DNA from: Dinghuibacter silviterrae
GTDB taxonomy: Bacteria; Bacteroidota; Bacteroidia; Chitinophagales; Chitinophagaceae
Assembly: GCF_004366355.1 (NCBI RefSeq)
Contig: NZ_SODV01000002.1
Span: forward strand, 1-64,000
Length of the DNA stretch: 64,000 bases
Direction of reading: 5' to 3'
Shown: in pieces, positions 1 through 64,000 of the stretch
Position numbering within the stretch: position 1 is the first letter of the stretch
How the letters are laid out: every line of letters begins with the position of its first letter
The notes under the pieces: model-generated
Told to the model about the DNA's origin: nothing
The model's database searches: none
The model's input: only the letters and a program-made list of their open reading frames with translations
Made by a program: the position numbers and the translations under genes

Positions 1-77
1 CCCATACCGAACAGAGAAGTTAAGCCCCTCATGGCCGATGGTACTGCACCAAAATGCGGGAGAGTAGGTAGCTGCCG
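1..77 (+). rRNA. rrf: 5S ribosomal RNA, 3' part
   Basis: The window opens inside a 5S rRNA. The conserved loop with CCGAACAGAGAAGTTAAG and the later GATGGTACTGC and GGGAGAGTAGGTAGCTGCC blocks are in the order and spacing of bacterial 5S. About 30-35 nt of the 5' end lie outside the window. It is followed at once by a terminator, so it is the last gene of an rRNA operon running in from the left. The exact 3' end is set by comparison with the family and may be off by a few bases. Confidence 0.93.
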
Positions 78-85
78 TAATTATT

Positions 86-121
86 AAAAAAAGCCGCACG
101 CATTCGCGTGTGGCTTTTTTT
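86..121 (+). terminator. Rho-independent terminator of the rRNA operon
   Basis: Seven A, a GC-rich stem (GCCGCACGC / GCGTGTGGC with one G-U pair), an ATTC loop and seven T. It starts 8 nt after the 5S end. The A and T tracts also pair, so it could work on either strand. Confidence 0.9.
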
Positions 122-170
122 GTTTTGGCCCGATCCTTTAGTTTGAGAACTTAAAGGATCGGGCCAAAAC
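122..170. repeat. 19-bp perfect inverted repeat after the rRNA terminator
   Basis: Bases 122-140 (GTTTTGGCCCGATCCTTTA) are the exact reverse complement of 152-170, around an 11-nt loop. It sits directly after the 5S terminator and is unrelated to it in sequence. It could be a second terminator or the edge of a small mobile or palindromic element; its role is not known. Confidence 0.8.
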
Positions 171-195
171 CCATAATTACTCATATGCGTTGCGA

Positions 196-440
196 CAAAG
201 GGGGCGTCGCCCCCTTTGTAATCCCCCTTCTGAGGGGCTGCGCCCCTCCGGACCTCCTCCTTCGGGGCTTTGCCCCGGACCCCTTCAGGGGCTGCGCCCC
301 TGGTACCCCCTGTGAGGGGGAGCGCAAGGCCCGGACCGCAGACGAACGCCGGCGGCGGGCGCCCCCTTCGGACCTCAGCCGGAGCCGTTTAACATCTGTT
401 GTGAATTGGGGTGGTGATTTTTTTGTAATTTAAGCCGCTG
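196..440. other. GC-rich palindromic spacer between 5S rRNA and the GH92 gene
   Basis: No convincing gene. The stretch is a chain of short GC hairpins: CAAAGGGGGCG/CGCCCCCTTTG around one T at 196-218, GAGGGG/CCCCTC at 232-248, and a second AGGGGCTGCGCCCCT copy at 287-301. The 82-codon reading frame across it (185-433) is made of these repeats and looks like chance. Confidence 0.6.
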
Positions 441-549
441 TAAATTGCTTAATCGTTTTTGCCGGAACGGGCGGAGCGCGATGAAGGGGCGGCGACATGG
501 GCGGCGCGCTGGAATGCGGCGACGAACGGGAGGCGCTAAAAAATCTGAC

Positions 550-2862
550 ATGACAAAAAGAATGCTGAAATGTTTGCCTGTGGCGGGGTTGATGTTGGCG
601 GCGGCGGTGGCCGGTGCACAGACGATCCCGCGGAGCGTGGGGAAGGTGAATGATCCGGTGGATTGGATCAACCCTTTGATGGGGACGACCTCGAAACCTT
701 CGATGTCGAATGGGAATACGTATCCGGCGATTGCGTTGCCCTGGGGGATGAACTTTTGGGTGCCGCAGACGGGGAAGATCGGGGACGGTTGGGGGTATGT
801 GTACCAGGCGGACAAGATCAGGGGGTTTAAACAGACGCACCAGCCGAGCCCCTGGATCAATGACTATGGACAGTTTGCGATCATGCCGGTGACGAAGCAC
901 CTGGTGTTTGACCAGGATGACCGGGCGAGCTGGTTTTCGCACAAGGCGGAAGACGCGCGGCCTTATTATTATAGTGTATACCTCGCGGACGCGGACGTGA
1001 CGACGGAGATTACACCGACGGAGCGGGCGGCGCAGTTCCGGATGACGTTTCCGGAATCCGATAGCTCGTTTATCGTGGTGGATGCCTTTGAGCGGGGTTC
1101 CTATATAAAGGTGATTCCTTCCGAGAACAAGATCATCGGGTATACGACGATGAACAGCGGGGGGGTGCCGGAGAATTTCAAGAACTATTTCGTGATCTAT
1201 GTAGACCGGCCGTTCACTTTTGCGGCGACCTGGCATGATAAAATGCTGGCCAAGGATACGCTGGAGTATGAGGCGGGACACGTGGGTGCGGTGCTGGGTT
1301 TTAAGACCCAAAGAGGGGAGCAGATCCATCTCAGGGTGGCCTCTTCTTTTATCAGCTACGACCAGGCGGAGTTGAACCTGAAACGGGAAATTGGCGGGGA
1401 TGATTTTGCGACGACGGAACGGAAGGCAAAGGCGGCGTGGAATGTGGAATTGAAAAAAGTCGCCGTGGAAGGCGGTACGGTTGACCAGGTGAAAACATTT
1501 TACTCTTGTTTATACAGGGTGCTCCTTTTCCCCCGGAAATTCTTCGAACTGGATGCCAGCGGCGCGGTGATGCACTATAGCCCTTATAACGGGAAGGTGT
1601 TGCCGGGGTATATGTATACGGACAACGGTTTTTGGGATACGTTCCGCGCGGTTTTCCCGTTTTTCACGTTGGTGTATCCCACGCATGATGCGCAGGTAAT
1701 GGAGGGATTGGCGAATGCGTACAAGGAAAGCGGCTGGCTTCCGGAATGGCAAAGCCCGGGGCATAGGGATTGTATGGTAGGGTCGCACTCTGCCTCCATT
1801 ATTTCAGATGCGTATCTCAAGGGCATCAGGGGGTATGACATCAATACGCTGTACCAGGGGATCCTGAAGAACAGCGAGAATGAAGGACCGCTGAGTTCGG
1901 TGGGGCGCCTCGGGGTCAAATACTATAACGCCATGGGGTATGTGCCGTATGACGTGGGTGTAGAGGAGAATACGGCGAGGACGCTGGAATACGCTTATGA
2001 TGACTTTACGATTTCCAGGCTGGCGATTGCGTTGCACCGGCCACAGGACGAAATCGACCGGTTTACCAAAAGGAGCCAGAACTATCGCAATGTGTTCGAC
2101 CCGGAAACGAAGATGATGCGGGGCAGGAACAAGGACGGCAGCTTCCAAAGTCCGTTCAGCCCCTACAAATGGGGGGACGCGTTTACCGAAGGCAATAGCT
2201 GGCATTGGACGTGGTGTGTATTCCATGATATCACGGGGCTGGCCAACCTGATGGGGGGCCGGGAAATGTTTGGGAAGATGCTGGATTCGGTCTTCAAGCT
2301 GCCGCCCATCTTCGACGATTCGTACTACCATTTTACGATCCACGAGATCCGCGAAATGCAGATCGTCAATATGGGGCAGTATGCACACGGCAACCAGCCG
2401 ATCCAGCACATGCTGTACCTGTACAACTTCGCGGGACAGCCCTGGAAAGGAGAATACTGGATCCGCGAGTCCATGAACAAGCTGTACAAGGCAATTCCGG
2501 ACGGCTATTGCGGGGACGAGGACAATGGACAGACCTCCGCCTGGTATGTGTGGTCTGCGTTAGGGATGTATCCCGTTTGCCCGGGTACGCCTCAGTATGT
2601 GATGGGAGCGCCGCTTTTCCGGAAGATCACGCTGAGCCTGGAAAACGGGAAGCAGGTGGTGATCGAGGCGCCGGCGAACAGCGAGGAAAACATTTATGTG
2701 AATAAGGTGACGGTGAATGGCCAGCCTTATACCAGGCAATACTTTAATCACTTCGACCTGGAAAAGGGGACGGTGATCCACTTTGATATGCAGGGCCAGC
2801 CGAATAAGGCCAGGGGGCAAAATCCGGCGGATTATCCATACTCATTCAGCGCAGGGCATTAA
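550..2862 (+). CDS. GH92 family glycosidase (putative alpha-1,2-mannosidase), secreted
   Basis: About 770 residues, the usual size for family GH92: calcium-dependent exo-alpha-mannosidases that trim high-mannose N-glycans. The ATG at 550 is preferred to the in-frame ATG at 445 because it begins a clean signal peptide (MTKRMLKCLPVAGLML...AGAQ). Family blocks seen are DNGFWDTFR near residue 358, GNSWHWTW in the (alpha/alpha)6 part, and GDEDNGQTSAWYVWSALG near residue 655, whose acidic residues match the catalytic-base region of GH92. The protein ends in a C-terminal beta-sandwich. It has no obvious type IX sorting tail, so export to the periplasm is inferred. It stands alone between the rRNA operon and a convergent RRM gene. 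Exact linkage specificity cannot be read from sequence. Confidence 0.94.
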   Translation: MTKRMLKCLPVAGLMLAAAVAGAQTIPRSVGKVNDPVDWINPLMGTTSKPSMSNGNTYPAIALPWGMNFWVPQTGKIGDGWGYVYQADKIRGFKQTHQPSPWINDYGQFAIMPVTKHLVFDQDDRASWFSHKAEDARPYYYSVYLADADVTTEITPTERAAQFRMTFPESDSSFIVVDAFERGSYIKVIPSENKIIGYTTMNSGGVPENFKNYFVIYVDRPFTFAATWHDKMLAKDTLEYEAGHVGAVLGFKTQRGEQIHLRVASSFISYDQAELNLKREIGGDDFATTERKAKAAWNVELKKVAVEGGTVDQVKTFYSCLYRVLLFPRKFFELDASGAVMHYSPYNGKVLPGYMYTDNGFWDTFRAVFPFFTLVYPTHDAQVMEGLANAYKESGWLPEWQSPGHRDCMVGSHSASIISDAYLKGIRGYDINTLYQGILKNSENEGPLSSVGRLGVKYYNAMGYVPYDVGVEENTARTLEYAYDDFTISRLAIALHRPQDEIDRFTKRSQNYRNVFDPETKMMRGRNKDGSFQSPFSPYKWGDAFTEGNSWHWTWCVFHDITGLANLMGGREMFGKMLDSVFKLPPIFDDSYYHFTIHEIREMQIVNMGQYAHGNQPIQHMLYLYNFAGQPWKGEYWIRESMNKLYKAIPDGYCGDEDNGQTSAWYVWSALGMYPVCPGTPQYVMGAPLFRKITLSLENGKQVVIEAPANSEENIYVNKVTVNGQPYTRQYFNHFDLEKGTVIHFDMQGQPNKARGQNPADYPYSFSAGH

Positions 2863-2886
2863 AAAAGGGGCTGCGGCCCCTTTTTT
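2861..2886 (+). terminator. Terminator of the GH92 gene
   Basis: Stem AAAAAAGGGGC / GCCCCTTTTTT with a TGCG loop and a T run. It overlaps the TAA stop codon of the GH92 gene. Confidence 0.88.
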
Positions 2887-2911
2887 TGGTCTTATATGAC
2901 AACGAATGGAC

Positions 2912-2946
2912 AAAAAAAATCCCCCAAATACTACTGTTTGGGGGAT
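2912..2946 (-). terminator. Terminator of the RRM gene
   Basis: Read on the minus strand: 10-bp stem ATCCCCCAAA / TTTGGGGGAT with an 8-nt loop, followed by a run of eight T. It lies 25 nt beyond the stop codon of the RRM gene and faces the GH92 terminator. Confidence 0.9.
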
Positions 2947-2971
2947 CAATGTTTTTCCTGATGGGATAACC

Positions 2972-3340
2972 TTAGCGATCGTAACGGCCGCCACCGCCAC
3001 CGTAGCCACCACCGGAGTTACCACCCCTGCGATAGCCACCGCCACCACCATAACCACCTCCACCGGAGTTGCCCCGCTTGAAGGAGGAATTATTTTGAGG
3101 ACGGGGGAAAGATTCTTTTACAACGATCTTACGACCCTGGAGTTCCGTATCGTTCAGCCCAGCAATAGCCTGTTGGCCCGCGTTTTCATCTTCCATTTCG
3201 ACAAATCCAAAGCCCCTGCTACGGCCAGTTTCCCTGTCGGTAACAATTTTTACGGAAGTCACCGCGCCGTAGGGTTGAAAAACATTTTTCAGATCTTCCT
3301 CAGAGATGCCCCAGGAAAGATTCGCAACATAAAGGTTCAT
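2972..3340 (-). CDS. RRM-domain RNA-binding protein with Gly-rich tail
   Basis: 122 residues. One RNA recognition motif fills residues 1-80, with RNP2 LYVANL at 3-8 and RNP1 RGFGFVEM at 42-49. It is followed by a tail of Gly, Tyr and Arg repeats (GGGGYGGGGGYRRGG type). This architecture is that of the small bacterial and cyanobacterial RRM proteins related to cold-inducible glycine-rich RNA-binding proteins, which bind single-stranded RNA and often act in cold adaptation or mRNA handling. The aromatic residues expected in both RNP motifs are present. It lies 98 bp downstream of rplI on the same strand and has its own terminator. The RNA target is unknown. Confidence 0.95.
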   Translation of the reverse strand: MNLYVANLSWGISEEDLKNVFQPYGAVTSVKIVTDRETGRSRGFGFVEMEDENAGQQAIAGLNDTELQGRKIVVKESFPRPQNNSSFKRGNSGGGGYGGGGGYRRGGNSGGGYGGGGGRYDR

Positions 3341-3437
3341 TTGACAAAAAATTTAAGTGAATCATTGTTAGCTGGATGAATAAATACAGCATAACAATCT
3401 AAAGTTAGGTGAAATCGGGGAAAAGGCTATATTTTTT

Positions 3438-3884
3438 TTACTCCCCAATTACCTCGAATTCCAGCTCCGTTTCCTTCCCGCCCCCAAAGTCAATTTTTGC
3501 CTTATATGTGCCGAGTTCCTTTACCTCGTCCAGGATATGGATCCTGCGACGGTCGATATCGTAGCCCTTCTCTTCCCGGATGGCACGGGCCAGCTGAACG
3601 GAAGTAACGGATCCAAAGATCTTGCCGGAAGTACCGGTCTTGGCGCCGATCTTGATCGGGGAAGCCTTGAGGACTTCGACGACCTTGTTGATCTCGGCCA
3701 GCATCTTTTCTTCGCGCTTTTTCTGCTGTTTTTGACGCTCTTCGAGCATTTTCAGGTTGCCGGGGTTGGCCTCGACAGCCAGCTTCTGGGGGATGAGGAA
3801 GTTACGGGCATATCCGTTCTTTACGGTAATGAGCTCGTTGACACCGCCCAGGTTGTTTACATCCTTTATTAAAATGACTTGCAT
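3438..3884 (-). CDS. rplI: 50S ribosomal protein L9
   Basis: 148 residues, normal length for bL9. The N-terminal 23S-binding domain has the VNNLGG...VKNGYARNFLIPQKLA signature. A long charged helix follows (about residues 48-75, rich in EERQKQQKKREEK), then the C-terminal domain. It is the last gene of rpsF-rpsR-rplI, 10 nt after rpsR. No clear terminator follows, so some read-through to the RRM gene is possible. Confidence 0.98.
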   Translation of the reverse strand: MQVILIKDVNNLGGVNELITVKNGYARNFLIPQKLAVEANPGNLKMLEERQKQQKKREEKMLAEINKVVEVLKASPIKIGAKTGTSGKIFGSVTSVQLARAIREEKGYDIDRRRIHILDEVKELGTYKAKIDFGGGKETELEFEVIGE

Positions 3885-3894
3885 GACGTTCTCC

Positions 3895-4161
3895 TTACTT
3901 TAAAAGATCAGTTACATAAGGTAACATGGCCATCTCGCGGGCTTTTTTCACAGCCTCGGCCACTTTGCGCTGGTACTTCAGGGAGTTACCGGTGATGCGG
4001 CGGGGCAGCATTTTACCTTGTTCATTGAGGAACTTTTTCAGGAACTCGACGTCCTTGTAGTCCACGTGCTTGATGCCATACCGTTTGAAACGGCAGTACT
4101 TCTTCTGGCGTTTTTCGGTCTTAATCGCCGTGAGGTACTTGATCTCGTTGCTCTTTGCCAT
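3895..4161 (-). CDS. rpsR: 30S ribosomal protein S18
   Basis: 88 residues. Carries the bS18 core with [20 protein letters not shown] followed by [21 protein letters not shown], the conserved rRNA/S6-binding segment. It begins 2 nt after the rpsF stop codon. S18 binds 16S rRNA as a dimer with S6, so the adjacency is functional. Unlike many other phyla, no ssb gene lies between rpsF and rpsR. Confidence 0.98.
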
Positions 4162-4163
4162 AG

Positions 4164-4520
4164 TTAAGCCTCCACTTTGTCTTTAGGGGTGGAAAATGCG
4201 CCGTTCCTTCTTTTTTCATTGTGCTCGACGGCGTATTTATCGAGCTTAACGATGAGGTGACGCATGCTTTGTTCGTCACGCAGAAGCTGGATTTTCAGCT
4301 TCTCATTGAAGTCGGATGGCGCTTTGTATTCTGCGACCCAGTAAAGACCGGTGGTCTTCTTGCGGATCGGAAACGCCAGTGATCTCAGGCCCCAGGGATT
4401 TTCGTGCACCACTTCCCCGCCGTTTTCGGCAATAAAGGAGGTGTATTTTTTCTGGACGGTTTTGAACTCGTCTTCAGAAAGCACAGGGGTAAAGATCACC
4501 ATCAATTCGTAATTCTGCAT
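4164..4520 (-). CDS. rpsF: 30S ribosomal protein S6
   Basis: 118 residues, bS6 family. Recognised by the [12 protein letters not shown] start, the conserved [18 protein letters not shown] segment and the [10 protein letters not shown] strand. It is the first gene of rpsF-rpsR-rplI. A TACCTTTG box 36 nt upstream of the ATG is the probable promoter. The C-terminal tail is short and lysine-rich, as in other Bacteroidota. Confidence 0.98.
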
Positions 4521-4556
4521 AATATCCCTGTATTTGGTTTAAAATAATTGGGGCAG

Positions 4557-4564
4557 CAAAGGTA
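4557..4564 (-). promoter_or_regulatory. -7 box (TACCTTTG) for the rpsF operon
   Basis: An exact match on the minus strand to the Bacteroidetes -7 element TAnnTTTG. It gives a leader of about 30 nt. A TTTG lies 23 nt further upstream, a little farther than the usual 19, so the -33 half is weak. Confidence 0.6.
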
Positions 4565-4698
4565 GCGTTTTTCCCGTATATCCGCGCCAAATCAGGGCTT
4601 TTTAATGGCCGTGGTCAAATATGGCTCCATTGCCATACTGTCAGGGTGTCATGCTTGGCATTGGGTTTGTCCCGGGTTCCCCTAAACGAAAATACGAC

Positions 4699-6552
4699 AT
4701 GCAAAAAGGTACGATACGCGTCCAAACGGAAAACATCTTTCCCATCATCAAAAAGTTCCTGTATAGCGACCATGATATTTTCGTCCGGGAGCTGGTGAGC
4801 AATGCGGTGGACGCCACCCAGAAGCTGAAAACACTTTCCAGCCTGGGCGAGGCCAAGGGCGACCTGGGGGACCTGCGCATCGACGTGTCGATCGACAAGG
4901 AGAACAAGACCCTGACGATTTCGGACCGGGGGGTCGGGATGACGGAAGCGGAGGTGGACAAATACCTGAACCAGGTAGCCTTTAGCGGGGCGGAGGAGTT
5001 CCTCAATAAATACAAGGGACAAAACGAGGCCAATATCATCGGTCATTTTGGCCTGGGGTTTTATAGTTCATTTATGGTCAGTGACCGGGTGACGGTCGTG
5101 ACCCAGAGCTACCAGGACGCCCCGGCGGTACGCTGGGAGTGCGACGGCAGCCCGGAATTTACTTTGGAACCGGCGGAAAGAGCGGCCGGCAGGGGCACGG
5201 ACATTATCCTGCACCTGAACGAGGATAGCCAGGAGTTTTTGGAAGCGGACCGCATCCGGCACATCCTGGAACGGTTTTGCCGCTTTTTGCCGGTGCCTAT
5301 TTGGTTTGAGGGCAAACAGATCAACAATACAAGCCCTGCCTGGACCAAAAAGCCGTCGGAGCTGACGCCCCAGGACTACAAGGATTTTTATAAAGAGCTG
5401 TACCCGGCGGGCGAACTGCCGCTTTTTTGGATCCACCTGAATGTGGACTATCCCTTCAACCTGACGGGGATCCTTTATTTCCCCAAGATCCAGCACAGCT
5501 ACGAAATACAAAAGGACAAGATCCAGCTGTACTCGAACCAGGTGTTTGTGACCGACGAGGTGAAAGACATTGTTCCGGAATTCCTCATGCTGCTGCACGG
5601 GGTGATCGATTCCCCGGACATCCCCCTCAACGTCAGCCGGAGCTATCTCCAGGGGGACCCCAATGTACGCAAGATCAACAGCTATATCACGAAGAAGGTC
5701 GCGGACAAGCTGGGAGAACTGTTTCGCACGGACCAGAAGGAATACGAGGGGAAATGGGAGCAGATCGGGTTGTTTGTCAAGTATGGTATGATGACGGACG
5801 ATAAGTTCATGGAAAAAGGAAACGAGTTCCTCATCATGGAAGACGCCCGCGGGGGTACGTTCTATACACTGGAAGAATATAAGCAGAAAACGGAGGCGCT
5901 CCAAAAGAACAAGGAGGGCAAGACCGTCATCCTCTATACGACCCAACCCGTGCAACAGGACGCCTATATACAAGCGGCCCAGGCCAAGGGTTTTGTGGTG
6001 GTTAAGGCGGAGACGCTGGTGGACGCCGCCTTTATCAACAATATGGAGATGCGGTGGGAGAATGTCCAGTTCACCCGCGTGGATGCGGACATCGTCGAAA
6101 ACCTGATCGACCGCCAGGAAAAGGGCGATAGCATACTTTCTGGTGACCAGGAAACGTCCCTGAAAGAATGGTTTGCCAGCCAGGTGCCTGACCAGCACAT
6201 CACCGTGGAGATCCACGGTCTAAGCCCCGATTCGGCCCCGGTGGTGGCGACACGGCCGGAATTTATGCGCCGGATGAAGGACATGGCCGCTGTCGGCGGC
6301 GGTGGTATGGCCGGTTTTTATGCGAATATGCCCGACGAGGTGACGTTGACCGTCAACGGGAACCACCCTGTCTACCAACAACTTTTCGCCGATAACGATG
6401 CCGAACACCGGAACAAACAGGTGCGCAACCTGGCAGACCTGGCACTTTTATCTCAAGGCCTGCTCAAGGGGAATGAGCTGACGGCGTTTATACAAAGAAG
6501 TGTGGAGTTGATGAGCGGGGAGAAAAAAAGTAAAATCATTTTGGAGCCATAA
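4699..6552 (+). CDS. htpG: Molecular chaperone HtpG (Hsp90)
   Basis: 617 residues from the ATG at 4699. An in-frame ATG at 4621 would add 26 residues without homology, whereas MQKGTIRVQTENIFPIIKKF is the true family start. The GHKL ATPase domain shows ELVSNAVDAT, DRGVGMT and IGHFGLGFYSSFMVSD (ATP lid). The middle domain has the conserved DIPLNVSRSYLQGD segment with the catalytic-loop Arg, and a C-terminal dimerisation domain follows. It acts as a cytosolic ATP-driven chaperone. No CIRCE-type operator is visible upstream. Its 3' end overlaps the convergent LytTR regulator by 17 bp. Confidence 0.97.
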   Translation: MQKGTIRVQTENIFPIIKKFLYSDHDIFVRELVSNAVDATQKLKTLSSLGEAKGDLGDLRIDVSIDKENKTLTISDRGVGMTEAEVDKYLNQVAFSGAEEFLNKYKGQNEANIIGHFGLGFYSSFMVSDRVTVVTQSYQDAPAVRWECDGSPEFTLEPAERAAGRGTDIILHLNEDSQEFLEADRIRHILERFCRFLPVPIWFEGKQINNTSPAWTKKPSELTPQDYKDFYKELYPAGELPLFWIHLNVDYPFNLTGILYFPKIQHSYEIQKDKIQLYSNQVFVTDEVKDIVPEFLMLLHGVIDSPDIPLNVSRSYLQGDPNVRKINSYITKKVADKLGELFRTDQKEYEGKWEQIGLFVKYGMMTDDKFMEKGNEFLIMEDARGGTFYTLEEYKQKTEALQKNKEGKTVILYTTQPVQQDAYIQAAQAKGFVVVKAETLVDAAFINNMEMRWENVQFTRVDADIVENLIDRQEKGDSILSGDQETSLKEWFASQVPDQHITVEIHGLSPDSAPVVATRPEFMRRMKDMAAVGGGGMAGFYANMPDEVTLTVNGNHPVYQQLFADNDAEHRNKQVRNLADLALLSQGLLKGNELTAFIQRSVELMSGEKKSKIILEP

Positions 6553-7297
6553 TGGATCGGATCAGATCCCTTTTTTGACGGGATACAGGGATGGCGGTGT
6601 TGTCTTCTAACAGGAGATACCCGCCATCTTCTTTTATCCAACTCCGGATATGCGCTTTGTTGACGAGGTGCGACTGGTGACAGCGGATGAAGCCATAGCC
6701 ACCGAGCAATTCTTCGTATTCGAAAATGGGTTTGGAGACAACAATTTTTTCGTTGCCCTGAAGGAAGAAAGTCGTGTAATTGTTCGAGGCCTCGCAACGG
6801 ATGATCCGGGACGGCTGGACCAGGCGGGTTTCTTTGGCCCCGGGGAGGGCGATGCGGTGGCTTTCCATTTGTTGCCGGTCTTGCAGCAGGTGGACGAGGT
6901 TTTCCAAAAGGGCCTGCTGGCGGCGCCCGTCGTTTTTGGCCAGGGCTTTGGATACCGCGTGCCGGAGTTCCTGTATGTTTATAGGTTTGAGCAGGTAGTC
7001 CAGGGCGGATAATTTGATCGCCTGGATGCCATATTGGTGAAACGCGGTGACGAAAATGACGTCGAATTCGGGGGCGGGCAAGCTTTTGAGGAGGTCAAGG
7101 CCGCTTTCGCCGGGCATGGAAATATCAAGAAAAACAAGGTCGGGCCTTTGTTCCAGGATGACGGTCTTCCCGTGGGCGGCGTCATAAGCCGTCCCGGACA
7201 CGGCGACTTCCGGGCAATGCCGTTCCAGGAGTTGGACGAGGTTTTGTACGTTGCCGGGCTCGTCGTCGACGATTACCGCGCGGATCATGCCAGCCAT
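6536..7297 (-). CDS. LytTR-family response regulator
   Basis: 253 residues. An N-terminal receiver domain (about 5-120) has the acidic pair at D11-D12, the phospho-acceptor D58 in LVFLDISMPG, and the conserved Lys in LLKP. A C-terminal LytTR DNA-binding domain (about 150-250) has IRCEASNNYTTFFL and FIRCHQSHLVNKAHI. It overlaps the start of the histidine kinase reading frame upstream by 13 bp, so the two are translated together and form a LytS/LytR-type pair. The stop codon lies inside the end of convergent htpG. The regulon is unknown. Confidence 0.95.
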   Translation of the reverse strand: MAGMIRAVIVDDEPGNVQNLVQLLERHCPEVAVSGTAYDAAHGKTVILEQRPDLVFLDISMPGESGLDLLKSLPAPEFDVIFVTAFHQYGIQAIKLSALDYLLKPINIQELRHAVSKALAKNDGRRQQALLENLVHLLQDRQQMESHRIALPGAKETRLVQPSRIIRCEASNNYTTFFLQGNEKIVVSKPIFEYEELLGGYGFIRCHQSHLVNKAHIRSWIKEDGGYLLLEDNTAIPVSRQKRDLIRSIMAPK

Positions 7298-9095
7298 TTA
7301 TTAAAGATAAATGTAAACGTGGTTCCGGCGCTTTCCAGTGCTATGGGGGTGGCCGGGTAAAGCTGGTTCAGCAGGTGAATGCGGTCGGCTGTCAGGCGGA
7401 GGCCATAGCCGTTGCCGCCGTTGCCCTGGAGGCCGGGGCCGTTGTCGCGGATGGAGATGAGCAGATCGGATTCCCGGGCGGCCGCCGTGATGCGGATGAC
7501 GCCTTGTTCGCGCAGGGAGGATACGCCATGTTTGACGGCATTTTCAACGACGGGCTGTAGCAGGAGCCGGGGGATCTCCAGGTTGGTCAGGCCGGGCTCG
7601 CTTACGACGGAAAACTGGAAATGAAAACGGAGTTGTTCGAGGCTAAGGTAGGTCTCCATCGCCTGTAGTTCCTGCTCCAGCGGGCCCATCAGGCGGTCAT
7701 GGTCTGTCAGCGTATTGCGCATCAGGATGCTGAACGCCGAAAGGTATTGGTTGGCACCGTCTGTATCCCCCCGGTTAACGAGCCCCTGGATGGACGTCAG
7801 TGCATTGAAAATAAAATGAGGGTTGAGCTGGGCCTGGACGGAGTGGAGGGCCTGCACCGCCTGCTGTTTCTGGTCTTCTTTTATGCCCAATTGGCGGCGT
7901 TTTTCACGACGATAGGTCAAAAAGGACAGGACGATCACCCCGATGCCGAGGCTTGTGATGAAGGGAGCCAGAAACCAGGTGGACTGCCACCAATACGGGC
8001 TAACCAGGATAATGTAATGGGCCTCTGTTTCGGGCTGAAAGCGATAACGCAGGCGCAGGTCGTAAGCGTGGCCCCTGGGGGCATGTAATGGAAAGGCGGA
8101 CGTGTCCGAGGGGAACGTCCGCCAAAGGGTATCTTTTTCATGGCTATCCTGACCGGGGGCGGTCGCCCTGTGTAACTGGTATTCGATGTCCGGGGGGCTG
8201 AGACCGGGCGGAATCGAGAACTTCAGCGAGAAGTCCTGGTTACCGGGGCCGAGGCTAAAGTTTTTTTTTCCTGGAGGGGGACGAAAGCAGTACGCCCGTC
8301 CTCGCTGGTGATCCGAAGTGCGTCGGCCTGTGGCGCCGTCGCCACCCGCGTAAAATTGTACCGGCCGACCATCCAGTTTCGTCTGCTTTCTTTGATCTCC
8401 ACAAGCAATTGGTCATGTACATTCAGGGTCGTGTCACAAATAAGGTACTCGTAGCCGTAGCCGGTGAAGGGCATGGGGGGATATTTTTGTTCTCCCCGGA
8501 GTACATAGGTCTCGGTGCCTTTACAAAAGGTGGCGGGCAAACTCGGGAGAGGCTTCCAGTCGTATAGTAGACGGCCGTTTAGTGTAAGACGGACATAGAA
8601 TGTGTCCCGGAACTGCGGTTCAGGTTCGCGGTAAAACATGTACGCACCCCGTGCCATGGTATCACCACTCATGAAGCGAAGCGAATCTTTTCTCATCCCC
8701 TCTAGGGTGTATGGTACGATCTTCGCGCGGCCTAATTCCATCCCTACTACACCGTTTTCATAGGAAATCGTAACCCTTGGTCCACCCACGGAAATGGAGG
8801 AATACGGGGTTACCGTGGTGGTATCGGGCATGTTGGTGTGGAAGTTATTGTGGATGGAATCGACAACGTAGTTGTTCCGCAACCTCAGGGACGTTGTAAA
8901 TCCTTGGATAATGGCGCTCGAATCCTCCAGGATAAAGGGCATCCGGTTGAACCGGTACCATTCCGGATAGAGTCTCATGTACTCTAGGGTCGCCAGGCTG
9001 TCCCGCCTTATTTCCTCAGGGGTACGGTTGGGTGTCTGAGCCCATGGGGCAGTCGTTGCGCTGAACAGACATATCAGTAAGCATATTTTTCGCAT
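7285..9095 (-). CDS. LytS-type sensor histidine kinase, frame broken at an A9 tract
   Basis: Two reading frames that look like one gene. Frame A (9095-8223) starts with signal peptide MRKICLLICLFSATTAPWAQ, continues as a periplasmic sensor region of unrecognised type, and stops 12 codons after a run of nine A. Frame B continues from that run. It shows a Y_Y_Y-like segment ending in SPYWWQSTWF, a membrane helix (FLAPFITSLGIGVIVLSFL), then the His kinase domain with QLNPHFIFNAL (phospho-His near nt 7818), the N box QPVVENAVKHG and the G box DNGPGLQGNGG. One extra A, or a -1 ribosomal slip, restores about 603 residues. Frame B has no good start before the kinase core. It may be a sequencing error, phase variation, programmed frameshifting or a pseudogene. 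Confidence 0.85.
8261..8269 (-). other. A9 homopolymer at the kinase frame break
   Basis: Nine T on the plus strand, so the minus-strand message reads G-AAAAAAAAA-CTTT. Frame A reads GAA AAA AAA ACT; the downstream frame needs AAC TTT. The stretch contains A-AAA-AAA and A-AAA-AAC, classic -1 slippery heptamers, and is also a typical site of replication slippage or sequencing error. Confidence 0.9.
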
Positions 9096-9167
9096 GGCTG
9101 TATGTTTGTACCGAAATTAACCGTGTATCCTGTAGCATGGGGATCGATATGTGAATCCGGCGGCCTT

Positions 9168-10877
9168 TTATGTGAAAGCGTCTTCCGACCGGCGCACGTC
9201 GATGACCTTGAGTTGTAGATTTTTTTCCCCGTTCCATTCATTCTCGTCGAGGGTGAAAACGACGTCCACCGGCGTCGAGCCGGCGAGCAGGGGGAACTTC
9301 GCGGCCATATTGAAACCGATACCGGTAAAGACCTGGTCGCCCTGGCGAAGGACGAAACGGATATGATCTTCCTTTACGATCTTGGAGTACCCCTGATCAA
9401 TGACGCGCCGCACCACAAAAAGAGGGCGCATGTTGTCCGGGCCGAAGGGCTCCATCTGGCAAAGGATGTTGTAAAACGAGGGCACGAGGTCAGGGAAGGC
9501 AACTTCCGCATCGATGGACAATTCCGGCGTCAGCATATCCTCCGTGATCGACTCGGATACCACCGTTTCAAAAAGCGCAGAAAAGGCCTCGACGTTCTCC
9601 CTGGCCATGGTGAGACCGGCCGCGTAAAAGTGCCCTCCATATCCGATCAGCAATTCCCTGCAGCGATGGACGGCCTCGTATACGTTAAAACCGGTTACAC
9701 TGCGGGCGGAGCCGGCGATGATGTCGCCGGATTGGGTGAGCACGATCGTGGGGCGGTAATACCGGTCGATCAGACGGGATGCGACAATGCCAACGACGCC
9801 TTTGTGCCAGTGTGGTTGGAATACTACGGTGGATTTCCGCTCCTGCATGTCCAGGTCGGACTCGATCAGCGCCAGGGCTTCCTTGGTGATATTTAGATCG
9901 GCATCCTTTCTTTCGGAATTGTCGTTGTGGAGCATCTCGGCAAAGGCGGTCGCACGCAGCGGGTCTTTCTCGATAAAAAGCTGCACGGCCTTCCGGGCGT
10001 CGTCCATGCGCCCGGCGGCATTGACCCGGGGCGCGATGACAAAAACGAGGCTGTTGATGTGGAGGGTTTTGTCCAGACCGCTCAACCGGATGAGGGCGGC
10101 AATGCCGGGTGACGGCGCCTCGTTGACCCGCTTTAGACCATAGTAGGCGAGGATCCGGTTTTCCCCCGTAATAGGGACAATGTCTGCGGCGATGGCGGTA
10201 GCCACGAGGTCGAGGTAGTATTCGGCGGTATCCTCCGGAAGGCCCCAGGCTTCGCAAAGGGCGGAGAGAAGCTTGAAGCCGACGCCGCACCCGCACAGCT
10301 CCTTGTAGGGGTAGGGGCAATCCACCTGTTTGGGGTTAAGGATCGCGACAGCCGGGGGAAGTACGTCGTCCGGGAGGTGGTGGTCGCAAATGATGAAGTC
10401 GATGCCGAATTCCCGGGCGTAGGTAATGAGGTCCACGGACTTGATCCCGCAGTCCAGGGAAACGACAAGGGTAAACCCGTTGTCCCGTGCAAAATCGATA
10501 CCCTCCCGGGAAATGCCGTATCCCTCCCGGTAACGGTGGGGGATGTAGTAGTCCACGGGGTCGTGCTGTTGTTTGAGGAATTGGTAAAGACAAGCCACGG
10601 ATGTCGTACCGTCTACGTCGTAGTCACCATAGACGAGGATTTTTTCGCCCCTCGAAAGGGCTTCGGTAAGACGGTCTACGGCGCGTTGCATGTCCTTCAT
10701 GAGCCAGGGGCTGTGCAGGTCGGCCAGGCTGGGACGGAAATAGGCCTTTGCCGCGTCGAAGGTATCGATGCCTCGTTGCACCAGGAGCGCGCAAAGCACG
10801 TGATGTATGTGCAACTGATCCTTCAGACGGGAGACCGCGGCGTTATCGGCGGGCCGTACTTTCCATTTCTTCTCCAT
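9168..10877 (-). CDS. recJ: Single-stranded-DNA-specific exonuclease RecJ
   Basis: 569 residues, standard RecJ length. The DHH-domain metal ligands are clear: GDYDVDGTTS with D85, D87 and D89, then LDCG near 142, and DHH at 165-167. The DHHA1 part shows HWHKGVVGIVASRL and GGHFYAAGLT, and a C-terminal OB-like domain follows. It degrades ssDNA 5' to 3' in recombination and mismatch repair. It lies 14 nt downstream of the polyprenyl synthase gene, so the two are probably cotranscribed. Confidence 0.97.
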   Translation of the reverse strand: MEKKWKVRPADNAAVSRLKDQLHIHHVLCALLVQRGIDTFDAAKAYFRPSLADLHSPWLMKDMQRAVDRLTEALSRGEKILVYGDYDVDGTTSVACLYQFLKQQHDPVDYYIPHRYREGYGISREGIDFARDNGFTLVVSLDCGIKSVDLITYAREFGIDFIICDHHLPDDVLPPAVAILNPKQVDCPYPYKELCGCGVGFKLLSALCEAWGLPEDTAEYYLDLVATAIAADIVPITGENRILAYYGLKRVNEAPSPGIAALIRLSGLDKTLHINSLVFVIAPRVNAAGRMDDARKAVQLFIEKDPLRATAFAEMLHNDNSERKDADLNITKEALALIESDLDMQERKSTVVFQPHWHKGVVGIVASRLIDRYYRPTIVLTQSGDIIAGSARSVTGFNVYEAVHRCRELLIGYGGHFYAAGLTMARENVEAFSALFETVVSESITEDMLTPELSIDAEVAFPDLVPSFYNILCQMEPFGPDNMRPLFVVRRVIDQGYSKIVKEDHIRFVLRQGDQVFTGIGFNMAAKFPLLAGSTPVDVVFTLDENEWNGEKNLQLKVIDVRRSEDAFT

Positions 10878-10891
10878 GCAGGGCCCTTTTT

Positions 10892-11857
10892 TCAGTACTT
10901 TCTATCCGTAGTATACCTGACCAGGTCTTCCAGGCCACCCTGGATGGGGGAGGGGGGAAGCGTATACAGGATCCTCAGGGCCTCATCCCGGTAGTCTTCC
11001 ATCCGTTTCCGGGCGTAGTCGATACCACCGGCCTTGGTGACTTCCCTGATCACATAAGCCACCTGCTCTTTGCGCCGGTTTTCGTTTTTGAGGATGTAAA
11101 TCATTTTGCGGCGGGTGGCGGTATCGACCCGGTTCAGGGCATAAATGACGGGAAGGGTCAGCTTTTTCTCTTTAATGTCGTTGCCGGTGGGCTTGCCGAC
11201 GTCCTCGTTCCCATAGTCGAAAAGGTCGTCTTTGATCTGGAAGGCCATGCCGACATTTTCTCCAAAAAGGCGCATCTTTTCCGTCAGCTCTGGGTCTGAT
11301 GTAGCGGAATATGTGCCCGCTGCACACGCGGAACTCAACAGGGACGCCGTTTTACAACGAATGATCTCGTAGTAAACGTCTTCCTTTAGGTTCAGGTTCC
11401 GGGCCTTTTCCATCTGGAGAAGTTCACCTTCGCTCATTTGCTGGACGGCTACGTTAAGGATCTGGAGGACACGATAGTCGTGCTCGCTCGTGGCCAGGGA
11501 CATCCCCTTAGCCAGGAGATAGTCGCCTACCAACACGGCTATCTTGTTTTTCCAAAGGGCGTTGATGGAGAAAAAGCCCCTTCGTTCAAGAGATTCATCG
11601 ACAACGTCGTCGTGTACCAGGGATGCAGTGTGTAATAATTCCACAAAAGCTGCGGCTTTGTAGGTGCTTTCACCCACAGTAGCGCCTGTCACCTTGGCGC
11701 AGAGGAATACGAACATGGGCCGGAGCTGCTTGCCTTTCCGCTTGATCACATAGCGCATAACCCTATCCAGCAGCGGAACCCGGCTTTGAACAGATTCATT
11801 GAATTTGGTTTCAAAAAGTGCGAGTTCCTCCTGTATGAGCTTTCTGGTCAGTTCCAT
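10892..11857 (-). CDS. Long-chain polyprenyl diphosphate synthase
   Basis: 321 residues from the ATG at 11857. The upstream in-frame ATG at 11905 adds 16 residues of repeat-like sequence and is unlikely. Trans-prenyltransferase motifs are present: GKQLRP near 42-47, the first Asp-rich motif DDVVD at 83-87, the second KDDLFDY near 210, and the Lys-rich GNDIKEKKLTLPVI block. It condenses isopentenyl diphosphate to make a long all-trans chain. With mqnB and mqnD nearby, the product is probably the menaquinone side chain (inference). Chain length cannot be fixed from sequence. Confidence 0.93.
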   Translation of the reverse strand: MELTRKLIQEELALFETKFNESVQSRVPLLDRVMRYVIKRKGKQLRPMFVFLCAKVTGATVGESTYKAAAFVELLHTASLVHDDVVDESLERRGFFSINALWKNKIAVLVGDYLLAKGMSLATSEHDYRVLQILNVAVQQMSEGELLQMEKARNLNLKEDVYYEIIRCKTASLLSSACAAGTYSATSDPELTEKMRLFGENVGMAFQIKDDLFDYGNEDVGKPTGNDIKEKKLTLPVIYALNRVDTATRRKMIYILKNENRRKEQVAYVIREVTKAGGIDYARKRMEDYRDEALRILYTLPPSPIQGGLEDLVRYTTDRKY

Positions 11858-12083
11858 GGTGTGTTGAGTGGCGGCTGCCCCTTCGGGCGGGCGCCGGAGG
11901 CGCATTATCGCGCCTTATCGAGAGGGCAATTTACGATACATAAACCTTATGGTACAGATGTTGCTAAATAAAATTTGGCACCCCATGCAACTTTTGAAGA
12001 ACGGGAGCGGTCTAGTGGTATAACTTCCTGGTTTACCGGCGCCAATAACGGTGCTCCATACCCTGAAACTGGGATTAAAAAAA
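11858..12083. other. Divergent spacer between the prenyl synthase and ompA-like genes
   Basis: The half nearest the prenyl synthase is GC-rich with short palindromes (GGGCGGGCGCC, GCGCATTATCGCGCC), similar in style to other spacers in the window. Nothing here reads as a gene. The segment 12012-12057 superficially resembles a tRNA D arm but has no anticodon or T arm. Confidence 0.5.
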
Positions 12084-12114
12084 TTTGGTATTTAAAACCC
12101 AATGTCTATTTTTG
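12084..12114 (+). promoter_or_regulatory. Consensus Bacteroidetes promoter of the OmpA-like gene
   Basis: TTTG at 12084-12087, exactly 19 nt, then TATTTTTG at 12107-12114. This is a full match to the TTTG-N19-TAnnTTTG consensus of the Bacteroidetes primary sigma factor. Transcription should start near 12119, leaving a leader of about 45 nt before the ATG at 12166. Confidence 0.85.
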
Positions 12115-12165
12115 TGGCAACAACTAACTAGAATTACACCAAAATCTAAACCAATAACACTTACT

Positions 12166-13695
12166 ATGGCAAGCAAAAAGTATTCACTGGCGGCGGGTCT
12201 GCTGCTGTTGGCAGCGTCCAGCGCCTTCGCACAGGAGGGCACGGCCTACGACTGGCGCGATTCTTCCAAAATTCCTTCCAAGAGGATGCCTCAACAAAAT
12301 GAGTTCCTCAACAATCAGTACGCATTCCCGGCAAAGCCGCGGGATCAGTGGGAATTGGGTCTGAGCGCTGGTCACATGATGATCATCGGCTCCATCCCTT
12401 CCCGTCCGGGCTTCGGTGGTGGCATCTCGGTGCGCAAGTCACTGGGTCATACCTTCTCCATTCGTGCTGAATACACCGGTTCCTTCGCCTATGGTTTGGA
12501 TTACAGGCCTCGCACCGGTAACTCCATCGGCGGTATCTGGGCAGCTGCCTATGGCAACAATGTCGTTTACGCCAACTACCGCACCAAGACACACATGCTG
12601 TCTGTTGACGGTATCATGACGCTGAACAACATCAAATTCTACTCCGATAAGGTAAAGACCAACTTCTACATCCTGGGCGGTTATACCCTGCTGGCTACGG
12701 ACGTTGATGTAAACGCCGTTCCCAAAGGCGGCGGTACCTACAACTTCGCTTCCATCGACCCCAGCCAGTCTCGTAAGAACATCCGCACCCAGTTGAAAGA
12801 CCTGATCGGTAGCGGTAACTACAACCAGATTGGCGTCAATGGTGGCAACCGTCCTCCGGTTGGTCTCCTGAAAGCGTATGCGATCCGTCACGCCCTCGAC
12901 TTCGGCGCCGGGTTTGCCTATAAGATCTCTCCGAAGTGGAACCTCGCCATCGAGGACAAGGTTACCGATGCTTTCGATCCTTACCTGGATGGTGTGAACA
13001 CCGGCCACAATGACGCCTTCAACTACACGTCGCTGCGCCTGAACATCAACATCGGCAAGAAAGCTACGCACGTAGAACCCCTGTGGTGGTGGAACCCGCT
13101 GGATTATGCGTACAACGAGCTGAACGCCCCCAAGCACATGAAGATCCCGACGCCGATCCTGCCTGATGCTGACGGCGACGGTGTGACCGACCAATTCGAC
13201 AAAGAACCCAACACGCCCGCCGGTGCTCCCGTTGACTCTCACGGTGTATCCCGCGATACGGACGGTGACGGTGTTCCTGACTACAAGGATAAAGAACTGA
13301 TCACTCCGACGATCTGCCAGCCGGTTGACGCTGACGGTGTCGGTAAGTGCCCGGATCCTGCTTGCTGCAAAAACATCCAGCCTGCTGCTCCGACCTGCGC
13401 CCTGGGTAGCCTGCCCTCGATCACCTTCAAGGGTAAGACTGCTGAAATCAACGCCGCTGCCAAGGCCCTCCTCGCCGACGTTGCCGCCCAGCTCCGCAAC
13501 AACCCGAACTGTAAGGTAACCCTGGCCGGCCACCCCGCTGCCAACAAAGCAGCCCAGGCCCTGAACCAGAAGCGTGTTGACGCCATCAAGACCTACCTGA
13601 TCGAAAAAGAAGGTATCAGCGGTGATCGCGTGATTCCTCAATACGACGGTGGCGAAGGCGACGTTCACACCATCGACCTGCGTTCCGGTCTCTAG
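12166..13695 (+). CDS. OmpA-family outer membrane protein with Ca-binding repeats
   Basis: 509 residues. The ATG at 12166 starts a signal peptide (MASKKYSLAAGLLLLAASSAFA); the in-frame ATG at 12085 lies upstream of the promoter box and cannot be used. A large N-terminal beta-barrel part (about 25-325) is followed by thrombospondin type-3-like repeats (DADGDGVTDQFD, DTDGDGVPDYKD) near 345-395. An OmpA-type C-terminal domain with ALNQKRVDAIKTYLIEKEGI resembles the peptidoglycan-binding helix. Two Cys pairs lie in the linker (CPDPACC). A consensus promoter, a strong terminator and uniform favoured codons suggest a very abundant porin or structural protein. Confidence 0.93.
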   Translation: MASKKYSLAAGLLLLAASSAFAQEGTAYDWRDSSKIPSKRMPQQNEFLNNQYAFPAKPRDQWELGLSAGHMMIIGSIPSRPGFGGGISVRKSLGHTFSIRAEYTGSFAYGLDYRPRTGNSIGGIWAAAYGNNVVYANYRTKTHMLSVDGIMTLNNIKFYSDKVKTNFYILGGYTLLATDVDVNAVPKGGGTYNFASIDPSQSRKNIRTQLKDLIGSGNYNQIGVNGGNRPPVGLLKAYAIRHALDFGAGFAYKISPKWNLAIEDKVTDAFDPYLDGVNTGHNDAFNYTSLRLNINIGKKATHVEPLWWWNPLDYAYNELNAPKHMKIPTPILPDADGDGVTDQFDKEPNTPAGAPVDSHGVSRDTDGDGVPDYKDKELITPTICQPVDADGVGKCPDPACCKNIQPAAPTCALGSLPSITFKGKTAEINAAAKALLADVAAQLRNNPNCKVTLAGHPAANKAAQALNQKRVDAIKTYLIEKEGISGDRVIPQYDGGEGDVHTIDLRSGL

Positions 13696-13721
13696 TCTCT
13701 ACGATTAGAATCGATTATAGG

Positions 13722-13747
13722 AAAGGCCCCCGGTTTCGGGGGCTTTT
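13722..13747 (+). terminator. Terminator of the OmpA-like gene
   Basis: GCCCCCG / CGGGGGC stem with a GTTT loop, flanked by AAAG and TTTT that also pair. It begins 27 nt after the stop codon. Confidence 0.9.
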
Positions 13748-13753
13748 CTTTTC

Positions 13754-13785
13754 CCATATCGGTATGTCCCCATATCGGTATGTCC
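13754..13785. repeat. 16-bp tandem repeat, two copies
   Basis: CCATATCGGTATGTCC occurs twice, end to end (13754-13769 and 13770-13785). It stands between the ompA-like terminator and a long inverted repeat. Confidence 0.9.
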
Positions 13786-13795
13786 AGCGGCACGC

Positions 13796-13915
13796 GCGCC
13801 CGGGGGAGGGTAGGTAGGCTTTTTCCCCCTTTTCCTCCGGGGCTTTGAACGACGGGAATCGCTTCACTTACCGGAGGAAAAGGGGGAAAAAGCCTACCTA
13901 CCCTCCCCCGGGCGC
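13796..13915. repeat. 45-bp perfect inverted repeat with 30-nt spacer
   Basis: The left arm 13796-13840 and right arm 13871-13915 are exact reverse complements for 45 bases. Each carries GGTAGGTAGGC, a T5C5 stretch and CCTCCGG. The 30-nt centre holds no ORF. No flanking direct repeats fit a simple transposon, and no transposase is present. As RNA it would form a very stable hairpin. It may be a MITE-like or REP-like element. Confidence 0.92.
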
Positions 13916-14030
13916 ACAGGCCTAAGGCCTGGGCAGAGATGCCAGGCGAGCGGCTGGGGGCGATTTGGGAAAGATTTAGAGGCCGAAATTTGGTGGAGAG
14001 CATTTTTCCCGGCATTTTTGGCAAAAACCT

Positions 14031-14038
14031 TAACTTTG
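14031..14038 (+). promoter_or_regulatory. -7 box (TAACTTTG) for bamD
   Basis: Exact TAnnTTTG match, 9 nt before the bamD ATG. This implies a leader of only a few nucleotides. No good -33 TTTG is seen at the usual spacing. Confidence 0.55.
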
Positions 14039-14047
14039 CAGTCCTTT

Positions 14048-14872
14048 ATGAAGCGCATTTGGCTATTGTTGTTATTACCGGTATTTGGAATCCTCGGGTG
14101 TTCGCAGTTCTCCAGGGTCCAGAAGAGCAATGACTATAGCTATAAATTGAAGATGGCGGAGCAGTACTATGTGAAGAAGAAGTACAATTTCGCCCAGCAG
14201 TTGTTTGAAGAGTTGCTGCCCATCTACAAGGGGACGGAGGAAGCGGAGAACATGTTGTATAAGTATGCCTACTGCGCGTATTATCAACAGGACTATTTGA
14301 GCGCAGAGGGAATCTTCAAGCAGTTCATCGAATCCTACCCTAAGAGTGAAATGGTGGAGGAAGTGGACTTTATGCGCGCCTATTGCTACTACAAACAGTC
14401 CCCGAAAGTGGAGCTGGACCAGAGCAATACGGAAAAGGCGATGGGCGCCATGCAGGCATTCATCAACATGCACCCCACCTCACCCAGGGTGAAGGAAGCC
14501 GGGAGCATCATCGATATTTGCCGTCAGAAGCTCGAAACGAAAGAAGAGCAGGCGGCGCAATTGTATTTCAACATCGGGTATTTCAGGGCGGCGGCAATTA
14601 CTTTTGCCCAGGTCCTGGAAGACTACCCCGACTCTCCGAAAGGGGATTTTTACAAGCTGATGGTGGTCAAATCCGATTTTGAATTTGCCAAGATCAGCGT
14701 CGAGTGGAAGCAGAAGGAGCGCTACGAGCTGGTGGAAACGGAATACCGGGATATGGCGGACCGTTTTCCCGAGTCGAAGTTTCTGAACGAGGCAAAGAAG
14801 TATAATTTAGATTCTCAAAATTTAATAAAAGCCCTGCAATATGAGCAAGCTAAGGAGGCAGCTGGGAGCTAA
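14048..14872 (+). CDS. bamD: Outer membrane assembly lipoprotein BamD
   Basis: 274 residues from the ATG at 14048, since the earlier in-frame ATG (14018) lies upstream of the -7 box. Lipoprotein signal MKRIWLLLLLPVFGILGC, with the lipid-bearing Cys18. Tetratricopeptide-like repeats fill the mature part (Y-x-F/A-Q-Q-LFEEL, YLSAEGIFKQFIESYPKS, AAAITFAQVLEDYPDSPKGD), as in BamD/YfiO. It is a periplasmic partner of BamA in folding beta-barrel proteins such as the SusC and SprA products here. The downstream rpoZ start lies inside the end of bamD (32-nt overlap). Confidence 0.93.
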   Translation: MKRIWLLLLLPVFGILGCSQFSRVQKSNDYSYKLKMAEQYYVKKKYNFAQQLFEELLPIYKGTEEAENMLYKYAYCAYYQQDYLSAEGIFKQFIESYPKSEMVEEVDFMRAYCYYKQSPKVELDQSNTEKAMGAMQAFINMHPTSPRVKEAGSIIDICRQKLETKEEQAAQLYFNIGYFRAAAITFAQVLEDYPDSPKGDFYKLMVVKSDFEFAKISVEWKQKERYELVETEYRDMADRFPESKFLNEAKKYNLDSQNLIKALQYEQAKEAAGS

Positions 14873-15182
14873 TACTCCCAACGTTGCTGAAACAAGGAAC
14901 GTGATAGACATCAAAAATAAGACGGGTAACCTCTATGAGTCTATCGCCATTGTAGCCAAAAGGGCTAACCAGATCAATATCGCGATCAAGGAAGAGCTGC
15001 ACAGCAAGCTGGAGGAATTCGCCAGCCATACGGACAGCCTTGAAGAAGTACACGAGAACAAGGAGCAGATCGAGATATCGAAGGCCTATGAGCGGATGCC
15101 GAACCCGGCGCTGCTTGCCACCCAGGAATTCCTGGAGAACAAGATCTACTACAGGAAGAACGATAACGACCTGTTTAGCTAG
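14841..15182 (+). CDS. rpoZ: RNA polymerase omega subunit (Rpb6-like)
   Basis: 113 residues. Identified by the ETRNVIDIKNKTGNLYESIAIVAKRANQI region, the omega/Rpb6 core that contacts the RNA polymerase beta' subunit, and by synteny: bamD-rpoZ-coaBC is a common order in Bacteroidota. The only plausible start, ATG at 14841, overlaps bamD by 32 nt, suggesting translational coupling. The C-terminal helix (EQIEISKAYERMPNPALLATQEFLENKIYYRKN) is characteristic of the bacteroidetal form. Confidence 0.88.
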   Translation: MSKLRRQLGANTPNVAETRNVIDIKNKTGNLYESIAIVAKRANQINIAIKEELHSKLEEFASHTDSLEEVHENKEQIEISKAYERMPNPALLATQEFLENKIYYRKNDNDLFS

Positions 15183-15208
15183 GCGCCGTGAGGCCCTTAT
15201 GTAACGAA

Positions 15209-15241
15209 ACAAGCGGCGCCCATACGAATGGCGCCGCTTGT
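15209..15241. repeat. 12-bp stem inverted repeat after rpoZ
   Basis: ACAAGCGGCGCC / GGCGCCGCTTGT, a perfect stem with a 9-nt loop, 27 nt after the rpoZ stop. There is no T tract, so if it ends transcription it is not a standard intrinsic terminator. Confidence 0.75.
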
Positions 15242-15288
15242 GGCGTTTAGGAGCCGAGAGGGCCCCGCAAGGGGCGGACCGGAGGTCG

Positions 15289-15360
15289 GCCCGAAGGGCA
15301 ATCATTAGCCGCGTTGCGGCGGCGGCCTAAATTGTCCGCTTTAGGCCGTCGCCGCAACAC
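15289..15360. repeat. Palindromic repeat element, copy 1
   Basis: GCCCGAAGGGC, then ATCATTAGC, then a hairpin whose 19-nt arms (15313-15331 and 15340-15358, GTTGCGGCGGCGGCCTAAA) pair with one G-U around an 8-nt TTGTCCGC loop. The same block recurs at 40835-40905. This copy lies just upstream of coaBC. Confidence 0.88.
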
Positions 15361-15372
15361 AACCTGGAACCT

Positions 15373-16572
15373 ATGCTACAAGGCAAAAAGATACTTTTGG
15401 GGGTCACCGGCAGTATTGCCGCGTATAAATCCGCCTCCCTCGTACGCCTGCTGGTGAAGGCCGGGGCGGAGGTGAGGGTCGTGATGACGCCGGCCGCCAG
15501 GGACTTTATCACGCCCCTGACCCTGAGTACCCTGTCCAAGGGTGCGGTATTGACCGACCTGGCCGCTGCGGATACGTGGGCCAACCACGTTCAACTGGGG
15601 CGCTGGGCGGACGTGATGGTGGTGGCACCGCTGAGCTGTAATACCCTGGCAAAGATGGCCCAGGGGCTTTGCGATAACCTCTTGCATGCGGTGTACCTCT
15701 CGGCGACCTGTCCGGTGGTTTTGGCGCCCGCCATGGACGAAGATATGTGGCATCACCCCAGCACCCGGGTCAACCTGGGCAAGGTGTCCTCCTACGGCAA
15801 CCGGGTGATCCCGGTGGCACACGGGGAGCTTGCCAGCGGATTGGTAGGGGATGGCCGCATGGCGGAGCCCGAATCCATCCTTTCCTGGCTGGAGGATTTT
15901 TTCCGTACCGGGCAAGACCTGAAGGGCAAGAACGTGTTGGTAACGGGTGGACCTACCCATGAACCGATCGACCCGGTGCGTTTTATCGGCAATCATTCAT
16001 CGGGGAAAATGGGGATTGCGCTGGCCAGGGAAATGGCATCCAGGGGCGCTTCCGTCACCCTCGTACTGGGACCGGTCGCTGAGCGGCCCTCACTGCCAGG
16101 TATCGAGGTCGTCCCGGTGCTGACCGCTGCGGAGATGTACGAGGCCTGTATAGGGCGCTGGGGGGCCTCAGACATTGGGATCATGGCTGCCGCGGTGGCG
16201 GATTACACGCCGGTACAGGTGGCCGCGGAAAAGGTCAAGAAGCAGCAATCGACGTGGTCCCTGGAATTGACAAAAACACAAGATATTCTGCAGGAACTGG
16301 GGCGTCAAAAACGAAAGGACCAGTTCCTCGTCGGTTTTGCCCTGGAGACCCGGGAGGAAAAGGCATACGCCTTGTCGAAGCTGGAATCCAAAAACGCGGA
16401 TCTGATCGTACTAAACAGTCTCCGCGACCAGGGTGCCGGCTTTGGATTCGACACCAACAAAATCACTATTTTTGACCGGCAGGGTTCGGAGTGGTCCTTC
16501 GAGCTTAAGACGAAGGAGGCGGTGGCCCGGGATATTGCCGACACCCTCGTTCGTGCGCTGGGAGCCAAATAA
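15373..16572 (+). CDS. coaBC: Bifunctional phosphopantothenoylcysteine decarboxylase / phosphopantothenate-cysteine ligase
   Basis: 399 residues, standard for CoaBC. The N-terminal flavoprotein (CoaC, about 1-180) has GVTGSIAAYK, the active-site His in NHVQLGRWAD, APAMDEDMW, and GDGRMAEP. The C-terminal ligase (CoaB, about 185-399) has VTGGPTHEPIDPVRFIGN, SSGKMG, AAVADYTP and the Lys motif EKVKK. It makes 4'-phosphopantetheine for coenzyme A. The gene is preceded by a palindromic repeat element and followed 29 nt later by the PorD-like gene. Confidence 0.96.
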   Translation: MLQGKKILLGVTGSIAAYKSASLVRLLVKAGAEVRVVMTPAARDFITPLTLSTLSKGAVLTDLAAADTWANHVQLGRWADVMVVAPLSCNTLAKMAQGLCDNLLHAVYLSATCPVVLAPAMDEDMWHHPSTRVNLGKVSSYGNRVIPVAHGELASGLVGDGRMAEPESILSWLEDFFRTGQDLKGKNVLVTGGPTHEPIDPVRFIGNHSSGKMGIALAREMASRGASVTLVLGPVAERPSLPGIEVVPVLTAAEMYEACIGRWGASDIGIMAAAVADYTPVQVAAEKVKKQQSTWSLELTKTQDILQELGRQKRKDQFLVGFALETREEKAYALSKLESKNADLIVLNSLRDQGAGFGFDTNKITIFDRQGSEWSFELKTKEAVARDIADTLVRALGAK

Positions 16573-16601
16573 CGCGCATTGCGCGCTAAAAACGAAGTGC
16601 C

Positions 16602-17531
16602 ATGAGCGCCATAAAAACAGGACTTTTGCTGGCGGCCTTTGCCCTTTTGGGACGGCCGGCCCTGGGGCAGGAGCTTCAGGCCAGGGTGTCGGTATCGGGT
16701 GCACGTATGCCGACGACAGTGGACAGGCGGGTGTACCAGGCGCTGCAAACGGCCCTGTCTGATTTTTTGAATAACCGCAAGTGGACGGGAGAAACCTACC
16801 AGACCAACGAAAGGATCGAGTGCTCCTTCCTCCTTAACCTGACCGGATCCCCGGACGTGGATACCTATTCCGCCAACCTGGTGGTACAGGCCGCCCGCCC
16901 CGTGTATGGATCGAGCTATAACTCTCCGTTGATCAACTTCCAGGACAACGATGTACAGTTCAAGTATGTCTTATTCACCTCCCTTTTATTTGATGACAAC
17001 CGCGTACAGGGATCCGACCCCCTGGTGGCGAACCTGACGGCGATTTTTGCTTACTACGCTTACCTGATCGTGGGGTTTGACGACGAATCTTTCTCCCTGA
17101 AAGGTGGGGATCCTTACTTTCAAAAAGCGTGGAATATCGTCAACAATGCGCCCGACGGAAGCGGGATCAAAGGATGGAATGCTTTTGACGGGGGGAGTGT
17201 CAACCGCTACCAACTGGCCGAGAACCTGCAAAACTCCCGGTATTCGCTGATCCATGACGTATACTATCAATACTACAGACAGGGTATGGATCAGATGACG
17301 ACCGACGATCAAAAGGCGAGGTCGGGGGTGTTGACCGCACTGACGGATATGGATAACATCAACCAGGAGTCGCCGGGTACGGCCATCCGTCAATTCTTTT
17401 TCCAGGGGAAATCGACGGAGCTGGGGAACCTCTTTGCAAAGGCCAACATGTCGGACAAAGCCCGGGCGCTGGACTTGCTGCAACGCCTGGATGTCAGCAA
17501 TATCAATAAGTATAAACAGTTGCTCAAGTGA
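16602..17531 (+). CDS. DUF4835 family protein (PorD-like)
   Basis: 309 residues with a signal peptide (MSAIKTGLLLAAFALLGRPALGQ). It matches the DUF4835 pattern: an early ARVSVSG segment, NNRKWTG, FDDNRVQG-type blocks, then the conserved middle with GFDDESFSLKGGDPYFQKAWNIVNNAP and GWNAFDG, and a C-terminal RALDLLQRLDVSN. Proteins of this family are annotated from memory as PorD, associated with type IX secretion; that role is not proved by sequence. Position next to coaBC and upstream of a DUF4296 gene is a typical bacteroidetal order. Its TGA overlaps the GTG start of the next gene by 4 nt. Confidence 0.85.
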   Translation: MSAIKTGLLLAAFALLGRPALGQELQARVSVSGARMPTTVDRRVYQALQTALSDFLNNRKWTGETYQTNERIECSFLLNLTGSPDVDTYSANLVVQAARPVYGSSYNSPLINFQDNDVQFKYVLFTSLLFDDNRVQGSDPLVANLTAIFAYYAYLIVGFDDESFSLKGGDPYFQKAWNIVNNAPDGSGIKGWNAFDGGSVNRYQLAENLQNSRYSLIHDVYYQYYRQGMDQMTTDDQKARSGVLTALTDMDNINQESPGTAIRQFFFQGKSTELGNLFAKANMSDKARALDLLQRLDVSNINKYKQLLK

Positions 17532-18265
17532 GGAAATGCATCGTGGGGGCCATCGTGTCCTGCTGGATCATCGCCGGCACTGCCTGCAGGAATATGTCAC
17601 CGGGCGGCAATGCGATCATTGCCAAGGATACCATGCAGGTGTTGCTCTGGGAAATGTTCGAGGCGGACGCCTATAACGAGACGAGGATGGTCGCCGACAC
17701 CAATTTCAAACACGATACGGCCTACGCTGCGTTGTATACCGATATTTTCAGGACGCACCACGTTACCCGCGCTCAATTTGCCGATAGCTACGACTACTAT
17801 ATGTCCCGTCCGGACGTCCTGAGGGCCATGATCGATACCATGACCGAAAGGGCCAACCGGGACATGATGAAAGAGGGGGCGGGACCACACCAACCGGTCC
17901 GCACCTTTACGCCTCCCCTGGCGCATCCGCCGGGGCCCGTGGGCCCTGATGGACGGCCGATGCCGGTGCGTCCGGTCACGCCGTTTGGCCGGCCTGGGGC
18001 GCCGCCGCCCGGTACGATCACCCCGTTTGGTCCACATGGCGCACCGCCGCCCGGGAGGCCCGGTGGGCAGCCGCCGGGAAAGCTTGGTGGACCTGGCGGG
18101 CCTCCGCCCGGGAAACCCGGTGGGCCTGGTGCACCGCCGCCGGGAAAGCCCGGCGCATCGCCACCCGGGAAGCCCGGTGGGCCGTCACCCGCAAAACCCG
18201 GCGCGCACCAAGGCCCTCCTCCCGGAAAGGTCTCCCCGAAGCCCCAGCCCCAGGCCATCCCGTAA
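17528..18265 (+). CDS. DUF4296-like lipoprotein with Pro/Gly/Lys-rich repeat tail
   Basis: 245 residues, GTG start at 17528 overlapping the previous stop (GTGA). The N-terminus looks like a lipoprotein signal (IVSCWIIAGTAC, Cys20). Residues about 30-115 fit DUF4296, a small helical domain of unknown function (QVLLWEMFEADAY, IFRTHHVTRAQFADSYDYY, RPDVLRAMIDTM). Residues about 125-245 are a low-complexity tail built on repeats of PPGKPGGPG and GAPPPGKPG, collagen-like in composition but irregular. The tail is unusual for the family and may reach through the periplasm or peptidoglycan. Function unknown. Confidence 0.78.
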   Translation: MRKCIVGAIVSCWIIAGTACRNMSPGGNAIIAKDTMQVLLWEMFEADAYNETRMVADTNFKHDTAYAALYTDIFRTHHVTRAQFADSYDYYMSRPDVLRAMIDTMTERANRDMMKEGAGPHQPVRTFTPPLAHPPGPVGPDGRPMPVRPVTPFGRPGAPPPGTITPFGPHGAPPPGRPGGQPPGKLGGPGGPPPGKPGGPGAPPPGKPGASPPGKPGGPSPAKPGAHQGPPPGKVSPKPQPQAIP

Positions 18266-18284
18266 CAAACGCAACTTGCTGCTT

Positions 18285-18974
18285 ATGAATAAAATTGTCG
18301 ACAACGCTGCCTCCGCCATCCACGACATAAGCGATGGAGCCGTGTTGATGCTGGGAGGCTTTGGCCTTTGCGGAATCCCCGAAAAGAGTATTGCCGCCCT
18401 TGTCGAAAAGGGCATCACAGGGCTGACTTGTATCTCCAACAACGCCGGGGTGGATGACTTTGGGTTGGGGCTCCTGCTAAACAGGAGACAAGTCAAAAAA
18501 ATGATCAGCTCTTACGTCGGAGAGAACGCGGAATTCGAGCGGCAGCTGCTGCACGGAGAACTGGAGGTGGAGCTCGTGCCCCAGGGGACGCTGGCGACGC
18601 GTATCCAAATGGCGGGTATGGGTATTCCCGCCTTTTTCACCCCCGCGGGTTATGGAACGGAAGTCGCCGAAGGCAAGGAAACCCGGATGTTCGACGATAA
18701 GATGTACCTCATGGAACGGGCATTGCACGCGGATTTCAGCCTTATCAAAGCCTGGAAAGGAGATCGCCTGGGGAACCTCGTCTTTCGGAAGACGACCCGT
18801 AATTTTTCCGCCGCCATGGCCAGGGCGGGGCATATCACGATCGCCGAGGTCGAGGAACTGGTAGAACCCGGGGCGCTTGACCCGGACCAGGTCCACGTAC
18901 CCGGCATCTACATTCACAGAATCTTTCAGGGGGATGCGTATGAAAAACGCATCGAGCGCAGAACCACAAATTAG
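18285..18974 (+). CDS. scoA: 3-oxoacid (succinyl-CoA:acetoacetate) CoA-transferase subunit A
   Basis: 229 residues from the ATG at 18285. CoA-transferase family I alpha subunit, with the [11 protein letters not shown] CoA-binding signature near 25-35, [16 protein letters not shown], and [21 protein letters not shown]. It is paired with subunit B 5 nt downstream. The enzyme moves CoA from succinyl-CoA to a 3-oxoacid such as acetoacetate. The substrate is taken from the closest family and not proved. Confidence 0.93.
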
Positions 18975-18979
18975 CACCT

Positions 18980-19642
18980 ATGGCATTGGACAAATTTGGT
19001 ATCGCCCGACGGATCGCCCGTGAACTGCGGGACGGCATGTATGTAAACCTGGGGATCGGGATCCCCACCCTGGTGGCCAACTTTATCCCGGCAGGGATGA
19101 CCATCATGCTCCAGTCGGAGAACGGTATTCTCGGTATGGGGCCATATCCCGACGAGGCTTCGGTAGATCCGGACCTGATCAATGCGGGAAAGGAGACGGT
19201 GACGATCCTTCCCGGCGGCGTCTTTTTCGACAGCGTGGAAAGCTTTGGGATGATCCGTTCGGGGAAGATAGACCTGACCGTCTTAGGCGCCATGGAAGTA
19301 TCCGAGAAAGGGGATATTGCCAGCTGGAAAATACCGGGGAAGATGGTCAAGGGGATGGGGGGCGCGATGGACCTGGTGGCCTCCGCCCGGAACATCATCG
19401 TGGCCATGATGCATACCAGCCCCAAGGGGGATTCCAAGCTGCTTCCGCAGTGTACGCTTCCGTTGACAGGGGTGGCTTCCGTCAAAAAGGTGGTCACCGA
19501 GCTCGCGGTCATGGACATTTTGCCCGGTGGGGGCTTCAAACTTTTGGAAAGAGCGCCCGGTGTGAGCGTGGAGGAGATCCGGCAAAAAACGGGTGGAAGG
19601 CTGGTCGTAGAGGGGGAGGTCCCGGAGATGCTAATCGATTAG
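18980..19642 (+). CDS. scoB: 3-oxoacid CoA-transferase subunit B
   Basis: 220 residues. The [10 protein letters not shown] motif carries the catalytic Glu47, which forms the glutamyl-CoA thioester. [13 protein letters not shown] near 23-35 and the C-terminal [20 protein letters not shown] block are also present. It forms a heteromer with ScoA. The end overlaps the convergent response regulator by 12 bp. Confidence 0.94.
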
Positions 19643-20281
19643 CGCGTTTTTCATCGCAAAGAACACAAGACCGACAGAGTTCTTGACGCCAAAACGGTCC
19701 ATGAGCCGGTCCTTGATCGCCTCGACCGTCCGGGGACTGATCCCCATCTCCTTCGCGATCTCCTGGGCCGTCAGCTCCATACAAAGGAGTTTGATGACCT
19801 GTTTTTCCTTATCGTTGAGCACGATCTCCGTGTGGAGGGAGGGCGTGAATTTTACACGGTAATGGGACTTCTGCAGGAGGATGCGATTGACATAATTGTT
19901 GAGGTAGTATCCCTTACTTTTTACCTCGATAATGGCCCTTTTTATTTCCGCGGGATCGGCACTTTTGAGTAAATAGCCATTCGCCCCGTTTTCCATCAGG
20001 TGGGTGACAAACCGCTCATCCTCGTACATAGTGAGAATGATCACCCCGATGTAGGGATAATCTTTGGCGAGGGCCTTCGTGGTCTCGATCCCGTCCTTGA
20101 CGGGCATCCTGAGGTCAAGCAATACCACGTCTGTGTCCGTGGTTGAAATTCCTTTTAATAACTCCTCACCGTTGCTCGCCTCCAGTACAAATTGAATGTT
20201 GGCATAGTGGCGAAGAGACAGAATAACTCCTTTTCGGAATATCTGATGGTCGTCCGCTATAGCCACCTTTATATTGGCCAT
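19631..20281 (-). CDS. NarL/FixJ-family response regulator
   Basis: 216 residues. The receiver domain has D10-D11, phospho-acceptor D56 in VVLLDLRMP and a Lys in [12 protein letters not shown]-terminal LuxR-type helix-turn-helix follows ([39 protein letters not shown]). It is the last gene of the membrane protein / histidine kinase / regulator operon, 43 nt after the kinase, and is the likely partner of that kinase. It is clearly related to the two plus-strand regulators at 23105 and 23797. Confidence 0.95.
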
Positions 20282-20324
20282 AAATAATTATGTTCTCCAG
20301 GTCGCTTTTTAGCAAAGGTGTTTG

Positions 20325-21155
20325 TCAACCAGGTGTCTCTAAGGGTAGCTCGATAGATATCTTAAAATAGGTTTGAGAAGGATCTTTCTCAAAAGTAATA
20401 TTTGCTTTTAAAATTTTAACCCTGCTGTGAATATTTTTTAGACCGAGACCCTCGGGGATGATCTTGTATTTCTCATAAGTGTCCTGTGTGATTCCATAAC
20501 CGTCATGGTGGATGCGGATGAAAAACTGGTCATTGTTGCGTCCCTGGATGAGGTGGATAAAGCTTGCGTGGCTGTGTTTGAGCGTGTTATTGATGAGCTC
20601 CTGGATGATACGGAACAGCAGTAGTTCCTTCTCCGTAGACAATCGTCTACGATAATCATGGAAGCGGCAGCTGGCATTGATGGATCCCGAACCATTTATT
20701 TTCTGGAATACGTCATTTATGGCGGACTCCAAACCGAAATTCTTGAGGGTGGACGGCATCAGGCTGTGGGAGATGTTCCGGATGAGCTGGATGGCTTCGT
20801 CTATGATTTGTTTGGCGCTGAAAATGGCCTGTAGCTGGGTGGTGACTTCCTGGTGGACGAGATTCTCGTTGAGATAAAGACGGGCCGTCGCGAGCAAGGG
20901 ACCTGCGTCGTCGTGCAAATCTGCGGCTATGCGTTGCCGTTCTTCTTCCTGAGACTGGATGGACGCCGCCAGGAGGAGCTTTTGCTGTTCTTCCTCCATG
21001 CGTTGCATCTTCATCTGGTACTGGATGATGCGGCGTTGGTAAAAGACGATGAAAACCACCAGGGCTATGGCGAGCGTGAACATGCCCAGGGTACCAAAGT
21101 ATAAAATATAAGGTATACTGTGCCCTTCGTTCGAAATGAGTTGCAAAAATGTCAT
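20325..21155 (-). CDS. HisKA_3-type sensor histidine kinase
   Basis: 276 residues. One N-terminal membrane helix (about 18-40), a short coiled coil, then the HisKA_3 dimerisation box RQRIAADLHDDAGPLLA with phospho-His81. The ATPase domain shows the N box IIQELINNTLKHSHAS and EGLGLKNIHSRVKIL. There is no large sensor domain, so the signal may come from the neighbouring membrane protein (inference). It is the probable NarL-type partner kinase for the regulator directly downstream. Confidence 0.94.
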   Translation of the reverse strand: MTFLQLISNEGHSIPYILYFGTLGMFTLAIALVVFIVFYQRRIIQYQMKMQRMEEEQQKLLLAASIQSQEEERQRIAADLHDDAGPLLATARLYLNENLVHQEVTTQLQAIFSAKQIIDEAIQLIRNISHSLMPSTLKNFGLESAINDVFQKINGSGSINASCRFHDYRRRLSTEKELLLFRIIQELINNTLKHSHASFIHLIQGRNNDQFFIRIHHDGYGITQDTYEKYKIIPEGLGLKNIHSRVKILKANITFEKDPSQTYFKISIELPLETPG

Positions 21156-21180
21156 TCTTTCTACTCCAGGGGTAATGCAG

Positions 21181-21843
21181 TTAACGGTTAAGGTTCAGGT
21201 GCTCATCGAGGTTACTGTAATCTATTCTCGATATGTTGTTGTTCTTATCCCCACTTTGCATGATCATCGCGACCCCTAAAAGCAGGATCTTGAGAATGTA
21301 GAATGCGGTGTTAATCAATGAATACTGGAGTTCGAAAGCTTTGTTTTCTAGTTGAGATTGGGCGTAGAGATCTATGAAAAAAGTTCCGCTAAAATATAAA
21401 AGTATGGCCACAATTACCCAAAATTCCGGTATGGCATAGAAAAATATATGATCTGGCTTTCGAATCTGCTCGAAGAAATAGAAAATCGCATAAATGATGA
21501 GCAGAATGGATTCCAACACGTTTGTCAGGGAATCGTAGTGGCTGTGGAAGAAAGGACGGGTGATGTTAAATATGGATACCGAAAGAAAGACTACGGAAAA
21601 GGCGAGAATGATGATCCGGAATTGCTTGTGGCGCATCAGCTTGTAGATGAAATACGTCAACAGACAATATTCGACAATATCAAAAAGATTGAAATTGAAC
21701 TGGGGGATGACGTGGAAGACTTCGTTGTAGTAGCTGTTAATTAGCTCTGTAGCAATACCATAGCATAGATAAATAATAATAACCCATAGTCCTTTTCCTC
21801 TGTGTCTTTTCCTTGTAAAGAGAAATAGGACTATGGGTATCAA
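21181..21843 (-). CDS. Predicted multi-pass membrane protein, family not recognised
   Basis: About 220 residues with six or so hydrophobic helices (for example WVIIIYLCYGIATELI, IIILAFSVVFLSVSI, ILLIIYAIFYFF, FWVIVAILLYFSGTFF, AFYILKILLLGVAMIM). The AT-rich composition is unlike its neighbours. TTG at 21843 is the only usual start. The frame stays open about 16 codons further upstream, with sequence that would complete the first helix, so the real start may be a rarer codon upstream. It lies 25 nt before the histidine kinase and may act as its sensor or be a bystander. Function unknown. Confidence 0.7.
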   Translation of the reverse strand: MIPIVLFLFTRKRHRGKGLWVIIIYLCYGIATELINSYYNEVFHVIPQFNFNLFDIVEYCLLTYFIYKLMRHKQFRIIILAFSVVFLSVSIFNITRPFFHSHYDSLTNVLESILLIIYAIFYFFEQIRKPDHIFFYAIPEFWVIVAILLYFSGTFFIDLYAQSQLENKAFELQYSLINTAFYILKILLLGVAMIMQSGDKNNNISRIDYSNLDEHLNLNR

Positions 21844-21903
21844 CGTAGATAGCCGGGCTATATAACCTAAGGTTTTTAGGAAACTGATATGTTATACTTT
21901 ACT

Positions 21904-21911
21904 CAAATATA
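21904..21911 (-). promoter_or_regulatory. -7 box (TATATTTG) for the membrane protein-kinase-regulator operon
   Basis: Exact TAnnTTTG match on the minus strand, with a TTGG about 21 nt further upstream as a weak -33 element. It would produce a leader of about 55 nt before the TTG start. Confidence 0.55.
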
Positions 21912-21936
21912 GCATACCAGACTTAAAAAAAACCAA

Positions 21937-22302
21937 TTAGAAACCTACGGTGGTAATAATGTGGTCAACTACAACCCCATCATGCATAACGATCTGACCC
22001 CCTTCCTGGATGGTGGAATATTGCAGAATCTCCTGACCATCAGCGTCAACACCGGCGAAAACCAGCGTGCGGACGTTGGAGTTATCGTCATAGGCAGGGT
22101 AAATGCTCAGACCTGCGCAACCGGGCTGGGCCAGCATTTTTTCAAGGATGTCGCGACCGATCAGGTGACCGTAGGCTTGATCAGGGTGTGCTTCATAAAA
22201 GTTCTTTACCATCTTAGCACCGGCTTCGGCGCCGATATGCTCACCTACAGAAGCGCTAAAAGGACGGGCAGCAATCACGGAGTCTTGTACATTCTTGTTC
22301 AT
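21937..22302 (-). CDS. Unidentified 121-residue protein
   Basis: 121 residues from the ATG at 22302; an in-frame ATG at 22356 adds 18 residues less likely to belong. No signal peptide and no membrane helix. The sequence begins MNKNVQDSVIAARPFSAS and has GAEAGAKMVKNFYEAHPDQAYGHLIGRDILEKMLAQPGCAGLSIYP-like segments, then beta-strand-like repeats ending in VVVDHIITTVGF. One Cys lies mid-chain. Codon use and composition look genuinely coding. I do not recognise the family. It sits alone inside a signalling cluster. Confidence 0.72.
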   Translation of the reverse strand: MNKNVQDSVIAARPFSASVGEHIGAEAGAKMVKNFYEAHPDQAYGHLIGRDILEKMLAQPGCAGLSIYPAYDDNSNVRTLVFAGVDADGQEILQYSTIQEGGQIVMHDGVVVDHIITTVGF

Positions 22303-22620
22303 GGGATTCAGTTTGTGGGTAATGAGTAATTGCTTCGAAATACTCAATAAAAACAAGAATGCACAAGGGCCTGAGGACCAAAATGAAAGAATGTAGTATG
22401 CTTTAAATCATTGATTTACAACAATTAAACCCTATTATATCGGGTTAAAACGATGTTAAAACTGCGGGTATGTACGGCTGCAACTGCGTAAAATTACGGT
22501 CTTTCGGAGCGTAGATTATCGGGGTAATTCCCCCTTATTTTGGACCGTTAAACCCCTGGGGTGTAAAAAATGTGCATAACGCTCCCCATTTTTTAGCACT
22601 TCAAGACAAGCAAAAAAGAA

Positions 22621-22642
22621 GCCAGCTAATTAATTAGCTGGC
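22621..22642 (-). terminator. 22-bp perfect palindrome, terminator-like on the minus strand
   Basis: GCCAGCTAATTAATTAGCTGGC is its own reverse complement. On the minus strand it is followed by TTCTTTTTTG, so it looks like an intrinsic terminator for a transcript from about 22650-22900. On the plus strand no T tract follows. No known gene ends here, so a small RNA is possible. Confidence 0.5.
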
Positions 22643-22666
22643 CTTGCTGGGGTAAGTTTGTTGGGC

Positions 22667-22756
22667 ATGACTACCAACGTTTCTCCCATAGGACACGGAT
22701 TAAAACGACGGGCGACCGTTCCTTTGAGCGGTGCGGGCTCGTCTCTAATGGGTTAG
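22667..22756 (+). CDS. Candidate 29-residue small ORF in the spacer
   Basis: ATG at 22667 to TAG at 22756: begins MTTNVSPIGHGLKRRATV and ends SGAGSSLMG. A GGGG stretch lies 14 nt upstream of the start. The opposite strand also has a short open frame in the same place, so neither can be called coding with confidence. It may instead be part of a structured RNA. Confidence 0.2.
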   Translation: MTTNVSPIGHGLKRRATVPLSGAGSSLMG

Positions 22757-23104
22757 TTCGCGGTTCGTTTCATAGAAGTTGGATCAATGTAGTCTTTCCA
22801 AGGGATCGGATTTTTTCGTTTTCTTAGGATTTTGGCGCGGATTTACGTTTTCTTAGGATACCGGAAACACGTTTTGGATACTGGATTTTTTTGAACTAAC
22901 TTCTTCATTACTTATACAAATGTAAAGGGTTTGCTAAATCGTCAAAAGAGCAAAACCGCTCTATTTTATCCGTGAAGTTAATACGCCGAAAAATGGGAGA
23001 TTTTCGATGGGGGGATGGGAAAACTACGGTGGCGTAAATAAAGTTCTATCCAATTCAAAAACGTATGCATAAGGTTTTTATTTTGCAACTCTTAAAATCA
23101 TCCT

Positions 23105-23770
23105 ATGTCAGCTTCGGGGAATAATTTTATAAAGCTGGCCTTAGCAGATGACCATAAGATCTTCCGGGAGGGTATAAAGATGGCATTGGGTGGGAAGCCT
23201 CATTTGAAGATAATATGGGAGGCTGATGACGGCAAAGACCTGATGCACAAACTGGCGATAAAAATGCCCGACGTCCTGCTCATGGATATCCGTATGCCGG
23301 AGCTGGACGGAATCAACGCTATTCAATTGATCCGCAAGGAGAACGAAGAGATAAAGATCATCGTACTGACCATGTACGACGACCAGCAGATGATTTCGAA
23401 GATGATGGAGAGCGGGGCCAACGCGTATCTTACAAAAACGACGGACCCCGACGAGATCTACGAGGCGATTCTGACCTGTGTTAACGACGAATTTTATTTC
23501 AATGATCTTGTAAATCAGGCAGTTCTGCTTCGGCTGCAGCACAAAAAGATCGTCCGGCAGCACTATCCCAAACAAATTCAGTTTTCGGAAAAAGAGCTCC
23601 AGATACTTAAATTCCTTAGCGAGGACAAAACAACCGAGGAAATCTCTAAATTGGTGTTCCTAAGCCCCCGTACCATTGAAAGTATCCGCCAGAATATGAA
23701 AGCTAAAGTGGGGGTAAAAACGATAGCAGGCCTGATTGTTTATGGCATGAGAAACAAGCTCATTGAGTAA
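23105..23770 (+). CDS. NarL/FixJ-family response regulator (orphan)
   Basis: 221 residues. The receiver domain has D15-D16, phospho-acceptor D61 in VLLMDIRMPELDG and Lys in AYLTKTTDPDE. A LuxR-type helix-turn-helix is at the C-terminus (EKELQILKFLSEDKTTEEISKLVFLSPRTIESIRQNMKAKV). It is first of two tandem regulators with no kinase beside them and resembles the regulator at 19631. The 330-nt leader is AT-rich. Target genes unknown. Confidence 0.95.
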   Translation: MSASGNNFIKLALADDHKIFREGIKMALGGKPHLKIIWEADDGKDLMHKLAIKMPDVLLMDIRMPELDGINAIQLIRKENEEIKIIVLTMYDDQQMISKMMESGANAYLTKTTDPDEIYEAILTCVNDEFYFNDLVNQAVLLRLQHKKIVRQHYPKQIQFSEKELQILKFLSEDKTTEEISKLVFLSPRTIESIRQNMKAKVGVKTIAGLIVYGMRNKLIE

Positions 23771-23796
23771 GCGGCGCGCCTGCGCAATTTTCTAGG

Positions 23797-24486
23797 ATGA
23801 TGGAAAGAAATCAGGACCATACCTCTGAAAGCCGGATGATCAAGGTAGTGATTGCCGATGACCACGTGTTATACCGGGCCGGCGTCAAAACTGCACTTGC
23901 GGCGAAGCCAGACGTCCGCATCGTTGCCGAGGCGGACAACGGCGTGCAGTTGGTTCACATGTTAAAGTACCAAAAACCAGACGTAGTACTGCTGGATATA
24001 CAGATGCCCCTGATGGACGGGATTGGCGCCCTCCAGGAGATCAAACGCGATTTCCCCGACGTGAAAGTGGTCGTGCTTTCTATGCATGACGATAATTCTA
24101 TGATTACCAGAATGATGGAGCTTGGGGCAAACGGCTATCTGACCAAAACGGCCGACCTGGAAGCGATTTACGAAGCGATCCGCAACTGTTATTATAATGA
24201 GTTCCACTTCAACGCCACGACGAATATGGCGTTGATCGACAACCTGCGTAATAAGAAACAGGCTATACAGGACGGCGCCAACCCCGAGGCCAAGCTGTCT
24301 GAAAAGGAAATTACCGTATTGAAACTCATGTGCGAAGAACGGAGCACCCGCGAGATCGCGGACATGGTGGACGCGAGCCCGCGCACCATCGAGGCGATCC
24401 GGGACCGCATCAAAGCCAAACTGAACATCAAAACCACGGCGGGTCTTATCTTATACGCGGTCAAACACAACCTTTTGGAGGGATAG
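23797..24486 (+). CDS. NarL/FixJ-family response regulator (second orphan)
   Basis: 229 residues (ATG at 23797 or 23800). The receiver domain has D21-D22, phospho-acceptor D67 in VVLLDIQMPLMDG and Lys in GYLTKTADLEA. A C-terminal LuxR-type HTH is present (EKEITVLKLMCEERSTREIADMVDASPRTIEAIRDRIKAKL). It starts 26 nt after the first regulator and looks like a tandem duplicate that has diverged. It is followed 4 nt later by a class IV aminotransferase gene, probably in the same transcript. Confidence 0.95.
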   Translation: MMERNQDHTSESRMIKVVIADDHVLYRAGVKTALAAKPDVRIVAEADNGVQLVHMLKYQKPDVVLLDIQMPLMDGIGALQEIKRDFPDVKVVVLSMHDDNSMITRMMELGANGYLTKTADLEAIYEAIRNCYYNEFHFNATTNMALIDNLRNKKQAIQDGANPEAKLSEKEITVLKLMCEERSTREIADMVDASPRTIEAIRDRIKAKLNIKTTAGLILYAVKHNLLEG

Positions 24487-24490
24487 CATT

Positions 24491-25270
24491 GTGGCCGCGC
24501 AATTGCTTTACGACCGTGAATTTTACCCCACAGACACTCCTTTAGCGGGCGGCGGCAGCCGGGGGCTGCGGTATGGCGACGGTTTGTTCGAAACCATCAA
24601 GGTCGCGGGCGGCCGGGTACTTTTGTGGCACTATCACGTCGAGCGGTTATGGCACGGCCTGACAACCCTGGGGTTTGACTTGCGCTGCACACCGTCCATG
24701 CTGGAGGCCGACGTCCTCGACTTGTGCGCCCGCAACGGGCACTCCGCCCTGGCAAGGGTGCGGCTCAATGTGTTCCGGGGGGAAGGCCTTTCGGATTGTC
24801 ACTGTATCATCGAAACCTTCCCTTTGGTTTTGGAGGACAGGGCCCTGGAGATCGGGGTGTATCCTGATGGACGTAAGGCTTTCGATGTTTTTGCCAACCT
24901 GAAAAGCAACAATTACCTTGTTTATGTAAGAGCGGCCGACTGGGCACGCGCACAAGGGCTGGATGAGTGCCTGGTGCTCAACGCCTACGGGCGGGTGGCG
25001 GATGCGGCGACCAGCAATGTGTTTTGGGTACGGTCCGGTGAGATTTTTACACCGCCCTTGTCGGAGGCGGGTGTGGCGGGGGTTACGCGGCGGTACCTTG
25101 TAGAGCGCTTTCCCATCCGCGAGCAGCCGGTGTCGCCGGCGGACCTGATGACTGCGGAAGAGGTCTTTCTGACCAACGCGATCCGGGGTGTACGCTGGGT
25201 TACCCGTTTTGGCGCCGCGACGTATGGGCGATCGGTCAGTATCGAGCTGGCTAAAAGTCTGGAGCGCTAA
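24491..25270 (+). CDS. PLP-dependent class IV aminotransferase (aminodeoxychorismate lyase-like)
   Basis: 259 residues, GTG start at 24491. Fold-type IV features: GLRYGDGLFETIKV near 25-38, the PLP-binding Lys138 in ANLKSNNYLVYV, DECLVLNAYGRVADAATSNVFWV, and EVFLTNAIRGVRWV. This last block and the short length favour PabC (4-amino-4-deoxychorismate lyase, folate pathway) over branched-chain aminotransferase, but the split is hard to make from sequence alone. The 3' end overlaps convergent mqnD by 4 bp. Confidence 0.85.
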   Translation: MAAQLLYDREFYPTDTPLAGGGSRGLRYGDGLFETIKVAGGRVLLWHYHVERLWHGLTTLGFDLRCTPSMLEADVLDLCARNGHSALARVRLNVFRGEGLSDCHCIIETFPLVLEDRALEIGVYPDGRKAFDVFANLKSNNYLVYVRAADWARAQGLDECLVLNAYGRVADAATSNVFWVRSGEIFTPPLSEAGVAGVTRRYLVERFPIREQPVSPADLMTAEEVFLTNAIRGVRWVTRFGAATYGRSVSIELAKSLER

Positions 25271-26097
25271 CGGATAAAAACGGGCTGGTGCAGGGCGGTG
25301 TCCGGATGCAGGCCCGTATACACTTCCAGCAATTTCTCCACGGCTTTTTCCCCCTGGGCGCCCAACGCGCGGGAGAAATCATTGACATAAAGATCGATGT
25401 GCTGGCGCATCACGGTCTCGTCCATTTCCTGGGCGTGTTCCCGGATGTAGGCGCTCAACCCGGGATAACGGTCGAAGGACCAGGCCACCGAACGCCGGAT
25501 CAGTTCGTCCACCTGGCGGACAAGGGCGGGTTCGAGGCTGCGTTTAGCGACGATACCGCCCAGTGGGATGGGGTTGCCGGTGGTTTCTTCCCAGAATTGA
25601 CCGAGGTCTGCAAGTTTGACCAGCCCCTTTTGCTGATACGTGAAGCGGTTTTCGTGGATGATCACCCCCAGGTCGGTTTCTCCTTCCAGGACCATCCGTT
25701 CTATATCGGAAAACAAAACGAACCGTTTGTGCTTTGCCTTTGGATAGGCCAGGGAAAAAAGCATGTGGGCGGTCGTGTTTTCCCCGGGGATGGCAATGGT
25801 CTTATGCTCGATCGTCGCCGGGTCGACGGGCGTCTTCGAAATGAGCAGGGGGCCAACGCCTTTACCCAGGGCACCCCCGGACTGAAGGACTTCGTACGTG
25901 CCGGTGATCAGGGGGAGTACGCCATAGCTGATCTTGGACAAGTCGAGCCGTCCCTCCATGGCCCAGCGGTTGAGCGTTTGCACGTCTTCCAGGTAAACGT
26001 CGAAGTCGAGTCCCCCGGTATCGATATGATGGTTAACCAGGGCGTCAAAGATAAAGGTGTCGTTGGGGCAGGGGGAAAATCCGAGCGTAAGTGTCAT
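25267..26097 (-). CDS. mqnD: 1,4-dihydroxy-6-naphthoate synthase (futalosine pathway)
   Basis: 276 residues, periplasmic-binding-protein-like fold without a signal peptide. The MqnD hallmark GFSPCPNDTFIFDALV is at the N-terminus, with KISYGVLPLI, GENTTAHMLFSLAYP and GVIIHENRFTYQQKGL further on. It cleaves cyclic dehypoxanthinylfutalosine to dihydroxynaphthoate in menaquinone synthesis. Its start overlaps the mqnB stop by 4 nt, so the two genes are coupled. Confidence 0.95.
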   Translation of the reverse strand: MTLTLGFSPCPNDTFIFDALVNHHIDTGGLDFDVYLEDVQTLNRWAMEGRLDLSKISYGVLPLITGTYEVLQSGGALGKGVGPLLISKTPVDPATIEHKTIAIPGENTTAHMLFSLAYPKAKHKRFVLFSDIERMVLEGETDLGVIIHENRFTYQQKGLVKLADLGQFWEETTGNPIPLGGIVAKRSLEPALVRQVDELIRRSVAWSFDRYPGLSAYIREHAQEMDETVMRQHIDLYVNDFSRALGAQGEKAVEKLLEVYTGLHPDTALHQPVFIR

Positions 26098-26720
26098 CGT
26101 TGTTCGTTTAGGAGTTGGGTGATCGCCTGTTGCAGGTTGGCCAGGGCCGGTGCTATCTTCCAGCGGGTCTTGTCCCGTTCGCCTATATAGTTGGACAGGG
26201 CCCGGACCTGGAGGAACGGGATGTTTTCTTTCAAACAGACATAGTGTAGGGCTGCGCCCTCCATGCTCTCCACCAGCGGGGCATACCGATCCTTATAATG
26301 GCGGATCCGGTCGGGACGGGTGGTGATCTCGCTGACCGAGATGCTCCGCCCGGTGGGCAAACCGGCAAAGCGGGTCAGGTGCGGGTTGGGCAAACGGCCG
26401 CCTTGGAAGGGCGGTTCGTTGGGATCCTGGAGGCCCAGGTCCCCGAGGTCCTTAAACTGTCCGTGTTCTTCCACACCCACATCTGCCAACACTTCCTCGG
26501 AAACGGCAATGACTTCGCCTAAGGAACGGGCGGGGTCGAAACAACCGGCGATACCGGCCTGGATCACCAGGTCGGGGGAATGAGTGGCGATGGCCCTGGA
26601 AAGATGGTAGGTCGCGGGCACCAGGCCGACCCCGGTAATAACGGGCCGGACGCCGGCGGGAGGCTGTTCCATGAGGGTTTTGAGCTCGAAAGACGTAGCG
26701 GCGGCCAGGAGGATGCGCAT
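26094..26720 (-). CDS. mqnB: Futalosine hydrolase
   Basis: 208 residues from the ATG at 26720; longer in-frame starts run through the promoter box and are rejected. It belongs to the nucleoside phosphorylase/hydrolase fold, with GVGLVPATYHLSRAI, VIQAGIAGCFDPARSLGEVIAVSEE, SMEGAALHYVCL and VRALSNYIGERDK. It removes hypoxanthine from futalosine (MqnB step). mqnA, mqnC and mqnE are not in the window. A TAAATTTG box lies only 3 nt upstream of the ATG, so its mRNA is probably leaderless. Confidence 0.92.
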   Translation of the reverse strand: MRILLAAATSFELKTLMEQPPAGVRPVITGVGLVPATYHLSRAIATHSPDLVIQAGIAGCFDPARSLGEVIAVSEEVLADVGVEEHGQFKDLGDLGLQDPNEPPFQGGRLPNPHLTRFAGLPTGRSISVSEITTRPDRIRHYKDRYAPLVESMEGAALHYVCLKENIPFLQVRALSNYIGERDKTRWKIAPALANLQQAITQLLNEQR

Positions 26721-26723
26721 ACA

Positions 26724-26731
26724 CAAATTTA
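26724..26731 (-). promoter_or_regulatory. -7 box (TAAATTTG) 3 nt before mqnB
   Basis: Exact TAnnTTTG match on the minus strand. With usual spacing the transcript would begin at or next to the A of the mqnB ATG. This also rules out the longer mqnB starts. Confidence 0.6.
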
Positions 26732-26743
26732 CCCCATCTGTTG

Positions 26744-26751
26744 TACCTTTG
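26744..26751 (+). promoter_or_regulatory. -7 box (TACCTTTG) for the queD-queD-folE operon
   Basis: Exact TAnnTTTG match, 18 nt before the first queD-like ATG. It is back to back with the mqnB box, only 12 bp apart. Confidence 0.6.
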
Positions 26752-26769
26752 CCAAAATTTTTAGGGAAG

Positions 26770-27180
26770 ATGGTGTACTTGACGCGGGTGGAACATTTCA
26801 ATGCGGCGCATAAGCTGTATAACCCCCGATGGAGCACCGCGCAGAATGAGGCGGTCTTTGGGAAATGCGCCAACGAGAACTGGCACGGCCACAACTATGA
26901 GCTGTACGTAACGGTGAAGGGCGAGGTCAACGAGGACACGGGTTTCCTGATGGATGTAAAGGTGTTGAGCGATCTTGTCAAAACACACGTATTGGACATC
27001 GTGGATCACCGCAACCTGAACCTGGATGTCCCGTTTCTAAAGGATAAGATGTGTTCCACCGAAAACCTGGCCAAGGGTATCTGGGCACAGTTGGCGCCGC
27101 ACCTTCCGCAAGGCGTACGGCTGCACGCCATCAAGCTGTATGAAACCCCCAGGATCTACGTGGAATTTTTCGGAGAATAG
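26770..27180 (+). CDS. 6-pyruvoyl-tetrahydropterin synthase / QueD family protein 1
   Basis: 136 residues from the ATG at 26770. Zinc ligands H14 (FNAAHKL), H39 and H41 (NWHGHNYE), and catalytic Cys33 in FGKC are present. A C-terminal LYETPRIYVE segment gives the conserved Glu. Enzymes of this family act on 7,8-dihydroneopterin triphosphate: QueD makes 6-carboxy-tetrahydropterin for queuosine, PTPS makes 6-pyruvoyl-tetrahydropterin. Which product this copy makes is not clear. It is followed after 3 nt by a second family member and then by folE, which supplies the substrate. Confidence 0.92.
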   Translation: MVYLTRVEHFNAAHKLYNPRWSTAQNEAVFGKCANENWHGHNYELYVTVKGEVNEDTGFLMDVKVLSDLVKTHVLDIVDHRNLNLDVPFLKDKMCSTENLAKGIWAQLAPHLPQGVRLHAIKLYETPRIYVEFFGE

Positions 27181-27183
27181 ATT

Positions 27184-27600
27184 ATGAATACAAACCGAGT
27201 CGCCGTTTACAGGAGAGAGCACTTCAATGCGGCCCACCGCCTGCACAATCCCTCATGGGATGCGGCGACCAATGAACGCGTGTTTGGTAAGTGCAACCTG
27301 CCCCATTACCACGGCCACAACTACGAGCTGATCGTCAAGCTGACCGGGGTACCAGACCCCGACACGGGGTATGTCATGGACCTCAAGCGCCTGAGCGACC
27401 TGGTCCACGAGGAGGTGATTCAGCGCTTCGACCACAAGAACCTCAACCTGGATACGGTCGAATTCAGGGACCTCAACCCAACGGCCGAGCATATCGCCAT
27501 GGTGATTTACCGTCTCCTGAGACCTCATATCCCGGTGGATTTGGATCTGGAGGTCACGCTTTATGAAACAGACCGTAATTTCGTGTCTTATCCAGCCTAA
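27184..27600 (+). CDS. 6-pyruvoyl-tetrahydropterin synthase / QueD family protein 2
   Basis: 138 residues. Zinc ligands H18, H43 and H45 (HYHGHNYE) and Cys37 in FGKC, with [13 protein letters not shown] at the end. It is similar in layout to the gene immediately before it but diverged at many positions, so this is an old tandem duplication and not a recent copy. Both copies keep the catalytic residues. One probably serves deazaguanine synthesis (queE lies at 48585) and the other a different pterin; the assignment is open. Confidence 0.92.
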
Positions 27601-27610
27601 AATTCCTGCC

Positions 27611-28207
27611 ATGGCCTACAAAAAGATCGAGCAATACGACGAAGCGGTTACCGAAGGACTAAAGGAGAATTACAAAGAGTGTCTGCATATGTTGGGCGAG
27701 GACCCCGACAGGGAGGGGCTCCTGAAAACCCCCGAACGCCTGGCGAAGGCCATGCAATTCCTGACACAGGGTTACGAGCAGGACGCTCACCAGATCCTGG
27801 AGTCGGCAAAGTTCAGGGAATCCATCAGCGAAATGGTGGTGGTCAAAGACATAGAACTCTATAGCCTTTGCGAACACCACATCCTGCCCTTTTTTGGCAA
27901 GGCACACATCGCCTATATCCCGAACGGGTACATCACCGGTCTGAGTAAGATCGCCAGGGTCGTCGACGTCTATGCGCGCCGGCTTCAGGTGCAGGAGCGC
28001 CTGACGACCCAGATCCTGGATGCCATCAAGGAAACCCTCAATCCCCTGGGGGTCGCGGTCGTGATCGAAGCCCAACACCTGTGCATGATGATGCGCGGTG
28101 TGCAAAAGCAAAACTCTGTGACGACGACCTCGGCCTTTTGGGGCGAGTTCGAGCGGGCGGAGACGCGGAGTGAATTTACAAAGCTGATTACGGCCGACCT
28201 GATATGA
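27611..28207 (+). CDS. folE: GTP cyclohydrolase I
   Basis: 198 residues from the ATG at 27611, which gives the expected family length. Zinc site Cys and His in [12 protein letters not shown] and the second Cys in [39 protein letters not shown] is the substrate-binding signature. It turns GTP into 7,8-dihydroneopterin triphosphate, the substrate of the two preceding QueD-like enzymes and the first step to folate. The stop codon overlaps the ATG of the next gene (ATGA). Confidence 0.97.
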
Positions 28208-29247
28208 GGACGCCGGTTGCTCCTGACGTCACCGCGGTGTTGCCGGGCGACCTGCTGGCGCGGATTCGATCCGAGGCCGGCCCGTCCGAGGCGCTCGGCC
28301 GCCTGACGCCTGCGGCGGTTGCCTTACTGGTAGAGCAGGGATGGCTACGGCTGCTGATCCCCCGGTCCGTGGGCGGTCTGGAATACGACCTGCCCGACCT
28401 GCTGGCATTACAGGAAGCGGCGTCCTGGGCGGACGGGAGCTTTGGATGGGTGCTCGCGCTTTGCGGGGGCGCCGGTTTTTTCGCGGGATTTATCGAACAA
28501 GCGCTCGCAGTTTCGCTTTTTGGGCGGCCGGATGTTTGTGCGGCGGGGACGGGTTTTCCCGCAGGTTCCGCCACGGAGGTAGCGGGCGGTTATCTCGTGT
28601 CGGGACACTGGCGCTATGCAAGCGGGGCGCCGCATGCGACGCTATACACGGCCAACTGTCGGTTGATGCGAGACGGCCAGCCGTTGCGCGACGAACGGGG
28701 CGAGCCTTTGATCAGGGCGGTCATATTCCTGCCGGACCAGGTTACGCTGCAAGACGGCTGGCAAAGCCTTGGCCTAAAAGCCACGGCCAGCCAGGATATG
28801 GTGGTGCGGGAGGCCTTTGTGCCTTTTAATCGGAGCTTTGCGCTGGACAAACCCTTTCCACATGCATCCGGACCGTTATATGCCTATCCCTTTTTGCAAC
28901 AGGCGGAGGCGGTTTTGAGCGTGACTATGCTCGGGATGGTGCGACATTTCCTGGACCTGTTCGGGGTGGTGGATGGTGCGCCCGACCTGGCCGGGGAGTT
29001 GGAACAAATGCGACAAAGGTTTTATGCAACCATAAGGGCTTCGTGGGCGTCACCCGGTGGGCCCGTCCCGCTGACAGAGGTGGGTAAGGTGGCGCGTGCC
29101 GCCGCAGCAACGGCCCTTCGCGTGGCGGACACGTTGTATCCTTACGGAGGCATGCGGATGATGCGTATGGGCACCGACATCAACCGGGTATGGAGGGATA
29201 TTCATACCGCGAGCCAGCATACGTTGCTGTCGCCGTTACGTGATTAA
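28204..29247 (+). CDS. Acyl-CoA dehydrogenase-fold flavoprotein (monooxygenase-like)
   Basis: 347 residues. The N-terminal helices, the central beta domain ([18 protein letters not shown], the flavin-side TGxW-like strand replaced by SGHWRYASG) and the C-terminal helical bundle of the acyl-CoA dehydrogenase fold are visible. The end [10 protein letters not shown] and the absence of the usual catalytic Glu context favour the group D flavin monooxygenase branch (HsaA-like) over a true dehydrogenase, as inference. It is coupled to folE by a 4-nt ATGA overlap, an unusual partner. The N-terminus is a little short. Substrate unknown. Confidence 0.8.
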
Positions 29248-29250
29248 CCT

Positions 29251-29258
29251 TATTTTTG
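29251..29258 (+). promoter_or_regulatory. -7 box (TATTTTTG) for fabD
   Basis: Exact TAnnTTTG match starting 3 nt after the preceding stop codon and ending 19 nt before the fabD ATG. No TTTG sits at the ideal -33 spacing. Confidence 0.55.
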
Positions 29259-29277
29259 TCGCCCAAATGAAACGATT

Positions 29278-30168
29278 ATGAAGCATGCGTATGTGTTCCC
29301 CGGGCAGGGTTCCCAATTCCCCGGGATGGGAAAGGCCTTATACGAAGGGCATACCCTGGCCAGGGATATGTTTGAGCAGGCCAATGACCTGCTGGGTTTC
29401 CGGATTTCCGATATCCTTTTCGAGGGTTCGGAAGAGGACCTGAAACAAACCCGGGTGACACAACCCGCCATCTTCCTGCACTCCGTGATCGCCTATGCGA
29501 CCCTGGACCAACCCAAACCGGACATGGTCGCCGGTCATTCCCTGGGTGAATTCTCCGCCCTGGTGGCCGCAGGGGCCTTGTCTTTTGCCGACGGGCTTTT
29601 GTTGGTGGCGGCCCGTGCGGCAGCCATGCAAAAGGCTTGCGAGGTTCAGGCGTCTACGATGGCCGCGGTGCTGGCCCTTGACGACGAAAAGGTCGGGGAC
29701 ATCTGTGCGGCGGTGCAACAGGAAACAGGCGAAGTCGTCGTTCCCGCCAACTATAACTGCCCGGGTCAGCTGGTGATCTCCGGCAGCGTCAAGGGCATCG
29801 AAATTGCCTGCGAGCGCCTCAAGGCAGCCGGTGCCAAACGCGCGCTGGTGCTTCCTGTCGGAGGCGCGTTCCACTCACCATTGATGGCACCCGCCAAGGC
29901 CGAGTTGAATGCCGCTATCGCCCGGACAACGGTCAAAGCGCCGTCTTGCCCTGTGTATCAAAACGTGACCGCGGCCCCGGAAACGGACCCGGCCCGGATC
30001 AAACAAAACCTCGAAGACCAACTGACCGGCGCGGTCCGTTGGACGCAAAGCGTGGAAGCCATGGTGCGCGACGGCGCGACCCGCTTTACGGAAGTGGGCC
30101 CCGGTAAGGTTCTCCAGGGGCTGATCGCAAAGATCGCCAAGGGGGTAACTACAGACGGGGTACAGTAA
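29278..30168 (+). CDS. fabD: Malonyl-CoA:ACP transacylase
   Basis: 296 residues. GQGSQFPGMG at 9-18, nucleophile Ser88 in GHSLGEFSAL, the malonate-binding Arg in LLVAARAAAMQ (about 118), and catalytic His in GGAFHSPLM. It loads malonyl groups onto acyl carrier protein for fatty-acid synthesis; fabH lies 1.7 kb away on the other strand. A four-codon ORF (ATG AAA CGA TTA TGA) ends on the fabD ATG and is probably chance. The 3' end overlaps the convergent GNAT by 20 bp. Confidence 0.97.
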   Translation: MKHAYVFPGQGSQFPGMGKALYEGHTLARDMFEQANDLLGFRISDILFEGSEEDLKQTRVTQPAIFLHSVIAYATLDQPKPDMVAGHSLGEFSALVAAGALSFADGLLLVAARAAAMQKACEVQASTMAAVLALDDEKVGDICAAVQQETGEVVVPANYNCPGQLVISGSVKGIEIACERLKAAGAKRALVLPVGGAFHSPLMAPAKAELNAAIARTTVKAPSCPVYQNVTAAPETDPARIKQNLEDQLTGAVRWTQSVEAMVRDGATRFTEVGPGKVLQGLIAKIAKGVTTDGVQ

Positions 30169-30610
30169 GGTTGCAGTTGTGCCAGCCGGCCTCTATATCG
30201 GCGCCGTATTTCTTGTAGAATTGGATGGTGGGCTCGTTCCAATCAAGGACCTGCCAGGTCATACCCGAGAAGCCTTTCTCTTCGGTTTCCTGGATCAGGC
30301 GGTCGAAGAGCAGCCTTCCTGCGCCAAGGCCGCGTTTTTCATGCGTGACGATGAGGTCTTCGAGGTAAAGACGTTGTCCCCTCCAGGTGCTGTAGCGGAT
30401 ATAGTAAAGGGCGAAGCCGATGACATGGCCGTTCTCTTCGGCGACAAAAGCCCACCAGACGGGATGGGGCCCAAAGCCGCTGTCTTCCAGGTGGGAGAGG
30501 GTGGCGGTAATGGTACCGGGTGGTGCTTTTTCAAATTCAGCCAGCTCTTCGATCAGTTCCATTATACGCGGGCAGTCTTCGCGCGCCGCGTGGCGTATTG
30601 TCAGGCTCAT
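30149..30610 (-). CDS. GNAT family N-acetyltransferase (SSAT-like)
   Basis: 153 residues, a complete GNAT fold. Acetyl-CoA-binding motif A is VTHEKRGLGAGRLLFDRL, preceded by the strand LYLEDLIV, with the WNEPTIQFYKKYGA motif B region. The AREDCPRIMELIEELAEFEK start and YLEDLIV resemble spermidine/spermine acetyltransferase-type proteins; the substrate is not determined. It overlaps the PLP-lyase stop by 4 nt (coupled) and fabD by 20 bp (convergent). Confidence 0.9.
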   Translation of the reverse strand: MSLTIRHAAREDCPRIMELIEELAEFEKAPPGTITATLSHLEDSGFGPHPVWWAFVAEENGHVIGFALYYIRYSTWRGQRLYLEDLIVTHEKRGLGAGRLLFDRLIQETEEKGFSGMTWQVLDWNEPTIQFYKKYGADIEAGWHNCNLTVPRL

Positions 30611-31830
30611 AAGGCTTGTTCCAGGTCTGCGAGAATATCGGGGGCATTTTCGATGCCGACGCTCATGCGGATGAGGCCGTCGGTGATGCCATATTGTTCC
30701 CTTTTCTCCTTCGGAATACTAAAATGGGTCATGGAAGCGGGGTGACAAAGCAGGGTGTCGCAGGTACCCAGGGACACCGTGCGCGTGCACATCTTCAAAC
30801 GGTTGATAAAGGATACGCCGGCCTGCAGGCCACCTTTCAGTTCGAAGCTGAGCATGCCCCCGTGCCTGCGCATCTGGCGGGCGGCGATGGCGTGCTCCTT
30901 GTGGGAAGCCAGTCCCGTATAATTAACGCGGGCAATGGCGGGGTGGCGCTCCAGATAGGCGGCGACGGCTTCGGCGTTGTCACAGTGGCGTTCCATCCGG
31001 AGTTCGAGCGTTTTCAGGCCGTTGATCAGCAGGAAGGCGTCGAAGGGGTTGGCGTTACCGCCCAGCAGCTTCAGGGTCTTGAAGACCGGTCCTTTCATGC
31101 GTTCGACGTCCCGCCCGAGCAGGATGCCGCCGATGGCGGTGCCATGCCCGTTGAGGAATTTGGTGGTGGAGTGCATGATGAAGTCCACGCCATACCGGAA
31201 GGGCTGCTGCAGATAGGGCGTAGCAAAAGTATTGTCGCAGGCGACAGGACAGTTGTAGCGCCGCGCCAGGGCCGTCAGCGCGGCGATGTCCACGCACTGC
31301 ATGGTGGGATTGGCAGGCGTCTCCAGGTAGAGAAGGCGAATGGAAGGATCGCTTTTAAAAACGGCCTCCGCCTTATCCAGGTCGCGGAGATCGGTGATGA
31401 CGGCGTCTACGCCCAGACCGGGGAGGAGGCCTTCCATCAGTTCCTGGCTACCGCCGTACAGCGAATAGTGAGACAAAATCTTGTCGCCTTTTTTCAGGAC
31501 GGACAGCAACAGGGTACTGAGGGCTGCCATCCCGGACGCATGAAGAAGGCCTTTGACGCGGAGGGGCCCGCCATCGGGTCCCGTTAACCCAAAGGCTTCC
31601 AGCGCGGCAATCTTCTCTTCCGCTTCGGTAAAGGTGGGGTTGCCCCAGCGTGAATAGATGTACCCGTCTTCTTCCCCGCTAAAACGGCGCATACCCTGCT
31701 CCGCGCTTTCGTAGACGTAGGTGCTGGACGCATAGATGGGTACGAGGTGGGCGTAAGCTGAATTGGGCTCATGCCCGCTGTGGACGGCTGTAGAGCCGAA
31801 ACCGGCGGGGTGGAAGGACGTGTCTGACAT
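30607..31830 (-). CDS. Cys/Met metabolism PLP-dependent enzyme (methionine gamma-lyase or cystathionine gamma-lyase-like)
   Basis: 407 residues. Fold-type I Cys/Met enzyme, with YSRWGNPTFTEAE, LLHASGMAAL, YLETPANPTMQCVDI, the aspartate in ACDNTFATPYLQQP, and PLP-binding Lys224 in HSTTKFLNGHG. SLGTCDTLLCHPASMTHFSIP near the C-terminus resembles methionine gamma-lyase and related lyases. Whether it degrades methionine, splits cystathionine or acts as a sulfhydrylase cannot be decided here. It starts 7 nt after fabH, in the same transcript. Confidence 0.88.
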   Translation of the reverse strand: MSDTSFHPAGFGSTAVHSGHEPNSAYAHLVPIYASSTYVYESAEQGMRRFSGEEDGYIYSRWGNPTFTEAEEKIAALEAFGLTGPDGGPLRVKGLLHASGMAALSTLLLSVLKKGDKILSHYSLYGGSQELMEGLLPGLGVDAVITDLRDLDKAEAVFKSDPSIRLLYLETPANPTMQCVDIAALTALARRYNCPVACDNTFATPYLQQPFRYGVDFIMHSTTKFLNGHGTAIGGILLGRDVERMKGPVFKTLKLLGGNANPFDAFLLINGLKTLELRMERHCDNAEAVAAYLERHPAIARVNYTGLASHKEHAIAARQMRRHGGMLSFELKGGLQAGVSFINRLKMCTRTVSLGTCDTLLCHPASMTHFSIPKEKREQYGITDGLIRMSVGIENAPDILADLEQAL

Positions 31831-31837
31831 AAAAATC

Positions 31838-32836
31838 TTATTGCGGGGAATAGGCCCATTTCACCAGGATCGATCCCCAGGTGAAACCGCCACCAAAGGC
31901 GGCCAGTACGAGCAAATCCCCTTTTTTCAATTGTTGTTCGTAGTCCCAAAGACAAAGCGGAATGGTCCCGCCCGTCGTGTTCCCATAGCGTTGGATATTG
32001 ATCATGACCTTCTCGGGGGCCAGGTCCATCCGGTGGGCCGTGGCGTCGATGATGCGCTTGTTGGCCTGGTGCGGGACAAGCCAGGCAATATCCTTTTCCG
32101 TGAGTTGGTTGCGTTCCATGATCTGGAAAGCGGCGTCGGCCATCTCCGTGACGGCGAATTTAAATACGGTCTTTCCTTCCTGGTAGGCGTAGTGCATGCG
32201 GTTGGTGACCGTGTCCACGGTGGCGGGGTGAAGGGAGCCGCCGGCCTTCATGTGAAGGTAGGGGGCGCCGCTGCCGTCGCTTTTAAGGATGGTATCCAGG
32301 ACACCGAGCCCTTCGGTGTCGGGTTCCAGCAACACCGCGCCGGCCCCGTCTCCAAAGATGATGCAAGTGGCCCGGTCGGAATAATCAACGATCGCGCTCA
32401 TTTTGTCCGCGCCGACCACGACGACCTTTTTGTAGCGGCCGGACTCGATGTACATAGCGCCCGTGCTCAGGGCGAACAGAAAACCGGAACAGGCGGCGCT
32501 GAGGTCAAAGCCCCAGGCATTCCTGGCGCCGATCTTGTCGCAAACCAGGTTGGCGGTGGAAGGGAAAACCATGTCCGGGGTAACGGTGCCGACAATCAGG
32601 CAATCGATCTCCTCCGGGGTTATGCCTCTTTTGGCGCAAAGCTCCCGGACTGCCGGGACGATCATATCGGAAGTAGCCAGTCCTTCACCCTTGAGAATTC
32701 TTCGCTCTTCAATACCGGTACGGGTCCTGATCCATTCGTCCGTCGTATCTACCATCTTTTCCAGTGCTGCGTTCGTAAGGCGGTATTCAGGTACATATCC
32801 TCCTACTGCCGTGATCGCGGCGGTGACTTTTTGCAT
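31838..32836 (-). CDS. fabH: 3-oxoacyl-ACP synthase III
   Basis: 332 residues. Active-site Cys116 in [13 protein letters not shown], the His in [13 protein letters not shown] and the Asn in [15 protein letters not shown] give the Cys-His-Asn triad of KAS III. It starts fatty-acid synthesis by joining an acyl-CoA primer to malonyl-ACP, and so uses the product of the nearby fabD. It heads the fabH-lyase-GNAT transcript and is divergent from ruvA, with promoter boxes 13 bp apart. Confidence 0.96.
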
Positions 32837-32877
32837 AGAATCTGTTTAATCAATGACCTGTATATGAAAACAGGGAT

Positions 32878-32885
32878 CAAAAGTA
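32878..32885 (-). promoter_or_regulatory. -7 box (TACTTTTG) for the fabH operon
   Basis: Exact TAnnTTTG match on the minus strand, 41 nt before the fabH ATG. It is 13 bp from the ruvA box on the other strand. Confidence 0.6.
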
Positions 32886-32898
32886 AGGAGAAATGGGG

Positions 32899-32906
32899 TA
32901 TTTTTG
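32899..32906 (+). promoter_or_regulatory. -7 box (TATTTTTG) for ruvA-sprA
   Basis: Exact TAnnTTTG match, 22 nt before the ruvA ATG. The two divergent boxes are so close that the -33 region of each lies over the other's start region. Confidence 0.6.
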
Positions 32907-32928
32907 ACCTTTAAGCAAGGGCGCCGAT

Positions 32929-33525
32929 ATGATTGCTTATCTGAAGGGAATTTTTACGGTAAAGACACCCACAATGGTCCTCGTCGAGGTCCAGGGTATA
33001 GGTTACGAGGTCAATATCAGTCTGCACACCTATTCCAGGATACAAGGCCTGGAACAAGGGACCCTGCTTACGTGTCTCCTGATCCGGGAGGACGCACACA
33101 TCCTCTATGGTTTTTCCGAGCAGGAAGAAAAAGACCTCTTCCAGCACCTGATCGGTGTTTCGGGTGTGGGTGCCGCTACCGCCCGCATGATGTTGTCCTC
33201 CCTTCCACCTTCTGAAATCACCCGCGCCATCATACAGGGGAACGAACCGCTCCTGGAACGGGTAAAGGGGATCGGCAAAAAAACAGCCCAGCGGCTTGTC
33301 CTGGAACTAAGAGACAAGCTGGGCAAAAAGGGAAGCCCGGTGCTCCCGGGGCCAGATATTCCCGCTTCGCTACACAATACGGCACAGGATGACGCGTTAA
33401 ATGCACTTCTGGCCCTGGGAATAGCCCGTTCCGCCGCCGAAGGAGCCCTTCGAAAGGCGGTACAGGCGGAAGGAGAGGAGGCAGGGGTGGAAAACTTGAT
33501 CAAGCGTGCCCTACAGGTCTTATAA
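32929..33525 (+). CDS. ruvA: Holliday junction branch migration protein RuvA
   Basis: 198 residues. The N-terminal OB fold (MIAYLKGIF...GIGYEVNIS), two helix-hairpin-helix motifs (LIGVSGVGAATARMML and RVKGIGKKTAQRLVLEL), and the C-terminal domain III that contacts RuvB (DALNALLALGIARSAAEGALRKA) are all present. It binds Holliday junctions and guides RuvB. sprA starts 6 nt later; ruvA next to sprA is a known order in Bacteroidota. Confidence 0.97.
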   Translation: MIAYLKGIFTVKTPTMVLVEVQGIGYEVNISLHTYSRIQGLEQGTLLTCLLIREDAHILYGFSEQEEKDLFQHLIGVSGVGAATARMMLSSLPPSEITRAIIQGNEPLLERVKGIGKKTAQRLVLELRDKLGKKGSPVLPGPDIPASLHNTAQDDALNALLALGIARSAAEGALRKAVQAEGEEAGVENLIKRALQVL

Positions 33526-33531
33526 TATTTC

Positions 33532-36500
33532 GTGAAAAACAGCTTAGAGAATTTGACCCGTACACGACAGCACCTTGTCGTGTCCTTGTTGCTTATCACC
33601 TTTTTAACTTGCTTACCCAGCCTACACGCCTGGGCAGGCGGGCGTGAAAAATGGGCTCAACCAGACACGACTATACTGCCGGCTTCAAAGGATACCCTCC
33701 ACTATCCTATTGAAGACAGGAGAGGGGACCCTTTTTCGGTGACTTCGCTTCCAGGGATCAACCTCCGCGACCCCTCCAACATCAGAGACTCCATCGTTTA
33801 CGACCCTGTTACCAACCGTTATTTCATCTACGAAAAGGTGGGCAAGACCTATTACCGGATGCCGACCTCCTATACCTTCGATGAGCTCTTCAAGATTCTC
33901 AGCGACCAGTCGGAACGGGATTATTTCCAGCAGCGGGCGGACGCCCTTAGCGCGTTGAACCGGAACATCAACGACCCGAACCTGCAAATCCACCCCAGCT
34001 TTTTCAACCGTATTTTTTCCACCACCGGTATTCCCAAACTGGACTACAAAACCCAGGGGTTGATCGACGTCCAGGTGGGGTATATGGGTCAGCGCATCGA
34101 CAACCCTACCTTACCGGAGCGGGCAAGGTCCAACGGCGGTTTCGACTTTAACCTGAACGCCAACGTCAACGTCAACGCCAGCATTGGCGACAAGCTGAAG
34201 CTGCCCATCCAATACAACACCCAGTCCTCCTTCGACTTCGAAAACCAGCTCAAGCTGGAGTACCAGGGGACGACCGACGACATCATCAAAAAGATCGAGG
34301 CGGGGAACATTAATTTCACAACCAAAAGCGCCTTGATCCCCAGCGTTCAATCCCTTTTCGGGATCAAGGCACAGTTGCAATTCGGGAAATTGTTCGTGAC
34401 GGCGGCCATTGCCAACCAAAAGGCGGCCACCCAATCGATCACCCTCCAGGGGGGCTCCGCTTCCCAGACTTTCGACCTGAAATCCAGCCAGTACGACGTC
34501 AACCGGAACTTCCTGCTCGCCCAATACTTCGTCAACAACTTTAACAAGGTCATGTCCACCGCCCCGGTCGTCACCTCCCAGGTCAACATCCTGCGGCTGG
34601 AAGTCTGGGTGACCAACCGCCAGGGTGCATCCCTGAACAACCGCATCGTGGTGGGGCTGGCGGACCTGGGGGAAAACCAACCGTCCAATACGGCGGTGGT
34701 CCATTCGCTGACCACATCGCCCTTCCCGTCAAACGGCGCCAACAGCCTATACGGATCGGTTACCTCGAACACTGCTTTCCGGGATGTCACGAGGGTCGGC
34801 AGCCAGTTACAGTCCCTGGGCCTCAGCCAGGTCACGGACTATGAGCAGGTGTATGCACGCAAGCTGAATACGTCGGAATATTACTTTAATCCCAATGCCG
34901 GTTTTATCTGTGTCAACACCCAGCTCCAGCCCAACGACGTGCTGGCGGTGGCGTACCAGTATTCCTACAACGGGAAGGTGTACCAGGTAGGGGAATTCTC
35001 GACGGACGTGACTCCCGATACTTCTGCGTCCAATGCCGGGAACCAGCAGACCCTTTTCCTGAAGCTGCTCAAGGCGACCGCACCCCGGCCCGCCCTGCCG
35101 ATCTGGAACCTGATGATGAAGAACGTCTATTCACTGGGAAGCGGAACGCTCCAGCAACAAGGTTTTGTACTGAACGTGCTGTACGACCAGCCGGGTGGAG
35201 GCGCCAAGACTTATGTTCCTTTCGGGGATGCCAGCCAGAAGGGGGTACCCCTGATCAGCGTGTTGGGGTTGGACCGGCTCAACAGCAACAACGATCCCCA
35301 ACCGGATGGGGTATTTGACTTTATCCCCAACTTTACCGTCCTGCCCCAGTTTTCCAAGATTATCTTTCCCGTGCTCGATCCTTTCGGCAAGGACCTGGCG
35401 TCGCGCATCTATCAAACCATCCCGCCCAACGTCCGGGATACACTTTTTTATACCCTGTATGATTCTTTACAATGGGTCGCCCAGCAGTCGCCGCAACTGG
35501 ATCGCTTCGAATTGAAGGGCTCCTTTAAGGGGACGTCTTCCAATACGGTCAGCTTAGGTGCCTTCAACATACCGCCCGGTTCGGTCGTGGTCACATCGGG
35601 TGGGACGACCTTGAAGGAGAACCAGGACTACCTCGTCGACTATAACCAGGGGCAGGTCAAGATCATCAACCAGGCGATCCTGAACTCCGGGGTGCCGGTC
35701 AACGTGTCTTATGAAAACAACGGATCGTATGGTCTCCAGCAGCGGAACTTCATGGGGTTGCGGTTTGACTATATGGCCATCAACAAGCCCAACAAACAGC
35801 TTGCGCTCGGGGCCACTTTCGAAAAACTGGCGGAAAGACCCTATTATATAAAGGTGCAATACGGGGAAGACCCCATCGACAACGCCATGCTCGGCGTGGA
35901 CGCCAACTATAAATCGGACTTCCCGCGGATGACGAAATGGCTGAACAACCTTTACCAGACGACCGCGCCCTCCACCATACAGGCCCAGGGTGAAATCGCC
36001 AAATTGATCCCGGGGCACCCGCCCCAGATCGGGAGGGGCTCCAGCGGGGCGGTGTACATCGACGACTTCGAGGCTTCTTCCAGCGGCGTGGACCTGAGGT
36101 TCCCGTTCACCAGCTGGGCAACGGCCAGCACGCCCTATGGCGCCGTAAACGTTTCAAACGGGAGCCTTATGTTCCCCGAGGCCGGGCTCAACGACAACCT
36201 GGATTATGGAAAGAACAGGGCACGCATGGCCTGGTATAATATTGAGACCACCCTCCAGGACCCGAACAGCACCAATAACCCGGTCAGGGGTAACATCGCC
36301 TCCCTCTCCGATTCCCGGACGAGGGCCCTGTCCTACCAGGAGCTTTTCCCTCAGCAGACCACCGACATCGGGCAGAACCAACTGGTGTCCTTCGACATGG
36401 CGTACTATCCGTTCCAGCGTGGTCAATACAATTTCGACGCCGCCCAGGGGGACGTAGACGTCAATGGGAACCTGACCAACCCGAAAAGCCGCTGGGGGGG

Positions 36501-39500
36501 GATCATGCGTTCCCTGGACCAGACCGACTTCGAAACCGGAAACATCGAGTACATCGAATTCTGGCTGCAAGACCCATACGCGATGGACGTCTCCGGTGCC
36601 TCTCCCGACAGCGGACGCCTTTATTTCAACCTGGGGAACATCAGTGAGGACATCCTTAAGGACGGTAAGCACTCTTTTGAAAACGGCCTGAATACGCCGG
36701 CCAACCCCGCCCCTGAAGACACATCGGTCTGGGGGAAGGTACCCCGCAACCCGATCCAGATCACCAATGCCTTTAGCAATGACCCCGGGGAACGGCCGTT
36801 CCAGGATATAGGCCTCGACGGGATCAACGATACGGCCGAGCAAATACTGCATCAACCTTATCTGAACGCGCTCCAACTCCGGGGTGTCAGCCCCGCGGCC
36901 CTGCAAGCGGCCACCGCGGACCCGTCTTCCGACGACTATGTGCACTACAGGGATGCACGCTATGATGCCTACAACGCCAGCATCCTGAACCGGTACAAGC
37001 TCTATAACAATACGGAAGGGAACTCCCCCGTCGTCAACTCCAACGCCACCTATTCCACGGCAGCCACGCTTTACCCGGACAACGAGGACCTTAACGGGGA
37101 CAATACCATGAATACGGATGAGGAGTACTTTCAGTACCACGTGGACCTGCAACGGCCTAGTAGTCTGCGCATGCAGGTGGGAACAAACTTTATCACCGAC
37201 AAGCGCAACGTCACGGTCACCCTGGCCAATGGTAATTCCAAGACCGAGGTTTGGTACCAGTTCCGCATACCCGTGGAGTCGTATGAAACAAAGGTGGGCA
37301 ACATCCCCGACTTCACGTCTATCCAGTTCATGCGGATGTACATGACCGGCTTCTCGGACACCGCGGACGTCCTGCGTTTTGCGGAGCTTGAATTGGTCCG
37401 TAACCAGTGGCGCCAGTTTAACTACAATGTAGACTCCAGCGGTCAATACGAACCTATATCGAATACGACGACGACTTTTAATATCACGGCCGTCAATATC
37501 GAACAAAACGACCAACGCACTCCCATCCCTTACGTGATACCCCCCGGTGTCCAGCGGCAGCAGACCCTCAGTTCCAACAACGTGACCCTGCTCCAGAACG
37601 AACAGTCCATGAGTTTGCAGATCTATAACCTGCAGCCTTCGGACGGACGTGCGGTCTATAAGACGACCAGCCTCGACCTGCGGCGGTACAAACGTATGCA
37701 GATGTTTCTCCACTCGGAAGCGGCGCAGGGCCTCCTGCTTCAAAACGGTCAGACCTCCGCCGTCATCCGTATCGGGCAGGATTTCGTCAACAACTTCTAC
37801 GAGATAAAAATACCGCTGCAGGTTACCCCGCAGAATGGGAGTTATCCCGACACCGCCGTCTGGCCGACGGCCAACAACCTCGACGTCATGCTGGACGACC
37901 TGGTGCAGCTAAAATTGCGCAGGGGAAGCCGGCCCGTGACCACGAAGTATACGGAAGCCCTGTCGACAGGCGTCACCTATTCCGTGATGGGGGTACCCAA
38001 CCTGGGACAAGTGAGCGGGATACTGATCTCCATCCAGAACAACAGCAGTAGCGTTGTCTCCACCGAAGTCTGGGTGGACGAACTCCGGCTCACCGAATTG
38101 GACGAGAAGGGCGGATACGCCGCCCAGGGTAGGGTGGACGTGCAGCTTGCCGACCTCGGCCACATCAGCGCGTCGGGTAGTATCAAGACCGTAGGCTGGG
38201 GAACCATCGATCAAAGCATAGAAGAGCGGTCCCTATCGACGACGACCCAGCTGGACATCTCTTCGACCCTGGAGCTTGGTAAACTCCTCCCCAAAAAGGC
38301 GGCGATCTCCGTGCCCTTCTTTGCGGACTATTCCCAGGCCGTCAGTACGCCCAAATACGACCCCTTTGACGAGGACGTGCAGCTGAGCGAAAAGCTCAGC
38401 CAGGTGTCCGGCAAACACGCCAAGGACTCGATCAAGAACTATGCGGTCGAGGTACAACAGATCAGTACCATCAATTTTACAAATGTCAAAAAACTAAAAA
38501 CCGGGGGTAAGAAGCCAAAGCTGCTGGATATTACCAACTTTGACTTTAGTTTTTCGTTTACGGAGAGCAAACACCACAGCCCTACCTTGTCGGAAGACTT
38601 CCTAAAGAAATACTACGCGGGTATCGGGTATACTTATAATGGTCAGCCCAAATTCTGGACGCCTTTCAAAAAGATAAAGTCCAAGTCGCACTGGCTGGAC
38701 ATGGTCAAGGATTTCAACCTGAACGGCCATCCCACGTTGCTCCTTTTCCGGGAGGATGTCAACCGGCAATTCGGTGCCCAGCAGGCCAGGAATATCCTTG
38801 TGCCCGGGGTCACCGACTCGAACGTTTACCAGATCCCGGAAACCTACAACAAGTATTTCACCATTGCCAAGACGTACGGCCTGGGTTGGGACTTTACCAA
38901 ATCCATCAACGTGTCCATCCAGGCCCTGGACAGTGCGCGTGTGGATGAACCGGACGGCCGCATCAACAACGGCCATAAAAAGGACAGCGTATGGCGCAAT
39001 TTCTTCAAGGGGGGGCGCAACACGATGTGGCGGCAGTCGACAAACATCACCTACACGTTGCCCACGCTCAAGTTGCCCTTGATCGACTGGACCAATATAT
39101 CCGTGGGGTATAGCTCGATGTACCAATGGACGGCGGCCAGCCAGTTGCAGCAGGAACTCGGGCTCAACTACGGGAATACCATCCAGAACTCTTCCTCGCG
39201 GAATCTTAAGGTGACCATGGATATGCGCAAGCTGTATGACAAGCTGCACTTCTTCCGGGACATGGACCGCCTGGACGCCGCGACGGCCACACCCGCTCCG
39301 CCCAAGCGCGATACGGCCAGCGCCAAATCGAAACGGCCGCCCTCACAACCTCCGGGACCCAAGGTGTCGCGCCTTGCCCAGAACAAGGCCGCGCAATTCT
39401 TCGGGCGCATCCTTACCGCGGTGAAGATGGTGGGCATCGACTATTCCGAAAACTATTCGACCTACCTGCCCGGGTTTACGGACAGCGCCGTCGCCTTTGG

Positions 39501-40812
39501 TGGGGACTGGAAGACGGGGGCACCCGGTCTGCCCTTTGTGTTCGGTGCCCAACCCAATGCCGCCTGGCTGGAAAATGCCGCCTATAAAGGATGGCTGACC
39601 AGGGATACGTCCTTTAACCAGATGCTCAACCAAAGCTTCCAGCAAACGCTGAATGCCAATGCTACCCTGACCCCCTTCCGGGACGTAACCATCGACCTGA
39701 CCATCAGCAAGTCTTTTCAAAAGAGCTATTCGGAACTGTTCAAGGACACCCTGGGCAACGGCGACTTCTCCCACCTGACGCCCTACGCCAGCGGTGGTTT
39801 TACCGTGTCCTATATCGCGCTGAAAACCTTGTTCAAGCCGTTTAACCCGAACGTGACGTCCCAGACCTTCCTGAACTTCCAAAACTACCGGACCGCGTTG
39901 TCCAAACGCCTGGGCATGGAAAACCCGTACAGCCTGGGTTATTTCCCGACAGGAGGATACTACTTAGGATACGGTCAATATGCGCAGGATGTGCTGGTCC
40001 CTGCCTTTATCGCCGCCTATACCGGCCAGGATCCCAATAAGATTGCCCTTTTAGGTCAACAAAACAAAAACATCAAGACGGACCCCTTCGCTGGCTACAA
40101 ACCCATGCCCAACTGGAAGATCACCTACAACGGGTTGACGCGTATCCCCGCCATCGGTGACCTTTTTAGAAGCATCACCCTGACCAATATTTATACAGGC
40201 AGCCTGGCGATGAATGGCTTTGGCACCAACCTGACCTATGACGACCCCATGGGGTACGGATGGCCGGGATTTATCGATACGATCTCGCACAGTTTTGTGC
40301 CCTTCTTTTACGTACCCAATACGACGATTACCGAACAGTTTAACCCGTTGATCGGGATCGACGCCACCACCAAAACCGGGGCGAACATCCACTTCAGCTA
40401 TGTCAAAGGGCGGTCGGTGAGCCTTAGCCTGGTGGACTACCAGGTGAGTGAAGTCCATAATTCCGGCTTCACGCTGGGCGGGACGTATCGGAAGAAGGGG
40501 ATCGTGCTGCCCTTCAAGGTGCCTTTCACCAGCAAGGATACCCATCGCCTGGACAACGACCTGACCTTTAAGCTGGACCTCAGCATCCTCAACAACTCCA
40601 CCTCCAACAGCGTCCTGGACCAAAACCTGACCACGCCCGTGGCGGGGAATAAGACGATCAAGATCCAACCCGCGGTGGACTATGTGATCAGCAAGAAGGT
40701 CGACGTGCGGTTGTATTATGACCGCACGCGGATCATCCCGTATATATCTTCGTCGCCGCCGTCGAGCTTAACGCGGATGGGATTTGAGTTTAAGATCAAC
40801 CTGGCGCAGTAG
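33532..40812 (+). CDS. sprA: Cell surface protein SprA (type IX secretion outer-membrane translocon)
   Basis: 2426 residues, GTG start at 33532, signal peptide around SLLLITFLTCLPSLHAWA. The size, ruvA neighbour and sequence style (RERSNGG-like GFDFNLNANVNVNASIGDKL, YNTQSSFDFENQLKLEYQG, SLFGIKAQLQFGKLFVTA, VYIDDFEASSSGVDLRFPF, YEKVGKTYYRMP) are those of SprA/Sov, a 36-strand beta-barrel that forms the type IX secretion pore. A Pro/Lys-rich linker (PAPPKRDTASAKSKRPP) near residue 1925 is an insert. The final residues DVRLYYDRTRIIPYISSS...TRMGFEFKINLAQ form closing strands. The reading frame is uninterrupted over 7.3 kb. Confidence 0.97.
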   Translation: MKNSLENLTRTRQHLVVSLLLITFLTCLPSLHAWAGGREKWAQPDTTILPASKDTLHYPIEDRRGDPFSVTSLPGINLRDPSNIRDSIVYDPVTNRYFIYEKVGKTYYRMPTSYTFDELFKILSDQSERDYFQQRADALSALNRNINDPNLQIHPSFFNRIFSTTGIPKLDYKTQGLIDVQVGYMGQRIDNPTLPERARSNGGFDFNLNANVNVNASIGDKLKLPIQYNTQSSFDFENQLKLEYQGTTDDIIKKIEAGNINFTTKSALIPSVQSLFGIKAQLQFGKLFVTAAIANQKAATQSITLQGGSASQTFDLKSSQYDVNRNFLLAQYFVNNFNKVMSTAPVVTSQVNILRLEVWVTNRQGASLNNRIVVGLADLGENQPSNTAVVHSLTTSPFPSNGANSLYGSVTSNTAFRDVTRVGSQLQSLGLSQVTDYEQVYARKLNTSEYYFNPNAGFICVNTQLQPNDVLAVAYQYSYNGKVYQVGEFSTDVTPDTSASNAGNQQTLFLKLLKATAPRPALPIWNLMMKNVYSLGSGTLQQQGFVLNVLYDQPGGGAKTYVPFGDASQKGVPLISVLGLDRLNSNNDPQPDGVFDFIPNFTVLPQFSKIIFPVLDPFGKDLASRIYQTIPPNVRDTLFYTLYDSLQWVAQQSPQLDRFELKGSFKGTSSNTVSLGAFNIPPGSVVVTSGGTTLKENQDYLVDYNQGQVKIINQAILNSGVPVNVSYENNGSYGLQQRNFMGLRFDYMAINKPNKQLALGATFEKLAERPYYIKVQYGEDPIDNAMLGVDANYKSDFPRMTKWLNNLYQTTAPSTIQAQGEIAKLIPGHPPQIGRGSSGAVYIDDFEASSSGVDLRFPFTSWATASTPYGAVNVSNGSLMFPEAGLNDNLDYGKNRARMAWYNIETTLQDPNSTNNPVRGNIASLSDSRTRALSYQELFPQQTTDIGQNQLVSFDMAYYPFQRGQYNFDAAQGDVDVNGNLTNPKSRWGGIMRSLDQTDFETGNIEYIEFWLQDPYAMDVSGASPDSGRLYFNLGNISEDILKDGKHSFENGLNTPANPAPEDTSVWGKVPRNPIQITNAFSNDPGERPFQDIGLDGINDTAEQILHQPYLNALQLRGVSPAALQAATADPSSDDYVHYRDARYDAYNASILNRYKLYNNTEGNSPVVNSNATYSTAATLYPDNEDLNGDNTMNTDEEYFQYHVDLQRPSSLRMQVGTNFITDKRNVTVTLANGNSKTEVWYQFRIPVESYETKVGNIPDFTSIQFMRMYMTGFSDTADVLRFAELELVRNQWRQFNYNVDSSGQYEPISNTTTTFNITAVNIEQNDQRTPIPYVIPPGVQRQQTLSSNNVTLLQNEQSMSLQIYNLQPSDGRAVYKTTSLDLRRYKRMQMFLHSEAAQGLLLQNGQTSAVIRIGQDFVNNFYEIKIPLQVTPQNGSYPDTAVWPTANNLDVMLDDLVQLKLRRGSRPVTTKYTEALSTGVTYSVMGVPNLGQVSGILISIQNNSSSVVSTEVWVDELRLTELDEKGGYAAQGRVDVQLADLGHISASGSIKTVGWGTIDQSIEERSLSTTTQLDISSTLELGKLLPKKAAISVPFFADYSQAVSTPKYDPFDEDVQLSEKLSQVSGKHAKDSIKNYAVEVQQISTINFTNVKKLKTGGKKPKLLDITNFDFSFSFTESKHHSPTLSEDFLKKYYAGIGYTYNGQPKFWTPFKKIKSKSHWLDMVKDFNLNGHPTLLLFREDVNRQFGAQQARNILVPGVTDSNVYQIPETYNKYFTIAKTYGLGWDFTKSINVSIQALDSARVDEPDGRINNGHKKDSVWRNFFKGGRNTMWRQSTNITYTLPTLKLPLIDWTNISVGYSSMYQWTAASQLQQELGLNYGNTIQNSSSRNLKVTMDMRKLYDKLHFFRDMDRLDAATATPAPPKRDTASAKSKRPPSQPPGPKVSRLAQNKAAQFFGRILTAVKMVGIDYSENYSTYLPGFTDSAVAFGGDWKTGAPGLPFVFGAQPNAAWLENAAYKGWLTRDTSFNQMLNQSFQQTLNANATLTPFRDVTIDLTISKSFQKSYSELFKDTLGNGDFSHLTPYASGGFTVSYIALKTLFKPFNPNVTSQTFLNFQNYRTALSKRLGMENPYSLGYFPTGGYYLGYGQYAQDVLVPAFIAAYTGQDPNKIALLGQQNKNIKTDPFAGYKPMPNWKITYNGLTRIPAIGDLFRSITLTNIYTGSLAMNGFGTNLTYDDPMGYGWPGFIDTISHSFVPFFYVPNTTITEQFNPLIGIDATTKTGANIHFSYVKGRSVSLSLVDYQVSEVHNSGFTLGGTYRKKGIVLPFKVPFTSKDTHRLDNDLTFKLDLSILNNSTSNSVLDQNLTTPVAGNKTIKIQPAVDYVISKKVDVRLYYDRTRIIPYISSSPPSSLTRMGFEFKINLAQ

Positions 40813-40834
40813 CTAAGGGCGCCACAGGCGCCCT

Positions 40835-40905
40835 GCCCGAAGGGCCATCATTAGCGGTGTTGCGGCGGCGGCCTAAATTGTCCGCTTAGGCCGCCGCCGC
40901 AACAC
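40835..40905. repeat. Palindromic repeat element, copy 2
   Basis: GCCCGAAGGGC, CATCATTAGCG, then a perfect 20-bp stem (40857-40876 with 40886-40905) around the 9-nt loop ATTGTCCGC. It matches copy 1 at 15289-15360 with a few changes, several of which keep pairing. It ends on the last base of the SDR stop codon, so it may end transcription of both sprA and the convergent SDR gene. A GGGCGCC hairpin precedes it (40817-40833). Confidence 0.88.
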
Positions 40906-41642
40906 TACTTTCTATACATGTACATGGAGTTCGCCTGTTGCGTACACGTCAGCACAAGATCATTGATGCAGACGTGCGCGGGCAGCGTGGTCGTATAGTA
41001 GATCACGTCCGCCACGTCTTCGGCCACCAGGGGCTCGATACCGGTATACACCGAGTCGGCGGTCGCCTTGTCGCCCTTGAAACGGACCATGGAAAACTCG
41101 GTCTCCACCGCACCGGGATGGATAGCCGTCACCTTGATGCCGTGTCTGAGCAGGTCGATCCGCATGGCCTGGCTTAAGGCACCCACCGAGAATTTGGTGG
41201 CGCAATAGACATTCCCTTTTTCATAGACTTCCTTACCCGCGGTGGACCCTAAGTTGATGATATGGCCTTTCCCGCGGGCGGTCATAAAAGGAAGGACGGC
41301 CCGGGTGACGTACAAAAGCCCTTTAACGTTCGTATCGATCATGGTCTCCCAGTCGTCCATCGAGGCTTCATCAAAAAAGTCACGGCCAAGGGCCAGCCCC
41401 GCATTGTTGACCAGCACGTCGATGTTTCTCCATTCGGGAGGGAGCGACCCCAGTGTGTCTGCAACCGCCTGTTTGTCCCGCACGTCGAGGACCAGCGGCA
41501 GGATGTGGTCGCCCTTCAGCGCTTCCAGCCTGTCGGCCCTTCTCCCGGTGACGATCACGTCATATCCTTCCGAGGCGAACTTTTGAACACAAGCGGCACC
41601 GATGCCGGAGGTGCCCCCTGTAACGAGAACGATCTTATTCAT
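40905..41642 (-). CDS. Short-chain dehydrogenase/reductase (YdfG-like)
   Basis: 245 residues, classical SDR. Cofactor motif TGGTSGIG at 8-15, with TGRRADRLEAL suggesting NADP; NNAG near 91; catalytic Ser in NLGSTAG, Tyr and Lys in YCATK. NLGSTAGKEVYEKGNVYCATK and the HPGAVETEFSMVRF loop are close to the YdfG type (3-hydroxy acid or serine dehydrogenase). Substrate unknown. It lies 6 nt after the alpha/beta hydrolase, last in the guaB-lnt operon. Confidence 0.92.
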   Translation of the reverse strand: MNKIVLVTGGTSGIGAACVQKFASEGYDVIVTGRRADRLEALKGDHILPLVLDVRDKQAVADTLGSLPPEWRNIDVLVNNAGLALGRDFFDEASMDDWETMIDTNVKGLLYVTRAVLPFMTARGKGHIINLGSTAGKEVYEKGNVYCATKFSVGALSQAMRIDLLRHGIKVTAIHPGAVETEFSMVRFKGDKATADSVYTGIEPLVAEDVADVIYYTTTLPAHVCINDLVLTCTQQANSMYMYRK

Positions 41643-41648
41643 AAGTTG

Positions 41649-42464
41649 TCATTGTTTATACACATAAGCCAGGTATTCCAAAAGGATCCTGCCCGAGGCT
41701 TCACGGGCTTCCCACATACCCATGTGGGCGGTGCCCGCGAGGATGTGAAAAAATGTCGTGGGTGCCAGGGCTGCCTGGCGAAGGCTGTCGGCCAGCGGGA
41801 CCGCATTGTCTTGCGCGCCCGCGATCAGGAGTACCGGTACGGTGCTGCCGGTCAAAACGTGGGTGCGGTCCGGCCGTTGAAGCATCGCTTCGTAGTAACC
41901 TATAAGAGCCTCAGGCTGGAAGTGATCGCCTCTTTGCAGGAGGGCGGTTACCTCGCCGGCGTGCGTTGCCTTAAAGGCGTCCGCAAACAGGTTGGGCGTC
42001 GATTGTTTGATAAAAAGGGCCGCGCCGTTTTCGCGGATAAACGCCTGCCCCCGTTTGCGCGTTTGTATTTTCTCCGGTGTATCGGCAAAGGCGGTCGAGT
42101 GGAAAAGCCCAAGACCGGCCACGAAATCAGGGTAGGCTTCGGCAAAGGCGAGCGCCACATAGCCGCCCATCGAATGACCGATGACCACGGCGCGGTCGAT
42201 GCGCTCATGGACCAGGAGGGTATGGAGCAGGCCGGCAAAGGATTCCATGGAGGGCTCGCCGGCGCCGGGAGGCTCGCCGGGTCCAAGGGGTGACAACCCG
42301 CTCCCCGGCCAGTCGGGCGCGATCACCCGGTAGTGAGGCGCGAGAAGGGCCACCTGGTGTTTCCACAGGGTGCTGTCTTCGGCAAAGCCATGTAACAGAA
42401 CGACCACGGGACCCTTGCCGGTGTCCTCGTAGGTGAGGGGTGTGTGGCTTAGTGTTTTTTCCAT
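41649..42464 (-). CDS. Alpha/beta hydrolase
   Basis: 271 residues. Oxyanion region VVLLHGFAEDSTLW, nucleophile elbow AVVIGHSMGGYVALAFAEA (Ser near 99), an Asp in LLIAGAQDNAVP, and His in GTAHMGMWEA give a full catalytic triad. No signal peptide, so cytosolic. Substrate unknown; it looks like a general esterase. The start lies inside the end of lnt (16-bp overlap). Confidence 0.92.
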   Translation of the reverse strand: MEKTLSHTPLTYEDTGKGPVVVLLHGFAEDSTLWKHQVALLAPHYRVIAPDWPGSGLSPLGPGEPPGAGEPSMESFAGLLHTLLVHERIDRAVVIGHSMGGYVALAFAEAYPDFVAGLGLFHSTAFADTPEKIQTRKRGQAFIRENGAALFIKQSTPNLFADAFKATHAGEVTALLQRGDHFQPEALIGYYEAMLQRPDRTHVLTGSTVPVLLIAGAQDNAVPLADSLRQAALAPTTFFHILAGTAHMGMWEAREASGRILLEYLAYVYKQ

Positions 42465-44053
42465 ACCCGTTTTTTGACGCGTACAAAAATACCGGTGGCC
42501 AGCGCGATCACCGTCCAGGCCAGTGCCAGGAAGCTCAGCCAGTCGCCTATTTGCACAAACAGCGTTTTTCCCTCCAGGGGAGGAACGTGCATTTTGATCA
42601 CCGAGGCCACGTCATAGGGTTGTGCCTGATAGACCTGGCCCAGGGGGTCGATAAAACAGGAGATACCGGTGTTGGCGCTCCGGGCTACCCAGCGCCTCGT
42701 CTCGATCGCCCGGAGCCGCGCGTATTGCTGGTGCTGACGGTAACCCTGGGTATCCCCCCACCAGCCGTCGTTGGTGATGATGGTGAGGATATTGGCCCCG
42801 TTCCGGACATAACCGGTCACGTAAGCGCTATAGATGCTTTCATAGCATATAATGGGGCCAGCCCGGTATCCCGCGGGGGAACGGGAAAAGACGGTCCGTT
42901 CCGTACCGCGGCCAAGAGTGCCGCTGGCACCGCCCATGTCCAGTGAAAATTTCTCCAGGAATCCAAACAACCAGGAATAGGGAACAATCTCGGCCCCGGG
43001 AACGAGTTTGCCTTTGTGGTAATATTCGATGCCCTGGCCCGTATCGAGCTGGAGGGCGGTGTTGTATTCTTCATAGTGAATGCCGGTGGCGGGATCGATC
43101 CGCATGGCGGGGGTGCTGGTGTCGGCGGGCAGTCTCCGCTCCCCCGCAAGACCGGTCACGAGGCGGATACGAGGATGTCTTTGCAGAAAGTCCCTGAGGG
43201 GTTGCAACACGGGGACGTGCCAGAAGCGCGATTCGTCGACTTCGAAGGGGATGGCCGTCTCCGGCCAGACGACAAGGCTGGTCGTCGTGTCAATGAGCGA
43301 ATCGCTCAGGGTGATGAGCTTTTGCAACTGTTGGATTTCCGTACCCGACTCGAACTTTTCATTGTACGGGTCGATGTTGGGCTGGACGACGACAACGTCG
43401 GGTCCGTTCAGGGGGACGGCTTTCAAACCGGACCGGTAAAACCGGATACCGGTGGAGACGACAAGGGGCACGGCCAGGGCGAGCGCTACGGTCCTCCAGG
43501 AACGGAGACGGGCAACGCCTGTTTGTAAAGCCCGGAAGACGAGCATGTTGACCACCCATACCCAAACCGTTCCCCCGGAGGTGCCTGTCCACTCATACCA
43601 TTGTACCCACCGGGGCTGGCCCGCAAAGACGTTGCCTAAGGTGAGCCACGGCCAGCTCAGCTCCCATTGGAGGTGGATGTACTCGAAAGCCAGCCAATAG
43701 GCGACGAGGGAAATGTACCCCGCCGTCTGGCCAAACCTTCTTTTGGTTTTCCAATACCCGATCCAGGGAACGGACATGACCAGGGCGTTGAGCACATTGG
43801 CCATGACCCCGCTGACGGGTACGGTGGTGTTGCCTACCCACCAGGTCGTGGCGGCATTCCAGAGGAGCAGGCTAAGGTAGGTCCATCCCCAGAACCTCAG
43901 GAGACGGGTGCTCCTTGCTTCCAGCGCGAGGAGGGGTACCCAGGCTACAAAGACCAGAAAGGTCAGGGGAGAGGTCGGCCAACAGGCCCATAACAAGACA
44001 CCCGATATTACTGAGAGAAATACCGGGTGTTGCCAAAAGCTGCTCTTATGCAT
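42449..44053 (-). CDS. lnt: Apolipoprotein N-acyltransferase
   Basis: 534 residues. About six N-terminal membrane helices, a periplasmic nitrilase domain with Glu in VVWPETAIPFE, Lys in YYHKGKLVPGAEIVPY and Cys in PIICYESIYSAYV (the Glu-Lys-Cys triad), then a last helix before a basic tail (RVKKRVWKKH). It adds the third acyl chain to lipoproteins. Its activity fits the many lipoproteins here (BamD and SusD proteins). It starts 4 nt after guaB. Confidence 0.95.
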   Translation of the reverse strand: MHKSSFWQHPVFLSVISGVLLWACWPTSPLTFLVFVAWVPLLALEARSTRLLRFWGWTYLSLLLWNAATTWWVGNTTVPVSGVMANVLNALVMSVPWIGYWKTKRRFGQTAGYISLVAYWLAFEYIHLQWELSWPWLTLGNVFAGQPRWVQWYEWTGTSGGTVWVWVVNMLVFRALQTGVARLRSWRTVALALAVPLVVSTGIRFYRSGLKAVPLNGPDVVVVQPNIDPYNEKFESGTEIQQLQKLITLSDSLIDTTTSLVVWPETAIPFEVDESRFWHVPVLQPLRDFLQRHPRIRLVTGLAGERRLPADTSTPAMRIDPATGIHYEEYNTALQLDTGQGIEYYHKGKLVPGAEIVPYSWLFGFLEKFSLDMGGASGTLGRGTERTVFSRSPAGYRAGPIICYESIYSAYVTGYVRNGANILTIITNDGWWGDTQGYRQHQQYARLRAIETRRWVARSANTGISCFIDPLGQVYQAQPYDVASVIKMHVPPLEGKTLFVQIGDWLSFLALAWTVIALATGIFVRVKKRVWKKH

Positions 44054-44057
44054 ATCC

Positions 44058-45554
44058 TTAGCGATGATAATTGGGTGCTTCTTTGGTGATTTCCACGTCG
44101 TGGGCGTGGCTTTCTTTCATGCCGGCATTGGTGATCTTGACAAAGGTGGCCTGTTGAAGGGCTTCCATATTTGCCGCCCCGCAATAACCCATTCCCGCCC
44201 GGAGGCCACCGGTAAACTGCTGGACGACCTCCGTCAGGAAACCTTTATAGGGAACCCTGCCTTCGATGCCTTCGGGCACCAGTTTCTTAATGCCGTCTTC
44301 CACATCCTGGAAGTAACGGTCCCCGCTGCCTTGTTGCATGGCGCCGATGGAACCCATACCCCTGTATTGTTTGAACTTTCTGCCCTCATAAATGATGGTT
44401 TCGCCGGGGCTTTCTTCCGTCCCCGCAAAGACGCTGCCCATCATCACGACGTCGGCACCGGCGGCCAGCGCCTTCACCATGTCGCCCGTGTACCGGATGC
44501 CACCGTCGGCGATCACCGGGATGCCGAGTGGTTTGAGGGCAGACGCGGCTTCCATGATGGCCGTGAGCTGGGGAACACCGGTCCCGGCGACAATGCGGGT
44601 CGTACAGATAGAACCGGGGCCTATCCCGACCTTGACGGCATCCGCTCCGGCTTCCGCGAGGGCTTTTGCCCCTGCAGCGGTCCCCACGTTGCCGGCGATG
44701 ACCTGCAACTTCGGAAACGACTTCTTCAAGGTGCTCAGGGCTTCCATGACCCCCCGGGAATGGCCGTGGGCACTGTCCAGGCAAACCACGTCCACCCCTA
44801 CATGTTGCAAGGCGGCGGCACGGTCGAGCATATCCGCAGTAATGCCGAGTGCGGCCCCGGTCAGGAGACGCCCGTAGGTATCTTTTACGGCGTTGGGATG
44901 GCTTTGCACCTGGAGGATGTCCCTGTAGGTGATCAGCCCCACCAGGGTGCCGTCGTTTTTGATCACGGGGAGTTTTTCAATCTTATGGTGCCTCAGGATG
45001 ACGGCCGCACCCTTGAGGTCGGTGCCCTCAGGGGCGGTGATGAGGTTTTCAACGGTCATCACTTCACGGACCTTCCGGCGTGTATCCTCTTCGAAGCGAA
45101 GGTCTCTGTTGGTCAGGATACCTGACAGCTTACCGACATTATCGACGATGGGTATGCCCCCGATCTTATTCTCCTTCATCAACCGGAGGGCGTCTCCTAA
45201 GGTGGCGTCCTCGTGAAGGGTAATCGGGTCGATGATCATGCCGCTCTCGCTGCGTTTGACCTTTCTGACCTGTTCCGCCTGTCTGTCAATGGGCATATTC
45301 TTGTGGAGAATCCCGATCCCTCCTTCCCTGGCGAGGGCAATGGCCAGGTTGGCTTCGGTGACCGTATCCATGGCTGCGGACAGCATGGGTACGTTGATGG
45401 TGATGTTGCCCGTAAGCCTGGAGCGGATGTCCACTTCCCGGGGAAGAACCTGGGAATAGGAAGGCATCAGGAGCACATCATCGAAGGTCAGACCTTCACC
45501 AAAAAACCTGGAATGGAGAGAATCCGTGTCGGAGGGAATATTTATTGTCGCCAT
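44058..45554 (-). CDS. guaB: Inosine-5'-monophosphate dehydrogenase
   Basis: 498 residues from the ATG at 45554. An ATG two codons earlier (45560) lies inside the -7 box and is not usable. The TIM barrel is split by two CBS domains (about 95-215). The catalytic Cys loop is [20 protein letters not shown], with DGGIRYTGD and [18 protein letters not shown] (flap) after it. It makes XMP for guanine nucleotides. The promoter box 3 nt upstream points to a leaderless transcript covering guaB, lnt, hydrolase and SDR. Confidence 0.97.
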
Positions 45555-45557
45555 GTG

Positions 45558-45565
45558 CAAAGGTA
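45558..45565 (-). promoter_or_regulatory. -7 box (TACCTTTG) 3 nt before guaB
   Basis: Exact TAnnTTTG match on the minus strand; a TTTG lies 21 nt further upstream. Transcription would start on or beside the guaB ATG. Confidence 0.65.
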
Positions 45566-45608
45566 TGGTAAAATAGGTATACGAGCCAAATGAGGGGCTT
45601 GCTGGCGG

Positions 45609-46643
45609 TCAGAAGATAAGCCTGTAGCGGTTTCCAGGGAGAGCCTCTATGGCCTGTTCTAACTCCAGCTCAAGGAGGCGTGCCGCCAGCTCCGCGGAAG
45701 ATAACCCGGTACGCTCCAGGAGCTCGTCCAGGTGGATACTGTCTCTGTCCCGTAGAAGGTCCAGGAGGGGATGAATGCTTGTCACCGGTTTGGTCTTGGG
45801 TGTAGGTGTTTCCCAGCCCAACATCCGCGCGATGTCTGCACCCCCGGTCACAAGGGCCGCGACGTTGTCGCGGACAAGGGCGAGGCATCCCTGGCTACGG
45901 CCGTCTGTGACCCTTCCCGGAAGGGCGAAAACCTCGCGGTGATACCCCTTGGCCAACTCTGCGGTAATCAGGCTTCCGCCTTGCGAACGGGATTCGACGA
46001 CGACCGTAGCCACTGCCATACCGGCGATAATGCGGTTCCGCATGGGAAAATGAAATGTTTCGGGACCCTGATCCTGTCGATATTCGGTAAGCAGACCGCC
46101 TTTGTCAAGCATCGATGCGGCCAGCAAGCGGTTGCCTTCGGGGTAGATCCTTTGTAAACCGTGTCCCAGGACGCCGACGGTGGGCAGGCCGTTATCCAGA
46201 GCCGCCCGGTGTGCCCAGGTGTCGATCCCATCCGCTAGTCCACTGACGATAAGGACGTCGCAGGAAGCCAGTTCCCCGACCAGCGACCGCACCATCTGTT
46301 GGCCATAAGAACTCGGTGTCCGGGTACCTACAACGGCCAATATGCGTTGATGGTTGAGATCCGCAATGCCCTTGTAATACAATATGGGAGGGGCGTCGGA
46401 GCATTCAAGAAGCTGCGCGGGATACCTCGGGTCCCCCGGACAATATATCCCGATGTTGTGTTTCCTGGCGAATGTAAATGTGCGATCCACCGCTTTAAAA
46501 TTGTCAAATTCCGGCAGGAGGCCCGAACGGAACACGGCAGCGGCCGAGGAAAAATGGTCGAGCAGTTGCCGGTGCCGCCGCGGCCCGATGCCGGGAACCA
46601 TGGTCAGCGCGACCCGGTAATACAATTCGTCTTCCGGAAGCAT
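45609..46643 (-). CDS. dprA: DNA-processing protein DprA
   Basis: 344 residues from the ATG at 46643 (MLPEDELYYRVALTMVPGIG). An N-terminal helix-hairpin-helix is followed by the Rossmann-like DprA/Smf core: GTRTPSSYGQQMV, VSGLADGIDTWAHRAAL, GVLGHGLQRIYPEGNR, FHFPMRNRIIAGM and VVESRSQGGSLITAELA. A winged-helix domain comes last (IHLDELLERTGLSSAELAARLLELE). It loads RecA on incoming ssDNA in natural transformation. It lies 19 nt after the OmpA/PD40 gene. Confidence 0.95.
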   Translation of the reverse strand: MLPEDELYYRVALTMVPGIGPRRHRQLLDHFSSAAAVFRSGLLPEFDNFKAVDRTFTFARKHNIGIYCPGDPRYPAQLLECSDAPPILYYKGIADLNHQRILAVVGTRTPSSYGQQMVRSLVGELASCDVLIVSGLADGIDTWAHRAALDNGLPTVGVLGHGLQRIYPEGNRLLAASMLDKGGLLTEYRQDQGPETFHFPMRNRIIAGMAVATVVVESRSQGGSLITAELAKGYHREVFALPGRVTDGRSQGCLALVRDNVAALVTGGADIARMLGWETPTPKTKPVTSIHPLLDLLRDRDSIHLDELLERTGLSSAELAARLLELELEQAIEALPGNRYRLIF

Positions 46644-46662
46644 AGCCCCCAAAGAACGCGTC

Positions 46663-48585
46663 TTAATTGGAAACAACCGACAATTCCGTCCGGCGGTTGA
46701 GTGCCCTGCCGGCTTCGGTCGCATTGTCGGCGATGGGGTGGGTGGCCCCATACCCCTTGGCGGCCAATCGATAAGGGGCCACGCCGTGGGTCATGAGGTA
46801 ATTGATCACGGAAATCGCGCGGGCGTTGGACAGTACCATATTATCCTTATCCTGTCCCACATTATCGGTATGCCCGCTGATCTGGATCTTGAGCGTGGGG
46901 TTTTCCTTCATCAGCGACACCACCTCTTCGAGCTCGACGATGGATTCGGGTTTCAGGTCGAACTTCTTCGTGTCGAAAAAGATATTTTTCAGCACGATGG
47001 CGGCGCCCGTTTCCAGGGGTTGTAACGGGATATCGACCTCGTAGGTGGAGTCAGGCGCTTTTCCGGTAAAGTCGAAATGGGCGGAGTAAAAAAGATACCC
47101 TTTCCGGTGGACGCTAAAGGCATATTCCTTGCCCACGGGCAGGGTGATGAGGTAGTTTCCCTCTTCGTCCGTCTGCGCCCGGGCGATGGCCTGGCCACCG
47201 TGCAGGTCGGTGAGGTCGACGCCGGAGGGCAAGCCTTCCCTGGTCTTTTTGTCAAAAACTTTACCCTTGACCCAAAGCGTCCGGAAGGGGCGGATGCTGT
47301 CCCTCACTTCGAAAGTATAGATGTCAAGACCACCCCGGGTATCGCTTCTGTCGGCGGCGTAGTAAGCCGTTTTGCCGTCGGCGGCGATCGTCAGCGCGCC
47401 TTCATTGTCGATCGTATTGATGGGGTATCCCAGGTTCATGGGTTTGCCCCAGTGTCCCGTGGAGTCCTTGCGCACGACAAAGAGGTCGGTGCCTCCATAA
47501 CCGGGAAGACCGTTGGACGTGAAATAAAGGGTCTGGTTATCGGCATGTATGAACGGGCAGCTCTCGTCTCCTTTTGTATTGATGTTGGTCCCCAGGTTTT
47601 GGGGATTGCCCCAGGCGCCGTTGGGCAGGCGGTGGCTGACCCAGATGTCGCTCCCTCCAAAACCGCTGGGGTCGCGGGCTGCAAAATACAGGTCGCGTTT
47701 GTCGGGGGAAAGACTGGGTTGTGATTCCCAGAATTCGGTATTGATGGGCTCGCCAATATTCATCGGCGTAGACCACCCTTGTTTGGTGCGCAGGGCGTAG
47801 TAAATATCACAGCTGCCAAAGCCATCCGGCCGGTTGCAACCGGTGAAGACGAGCATTTTGCCATCCTGGGAAATATTCTGGGCGCCCTCGTTGTCGGGGG
47901 TATTGATGTCGCCTTCCAGGGGTCTGGCGAGGCTCCATTTGCCGTCGGGCCCCCGGTGGCTTTCATAAAAGTCCTCGTTGTTGCCGTTGACGTTGCGGGT
48001 AAAAATGAGGGTATTCCCGTCCAGGGTAAGCGACGGGAGGTATTCCGATGCCCGGGTATTGACGCTGTCCCCTAAGTTAACGGGGGCAAAAACATAATTG
48101 GACAAATGCTGTTCCTTCGCCATGTCCAGGGCAAACTGGTAGGTCCGTTGGCGGTACATCGCGGCGCCCTGTGCGCGGTCGTTGAGGTGGGGGATGGTCA
48201 GGTAACGGGTGACGGCCTGCAGGGCTCCCTGGAAGTCTCCGGTTCCGGCCAGGGAAATGGAGTAGGGGAGGTCCATGTCGAAGAAATAAGCCGTGTCCAT
48301 GGACCGGGCCTTATTGTATTCCGCCACCGAGGATGTGTAGTCTTTTATATCGGCGTATATGCCCGCTTTGGTCAGGTGGGCGTTGATATAGCTGCTGTCT
48401 ATGTCGAGGGCCCTGTCGAGGTATTCGAGGGCCTTTTTCCGGTCGTTATTGGTAGATAACTCGTTGAGGGCCATGTTGTACCAGTCTACAGCCTTCCGGT
48501 TGACCCTGTCGGGATCGTAGGTTTGTTGTGCGTGGGCGCCGGCGAAAACCGACCAGTAAAGTATAAAAATGAGCAGGGATTTCAT
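46663..48585 (-). CDS. OmpA-family protein with TPR and PD40 beta-propeller repeats
   Basis: 640 residues from the ATG at 48585, signal peptide MKSLLIFILYWSVFAGAHAQ. Order: TPR repeats (about 25-130, YLDRALDIDSSYINAHLTKAGIYADIKDY split over two), WD40-like PD40 repeats (LTLDGNTLIFTRN, DGKMLVFTG, LSPDKRDLYFAARDPSGFGG, ADNQTLYFTSNGLPGYGGTD), a CarboxypepD-like domain (about 460-520), and a C-terminal OmpA domain (LKIQISGHTDNVGQDKDN, LSNARAISVINYL, GYGATHPIADN). The layout matches PorE-like T9SS envelope proteins; the link to secretion here is inference. The start codon overlaps the queE stop (TGATG). Confidence 0.9.
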   Translation of the reverse strand: MKSLLIFILYWSVFAGAHAQQTYDPDRVNRKAVDWYNMALNELSTNNDRKKALEYLDRALDIDSSYINAHLTKAGIYADIKDYTSSVAEYNKARSMDTAYFFDMDLPYSISLAGTGDFQGALQAVTRYLTIPHLNDRAQGAAMYRQRTYQFALDMAKEQHLSNYVFAPVNLGDSVNTRASEYLPSLTLDGNTLIFTRNVNGNNEDFYESHRGPDGKWSLARPLEGDINTPDNEGAQNISQDGKMLVFTGCNRPDGFGSCDIYYALRTKQGWSTPMNIGEPINTEFWESQPSLSPDKRDLYFAARDPSGFGGSDIWVSHRLPNGAWGNPQNLGTNINTKGDESCPFIHADNQTLYFTSNGLPGYGGTDLFVVRKDSTGHWGKPMNLGYPINTIDNEGALTIAADGKTAYYAADRSDTRGGLDIYTFEVRDSIRPFRTLWVKGKVFDKKTREGLPSGVDLTDLHGGQAIARAQTDEEGNYLITLPVGKEYAFSVHRKGYLFYSAHFDFTGKAPDSTYEVDIPLQPLETGAAIVLKNIFFDTKKFDLKPESIVELEEVVSLMKENPTLKIQISGHTDNVGQDKDNMVLSNARAISVINYLMTHGVAPYRLAAKGYGATHPIADNATEAGRALNRRTELSVVSN

Positions 48586-49205
48586 CAGGGGACGTGAATG
48601 AATTTGTGAACCTGGGCGGAAAGGGTCCATTGAGGGTTGGCCTTTATATAGTCTACGATCAGGGGGGTCATTTCTTCGGCCCGGCTCCATTCCGGTTGCA
48701 GGAAAAGACGACACTCAGGGGAGACAAGGGCGGCATAGCGGGTCGCCCATTCGAAGTCGTGCCGGTTGTACACGACGACTTTAAGCTCATCGGCCTTCCC
48801 GGTTACTTCCGGCAGGGGCGCCTTGAACTTTTTGGGAGACAGGCAGATCCAATCCCATTCCCCGCTGAGGGGAGATGACCCCGAGGTTTCGATATGGGTC
48901 CGGAACCCGGCCTGGCGGAGGGCCTTTGTCAGGGGACCGCAGTCGTGCATCAGGGGTTCGCCCCCCGTGACCACCGCGATGCGCCCGGGTTGGGCCGCCG
49001 CTTCATGCACCAGGTCCCCGACGCTGCGCAACGGGTGCCGGGCGGCATCCCAGCTGTCTTTGACGTCGCACCAGACACAACCGACGTCGCATCCCCCCAG
49101 GCGGATGAACCACGCGGCACGGCCCTGGTAGGCGCCTTCACCCTGGAGGGTGTAGAACGACTCCATCACCGGCAAAAGAACCGAAGTGTCTGCTGTGGCG
49201 ATCAT
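48585..49205 (-). CDS. queE: 7-carboxy-7-deazaguanine synthase (radical SAM)
   Basis: 206 residues from the ATG at 49205; longer starts lie upstream of the -7 box. Cluster-binding Cys39, Cys43 and Cys46 in GGCDVGCVWCD, the CxxxCxxC of radical SAM proteins; LQGEGAYQGRAAWFIRL before it; VVTGGEPLMH after it. It rearranges 6-carboxy-tetrahydropterin to 7-carboxy-7-deazaguanine for queuosine, so it acts after the QueD-like enzymes at 26770-27600. The stop is shared with the start of the next gene (TGATG). Confidence 0.95.
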   Translation of the reverse strand: MIATADTSVLLPVMESFYTLQGEGAYQGRAAWFIRLGGCDVGCVWCDVKDSWDAARHPLRSVGDLVHEAAAQPGRIAVVTGGEPLMHDCGPLTKALRQAGFRTHIETSGSSPLSGEWDWICLSPKKFKAPLPEVTGKADELKVVVYNRHDFEWATRYAALVSPECRLFLQPEWSRAEEMTPLIVDYIKANPQWTLSAQVHKFIHVP

Positions 49206-49209
49206 GGGG

Positions 49210-49217
49210 CAAAGGTA
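49210..49217 (-). promoter_or_regulatory. -7 box (TACCTTTG) 4 nt before queE
   Basis: Exact TAnnTTTG match on the minus strand. It suggests a leaderless mRNA for queE-ompA/PD40-dprA and excludes the longer queE start at 49238. Confidence 0.62.
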
Positions 49218-49234
49218 CCGAATCCCCGGGGACT

Positions 49235-50116
49235 TCACGGCTTTGTGCGCCCCAGGTACGCCAGGTACGTGTTTTTCATCAGTGCTGCCCGGGTCATGGG
49301 ACCCACGCCACCAGGCACCGGGGTAATATAAGAGGTGTGGGGTGCTACGTTATCAAAATCCACATCCCCCTTCAGGGAGAAACCGCTTTTTTTCGAAGGA
49401 TCGGAGACCCGGGTGGTGCCCACGTCGATGACAATGGCGCCCGGTTTAACCATTTCCGCGGTCACGAAACCGGGTTTGCCCAGGGCAGCCACAACGATAT
49501 CTGCTTGAAGACAAAGTTCTTTTATATTGGGTGTTGCGGAGTGGCAAAGGGTAACGGTACAGTTGCCGGGATAGGTGTTCCTACTCAAGAGTATGCTCAC
49601 CGGTGTCCCTACGATGCCGCTCCGGCCGATGACCACGGCGTGCTTGCCTTTTGTCTCGATTTTGTAGTGCTCCAGGAGCATCAGGATCCCGAAGGGTGTG
49701 GCGGAAATGAAGGTGGGCAAGCCCCCGACCATCCTGCCGACACTTTCGGGGTGAAACCCGTCCACGTCCTTGGCCGGGTCGATGGTGTCGATCACCTTGT
49801 CCGGGGAAATGTGTTTGGGCAGCGGGAGCTGAACAATGATGCCATCAATTTCGGAGTCCTTATTCATCCGCCGGATTTCGGCCAGCAATTCGTTTTCTTG
49901 AATACTTGATGGAAACCTTTGGAGCGTCGATCCAAAACCGATCTCTTCGCAATCCTTTACTTTGGCGGCGACATACGTTTCACTGCCGCCATCATTGCCT
50001 ACCAGGATCGCGGCCAGGTGCGGTGCCCGCATTCCTTTGTCCGTCAGTTCTTTAACCTTTTGAGCCAGGTCGTCCCGTACTGCCTGGGAAACCAGTCTTC
50101 CGTCGATTTTTTGCAT
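49235..50116 (-). CDS. folD: Bifunctional methylenetetrahydrofolate dehydrogenase / cyclohydrolase
   Basis: 293 residues. Catalytic [14 protein letters not shown] (Tyr and Lys), the substrate block [18 protein letters not shown]-binding [17 protein letters not shown], and [18 protein letters not shown] at the end. It converts methylene-THF to formyl-THF and belongs with folE and the PabC-like enzyme in folate metabolism. A near-consensus -7 box is 4 nt upstream. Confidence 0.97.
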
Positions 50117-50120
50117 GGCG

Positions 50121-50128
50121 CGAAGGTA
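50121..50128 (-). promoter_or_regulatory. Near-consensus -7 box (TACCTTCG) 4 nt before folD
   Basis: Differs by one base from TAnnTTTG. Counted because its position relative to the ATG is the same as in guaB, queE and mqnB. Confidence 0.42.
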
Positions 50129-50306
50129 CGGGCTTTGCGTGAAAAAATGCGTATTTCAAAATTCTTGAAAACCCAGCAAAATAAAGTATCCTAGAAGAAA
50201 CCGATGGACATAAATGCAGCATATTAATTAACTGGATTGTCTATTCAGGAGACGGTATTAACATATTTTTACGTTTTTATTTTTTTGACCTAAAACATCA
50301 GAGATT

Positions 50307-50411
50307 ATGAGAGATCCATTGTATCCTCCCAACGGGGGCTTTTTGTCTTGCCCCAAACTCCACTACACTGATAGACAGTTTCTCCAACACCAAAAAACGA
50401 ATGTCGTATGA
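50307..50411 (+). CDS. Candidate 34-residue upstream ORF of the first susC
   Basis: ATG at 50307, TGA at 50409-50411 overlapping the susC ATG at 50408 (ATGA). The peptide begins MRDPLYPPNGGFLSCPK. A short CCC/GGG hairpin with a T run lies inside (50325-50345). The ATG context (CAGAGATTATGAGA) resembles the true start of the second susC (CAGAGATATGAGA). It may be a leader peptide coupling translation, or chance. Confidence 0.3.
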   Translation: MRDPLYPPNGGFLSCPKLHYTDRQFLQHQKTNVV

Positions 50412-53400
50412 GAAAAACACTACTGCTGGGGGCACTGTTGCTGTGCTCCTTATGGACGTTTGCCCAAACCAGACTGCTGCAAGGCCGGGTGACCGATGAC
50501 CAGGGGCAGCCCGCCGCCTTTGCTTCCGTTCAGCTTAAAAGAAACCATAAAGGAGTAGCCGCCGACGCGGATGGTCGCTTTTCCATTTCGGTAAAAGCCG
50601 GGGATGTGCTGGTCATCAGCGGGACCAACATCACCTCCAAGGAAATTACCGTTGGCGACGAACCCAGCCTGAATATCGTCATCAGCCACAAAAGCACGAC
50701 CATGACCGAAGTGGTCGTGACCGCGCTCGGCCAGACGCAAGCAAAGGCCAAGATCGGTTACGCCACACAAACGTTTAACACAGCCGCCATCAACAAAAAC
50801 GGTGTCACCGGCGCTTTGGACGGATTGGAAGGAAAGATAGCCGGGGCAGAAATCTCCAATACCGGTGGACCCGGTTCTTCCACCAAAGTGGTGTTGAGGA
50901 GCTATGGGGTCATTTCCGGCGGCGATAACCAGCCCTTGTATGTCGTCGATGGGGTGCCTATGAGCGATGCCATCTTCTCCGGCAATACGACCGGAACAGA
51001 CGGGGCCGACTATGGCAACGGGATGAACAATATCAATCCCAATGATATAGAAACCATCACGGTGCTAAAGGGTACGGCGGCATCCTCCCTGTACGGGAGC
51101 CTTGCGAAAAACGGCGCCATCATGATCACGACAAAGAGGGGTAGGGCAGGGAAGCTGAAAGTCGAATACAGCGGGTCCTTCAATATGAGCCAGGCCGGTA
51201 AGCTGCCCACCTACCAGGACGAATTCGGACAGGGTTGGGGCGGCGTCATGGTGCTGGATGAAAACGGCAGTTGGGGGCCCAAATACGATGGCACCATCCG
51301 GCCTTGGGGATCGATCGTGAACGGGAAGCAACTGAGCAAGCCCTTTGTGGCCATTAAGAATCCCTTGCGGCAGTTTTATGTCACCGGGCACGAATACAAT
51401 AACAACCTGGCGCTCTCCGGTGGTTCCGACGCGAACCGGTTTTATTTCTCGTACGGCAATGTAAGCAGCGATGGGATCGTCCCGATCAACGGTAATACGC
51501 AGCAGCGCAATACCTTGTCCTTCCGGACCAATAGCCGCTATGGGAATTTCACGTTCAACACTTCCATCAACTATGTGGGCCAGATACTGAAGGTACCCAA
51601 CACGGGTCAAGGCACCTCCTCCGGTGGCGGGGTCTATGAGTCCGTGCTGCAGATCCCGGTAGACATTCCCATCAAGCAATTTAAGGACATCAACAACCCG
51701 TTCTTCAATATCAATAATTTCTTTACCCCGTATGCGGAAAACCCTTACTTCGGGTTGTACAACAACGGGAACCAGCAGAAGCTGGACCGGATCTTCGGGA
51801 ACCTGGACTTCGGCTATAAGTTCACCCCGCAGTTGAGTGCAGAATTCAGGCTGGGTGCGGACATTACCAATGCCCGGACCTTCGAATGGAAGAACTCCGC
51901 CAACGCGCTGGCGGGTACCTGGGACGGCTTTCCGGCCACCAACCCCGAAGGGATTTTTGCCATCAGGAACCCGGATTACGGCGGGGTGGCCCAGGGATCC
52001 GACTACTACGGCCTGGTCAACGGAGACCTCATCCTGAAGTACAATGCCGACCTGGGGAGTGGTTTTTCACTGGATGCATTGGCAGGGGGGAACTACTATA
52101 CCACCAGCCAGCGGTCAGAGCTTGCGTCCATCACCCCCATCGCCGTTCCCGGGTTTTATAACCTGAACAATACGGGGAAACCGCCCACGGTGACCGACCA
52201 GTCGGGGCAATACCGGAAAATAGGCGTGTATGGACAGGTAACCCTCGGATACAAAGACCAGCTTTACCTTACCGGCAACGTCCGGAACGACTGGTCTTCC
52301 GCCTTGCCGATCAACGCCAACTCCATCTTCTATCCCGGCGCGGACCTTTCCTGGGTGGCGTCCTCCCTGTTCGCTAACAGCAGCACCGTCTCCTACCTGA
52401 AATTCCGGGCGGCCTACGGGAAGACCGGGTCCGACCCTGCCCCTTATCAAACCCTGGCCCAATTGGGGACCGGGAATATCACCCTTCCGTTTGGGTCCCT
52501 GACCGTACCGTTTAACGGGGTCAGCGGGTTCGGCGTCAGTGACCAGATCAATAACGCCAACCTGAAACCCATCTTTACCAATGAATGGGAAGGGGGTGTG
52601 GAAGCCAGGTTCCTGAAGGACCGGATCGGGTTGGACGCTACCGTCTATAGCAAAAAGACAAAGGGCCAGATATTTGCGGTACCGGTTGCCCCCTCCTCGG
52701 GATATGCGACCTATGTGCAAAACCTGGGTACGATCGGCAACAAGGGGATAGAGCTGACTCTTAACGTCCGTCCGGTAGAAACCAGGAATTTCACCTGGAA
52801 CCTGACCTATGTCTTCAGCCGGGACTGGAACAAGGTGCTGGAGTTGACGGGCTCCTCCCAGGATCCGCTGCTGTTCGGGTTCTCTTCGGCCGTCGACGCC
52901 GAAATGCGCGCCGTGGTCGGCAAGACCGTGGCGTCCATTTACACGGGCATCCCCCAGACCAATGCAGCCGGACAAGTGGTGGTCAACCCGGTTACCGGGT
53001 ACCCCTTGCCTAACACCACCGGGTTGTATGGCCTGAACCTGACCAAAGGATACATGGGCAGCGGTCTCTATACCTACCAAATGGGGCTGACGAATACCTT
53101 CACCTATAAGAACTGGACGCTGTCCGGGTCCCTCGATTTCCGCTACGGTGGGGTGATGTACAGCGGCACGGCGAACCTGTCCTTGTTTGTGGGGAATGCG
53201 GCCCCGACGGTATACAATGACCGCCGTCCCTTCATTTTCCCCAACTCGGTGATTTCCGTTGGCGGTGGCAAATATGTCCCCAACACCGTCTTTATCGGTT
53301 CGCCCGGAGGCGGCGGGGAATCCGACCAGTATTACAACGCGTACTCGGAAAGCAATAGCTTCTCCGGCGCCGCCGATCAGCAAAGGATCATCGACAAGTC

Positions 53401-53647
53401 CTTCCTGAAATTGAGGGACGTCAACCTTTCCTATAACCTGCCGGGGTCCTGGGCCGCCAAGATCAAAGCGTCTACCGCTTCCCTGGGCGTGTACGGGCGG
53501 AATTTTTTGCTGTGGACACCGAAAAACAATGTGTATGTCGATCCTGAGGCCACAGACCTTGGCAACGACCTCCAGAGCGAATACGGTGAACTGACCGGGC
53601 CTCCCCTTACCAAAAGCTATGGGGTAATTGTGAAAATCGTCTTTTAA
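50408..53647 (+). CDS. SusC/RagA-family TonB-dependent outer membrane transporter 1
   Basis: 1079 residues. Signal peptide MRKTLLLGALLLCSLWTFAQ; CarboxypepD-like N-terminal extension (LLQGRVTDDQGQPAAFASVQ, about 23-95); TonB-box-like segment before VVVTALGQ; plug domain with PLYVVDGVPMSD and TVLKGTAASSLYGSLAKNGAIMITTKRG; and a 22-strand barrel with the usual GRNFLLWTPKNNVYVDPEA near the end. There is no STN domain, so it is not linked to a FecR anti-sigma factor. It works with the SusD-like lipoprotein downstream to import a glycan or peptide of unknown kind. Confidence 0.96.
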   Translation: MRKTLLLGALLLCSLWTFAQTRLLQGRVTDDQGQPAAFASVQLKRNHKGVAADADGRFSISVKAGDVLVISGTNITSKEITVGDEPSLNIVISHKSTTMTEVVVTALGQTQAKAKIGYATQTFNTAAINKNGVTGALDGLEGKIAGAEISNTGGPGSSTKVVLRSYGVISGGDNQPLYVVDGVPMSDAIFSGNTTGTDGADYGNGMNNINPNDIETITVLKGTAASSLYGSLAKNGAIMITTKRGRAGKLKVEYSGSFNMSQAGKLPTYQDEFGQGWGGVMVLDENGSWGPKYDGTIRPWGSIVNGKQLSKPFVAIKNPLRQFYVTGHEYNNNLALSGGSDANRFYFSYGNVSSDGIVPINGNTQQRNTLSFRTNSRYGNFTFNTSINYVGQILKVPNTGQGTSSGGGVYESVLQIPVDIPIKQFKDINNPFFNINNFFTPYAENPYFGLYNNGNQQKLDRIFGNLDFGYKFTPQLSAEFRLGADITNARTFEWKNSANALAGTWDGFPATNPEGIFAIRNPDYGGVAQGSDYYGLVNGDLILKYNADLGSGFSLDALAGGNYYTTSQRSELASITPIAVPGFYNLNNTGKPPTVTDQSGQYRKIGVYGQVTLGYKDQLYLTGNVRNDWSSALPINANSIFYPGADLSWVASSLFANSSTVSYLKFRAAYGKTGSDPAPYQTLAQLGTGNITLPFGSLTVPFNGVSGFGVSDQINNANLKPIFTNEWEGGVEARFLKDRIGLDATVYSKKTKGQIFAVPVAPSSGYATYVQNLGTIGNKGIELTLNVRPVETRNFTWNLTYVFSRDWNKVLELTGSSQDPLLFGFSSAVDAEMRAVVGKTVASIYTGIPQTNAAGQVVVNPVTGYPLPNTTGLYGLNLTKGYMGSGLYTYQMGLTNTFTYKNWTLSGSLDFRYGGVMYSGTANLSLFVGNAAPTVYNDRRPFIFPNSVISVGGGKYVPNTVFIGSPGGGGESDQYYNAYSESNSFSGAADQQRIIDKSFLKLRDVNLSYNLPGSWAAKIKASTASLGVYGRNFLLWTPKNNVYVDPEATDLGNDLQSEYGELTGPPLTKSYGVIVKIVF

Positions 53648-53667
53648 CCAACCAATGACATCAGGAT

Positions 53668-55188
53668 ATGAAAATACATAACAGATATATCGTTTACAGC
53701 GCCTGTTTGTTCGCGTTGTTATTGGGAGCGACCTCTTGTAAGCGGCTGCTCAACATCAATCAGAATCCGAACTATCCGACGCTGGCCCAAGGGACACCGG
53801 CCCAGGTATTCCCGGTCGCTGTCCTTGCAACGGCAGGCAGCGTGGGAGGGAACCTGGCCATCCTAGGCGGGATGTGGTCCCAGATTTTTACCCAGGCATC
53901 CCTTTCCCAACAATACACCGAAGTGGATTCCTATAACCTGACGAGCACCGACGTGTTCGTACAGGGCCCCTGGGATCAGATGTTTGTGGACGGCCTGAAG
54001 AACTTCCAATACGTCATCGCCCAGGCCGATTCCGTACAGGACTGGAACTCCTACCTGATGGGCACGGTCATGAAAGCATATACCGCTGCCACACTGGTGG
54101 ATCTCTATGGGTCGACGCCTTATTCCAACGCCCTCGAAGGCATCACCAACCTGGACCCAAAGTTTGACAGCGGATATGCCATCTATACCAGCCTGATCGC
54201 GGAGATCGATACGGCCCAGGGGAAAGACTTTTCGGCCAACACCAATACCAATATGGGTAGCCAGGACCTGATATTTGGGGGTAACATGTCTTCCTGGCAG
54301 GCCTTCGCCAATACGCTAAAACTCAAGTTGTATCTGCGGATGGTCAACGCTTACCCGAGTGTCGCGCAGGCCGGGATCACCGCCCTGATCAATAGCGGGG
54401 TACCCCTCATTGGTACTTCCACGGGCGATGCCAGCGTAACGAATTTCTCGAACGCCCCCGGACAGGACAACCCCTTGTACGAACAAAATGTCCGGGAACT
54501 GAATACCCCGACAAACCTGAGGGCCAGCGTTACGATGGTCTCCTGGCTGTACGCCAATAACGATCCCCGGGTCAACGCGTACTATGGATCCACCTGGGGA
54601 ACACCGGTCCTTGCGATCGATCAGGGGAATTTCCGTATCATCAGTAATACCTATGGGAACGCCAACGTGTTCACGGAGACGGCCAAAGACCCGGTAGAAT
54701 TTGTTTCTATGGCGGACTCTTACTTTATGCAGGCGGAAGCTGCGGTTCGTTACTATGGAGGAACGAACGCCCAGAGCCTTTACAACCAGGGCGTCACCGT
54801 GGCTTTCGGCTATACGGGTTATCCGTCGGATACCGCCGCGGCCTTTCTGGCCACGGGCGGACCTTATGCCTGGGGCGCAGAAATGGAGGGCGGAAAGCTG
54901 CTCACCCCCCTTGCCCAGATCATCCGTCAGAAATGGGCCGCCAGCGGTTACGGCTGCCATGGTATAGAAAGTTACTTCGACTTCAACCGCACCGGGTTCC
55001 CGGCGAAGAGCGCCGTCTATTCGACCTCCGCGAGCTACGTACCGGGCCAGCTGGTGGTGGTGGCCAACTCCGTTTTGGGGTCGGGGCTGATGCCCAAGCG
55101 ATTGATATATCCTTTTGACGAGCAGTCCAGGAATACCAATGCGCTGCCCACTGTTCCGATCACTACTCCTGTATGGTGGGGACTGTAA
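53668..55188 (+). CDS. SusD/RagB-like nutrient-binding lipoprotein 1
   Basis: 506 residues, lipoprotein signal with lipid Cys24 (LLLGATSC). The start RLLNINQNPNYPTLAQGTPAQVFP and the run of TPR-like helices mark the SusD-like_2 branch. LKLKLYLRMVNAYPSVAQ and the YGCHGIESYFDFNRTGFPA segment are typical. It caps the SusC barrel at the cell surface. It starts 20 nt after susC 1. Confidence 0.94.
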   Translation: MKIHNRYIVYSACLFALLLGATSCKRLLNINQNPNYPTLAQGTPAQVFPVAVLATAGSVGGNLAILGGMWSQIFTQASLSQQYTEVDSYNLTSTDVFVQGPWDQMFVDGLKNFQYVIAQADSVQDWNSYLMGTVMKAYTAATLVDLYGSTPYSNALEGITNLDPKFDSGYAIYTSLIAEIDTAQGKDFSANTNTNMGSQDLIFGGNMSSWQAFANTLKLKLYLRMVNAYPSVAQAGITALINSGVPLIGTSTGDASVTNFSNAPGQDNPLYEQNVRELNTPTNLRASVTMVSWLYANNDPRVNAYYGSTWGTPVLAIDQGNFRIISNTYGNANVFTETAKDPVEFVSMADSYFMQAEAAVRYYGGTNAQSLYNQGVTVAFGYTGYPSDTAAAFLATGGPYAWGAEMEGGKLLTPLAQIIRQKWAASGYGCHGIESYFDFNRTGFPAKSAVYSTSASYVPGQLVVVANSVLGSGLMPKRLIYPFDEQSRNTNALPTVPITTPVWWGL

Positions 55189-55200
55189 TGATATATTGTA

Positions 55201-55794
55201 ATGACGCAAAAAAACTTTAATATGGTTAAGTTATTTTATAGCATGATCCTTCTGGCAGGTCTCGGGTTGGCGGCGTCCTGTACGAAGACACAGAACTATG
55301 GAGGCACGGCCGTCCAGAAGATGGCGAACGGGTGGTGGGTGAAAGCCTATTCCTCCGTCAACGGCCTTGTTTCTATCACCCCGCCCGCCAATCCCGCCGG
55401 CTCCGATTCGGCGGCGGGTCATATCTACATCACGACCTACAATACGTCCGGCAACACCAACGACTCGTTATGGGCCGATGACCTGGGCGCCATTGGTGCC
55501 TATGGCCCTGCGGGTTATGACTTCAAAGCGACGTTGGGTGCGAATTATACGAGCTATACCATTTCCTCGGCCGGGACGATGAACCTCTACCAGACCAGCA
55601 ACCCGGTGAAGTATGCCGTTGGGCAAGTCTTTCCCAAGGGTGGGCGGTCCAGGACCGGGGTGGTGACCGATAGTCTCATTTTGAAGATCGTGTTTATCGC
55701 GAATCCAACCGATACATTGACCGTGGAAGGGGTGGCAAGGACCGGGTTTGATGCGGATGACTGGCCGGCATCGCCTTATTCGCCACCCGCATAA
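55201..55794 (+). CDS. Small SusCD-linked lipoprotein (Lipid_bd-like)
   Basis: 197 residues from ATG 55201, or 190 from ATG 55222, which starts a cleaner lipoprotein signal (LLAGLGLAASC). The pattern ITTYNTSGNTNDSLWADDLG, the YDFKATL-NYTSYTIS strands, a charged VTDSLILKIVF segment and EGVARTGFDADDW at the end fit the lipid-binding putative hydrolase family of Bacteroidota; this is recall, not a search. It is third in the susC1-susD1 operon, 12 nt after susD. Probably a surface accessory protein. Confidence 0.75.
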   Translation: MTQKNFNMVKLFYSMILLAGLGLAASCTKTQNYGGTAVQKMANGWWVKAYSSVNGLVSITPPANPAGSDSAAGHIYITTYNTSGNTNDSLWADDLGAIGAYGPAGYDFKATLGANYTSYTISSAGTMNLYQTSNPVKYAVGQVFPKGGRSRTGVVTDSLILKIVFIANPTDTLTVEGVARTGFDADDWPASPYSPPA

Positions 55795-55834
55795 CAGCTA
55801 CTAGATAATTTTAATAATCAAAATTGATAAGACG

Positions 55835-55866
55835 AAGGCCGGCTTCATATGAAGCCGGCCTTTTAT
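55835..55866 (+). terminator. Terminator of the first SusCD operon
   Basis: Perfect 28-bp palindrome AAGGCCGGCTTCAT / ATGAAGCCGGCCTT followed by TTAT. Works in either direction, but the only gene ending here is on the plus strand. Confidence 0.85.
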
Positions 55867-56063
55867 TTGCCTCAAATTGCATATTTAACTCCTTGACTTT
55901 AAGCGAATTTTAGATAGGACTACGTTTTAACAAAAAGAGTTCTTAAAATTTTTCCCGCTTGTAAGCAGCAATTTAAATATCTTGCGTGTCAACTTGATGG
56001 CATGTAATTGTCGAGCACCGATTACCTGGGTCTCCCTTTACACATCACCTAACATTCAGAGAT

Positions 56064-59000
56064 ATGAGAAAACTTCTAAGCCTTCTAGCCGTATTCGGCT
56101 TGCTTCTCAGCAATGTAGCACTTGCACAAAATGTCCCCGTCAGGGGGAAAGTCCTGGACGACCAGGGGAACATCATTCCCTATGCGTCCGTAAAGATCAA
56201 GGGCGCCCGTGGCGGTACCGTGGCTGATGCCGACGGTATTTTCAACGTTAAAGCCAAACCAGGTGACGTCCTCGTGTTCACTTCCGCCGGCTACAAGGCG
56301 GGGGAAGTGACCTACAGCGGCCAGCCGATGGTAACCATCCAACTATCCAAAGTATCCCAGGAACTGTCCGATGTGGTCGTTACAGCCCTGGGTGTAAAAA
56401 GAAACAAGTCGGCACTGCCCTATGCCACCCAACAGGTGTCCGGGGATGAACTGAACCGGACCCCGACCACCAATTTCGTGGACAACCTGTCCGGGAAGGT
56501 CGCCGGTCTGAACATCACTGCCGCCAACACCATGGGTGGTTCGACCAACGTCATCCTCCGCGGTTTCAAATCCCTGACCCAATCCAACCAGGCGTTGTTT
56601 GTCGTGGACGGTATCCCTTACGACAACACCAACCAGAGCACGGGTGGTTTTGACCTTGGTAACACCGCCTCCGACCTGAACCCGGACGACATCGAGTCCG
56701 TCAGCGTCCTGAAAGGCGCTGCGGCATCCGCCCTTTATGGCTCCCGCGGGAACAACGGGGTCATCATGATCACGACCAAAAGGGGCCGCGCCAGCAAAGG
56801 TCTTGGTGTGACCGCCTCCTTTGGCGTTACAGTGGGCACCTTCGACCATAGCACCCTGCCGACGTACCAAACAACGTACGGGGAAGGTTATGGTAGCGCG
56901 TTTGCCTCGGCAGGCGCCCCCAGCCCTTACTTCATTTATGAATCCGTTCCGGGCGTGAACAGCGGGAACCCCGTTCAGATCGTCCAGACCCCCATCGACG
57001 CTGCTACCGGTCCCATCTACGACCCGAGCCTGATGGTGTATGGCTGGGATGCCTTCTCTCCGGGGAACCCCAACTTCCACAAGGCGACGGCCTGGCAGCC
57101 GGCGCAGCACCACAACCCGACCGACTTTTTTGTGACCCCGGTCACCACTACCGAAAGCATCTTAGCCAGCGGTGCCGGTGACAAAGGGACCTACAAGATC
57201 GGGTTTACGCACTCCGACGACAAGGACTTCATGCCGAGCGCCAATATGTCGAAAAACCTGCTGAACCTGAACATGACGCAAAACCTCAGCGACATGGTCA
57301 ACGTCGGCGGTTCGTTCAACTACTCCCAGGAAGACGCCAAGAACCGGTACCTCTACCCCTATACGGGTACCACCAACATCATGACGGACTTCCGCCAGTG
57401 GTGGCCCACCAACGTCAACATCCAGGAACTGAAAAGCGACTACTTCCGGACGCTGTCCAACGCCAGTTGGAACTGGCAGGACGATGGGACCTACCAAAGC
57501 AACACCGCCGGTCATATCGGTATCCCGGCTTACCACGACAACCCCTACTGGGTTCAAAACCAGATGGCAGAAACGGATACCCGTTCCCGGTATTTCGGTA
57601 ACGCTTACCTCAACTTCAAACCCGTTCCCTTCGTCAACATCCTGGGCCGTGTGACCACGGACCAATACACGATGCTGGTCGAGCGACGCGCCAATGTCGG
57701 CAGCCTGGAGACGTCTTTTTACGACCGCAGGAACCTCGGCTATAACGAAACCAACTACGACCTGATCGCCACCGTCGATAAGAACATCGCACCCGGGCTG
57801 AACCTGAGGGGCTTGTTGGGTGGTACCGTCCGTTGGGACCACACGACGACCATCGACGCCTCCACCAACGGCGGGCTGGTCGTCCCCGGTTTGTACGCCT
57901 TGTCCAACTCGGCGAAGAGCATCGCCGCTCCGAGTGAATCCGATTTCCGCAAACAGGTGTCGAGCGAATACGGTGACCTGGCCTTTACGTACAAAGAGAC
58001 CTACACTATTGAGGGTACCCTTCGTCGTGACCAGTCCTCCGCGCTGCCCACGAACAACAATACGTACTATTATCCTTCGGTGTCCGGTAACATCATCTTC
58101 TCCAAGCTGGTACCGAATTCGACCTGGTATGGCAAGTTGTACGGGAACTACGCCCAGGTCGGTAACGACGTGAACTCGTACGCCATCAACAATACCTTCA
58201 ATGCAGGGACTCCTTTCAACGGAGGTACGGTGTACTCGCAAAGTACGACCAACAACAACATCAACTTAAAGCCGGAAACCAACAAGACCTGGGAAATCGG
58301 TGTGGAAACCAACTTCTTCCACAACCGTCTCGGTGTCACGGCAGACTATTATCACTCGGTACAAAGCGACCAGATCCAGCCGAACAAGGTCTCTACATCG
58401 ACCGGGTTCACCTACTTCTATGTCAACGGAGGGTCCTTACAGAACCAGGGGGTCGAGCTGACCATCAATGCTACGCCCGTCCGGACCAAGGATTTCAGCT
58501 GGAACATCTCGGTCAACTGGGCCAAGAACCAGGGCAAGGTGCTGAGCCTGTACGGCGGTCAGCCTTCTTATGAAATATCCGGTTATCAAAACGCCCTCCA
58601 ACTGGTGGCCGAAGTGGGGAGCTACTACAACATGAGGGGTACGGACTATGTCTATAAGAACGGCCAAAGGGAAATCGACAACAACGGCCGTTACGTGATC
58701 AGCAGCAACCAGCTGACCGACTTGGGCGGCATCGCCCCCGACTGGATGGGGGGTGTTACGAACACCTTTACCTACAAAGACTTCACCCTGAGCTTCCTGG
58801 TGGATGTGAAACAAGGCGGTCACCTCTACTCTTTGGATATGGACTATGGTTCTTCCTCCGGTCTGTATCCCCAGAACGCCGGTTTGAACGACCAGGGCAA
58901 ACAGGTACGCGCCCCGCTGGCGCAAGGCGGCGGGATCATCCTGAAAGGGGTGAACGAAAACACCGGCAAGGCCAATACGGTCCGTATCGACGAATCCGAC

Positions 59001-59315
59001 ATCAACACCGGCAACTATACGTTTAGCTCCGCCTACGGCCAGGCCGACCGGGACTTCGTATACGACGCTTCTTATATCAAGCTGAGGGAAGCAAACCTGA
59101 CCTATACCCTACCGCACAAACTGTTCTCGGGTAAGGCGGTCATCAAAGGGATTGACTTTTCACTAGCAGGACGCAACCTGTGGATCATCCACAAGAACGA
59201 ACCCTATGCCGACCCCGAACAAGGGCAGGCCTCCGGGAACGCTTCCATAGGCTTCCAAAACGGGGCTTATCCGACGATCCGCCAGTTCTCCGCTATCGTT
59301 AAACTCAAACTCTAA
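56064..59315 (+). CDS. SusC/RagA-family TonB-dependent outer membrane transporter 2
   Basis: 1083 residues. Signal peptide MRKLLSLLAVFGLLLSNVALAQ, CarboxypepD-like domain (VRGKVLDDQGNIIPYASVKI), VVVTALGVKRNKSALPYA, plug with ALFVVDGIPYD and SVLKGAAASALYGSRGNNGVIMI, and a barrel ending LAGRNLWIIHKNEPYADPEQ. Closest in layout to SusC 3. It has the same CAGAGAT/GGAGAT stretch just before the ATG. No STN domain. It pairs with SusD 2, 12 nt downstream. Substrate unknown, as no enzyme is encoded in the operon. Confidence 0.96.
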   Translation: MRKLLSLLAVFGLLLSNVALAQNVPVRGKVLDDQGNIIPYASVKIKGARGGTVADADGIFNVKAKPGDVLVFTSAGYKAGEVTYSGQPMVTIQLSKVSQELSDVVVTALGVKRNKSALPYATQQVSGDELNRTPTTNFVDNLSGKVAGLNITAANTMGGSTNVILRGFKSLTQSNQALFVVDGIPYDNTNQSTGGFDLGNTASDLNPDDIESVSVLKGAAASALYGSRGNNGVIMITTKRGRASKGLGVTASFGVTVGTFDHSTLPTYQTTYGEGYGSAFASAGAPSPYFIYESVPGVNSGNPVQIVQTPIDAATGPIYDPSLMVYGWDAFSPGNPNFHKATAWQPAQHHNPTDFFVTPVTTTESILASGAGDKGTYKIGFTHSDDKDFMPSANMSKNLLNLNMTQNLSDMVNVGGSFNYSQEDAKNRYLYPYTGTTNIMTDFRQWWPTNVNIQELKSDYFRTLSNASWNWQDDGTYQSNTAGHIGIPAYHDNPYWVQNQMAETDTRSRYFGNAYLNFKPVPFVNILGRVTTDQYTMLVERRANVGSLETSFYDRRNLGYNETNYDLIATVDKNIAPGLNLRGLLGGTVRWDHTTTIDASTNGGLVVPGLYALSNSAKSIAAPSESDFRKQVSSEYGDLAFTYKETYTIEGTLRRDQSSALPTNNNTYYYPSVSGNIIFSKLVPNSTWYGKLYGNYAQVGNDVNSYAINNTFNAGTPFNGGTVYSQSTTNNNINLKPETNKTWEIGVETNFFHNRLGVTADYYHSVQSDQIQPNKVSTSTGFTYFYVNGGSLQNQGVELTINATPVRTKDFSWNISVNWAKNQGKVLSLYGGQPSYEISGYQNALQLVAEVGSYYNMRGTDYVYKNGQREIDNNGRYVISSNQLTDLGGIAPDWMGGVTNTFTYKDFTLSFLVDVKQGGHLYSLDMDYGSSSGLYPQNAGLNDQGKQVRAPLAQGGGIILKGVNENTGKANTVRIDESDINTGNYTFSSAYGQADRDFVYDASYIKLREANLTYTLPHKLFSGKAVIKGIDFSLAGRNLWIIHKNEPYADPEQGQASGNASIGFQNGAYPTIRQFSAIVKLKL

Positions 59316-59327
59316 AAACCGAAGACG

Positions 59328-60797
59328 ATGAAAAAGCTGACATATTTATTCCTTTCGATATCGGTGCTGGCGTCCTCTTGCGTAAAGAATACTTCTCTTT
59401 TGGCCGTGGACCCCAAAAGCCCGACTTCCGTTCCCTCGGCTTCGTTGTTCCTGAGCGCGGAAAAGAACCTGTTTGACAACTACACGTCGACCAGCGTGTC
59501 CTCTGCGCCCTTCCGGGTGTTGTCCCAGGAATGGACGGAGAATACCTACGTGTACGAGGCACAGTATAACTTCTCCGCGTATAACGCCCCGGACAACTGG
59601 TGGGCCAACATCTATGAGCAAATCCTGGGGAACCTGACCGCTGCCAAGGCTGCTTTTCCCACGGACGTACCGGATCCCGTCACGCTGCGCCACAGCCTGG
59701 ACATAGCCGACATCATGGAAGTGCAGGCGTACTACTGGCTGATCGCCACTTACGGCAATGTGCCTTATTCACAAGCCGAAAACCGGACGATCCCGTTCCC
59801 GAAGTATGACGACGCCAAGACGATCGCAAAAGACCTATTCACCCGTCTGGACAGCTCCATCGCCGGTCTGGCGGTAGCGGGTGGAACCATGACCTCCTCA
59901 GAGGAGCAGGTGTACGGTGGGTCTCTTACCGCGTGGACCAAGTTTGCGGCTACCCTGAAGCTCAAACTGGCGATGCTGATCGCCGACGAAGACGCGACCA
60001 CGGCGAGCACGGAAGCGCTGGCCGCCGTTGCTACAGGGGTGTTCTCTTCGAATGCGGACAATGCCGTGCTGGCGTATGACCCTTCTTCTCCCGGCAATTC
60101 AAACCCCTTGTACCAGGCCCTGGTATACAGCAAGCGCCACGACTTCATCACCACCAACCTGTTGGTCAATACGATGAACGGTTGGGCTGATCCCCGTGTG
60201 CCGCTGTACTTCCAGACCGACAAGAACGGGAACTATACCGGGGGTACACCCGGCGCGGGTAACGGGTACAAGACGGCTTCCGACTTTAGCCTGACGATCC
60301 AGCAGCCTGCTTTCCCCGGCGACCTCCTGGACTATACCCAGTCAGAATTCCTGATGGCGGAAGCCGCCGCCCGCGGTATCGCCGTCGGTGGAACCGCCGC
60401 CAGCCACTATGCCAACGCCATCACCGCGTCTATAGAGTTCTGGTATGCCGCTTCCGGTCTGACCCAGACCGCCGCGGACGCTGCTGCCGCCACTTACCTG
60501 GCCCAGCCGTCGGTGGCCTACGCTACAGCGACCGGGACCTGGCAGCAAAAGATCGGTTACCAGCAATGGATTGCCGATTATAACATGAACTGGGATTCCT
60601 GGACGGTGATCCGCCGCCTGGGGTATCCTGACCTCGATGTGGTCAATCCTCCGACCGGTGCCCAAGGCAACCTGCCGTTGCGGTTCTACTACCCGCTCGC
60701 GGAACAAACCACCAACTCCGTCAACTGGAAGGCCGCCGAGGCGACCCTGCCCGGTGGAGTGGATGTCGTGAGCGCCAAGCTGTGGTTCATGCCGTAA
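59328..60797 (+). CDS. SusD/RagB-like nutrient-binding lipoprotein 2
   Basis: 489 residues, lipid Cys18 (SVLASSC). The SusD-like_2 pattern is LLAVDPKSPTSVPSASLFLSAEKN, then the YWLIATYGNVPYSQAE segment, WTKFAATLKLKLAMLIAD and the QKIGYQQWIADYNMNWDSW region. It is related to SusD 1 but clearly diverged. It acts with SusC 2. Confidence 0.94.
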   Translation: MKKLTYLFLSISVLASSCVKNTSLLAVDPKSPTSVPSASLFLSAEKNLFDNYTSTSVSSAPFRVLSQEWTENTYVYEAQYNFSAYNAPDNWWANIYEQILGNLTAAKAAFPTDVPDPVTLRHSLDIADIMEVQAYYWLIATYGNVPYSQAENRTIPFPKYDDAKTIAKDLFTRLDSSIAGLAVAGGTMTSSEEQVYGGSLTAWTKFAATLKLKLAMLIADEDATTASTEALAAVATGVFSSNADNAVLAYDPSSPGNSNPLYQALVYSKRHDFITTNLLVNTMNGWADPRVPLYFQTDKNGNYTGGTPGAGNGYKTASDFSLTIQQPAFPGDLLDYTQSEFLMAEAAARGIAVGGTAASHYANAITASIEFWYAASGLTQTAADAAAATYLAQPSVAYATATGTWQQKIGYQQWIADYNMNWDSWTVIRRLGYPDLDVVNPPTGAQGNLPLRFYYPLAEQTTNSVNWKAAEATLPGGVDVVSAKLWFMP

Positions 60798-60817
60798 GCA
60801 AACCTTACTTCTTTTAT

Positions 60818-60855
60818 AAAAGTGCCGCCTGCATCCGCAGGCGGCACTTTTTTTT
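60818..60855 (+). terminator. Terminator of the second SusCD operon
   Basis: Stem AAAGTGCCGCCTGC / GCAGGCGGCACTTT with loop ATCC and a run of T. It starts 21 nt after the susD 2 stop. Confidence 0.9.
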
Positions 60856-60948
60856 GTTAGGACTTGCAAGGATTGAAACTTATAGTTATCTTGATTCATA
60901 CGCCACTTTATACGCTCATACTCCACTTTTGCTTAAACCTTCGGAGAT

Positions 60949-63900
60949 ATGAGAATAATCTTTCTTCTCATAGGGGCTTTTTGCCTCTATGCAAGCACTC
61001 TTTGTGCCCAGACACTGACCGTGAAAGGAAAGGCGGTCGACGAATCGGGAGGGCCTGTGCCCTTCGTTTCCATCAAGTTAAAAGGGTCAAAAGGAGGGAC
61101 CGTGGCGGACGCGGAAGGGGTCTTCTCCATCAAAGCCAAAGCGGGCGACATACTTGTCTTGTCGTCGGCGGGCTTTGAGACCAGACAGGCCACGGTGGTT
61201 GCCGGCGGTACGCTCGTGGTCACCCTGTCCAAGACCTCACAGGAGCTTGCTGCGGTGGTGGTCACTGCCCTGGGGATTAAAAGGGAAGCCCGGTCGCTGG
61301 GATACGCCACTGCCCAGATCGACAACAAGGACCTGAATGCCTCGCAGCCGGTCAATTTTGCAAACGGGATCACCGGCAAGGTATCCGGCATGAATGTGGA
61401 CCTGACCAACAGCGGGGTGGACCCGGACAACGTCCGGATCACGCTGAGGGGCAACCGGTCTTTCCTTGGCAACAACGAGCCCCTGTTGGTCGTGGACGGC
61501 GTCCCCGTAGACATTTCCTACCTGGCGCAGATCAATTCCGCGGACATCGCCAGCGTCAACATCCTGAAAGGGGCGACGGCCGCCGCTTTGTATGGTTCCC
61601 AGGCGGCCAACGGAGTGATGGTGGTGACGACCCGGATGGGCGCGCACAAACCCACCATACAGTTCAATTCCACGATCACCTTTGACAAGGTGTCTTTTTT
61701 CCCAAAGATGCAGTACTACAACGGGCCGGCCTCCAGCGAATACAGCGCCACGGATGCCATCTCGTACGCCAACCCCGCGAACAACCAAAACGGGTATGTG
61801 CCTTTTGAAAACCAAAGTTTTGCTTCTCCCTACGCCAACGGGTCCCCCTGGGGCGGGGACTCGGTCATCATCGGTTTTCCCGGTCCCAACGGCCAAGTCC
61901 AGAAGATCCCTTACGAACCCCTGGCGGACGAGATCAAGAAATTCTGGAATACCGGGGCGACCTACCAGAACGGGATTTCCTATGCGCAGGGTGATGACAA
62001 CAGTTCTTTTTTCTTAAGCGGTCAAAACATCCAAAAAACGGGGATCACGCCCGGAGATAAATTCAATCGGACCACGGTACGGTTTAACGGGTCCAAAAAA
62101 TACGGGGTTTTCCGGGCCACGGGGAACGTGAGTTATGGGGAATCCAACCTGAACCAGGCGGGCAGCCTGTACAACACCTATTACCAGGTCCAGAACATTG
62201 CCACGTCGGTGCCCTTTACGAGCTATGCCAACACCGACGCCCTTTTTGGCGACATCAATACGTACTACAATGCGTATGCGTTAAATCCTTATTGGTACAT
62301 CGACAACGACAGGTATACCAAAAACCGGCAGGACCTGCTGGCCAGCGGTGCCCTTTCGCTGGACGCGACCAAGTGGCTTACCCTCGACTACCAGTTAGGG
62401 GTGGAGAACTTCTCCTATTATGAACAAACAACGGTGGCGGCCCTCAACTTCAGCCCTTATGCTTTTTACCTGGCCAGCGCCACCCTGGCGGGCAACGAGT
62501 CGGTCTATGTGGGCGATGCCCTGCCGCAGGTGGCCACCGACAACGTCACCGACCGGAAGATCTATTCGAACTTCAGAGCCACGTTGCACAAAAGCATCGG
62601 GGACTTCGGCGGCCAATTGATCTTTGGCAATACCGTCAACCAGGAAAAAGAAAATGTCCTGATGAACGGGTCCACCACCTTGTTGAACATATCGGGTTTG
62701 TATAACGTCAACTTCCGTTCGGGTACACCCAGCGTCAACCAGTATTATTTCCTGACCCGCAACTTTGGGAACTACGCGGACCTGACGTTGAACTATAAGA
62801 ATTTCGCTTTTATTCACGGCAGCGGCCGCCAGGACAAAACGTCGTTGTTGAACGCGGCCAACCGGACGTATTTCTATCCCGGCGTGGACGCGTCCCTTGT
62901 ATTGAGCGACGTCCTTCCAGGGGTAAAGGACAGCCGTGTCGTGTCTTACCTGAAGATCAGGGGCGGCATCACCAAGACGGGCAACCTCAATGTCAACCCC
63001 TACCAGGTCCAAAACGTCCTGAGTGCGGGGCCCGGCTTCCCCTTTGGACAAACGACGGGTTTGACCACGTCTTTTACCTACGCCAACGGCAATCTGAAAC
63101 CGGAGTTCACCACGTCCAACGAAATTGGCGCGGAGCTCGCCTTTTTGCACAACCGGTTTGACCTCCAGGGATCCTATTTCTACGAAAAGACCACGGATGA
63201 AACCGTTTCGGTGAGTGTATCCGATGCGTCCGGGTACCAGAACTACCTCGAAAACGTGGGCCGCATGGACAACCGCGGCCTGGAGCTGGACCTGAGGGCC
63301 AATATCCTTCGTTTGCGCAATGGACTGCGCTGGGATGTTGGCGTGCATTATACCCATTATAAAAACGTAGCCGTGGACCTCGGCCCGACGAATTCGCTGT
63401 ATATCCCGAGCAACGGGCAAAGCAACGCGTATGCCGTCAAGGGAAACCCTTATCCCGTCTTGCAGGTGCCGGACTGGAACAAGGACAGCCTGGGGCGGGT
63501 TATCGTGGGGGCCAATAACGGGTTGCCCTCGGTCAATCCCACGCTGGTGAATTTCGGCGCCACCAATCCGGCACACACGCTGGGCATTACCACGTCCCTT
63601 GCCTTTATGGGTTTTACGCTGACGGCCGTGGCGGAATACCGGGGCGGGAATGTGATGTATAACGGCACCGGCACTTTCCTGGACGTGGATGGGCTTTCCG
63701 CCCGGTCGGCGATGTTCCAACACAGCCGCTTCGTGTATCCCAACTCGGTGATCCAGGTGGGGCCGGACAAATATGTCCCGAATACGAACATCACGGTGAA
63801 CGACGGCGGCGTGGGCTTCTGGGGAAACTTCGGGTATTTCCCGCCGTCGATGTTTATCACCAGCGGCGCCTTTTGGTCCCTGCGCAACGTGAGCCTGACG

Positions 63901-64000
63901 TATGACCTGCCCAAGGGTGTGTTGCACCACCTGAAAGTGGTGCAGGCGATTTCGGTGGGCGTGGTGGGGTCAAACCTATTGCTTTTCCTCCCCAAGCTAA
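60949..64000 (+). CDS. SusC/RagA-family TonB-dependent transporter 3 (cut by the window end)
   Basis: The frame is open from ATG 60949 to the last base, 1017 codons. Signal peptide MRIIFLLIGAFCLYASTLCAQ, CarboxypepD-like domain (LTVKGKAVDESGGPVPFVSI), VVVTALGIKREARSLGYATA, plug with PLLVVDGVPVD and NILKGATAAALYGSQAANGVMVV, and barrel through SLRNVSLTYDLPKGV and VGSNLLLFLPK. Only about the last 30-60 residues are missing. The first 60 residues resemble SusC 2, pointing to duplication. A susD partner should follow outside the window. Confidence 0.95.
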   Translation, partial: MRIIFLLIGAFCLYASTLCAQTLTVKGKAVDESGGPVPFVSIKLKGSKGGTVADAEGVFSIKAKAGDILVLSSAGFETRQATVVAGGTLVVTLSKTSQELAAVVVTALGIKREARSLGYATAQIDNKDLNASQPVNFANGITGKVSGMNVDLTNSGVDPDNVRITLRGNRSFLGNNEPLLVVDGVPVDISYLAQINSADIASVNILKGATAAALYGSQAANGVMVVTTRMGAHKPTIQFNSTITFDKVSFFPKMQYYNGPASSEYSATDAISYANPANNQNGYVPFENQSFASPYANGSPWGGDSVIIGFPGPNGQVQKIPYEPLADEIKKFWNTGATYQNGISYAQGDDNSSFFLSGQNIQKTGITPGDKFNRTTVRFNGSKKYGVFRATGNVSYGESNLNQAGSLYNTYYQVQNIATSVPFTSYANTDALFGDINTYYNAYALNPYWYIDNDRYTKNRQDLLASGALSLDATKWLTLDYQLGVENFSYYEQTTVAALNFSPYAFYLASATLAGNESVYVGDALPQVATDNVTDRKIYSNFRATLHKSIGDFGGQLIFGNTVNQEKENVLMNGSTTLLNISGLYNVNFRSGTPSVNQYYFLTRNFGNYADLTLNYKNFAFIHGSGRQDKTSLLNAANRTYFYPGVDASLVLSDVLPGVKDSRVVSYLKIRGGITKTGNLNVNPYQVQNVLSAGPGFPFGQTTGLTTSFTYANGNLKPEFTTSNEIGAELAFLHNRFDLQGSYFYEKTTDETVSVSVSDASGYQNYLENVGRMDNRGLELDLRANILRLRNGLRWDVGVHYTHYKNVAVDLGPTNSLYIPSNGQSNAYAVKGNPYPVLQVPDWNKDSLGRVIVGANNGLPSVNPTLVNFGATNPAHTLGITTSLAFMGFTLTAVAEYRGGNVMYNGTGTFLDVDGLSARSAMFQHSRFVYPNSVIQVGPDKYVPNTNITVNDGGVGFWGNFGYFPPSMFITSGAFWSLRNVSLTYDLPKGVLHHLKVVQAISVGVVGSNLLLFLPKL

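Follow-up and report, generated by a model that had tools for sequence, protein, structure and literature searches.

An intergenic palindrome family in Dinghuibacter silviterrae, probably lineage-restricted and kept perfect by template-switch correction

In bacteria, long perfect palindromes are as a rule unstable, and their hairpins are attacked by SbcCD. Palindromic elements of some 100-200 bp, scattered between genes, are familiar from ERIC- and NEMIS-type repeats and from the double-hairpin elements of fungal mitochondria; ERIC and NEMIS are imperfect, and their copies are alike. Among the references on quasipalindrome correction, or template switching, is van Noort et al. 2003. Both dispersed intergenic palindromes as a kind and template switching as a process of upkeep are known already. 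According to excerpts of one study, template switching yields two outcomes, arm homogenization and spacer inversion (PMC8604942), and excerpts of another describe perfect inverted repeats in mitochondria that show concerted evolution, with template switching among the routes proposed (PMC6649704). Palindromes of E. coli are dealt with in PMC3315005, as far as its excerpt goes, and a survey of bacterial inverted repeats is, in its excerpted part, limited to arms of 6-30 bp and spacers of 0-10 bp (PMC10434271). In the literature searched, we found no report of long, near-perfect, sequence-diverse stems combined with inverted loops in one lineage. Here, we describe a real and unusual repeat family of this form which, judged from sequence, is probably a lineage-restricted set of intergenic palindromes whose perfection is maintained by template-switch correction of the DNA itself.

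The window, meaning the whole stretch of 64,000 nucleotides analyzed, contains one of these palindromes. As the first-pass annotation had described, its arms (13796-13840 and 13871-13915) pair at 45/45 positions around a 30-nt loop (13841-13870), which includes the TTTGAACGA block shared with many loop-type-I copies. With mismatches permitted, the stem extends to 13789-13840 and 13871-13922 (52 nt, 94%). Since the runner-up among perfect inverted repeats in the window has arms of 20 bp, and eight sequences generated to the window's length under a first-order Markov model reached at most 11-15 bp, nothing as long as a perfect repeat of 45 bp is expected by chance. The surroundings likewise agreed with the earlier description: the gene before the palindrome carries an OmpA domain, and 3' of it, outside the palindrome, lie a terminator-like hairpin with a T run on the plus strand (about 13722-13752, from sequence and script) and a 16-bp tandem repeat of two identical units (13753-13784). 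The latter may belong to the element's flank, given that tandem repeats of flank sequence occur at other copies too. The right flank, ACAGGCCTAAGG (13916-13927), is identical in the copy at C2:233280-233395 (C1 and C2 denoting contigs), and the gene that follows is YfiO/BamD-like.

Going further than the first-pass annotation, we find that the window palindrome is one of 37 related palindromes dispersed between the genes of this 6.5-Mb genome. A DNA search of the genome returned two further copies, a gapped pattern brought the total to five, and a second DNA query gave additional ones. A covariance model trained on 13 copies then identified 37 places, each with E <= 1.3e-7 (73 rows, both strands counted); this search scored 150 of 2411 first-look candidates, and more distant copies may be missed. 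When a gapless 800 kb (C1:180001-980000) was scanned for perfect inverted repeats, 19/19 family-sized copies were also matches of the covariance model. Perfect inverted repeats with arms <34 bp or loops >45 nt were left out of the 37, the dropped rows including C1:410217 (arm/loop 27/9), C1:708341 (30/53) and C1:3503466 (32/27; also excluded by name). C1:478308, whose arm is split by one mismatch, was retained by name, and at C1:946202 an outer duplicate row was removed from the count.

The family copies have stems of 35-48 bp and loops of 17-35 nt, giving whole palindromes of about 100-125 bp, and a motif near CTTTTCC lies close to the loop in each. The loops fall into two types, gattcgaacga...tcgtttcggtt and ggcctgcaatgc...ggttttaa, and intermediate copies, among them the window copy (score 10 vs 9), are difficult to place. 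Many copies have recognizably homologous flanks, for example GACCGCGTTGCCC before and TGAGACACGCACCGGTCCGATG after the palindrome, and only one match to the flanks lay away from any palindrome within the 1.27 Mb examined. Flank sequence is tandemly repeated in some copies, such as C1:1046725 and C1:759030. At the former, three 53-nt direct repeats (C1:1046805-1046963; L013 1571-1729), each consisting of outer right arm plus flank, start inside the palindrome copy and continue downstream. Within C1:180-1050 kb, a range picked after the positions were known, lie 21 of the 37 copies. A link between copy positions and the origin or terminus was considered and set aside, as neither can be assigned: the sign of GC skew changes near C1:850-880 kb, and dnaA lies at C1:1447191.

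The central observation concerns the contrast between arms of one copy and arms of different copies. Across all 37 copies, only 4 of 1498 arm-to-arm pairs are mismatched (0.27%), whereas arms differ from those of the nearest copy at 132 of 1390 positions (9.5% on average), about 35 times as much. Because the arms are near-perfect, the differences between copies must be mirrored in the second arm. In 28 near pairs, arm differences comprised 36 transitions, 45 transversions and 30 indel events, with a transversion share of 0.56 in arms vs 0.52 in unpaired loops. Read in genome coordinates, all four mismatches (4/4) are A.C, but four cases do not suffice to tell which strand might be transcribed. 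These data do not support the proposal that perfect arms signify recent arrival, given that 37/37 copies are perfect or near-perfect though diverged from one another; the accompanying proposal of gene conversion or active upkeep is a good fit to the low within-copy and high between-copy divergence, the mirrored changes and the loop inversions described below. Long hairpins are difficult to sequence, and an assembly or polishing artefact could conceivably have equalized the arms. We regard this as extremely unlikely, considering that the 37 loci lie on two contigs and have differing arms with related loops and flanks, and that 4 single mismatches survive in the arms.

Loops have been inverted between homologous copies in at least two independent cases. 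Between C1:759030 and C1:870074, flanks and arms share the same orientation and the loop matches only when reversed (22/24), while the loop of C1:986294 is inverted against homologous flanks relative to both C1:620790 (30/31) and C1:1046725 (28/31). In a strict all-pairs test, four pairs involving five copies passed both thresholds, three of them inverted and one not. Adding weaker flank signals gave loop orientations of '+' in 20 copies and '-' in 17, a split resting in part on flank scores that are weak (support 0.01 to 3.75).

Near-identical arms within diverged copies, together with inverted loops, match the published signature of template switching, namely arm homogenization and spacer inversion (excerpts of PMC8604942), and it is from this pattern only that we infer the process. 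As replication passes the hairpin, DNA polymerase would change template between the arms, either on a single strand or across sister strands. In such a switch, one arm would be rewritten as the complement of its partner, and the loop would sometimes flip; by this process, copies could drift apart, each staying perfect. With no recognizable SbcD hairpin nuclease, palindromes might persist, and they would be tolerated mainly at sites where no promoter is disturbed. As far as the excerpts of PMC8604942 go, quasipalindrome correction there gives the same two outcomes as here, but in short, unrelated repeats of yeast genes, in contrast to the dispersed and mutually homologous copies here, whose arms measure 35-48 bp and loops 17-35 nt. 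The nematomorph mitochondrial inverted repeats resemble ours in having long perfect arms that differ by species and are mutually identical; however, they lie inside coding genes and, in the excerpted text, are not described as one dispersed family, whereas our copies are all intergenic and homologous (PMC6649704).

The position of the palindromes relative to genes bears on whether they act as RNA. All 37 copies are intergenic and 36 of them lie at a gene 3' end, with 23 convergent, 13 tandem and one divergent junction, compared with 109 convergent, 449 tandem and 109 divergent among 667 junctions in the 800-kb stretch; gene context came from our own simple gene-calling script, and its convergent gaps have a median of 2 bp, which hints that some of its small genes or gene ends are false. 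Such a distribution is consistent with palindromes being tolerated only at sites that leave promoters intact, or with their acting at gene 3' ends; on this sequence evidence, they may serve as terminators or as RNAs. Selection on a transcribed hairpin, be it a bidirectional terminator, a protector of mRNA 3' ends or a small structured RNA family, could itself keep stems perfect, and a functional RNA hairpin would show the same excess of convergent sites (23/37 vs 109/667) and of 3' ends. The element occupies most of convergent gaps of about 200-225 bp, and at C1:1910631 it stands alone, the counterpart in the same-genus relative G001 bearing hairpins of its own. Nevertheless, selection on RNA pairing would pass via G-U pairs and favor transitions, and neither is seen: mirrored transversions and indels match the loop in frequency, and mismatches of G-U type are almost lacking. 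Nor do the copies examined have the form of an intrinsic terminator, a GC-rich stem with a T run directly behind it, as no T run follows their stems; the window copy already sits behind a terminator, and gene ends facing an element had a terminator of their own in 12/59 cases vs 55/190 controls (crude script), giving no clear sign of replacement. We consider RNA-level selection unlikely as the cause of stem perfection. Searching Rfam gave only sub-threshold matches, nearly all to miRNA precursors, the best being mir-4484 (46.7 bits vs a gathering threshold of 90); long hairpins tend to match miRNA precursor models. At C2:232.5-234.4 kb (L008 1216-3078), a family palindrome and then an opposite-strand FAA-hydrolase gene come after the NusG gene, in the place usually taken by rplK, and the ribosomal cluster thus looks interrupted.

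Beyond this genome, we detected no copies with the covariance model in 58 relatives (64 candidates scored per genome) or by DNA search in 194 other genomes of the taxonomic family. The pattern CTTTTCCGN{26,56}CGGAAAAG, applied to the phylum, had 22 places here and <=2 per genome in 394 others, about the level of the reversed control. In a collection of 84,980 species genomes, the pattern CTTTTCCKCMGN{26,40}CKGMGGAAAAG returned 28 stretches, none of which we judged by eye to be homologous: outward pairing scores were <=6 in 26, and the other two (L083, L084) have loops and arms unrelated to the family. A few of the 28 are simple long hairpins of other sequence, for example L065 and L076. The pattern search of viral contigs gave 0 matches, and plasmids yielded no match. 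In G001, four gene pairs neighboring in both genomes contain no such palindrome, with other hairpins in some of the gaps; this comparison covers 4 of 37 sites (773 kb of G001 read, N-masked rows at locus L217 ignored). G001 has perfect hairpins of its own with arms of 22-26 bp and unrelated sequence (L237 1769-1838, L218 16757-16809, L263 1019-1083), the last containing TTTTCCGCAGC, which resembles the inner arm of the family.

Dispersed copies with homologous flanks, undetected in 58 relatives and absent from all four comparable gene pairs of G001, are what a non-autonomous element moved by a transposase would also produce, the palindrome being regenerated or selected as a recognition structure at each transposition. 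The earlier suggestion of such an element was borne out only in that a dispersed repeat family exists; the expected accompaniments, namely target-site duplications, an autonomous partner and a Y1 transposase, did not turn up. Specifically, no target-site duplication or sharp ends were recognized in the copy flanks examined, genome-wide matches to two query copies included no larger or autonomous element with the same arms or shared terminal inverted repeats, and a Y1 transposase had no match in this genome. Moreover, the copies are diverged, unlike a recent burst, and we hold transposase-driven movement to be very unlikely. REP/RAYT systems were rejected as a candidate, PF01797 giving 0 matches here against at least one in 12 of the 19 genomes searched, as were REPs of 20-40 bp with a terminal GTAG tag: the palindromes here measure about 100-125 bp and any GTAG lies inside the perfect stem. 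ERIC and NEMIS differ in being imperfect and uniform between copies, whereas here the sequence varies and internal perfection is kept. REPs and other GTAG- and CGTC-tagged palindromes are, in the excerpts of PMC3733652, dispersed, intergenic and mostly between convergent or unidirectional genes, as here; yet those REPs span 20-40 bp, with GTAG-family stems of 6-13 bp and many linked to Y1, in contrast to stems of 35-48 bp and no Y1 in our genome.

Template-switch correction remains our preferred reading, and the hairpin nuclease is pertinent to it. The SbcD model had 0 matches in this genome (99.98% complete), and a clear match in G001 (174.6 bits). Among 19 genomes, nine, this one included, had no match at all, and only three exceeded the cut-off. 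As 8 of the 18 other relatives lack both an SbcD match and the palindrome family, absence of SbcD does not explain the family and may be permissive at best. It is quite unlikely, in our assessment, that the family is a selfish palindrome enabled by SbcCD loss, which would survive and perhaps spread by hairpin copying, with one arm resynthesized from the other time and again, loop flipping as a by-product, and new copies arising via a hairpin pathway tied to replication that needs no transposase of its own.

The 37 internally near-perfect but mutually different palindromes preserve a natural history of copying from arm to arm, and such a genome would allow both the rate and the kinds of template switching to be measured. 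It further offers a direct test of whether SbcCD loss lets palindromes accumulate.

Other inverted repeats were seen alongside the family. Further long perfect ones, outside the family count, lie at C1:708341-708453 (30-bp arms), C1:3503466-3503556 (32) and C1:410217-410279 (27). A second, smaller set has perfect arms of 18-20 bp of the type GTTGCGGCGGCGGGCTAA and loops of 9-11 nt; its sites are window 40857-40905, C1:690533, 708108, 718058, 740685, 943368 and 1438446, and perhaps window 122-170, and several of these repeats have the flank ACCGCTAATGATGG in common.
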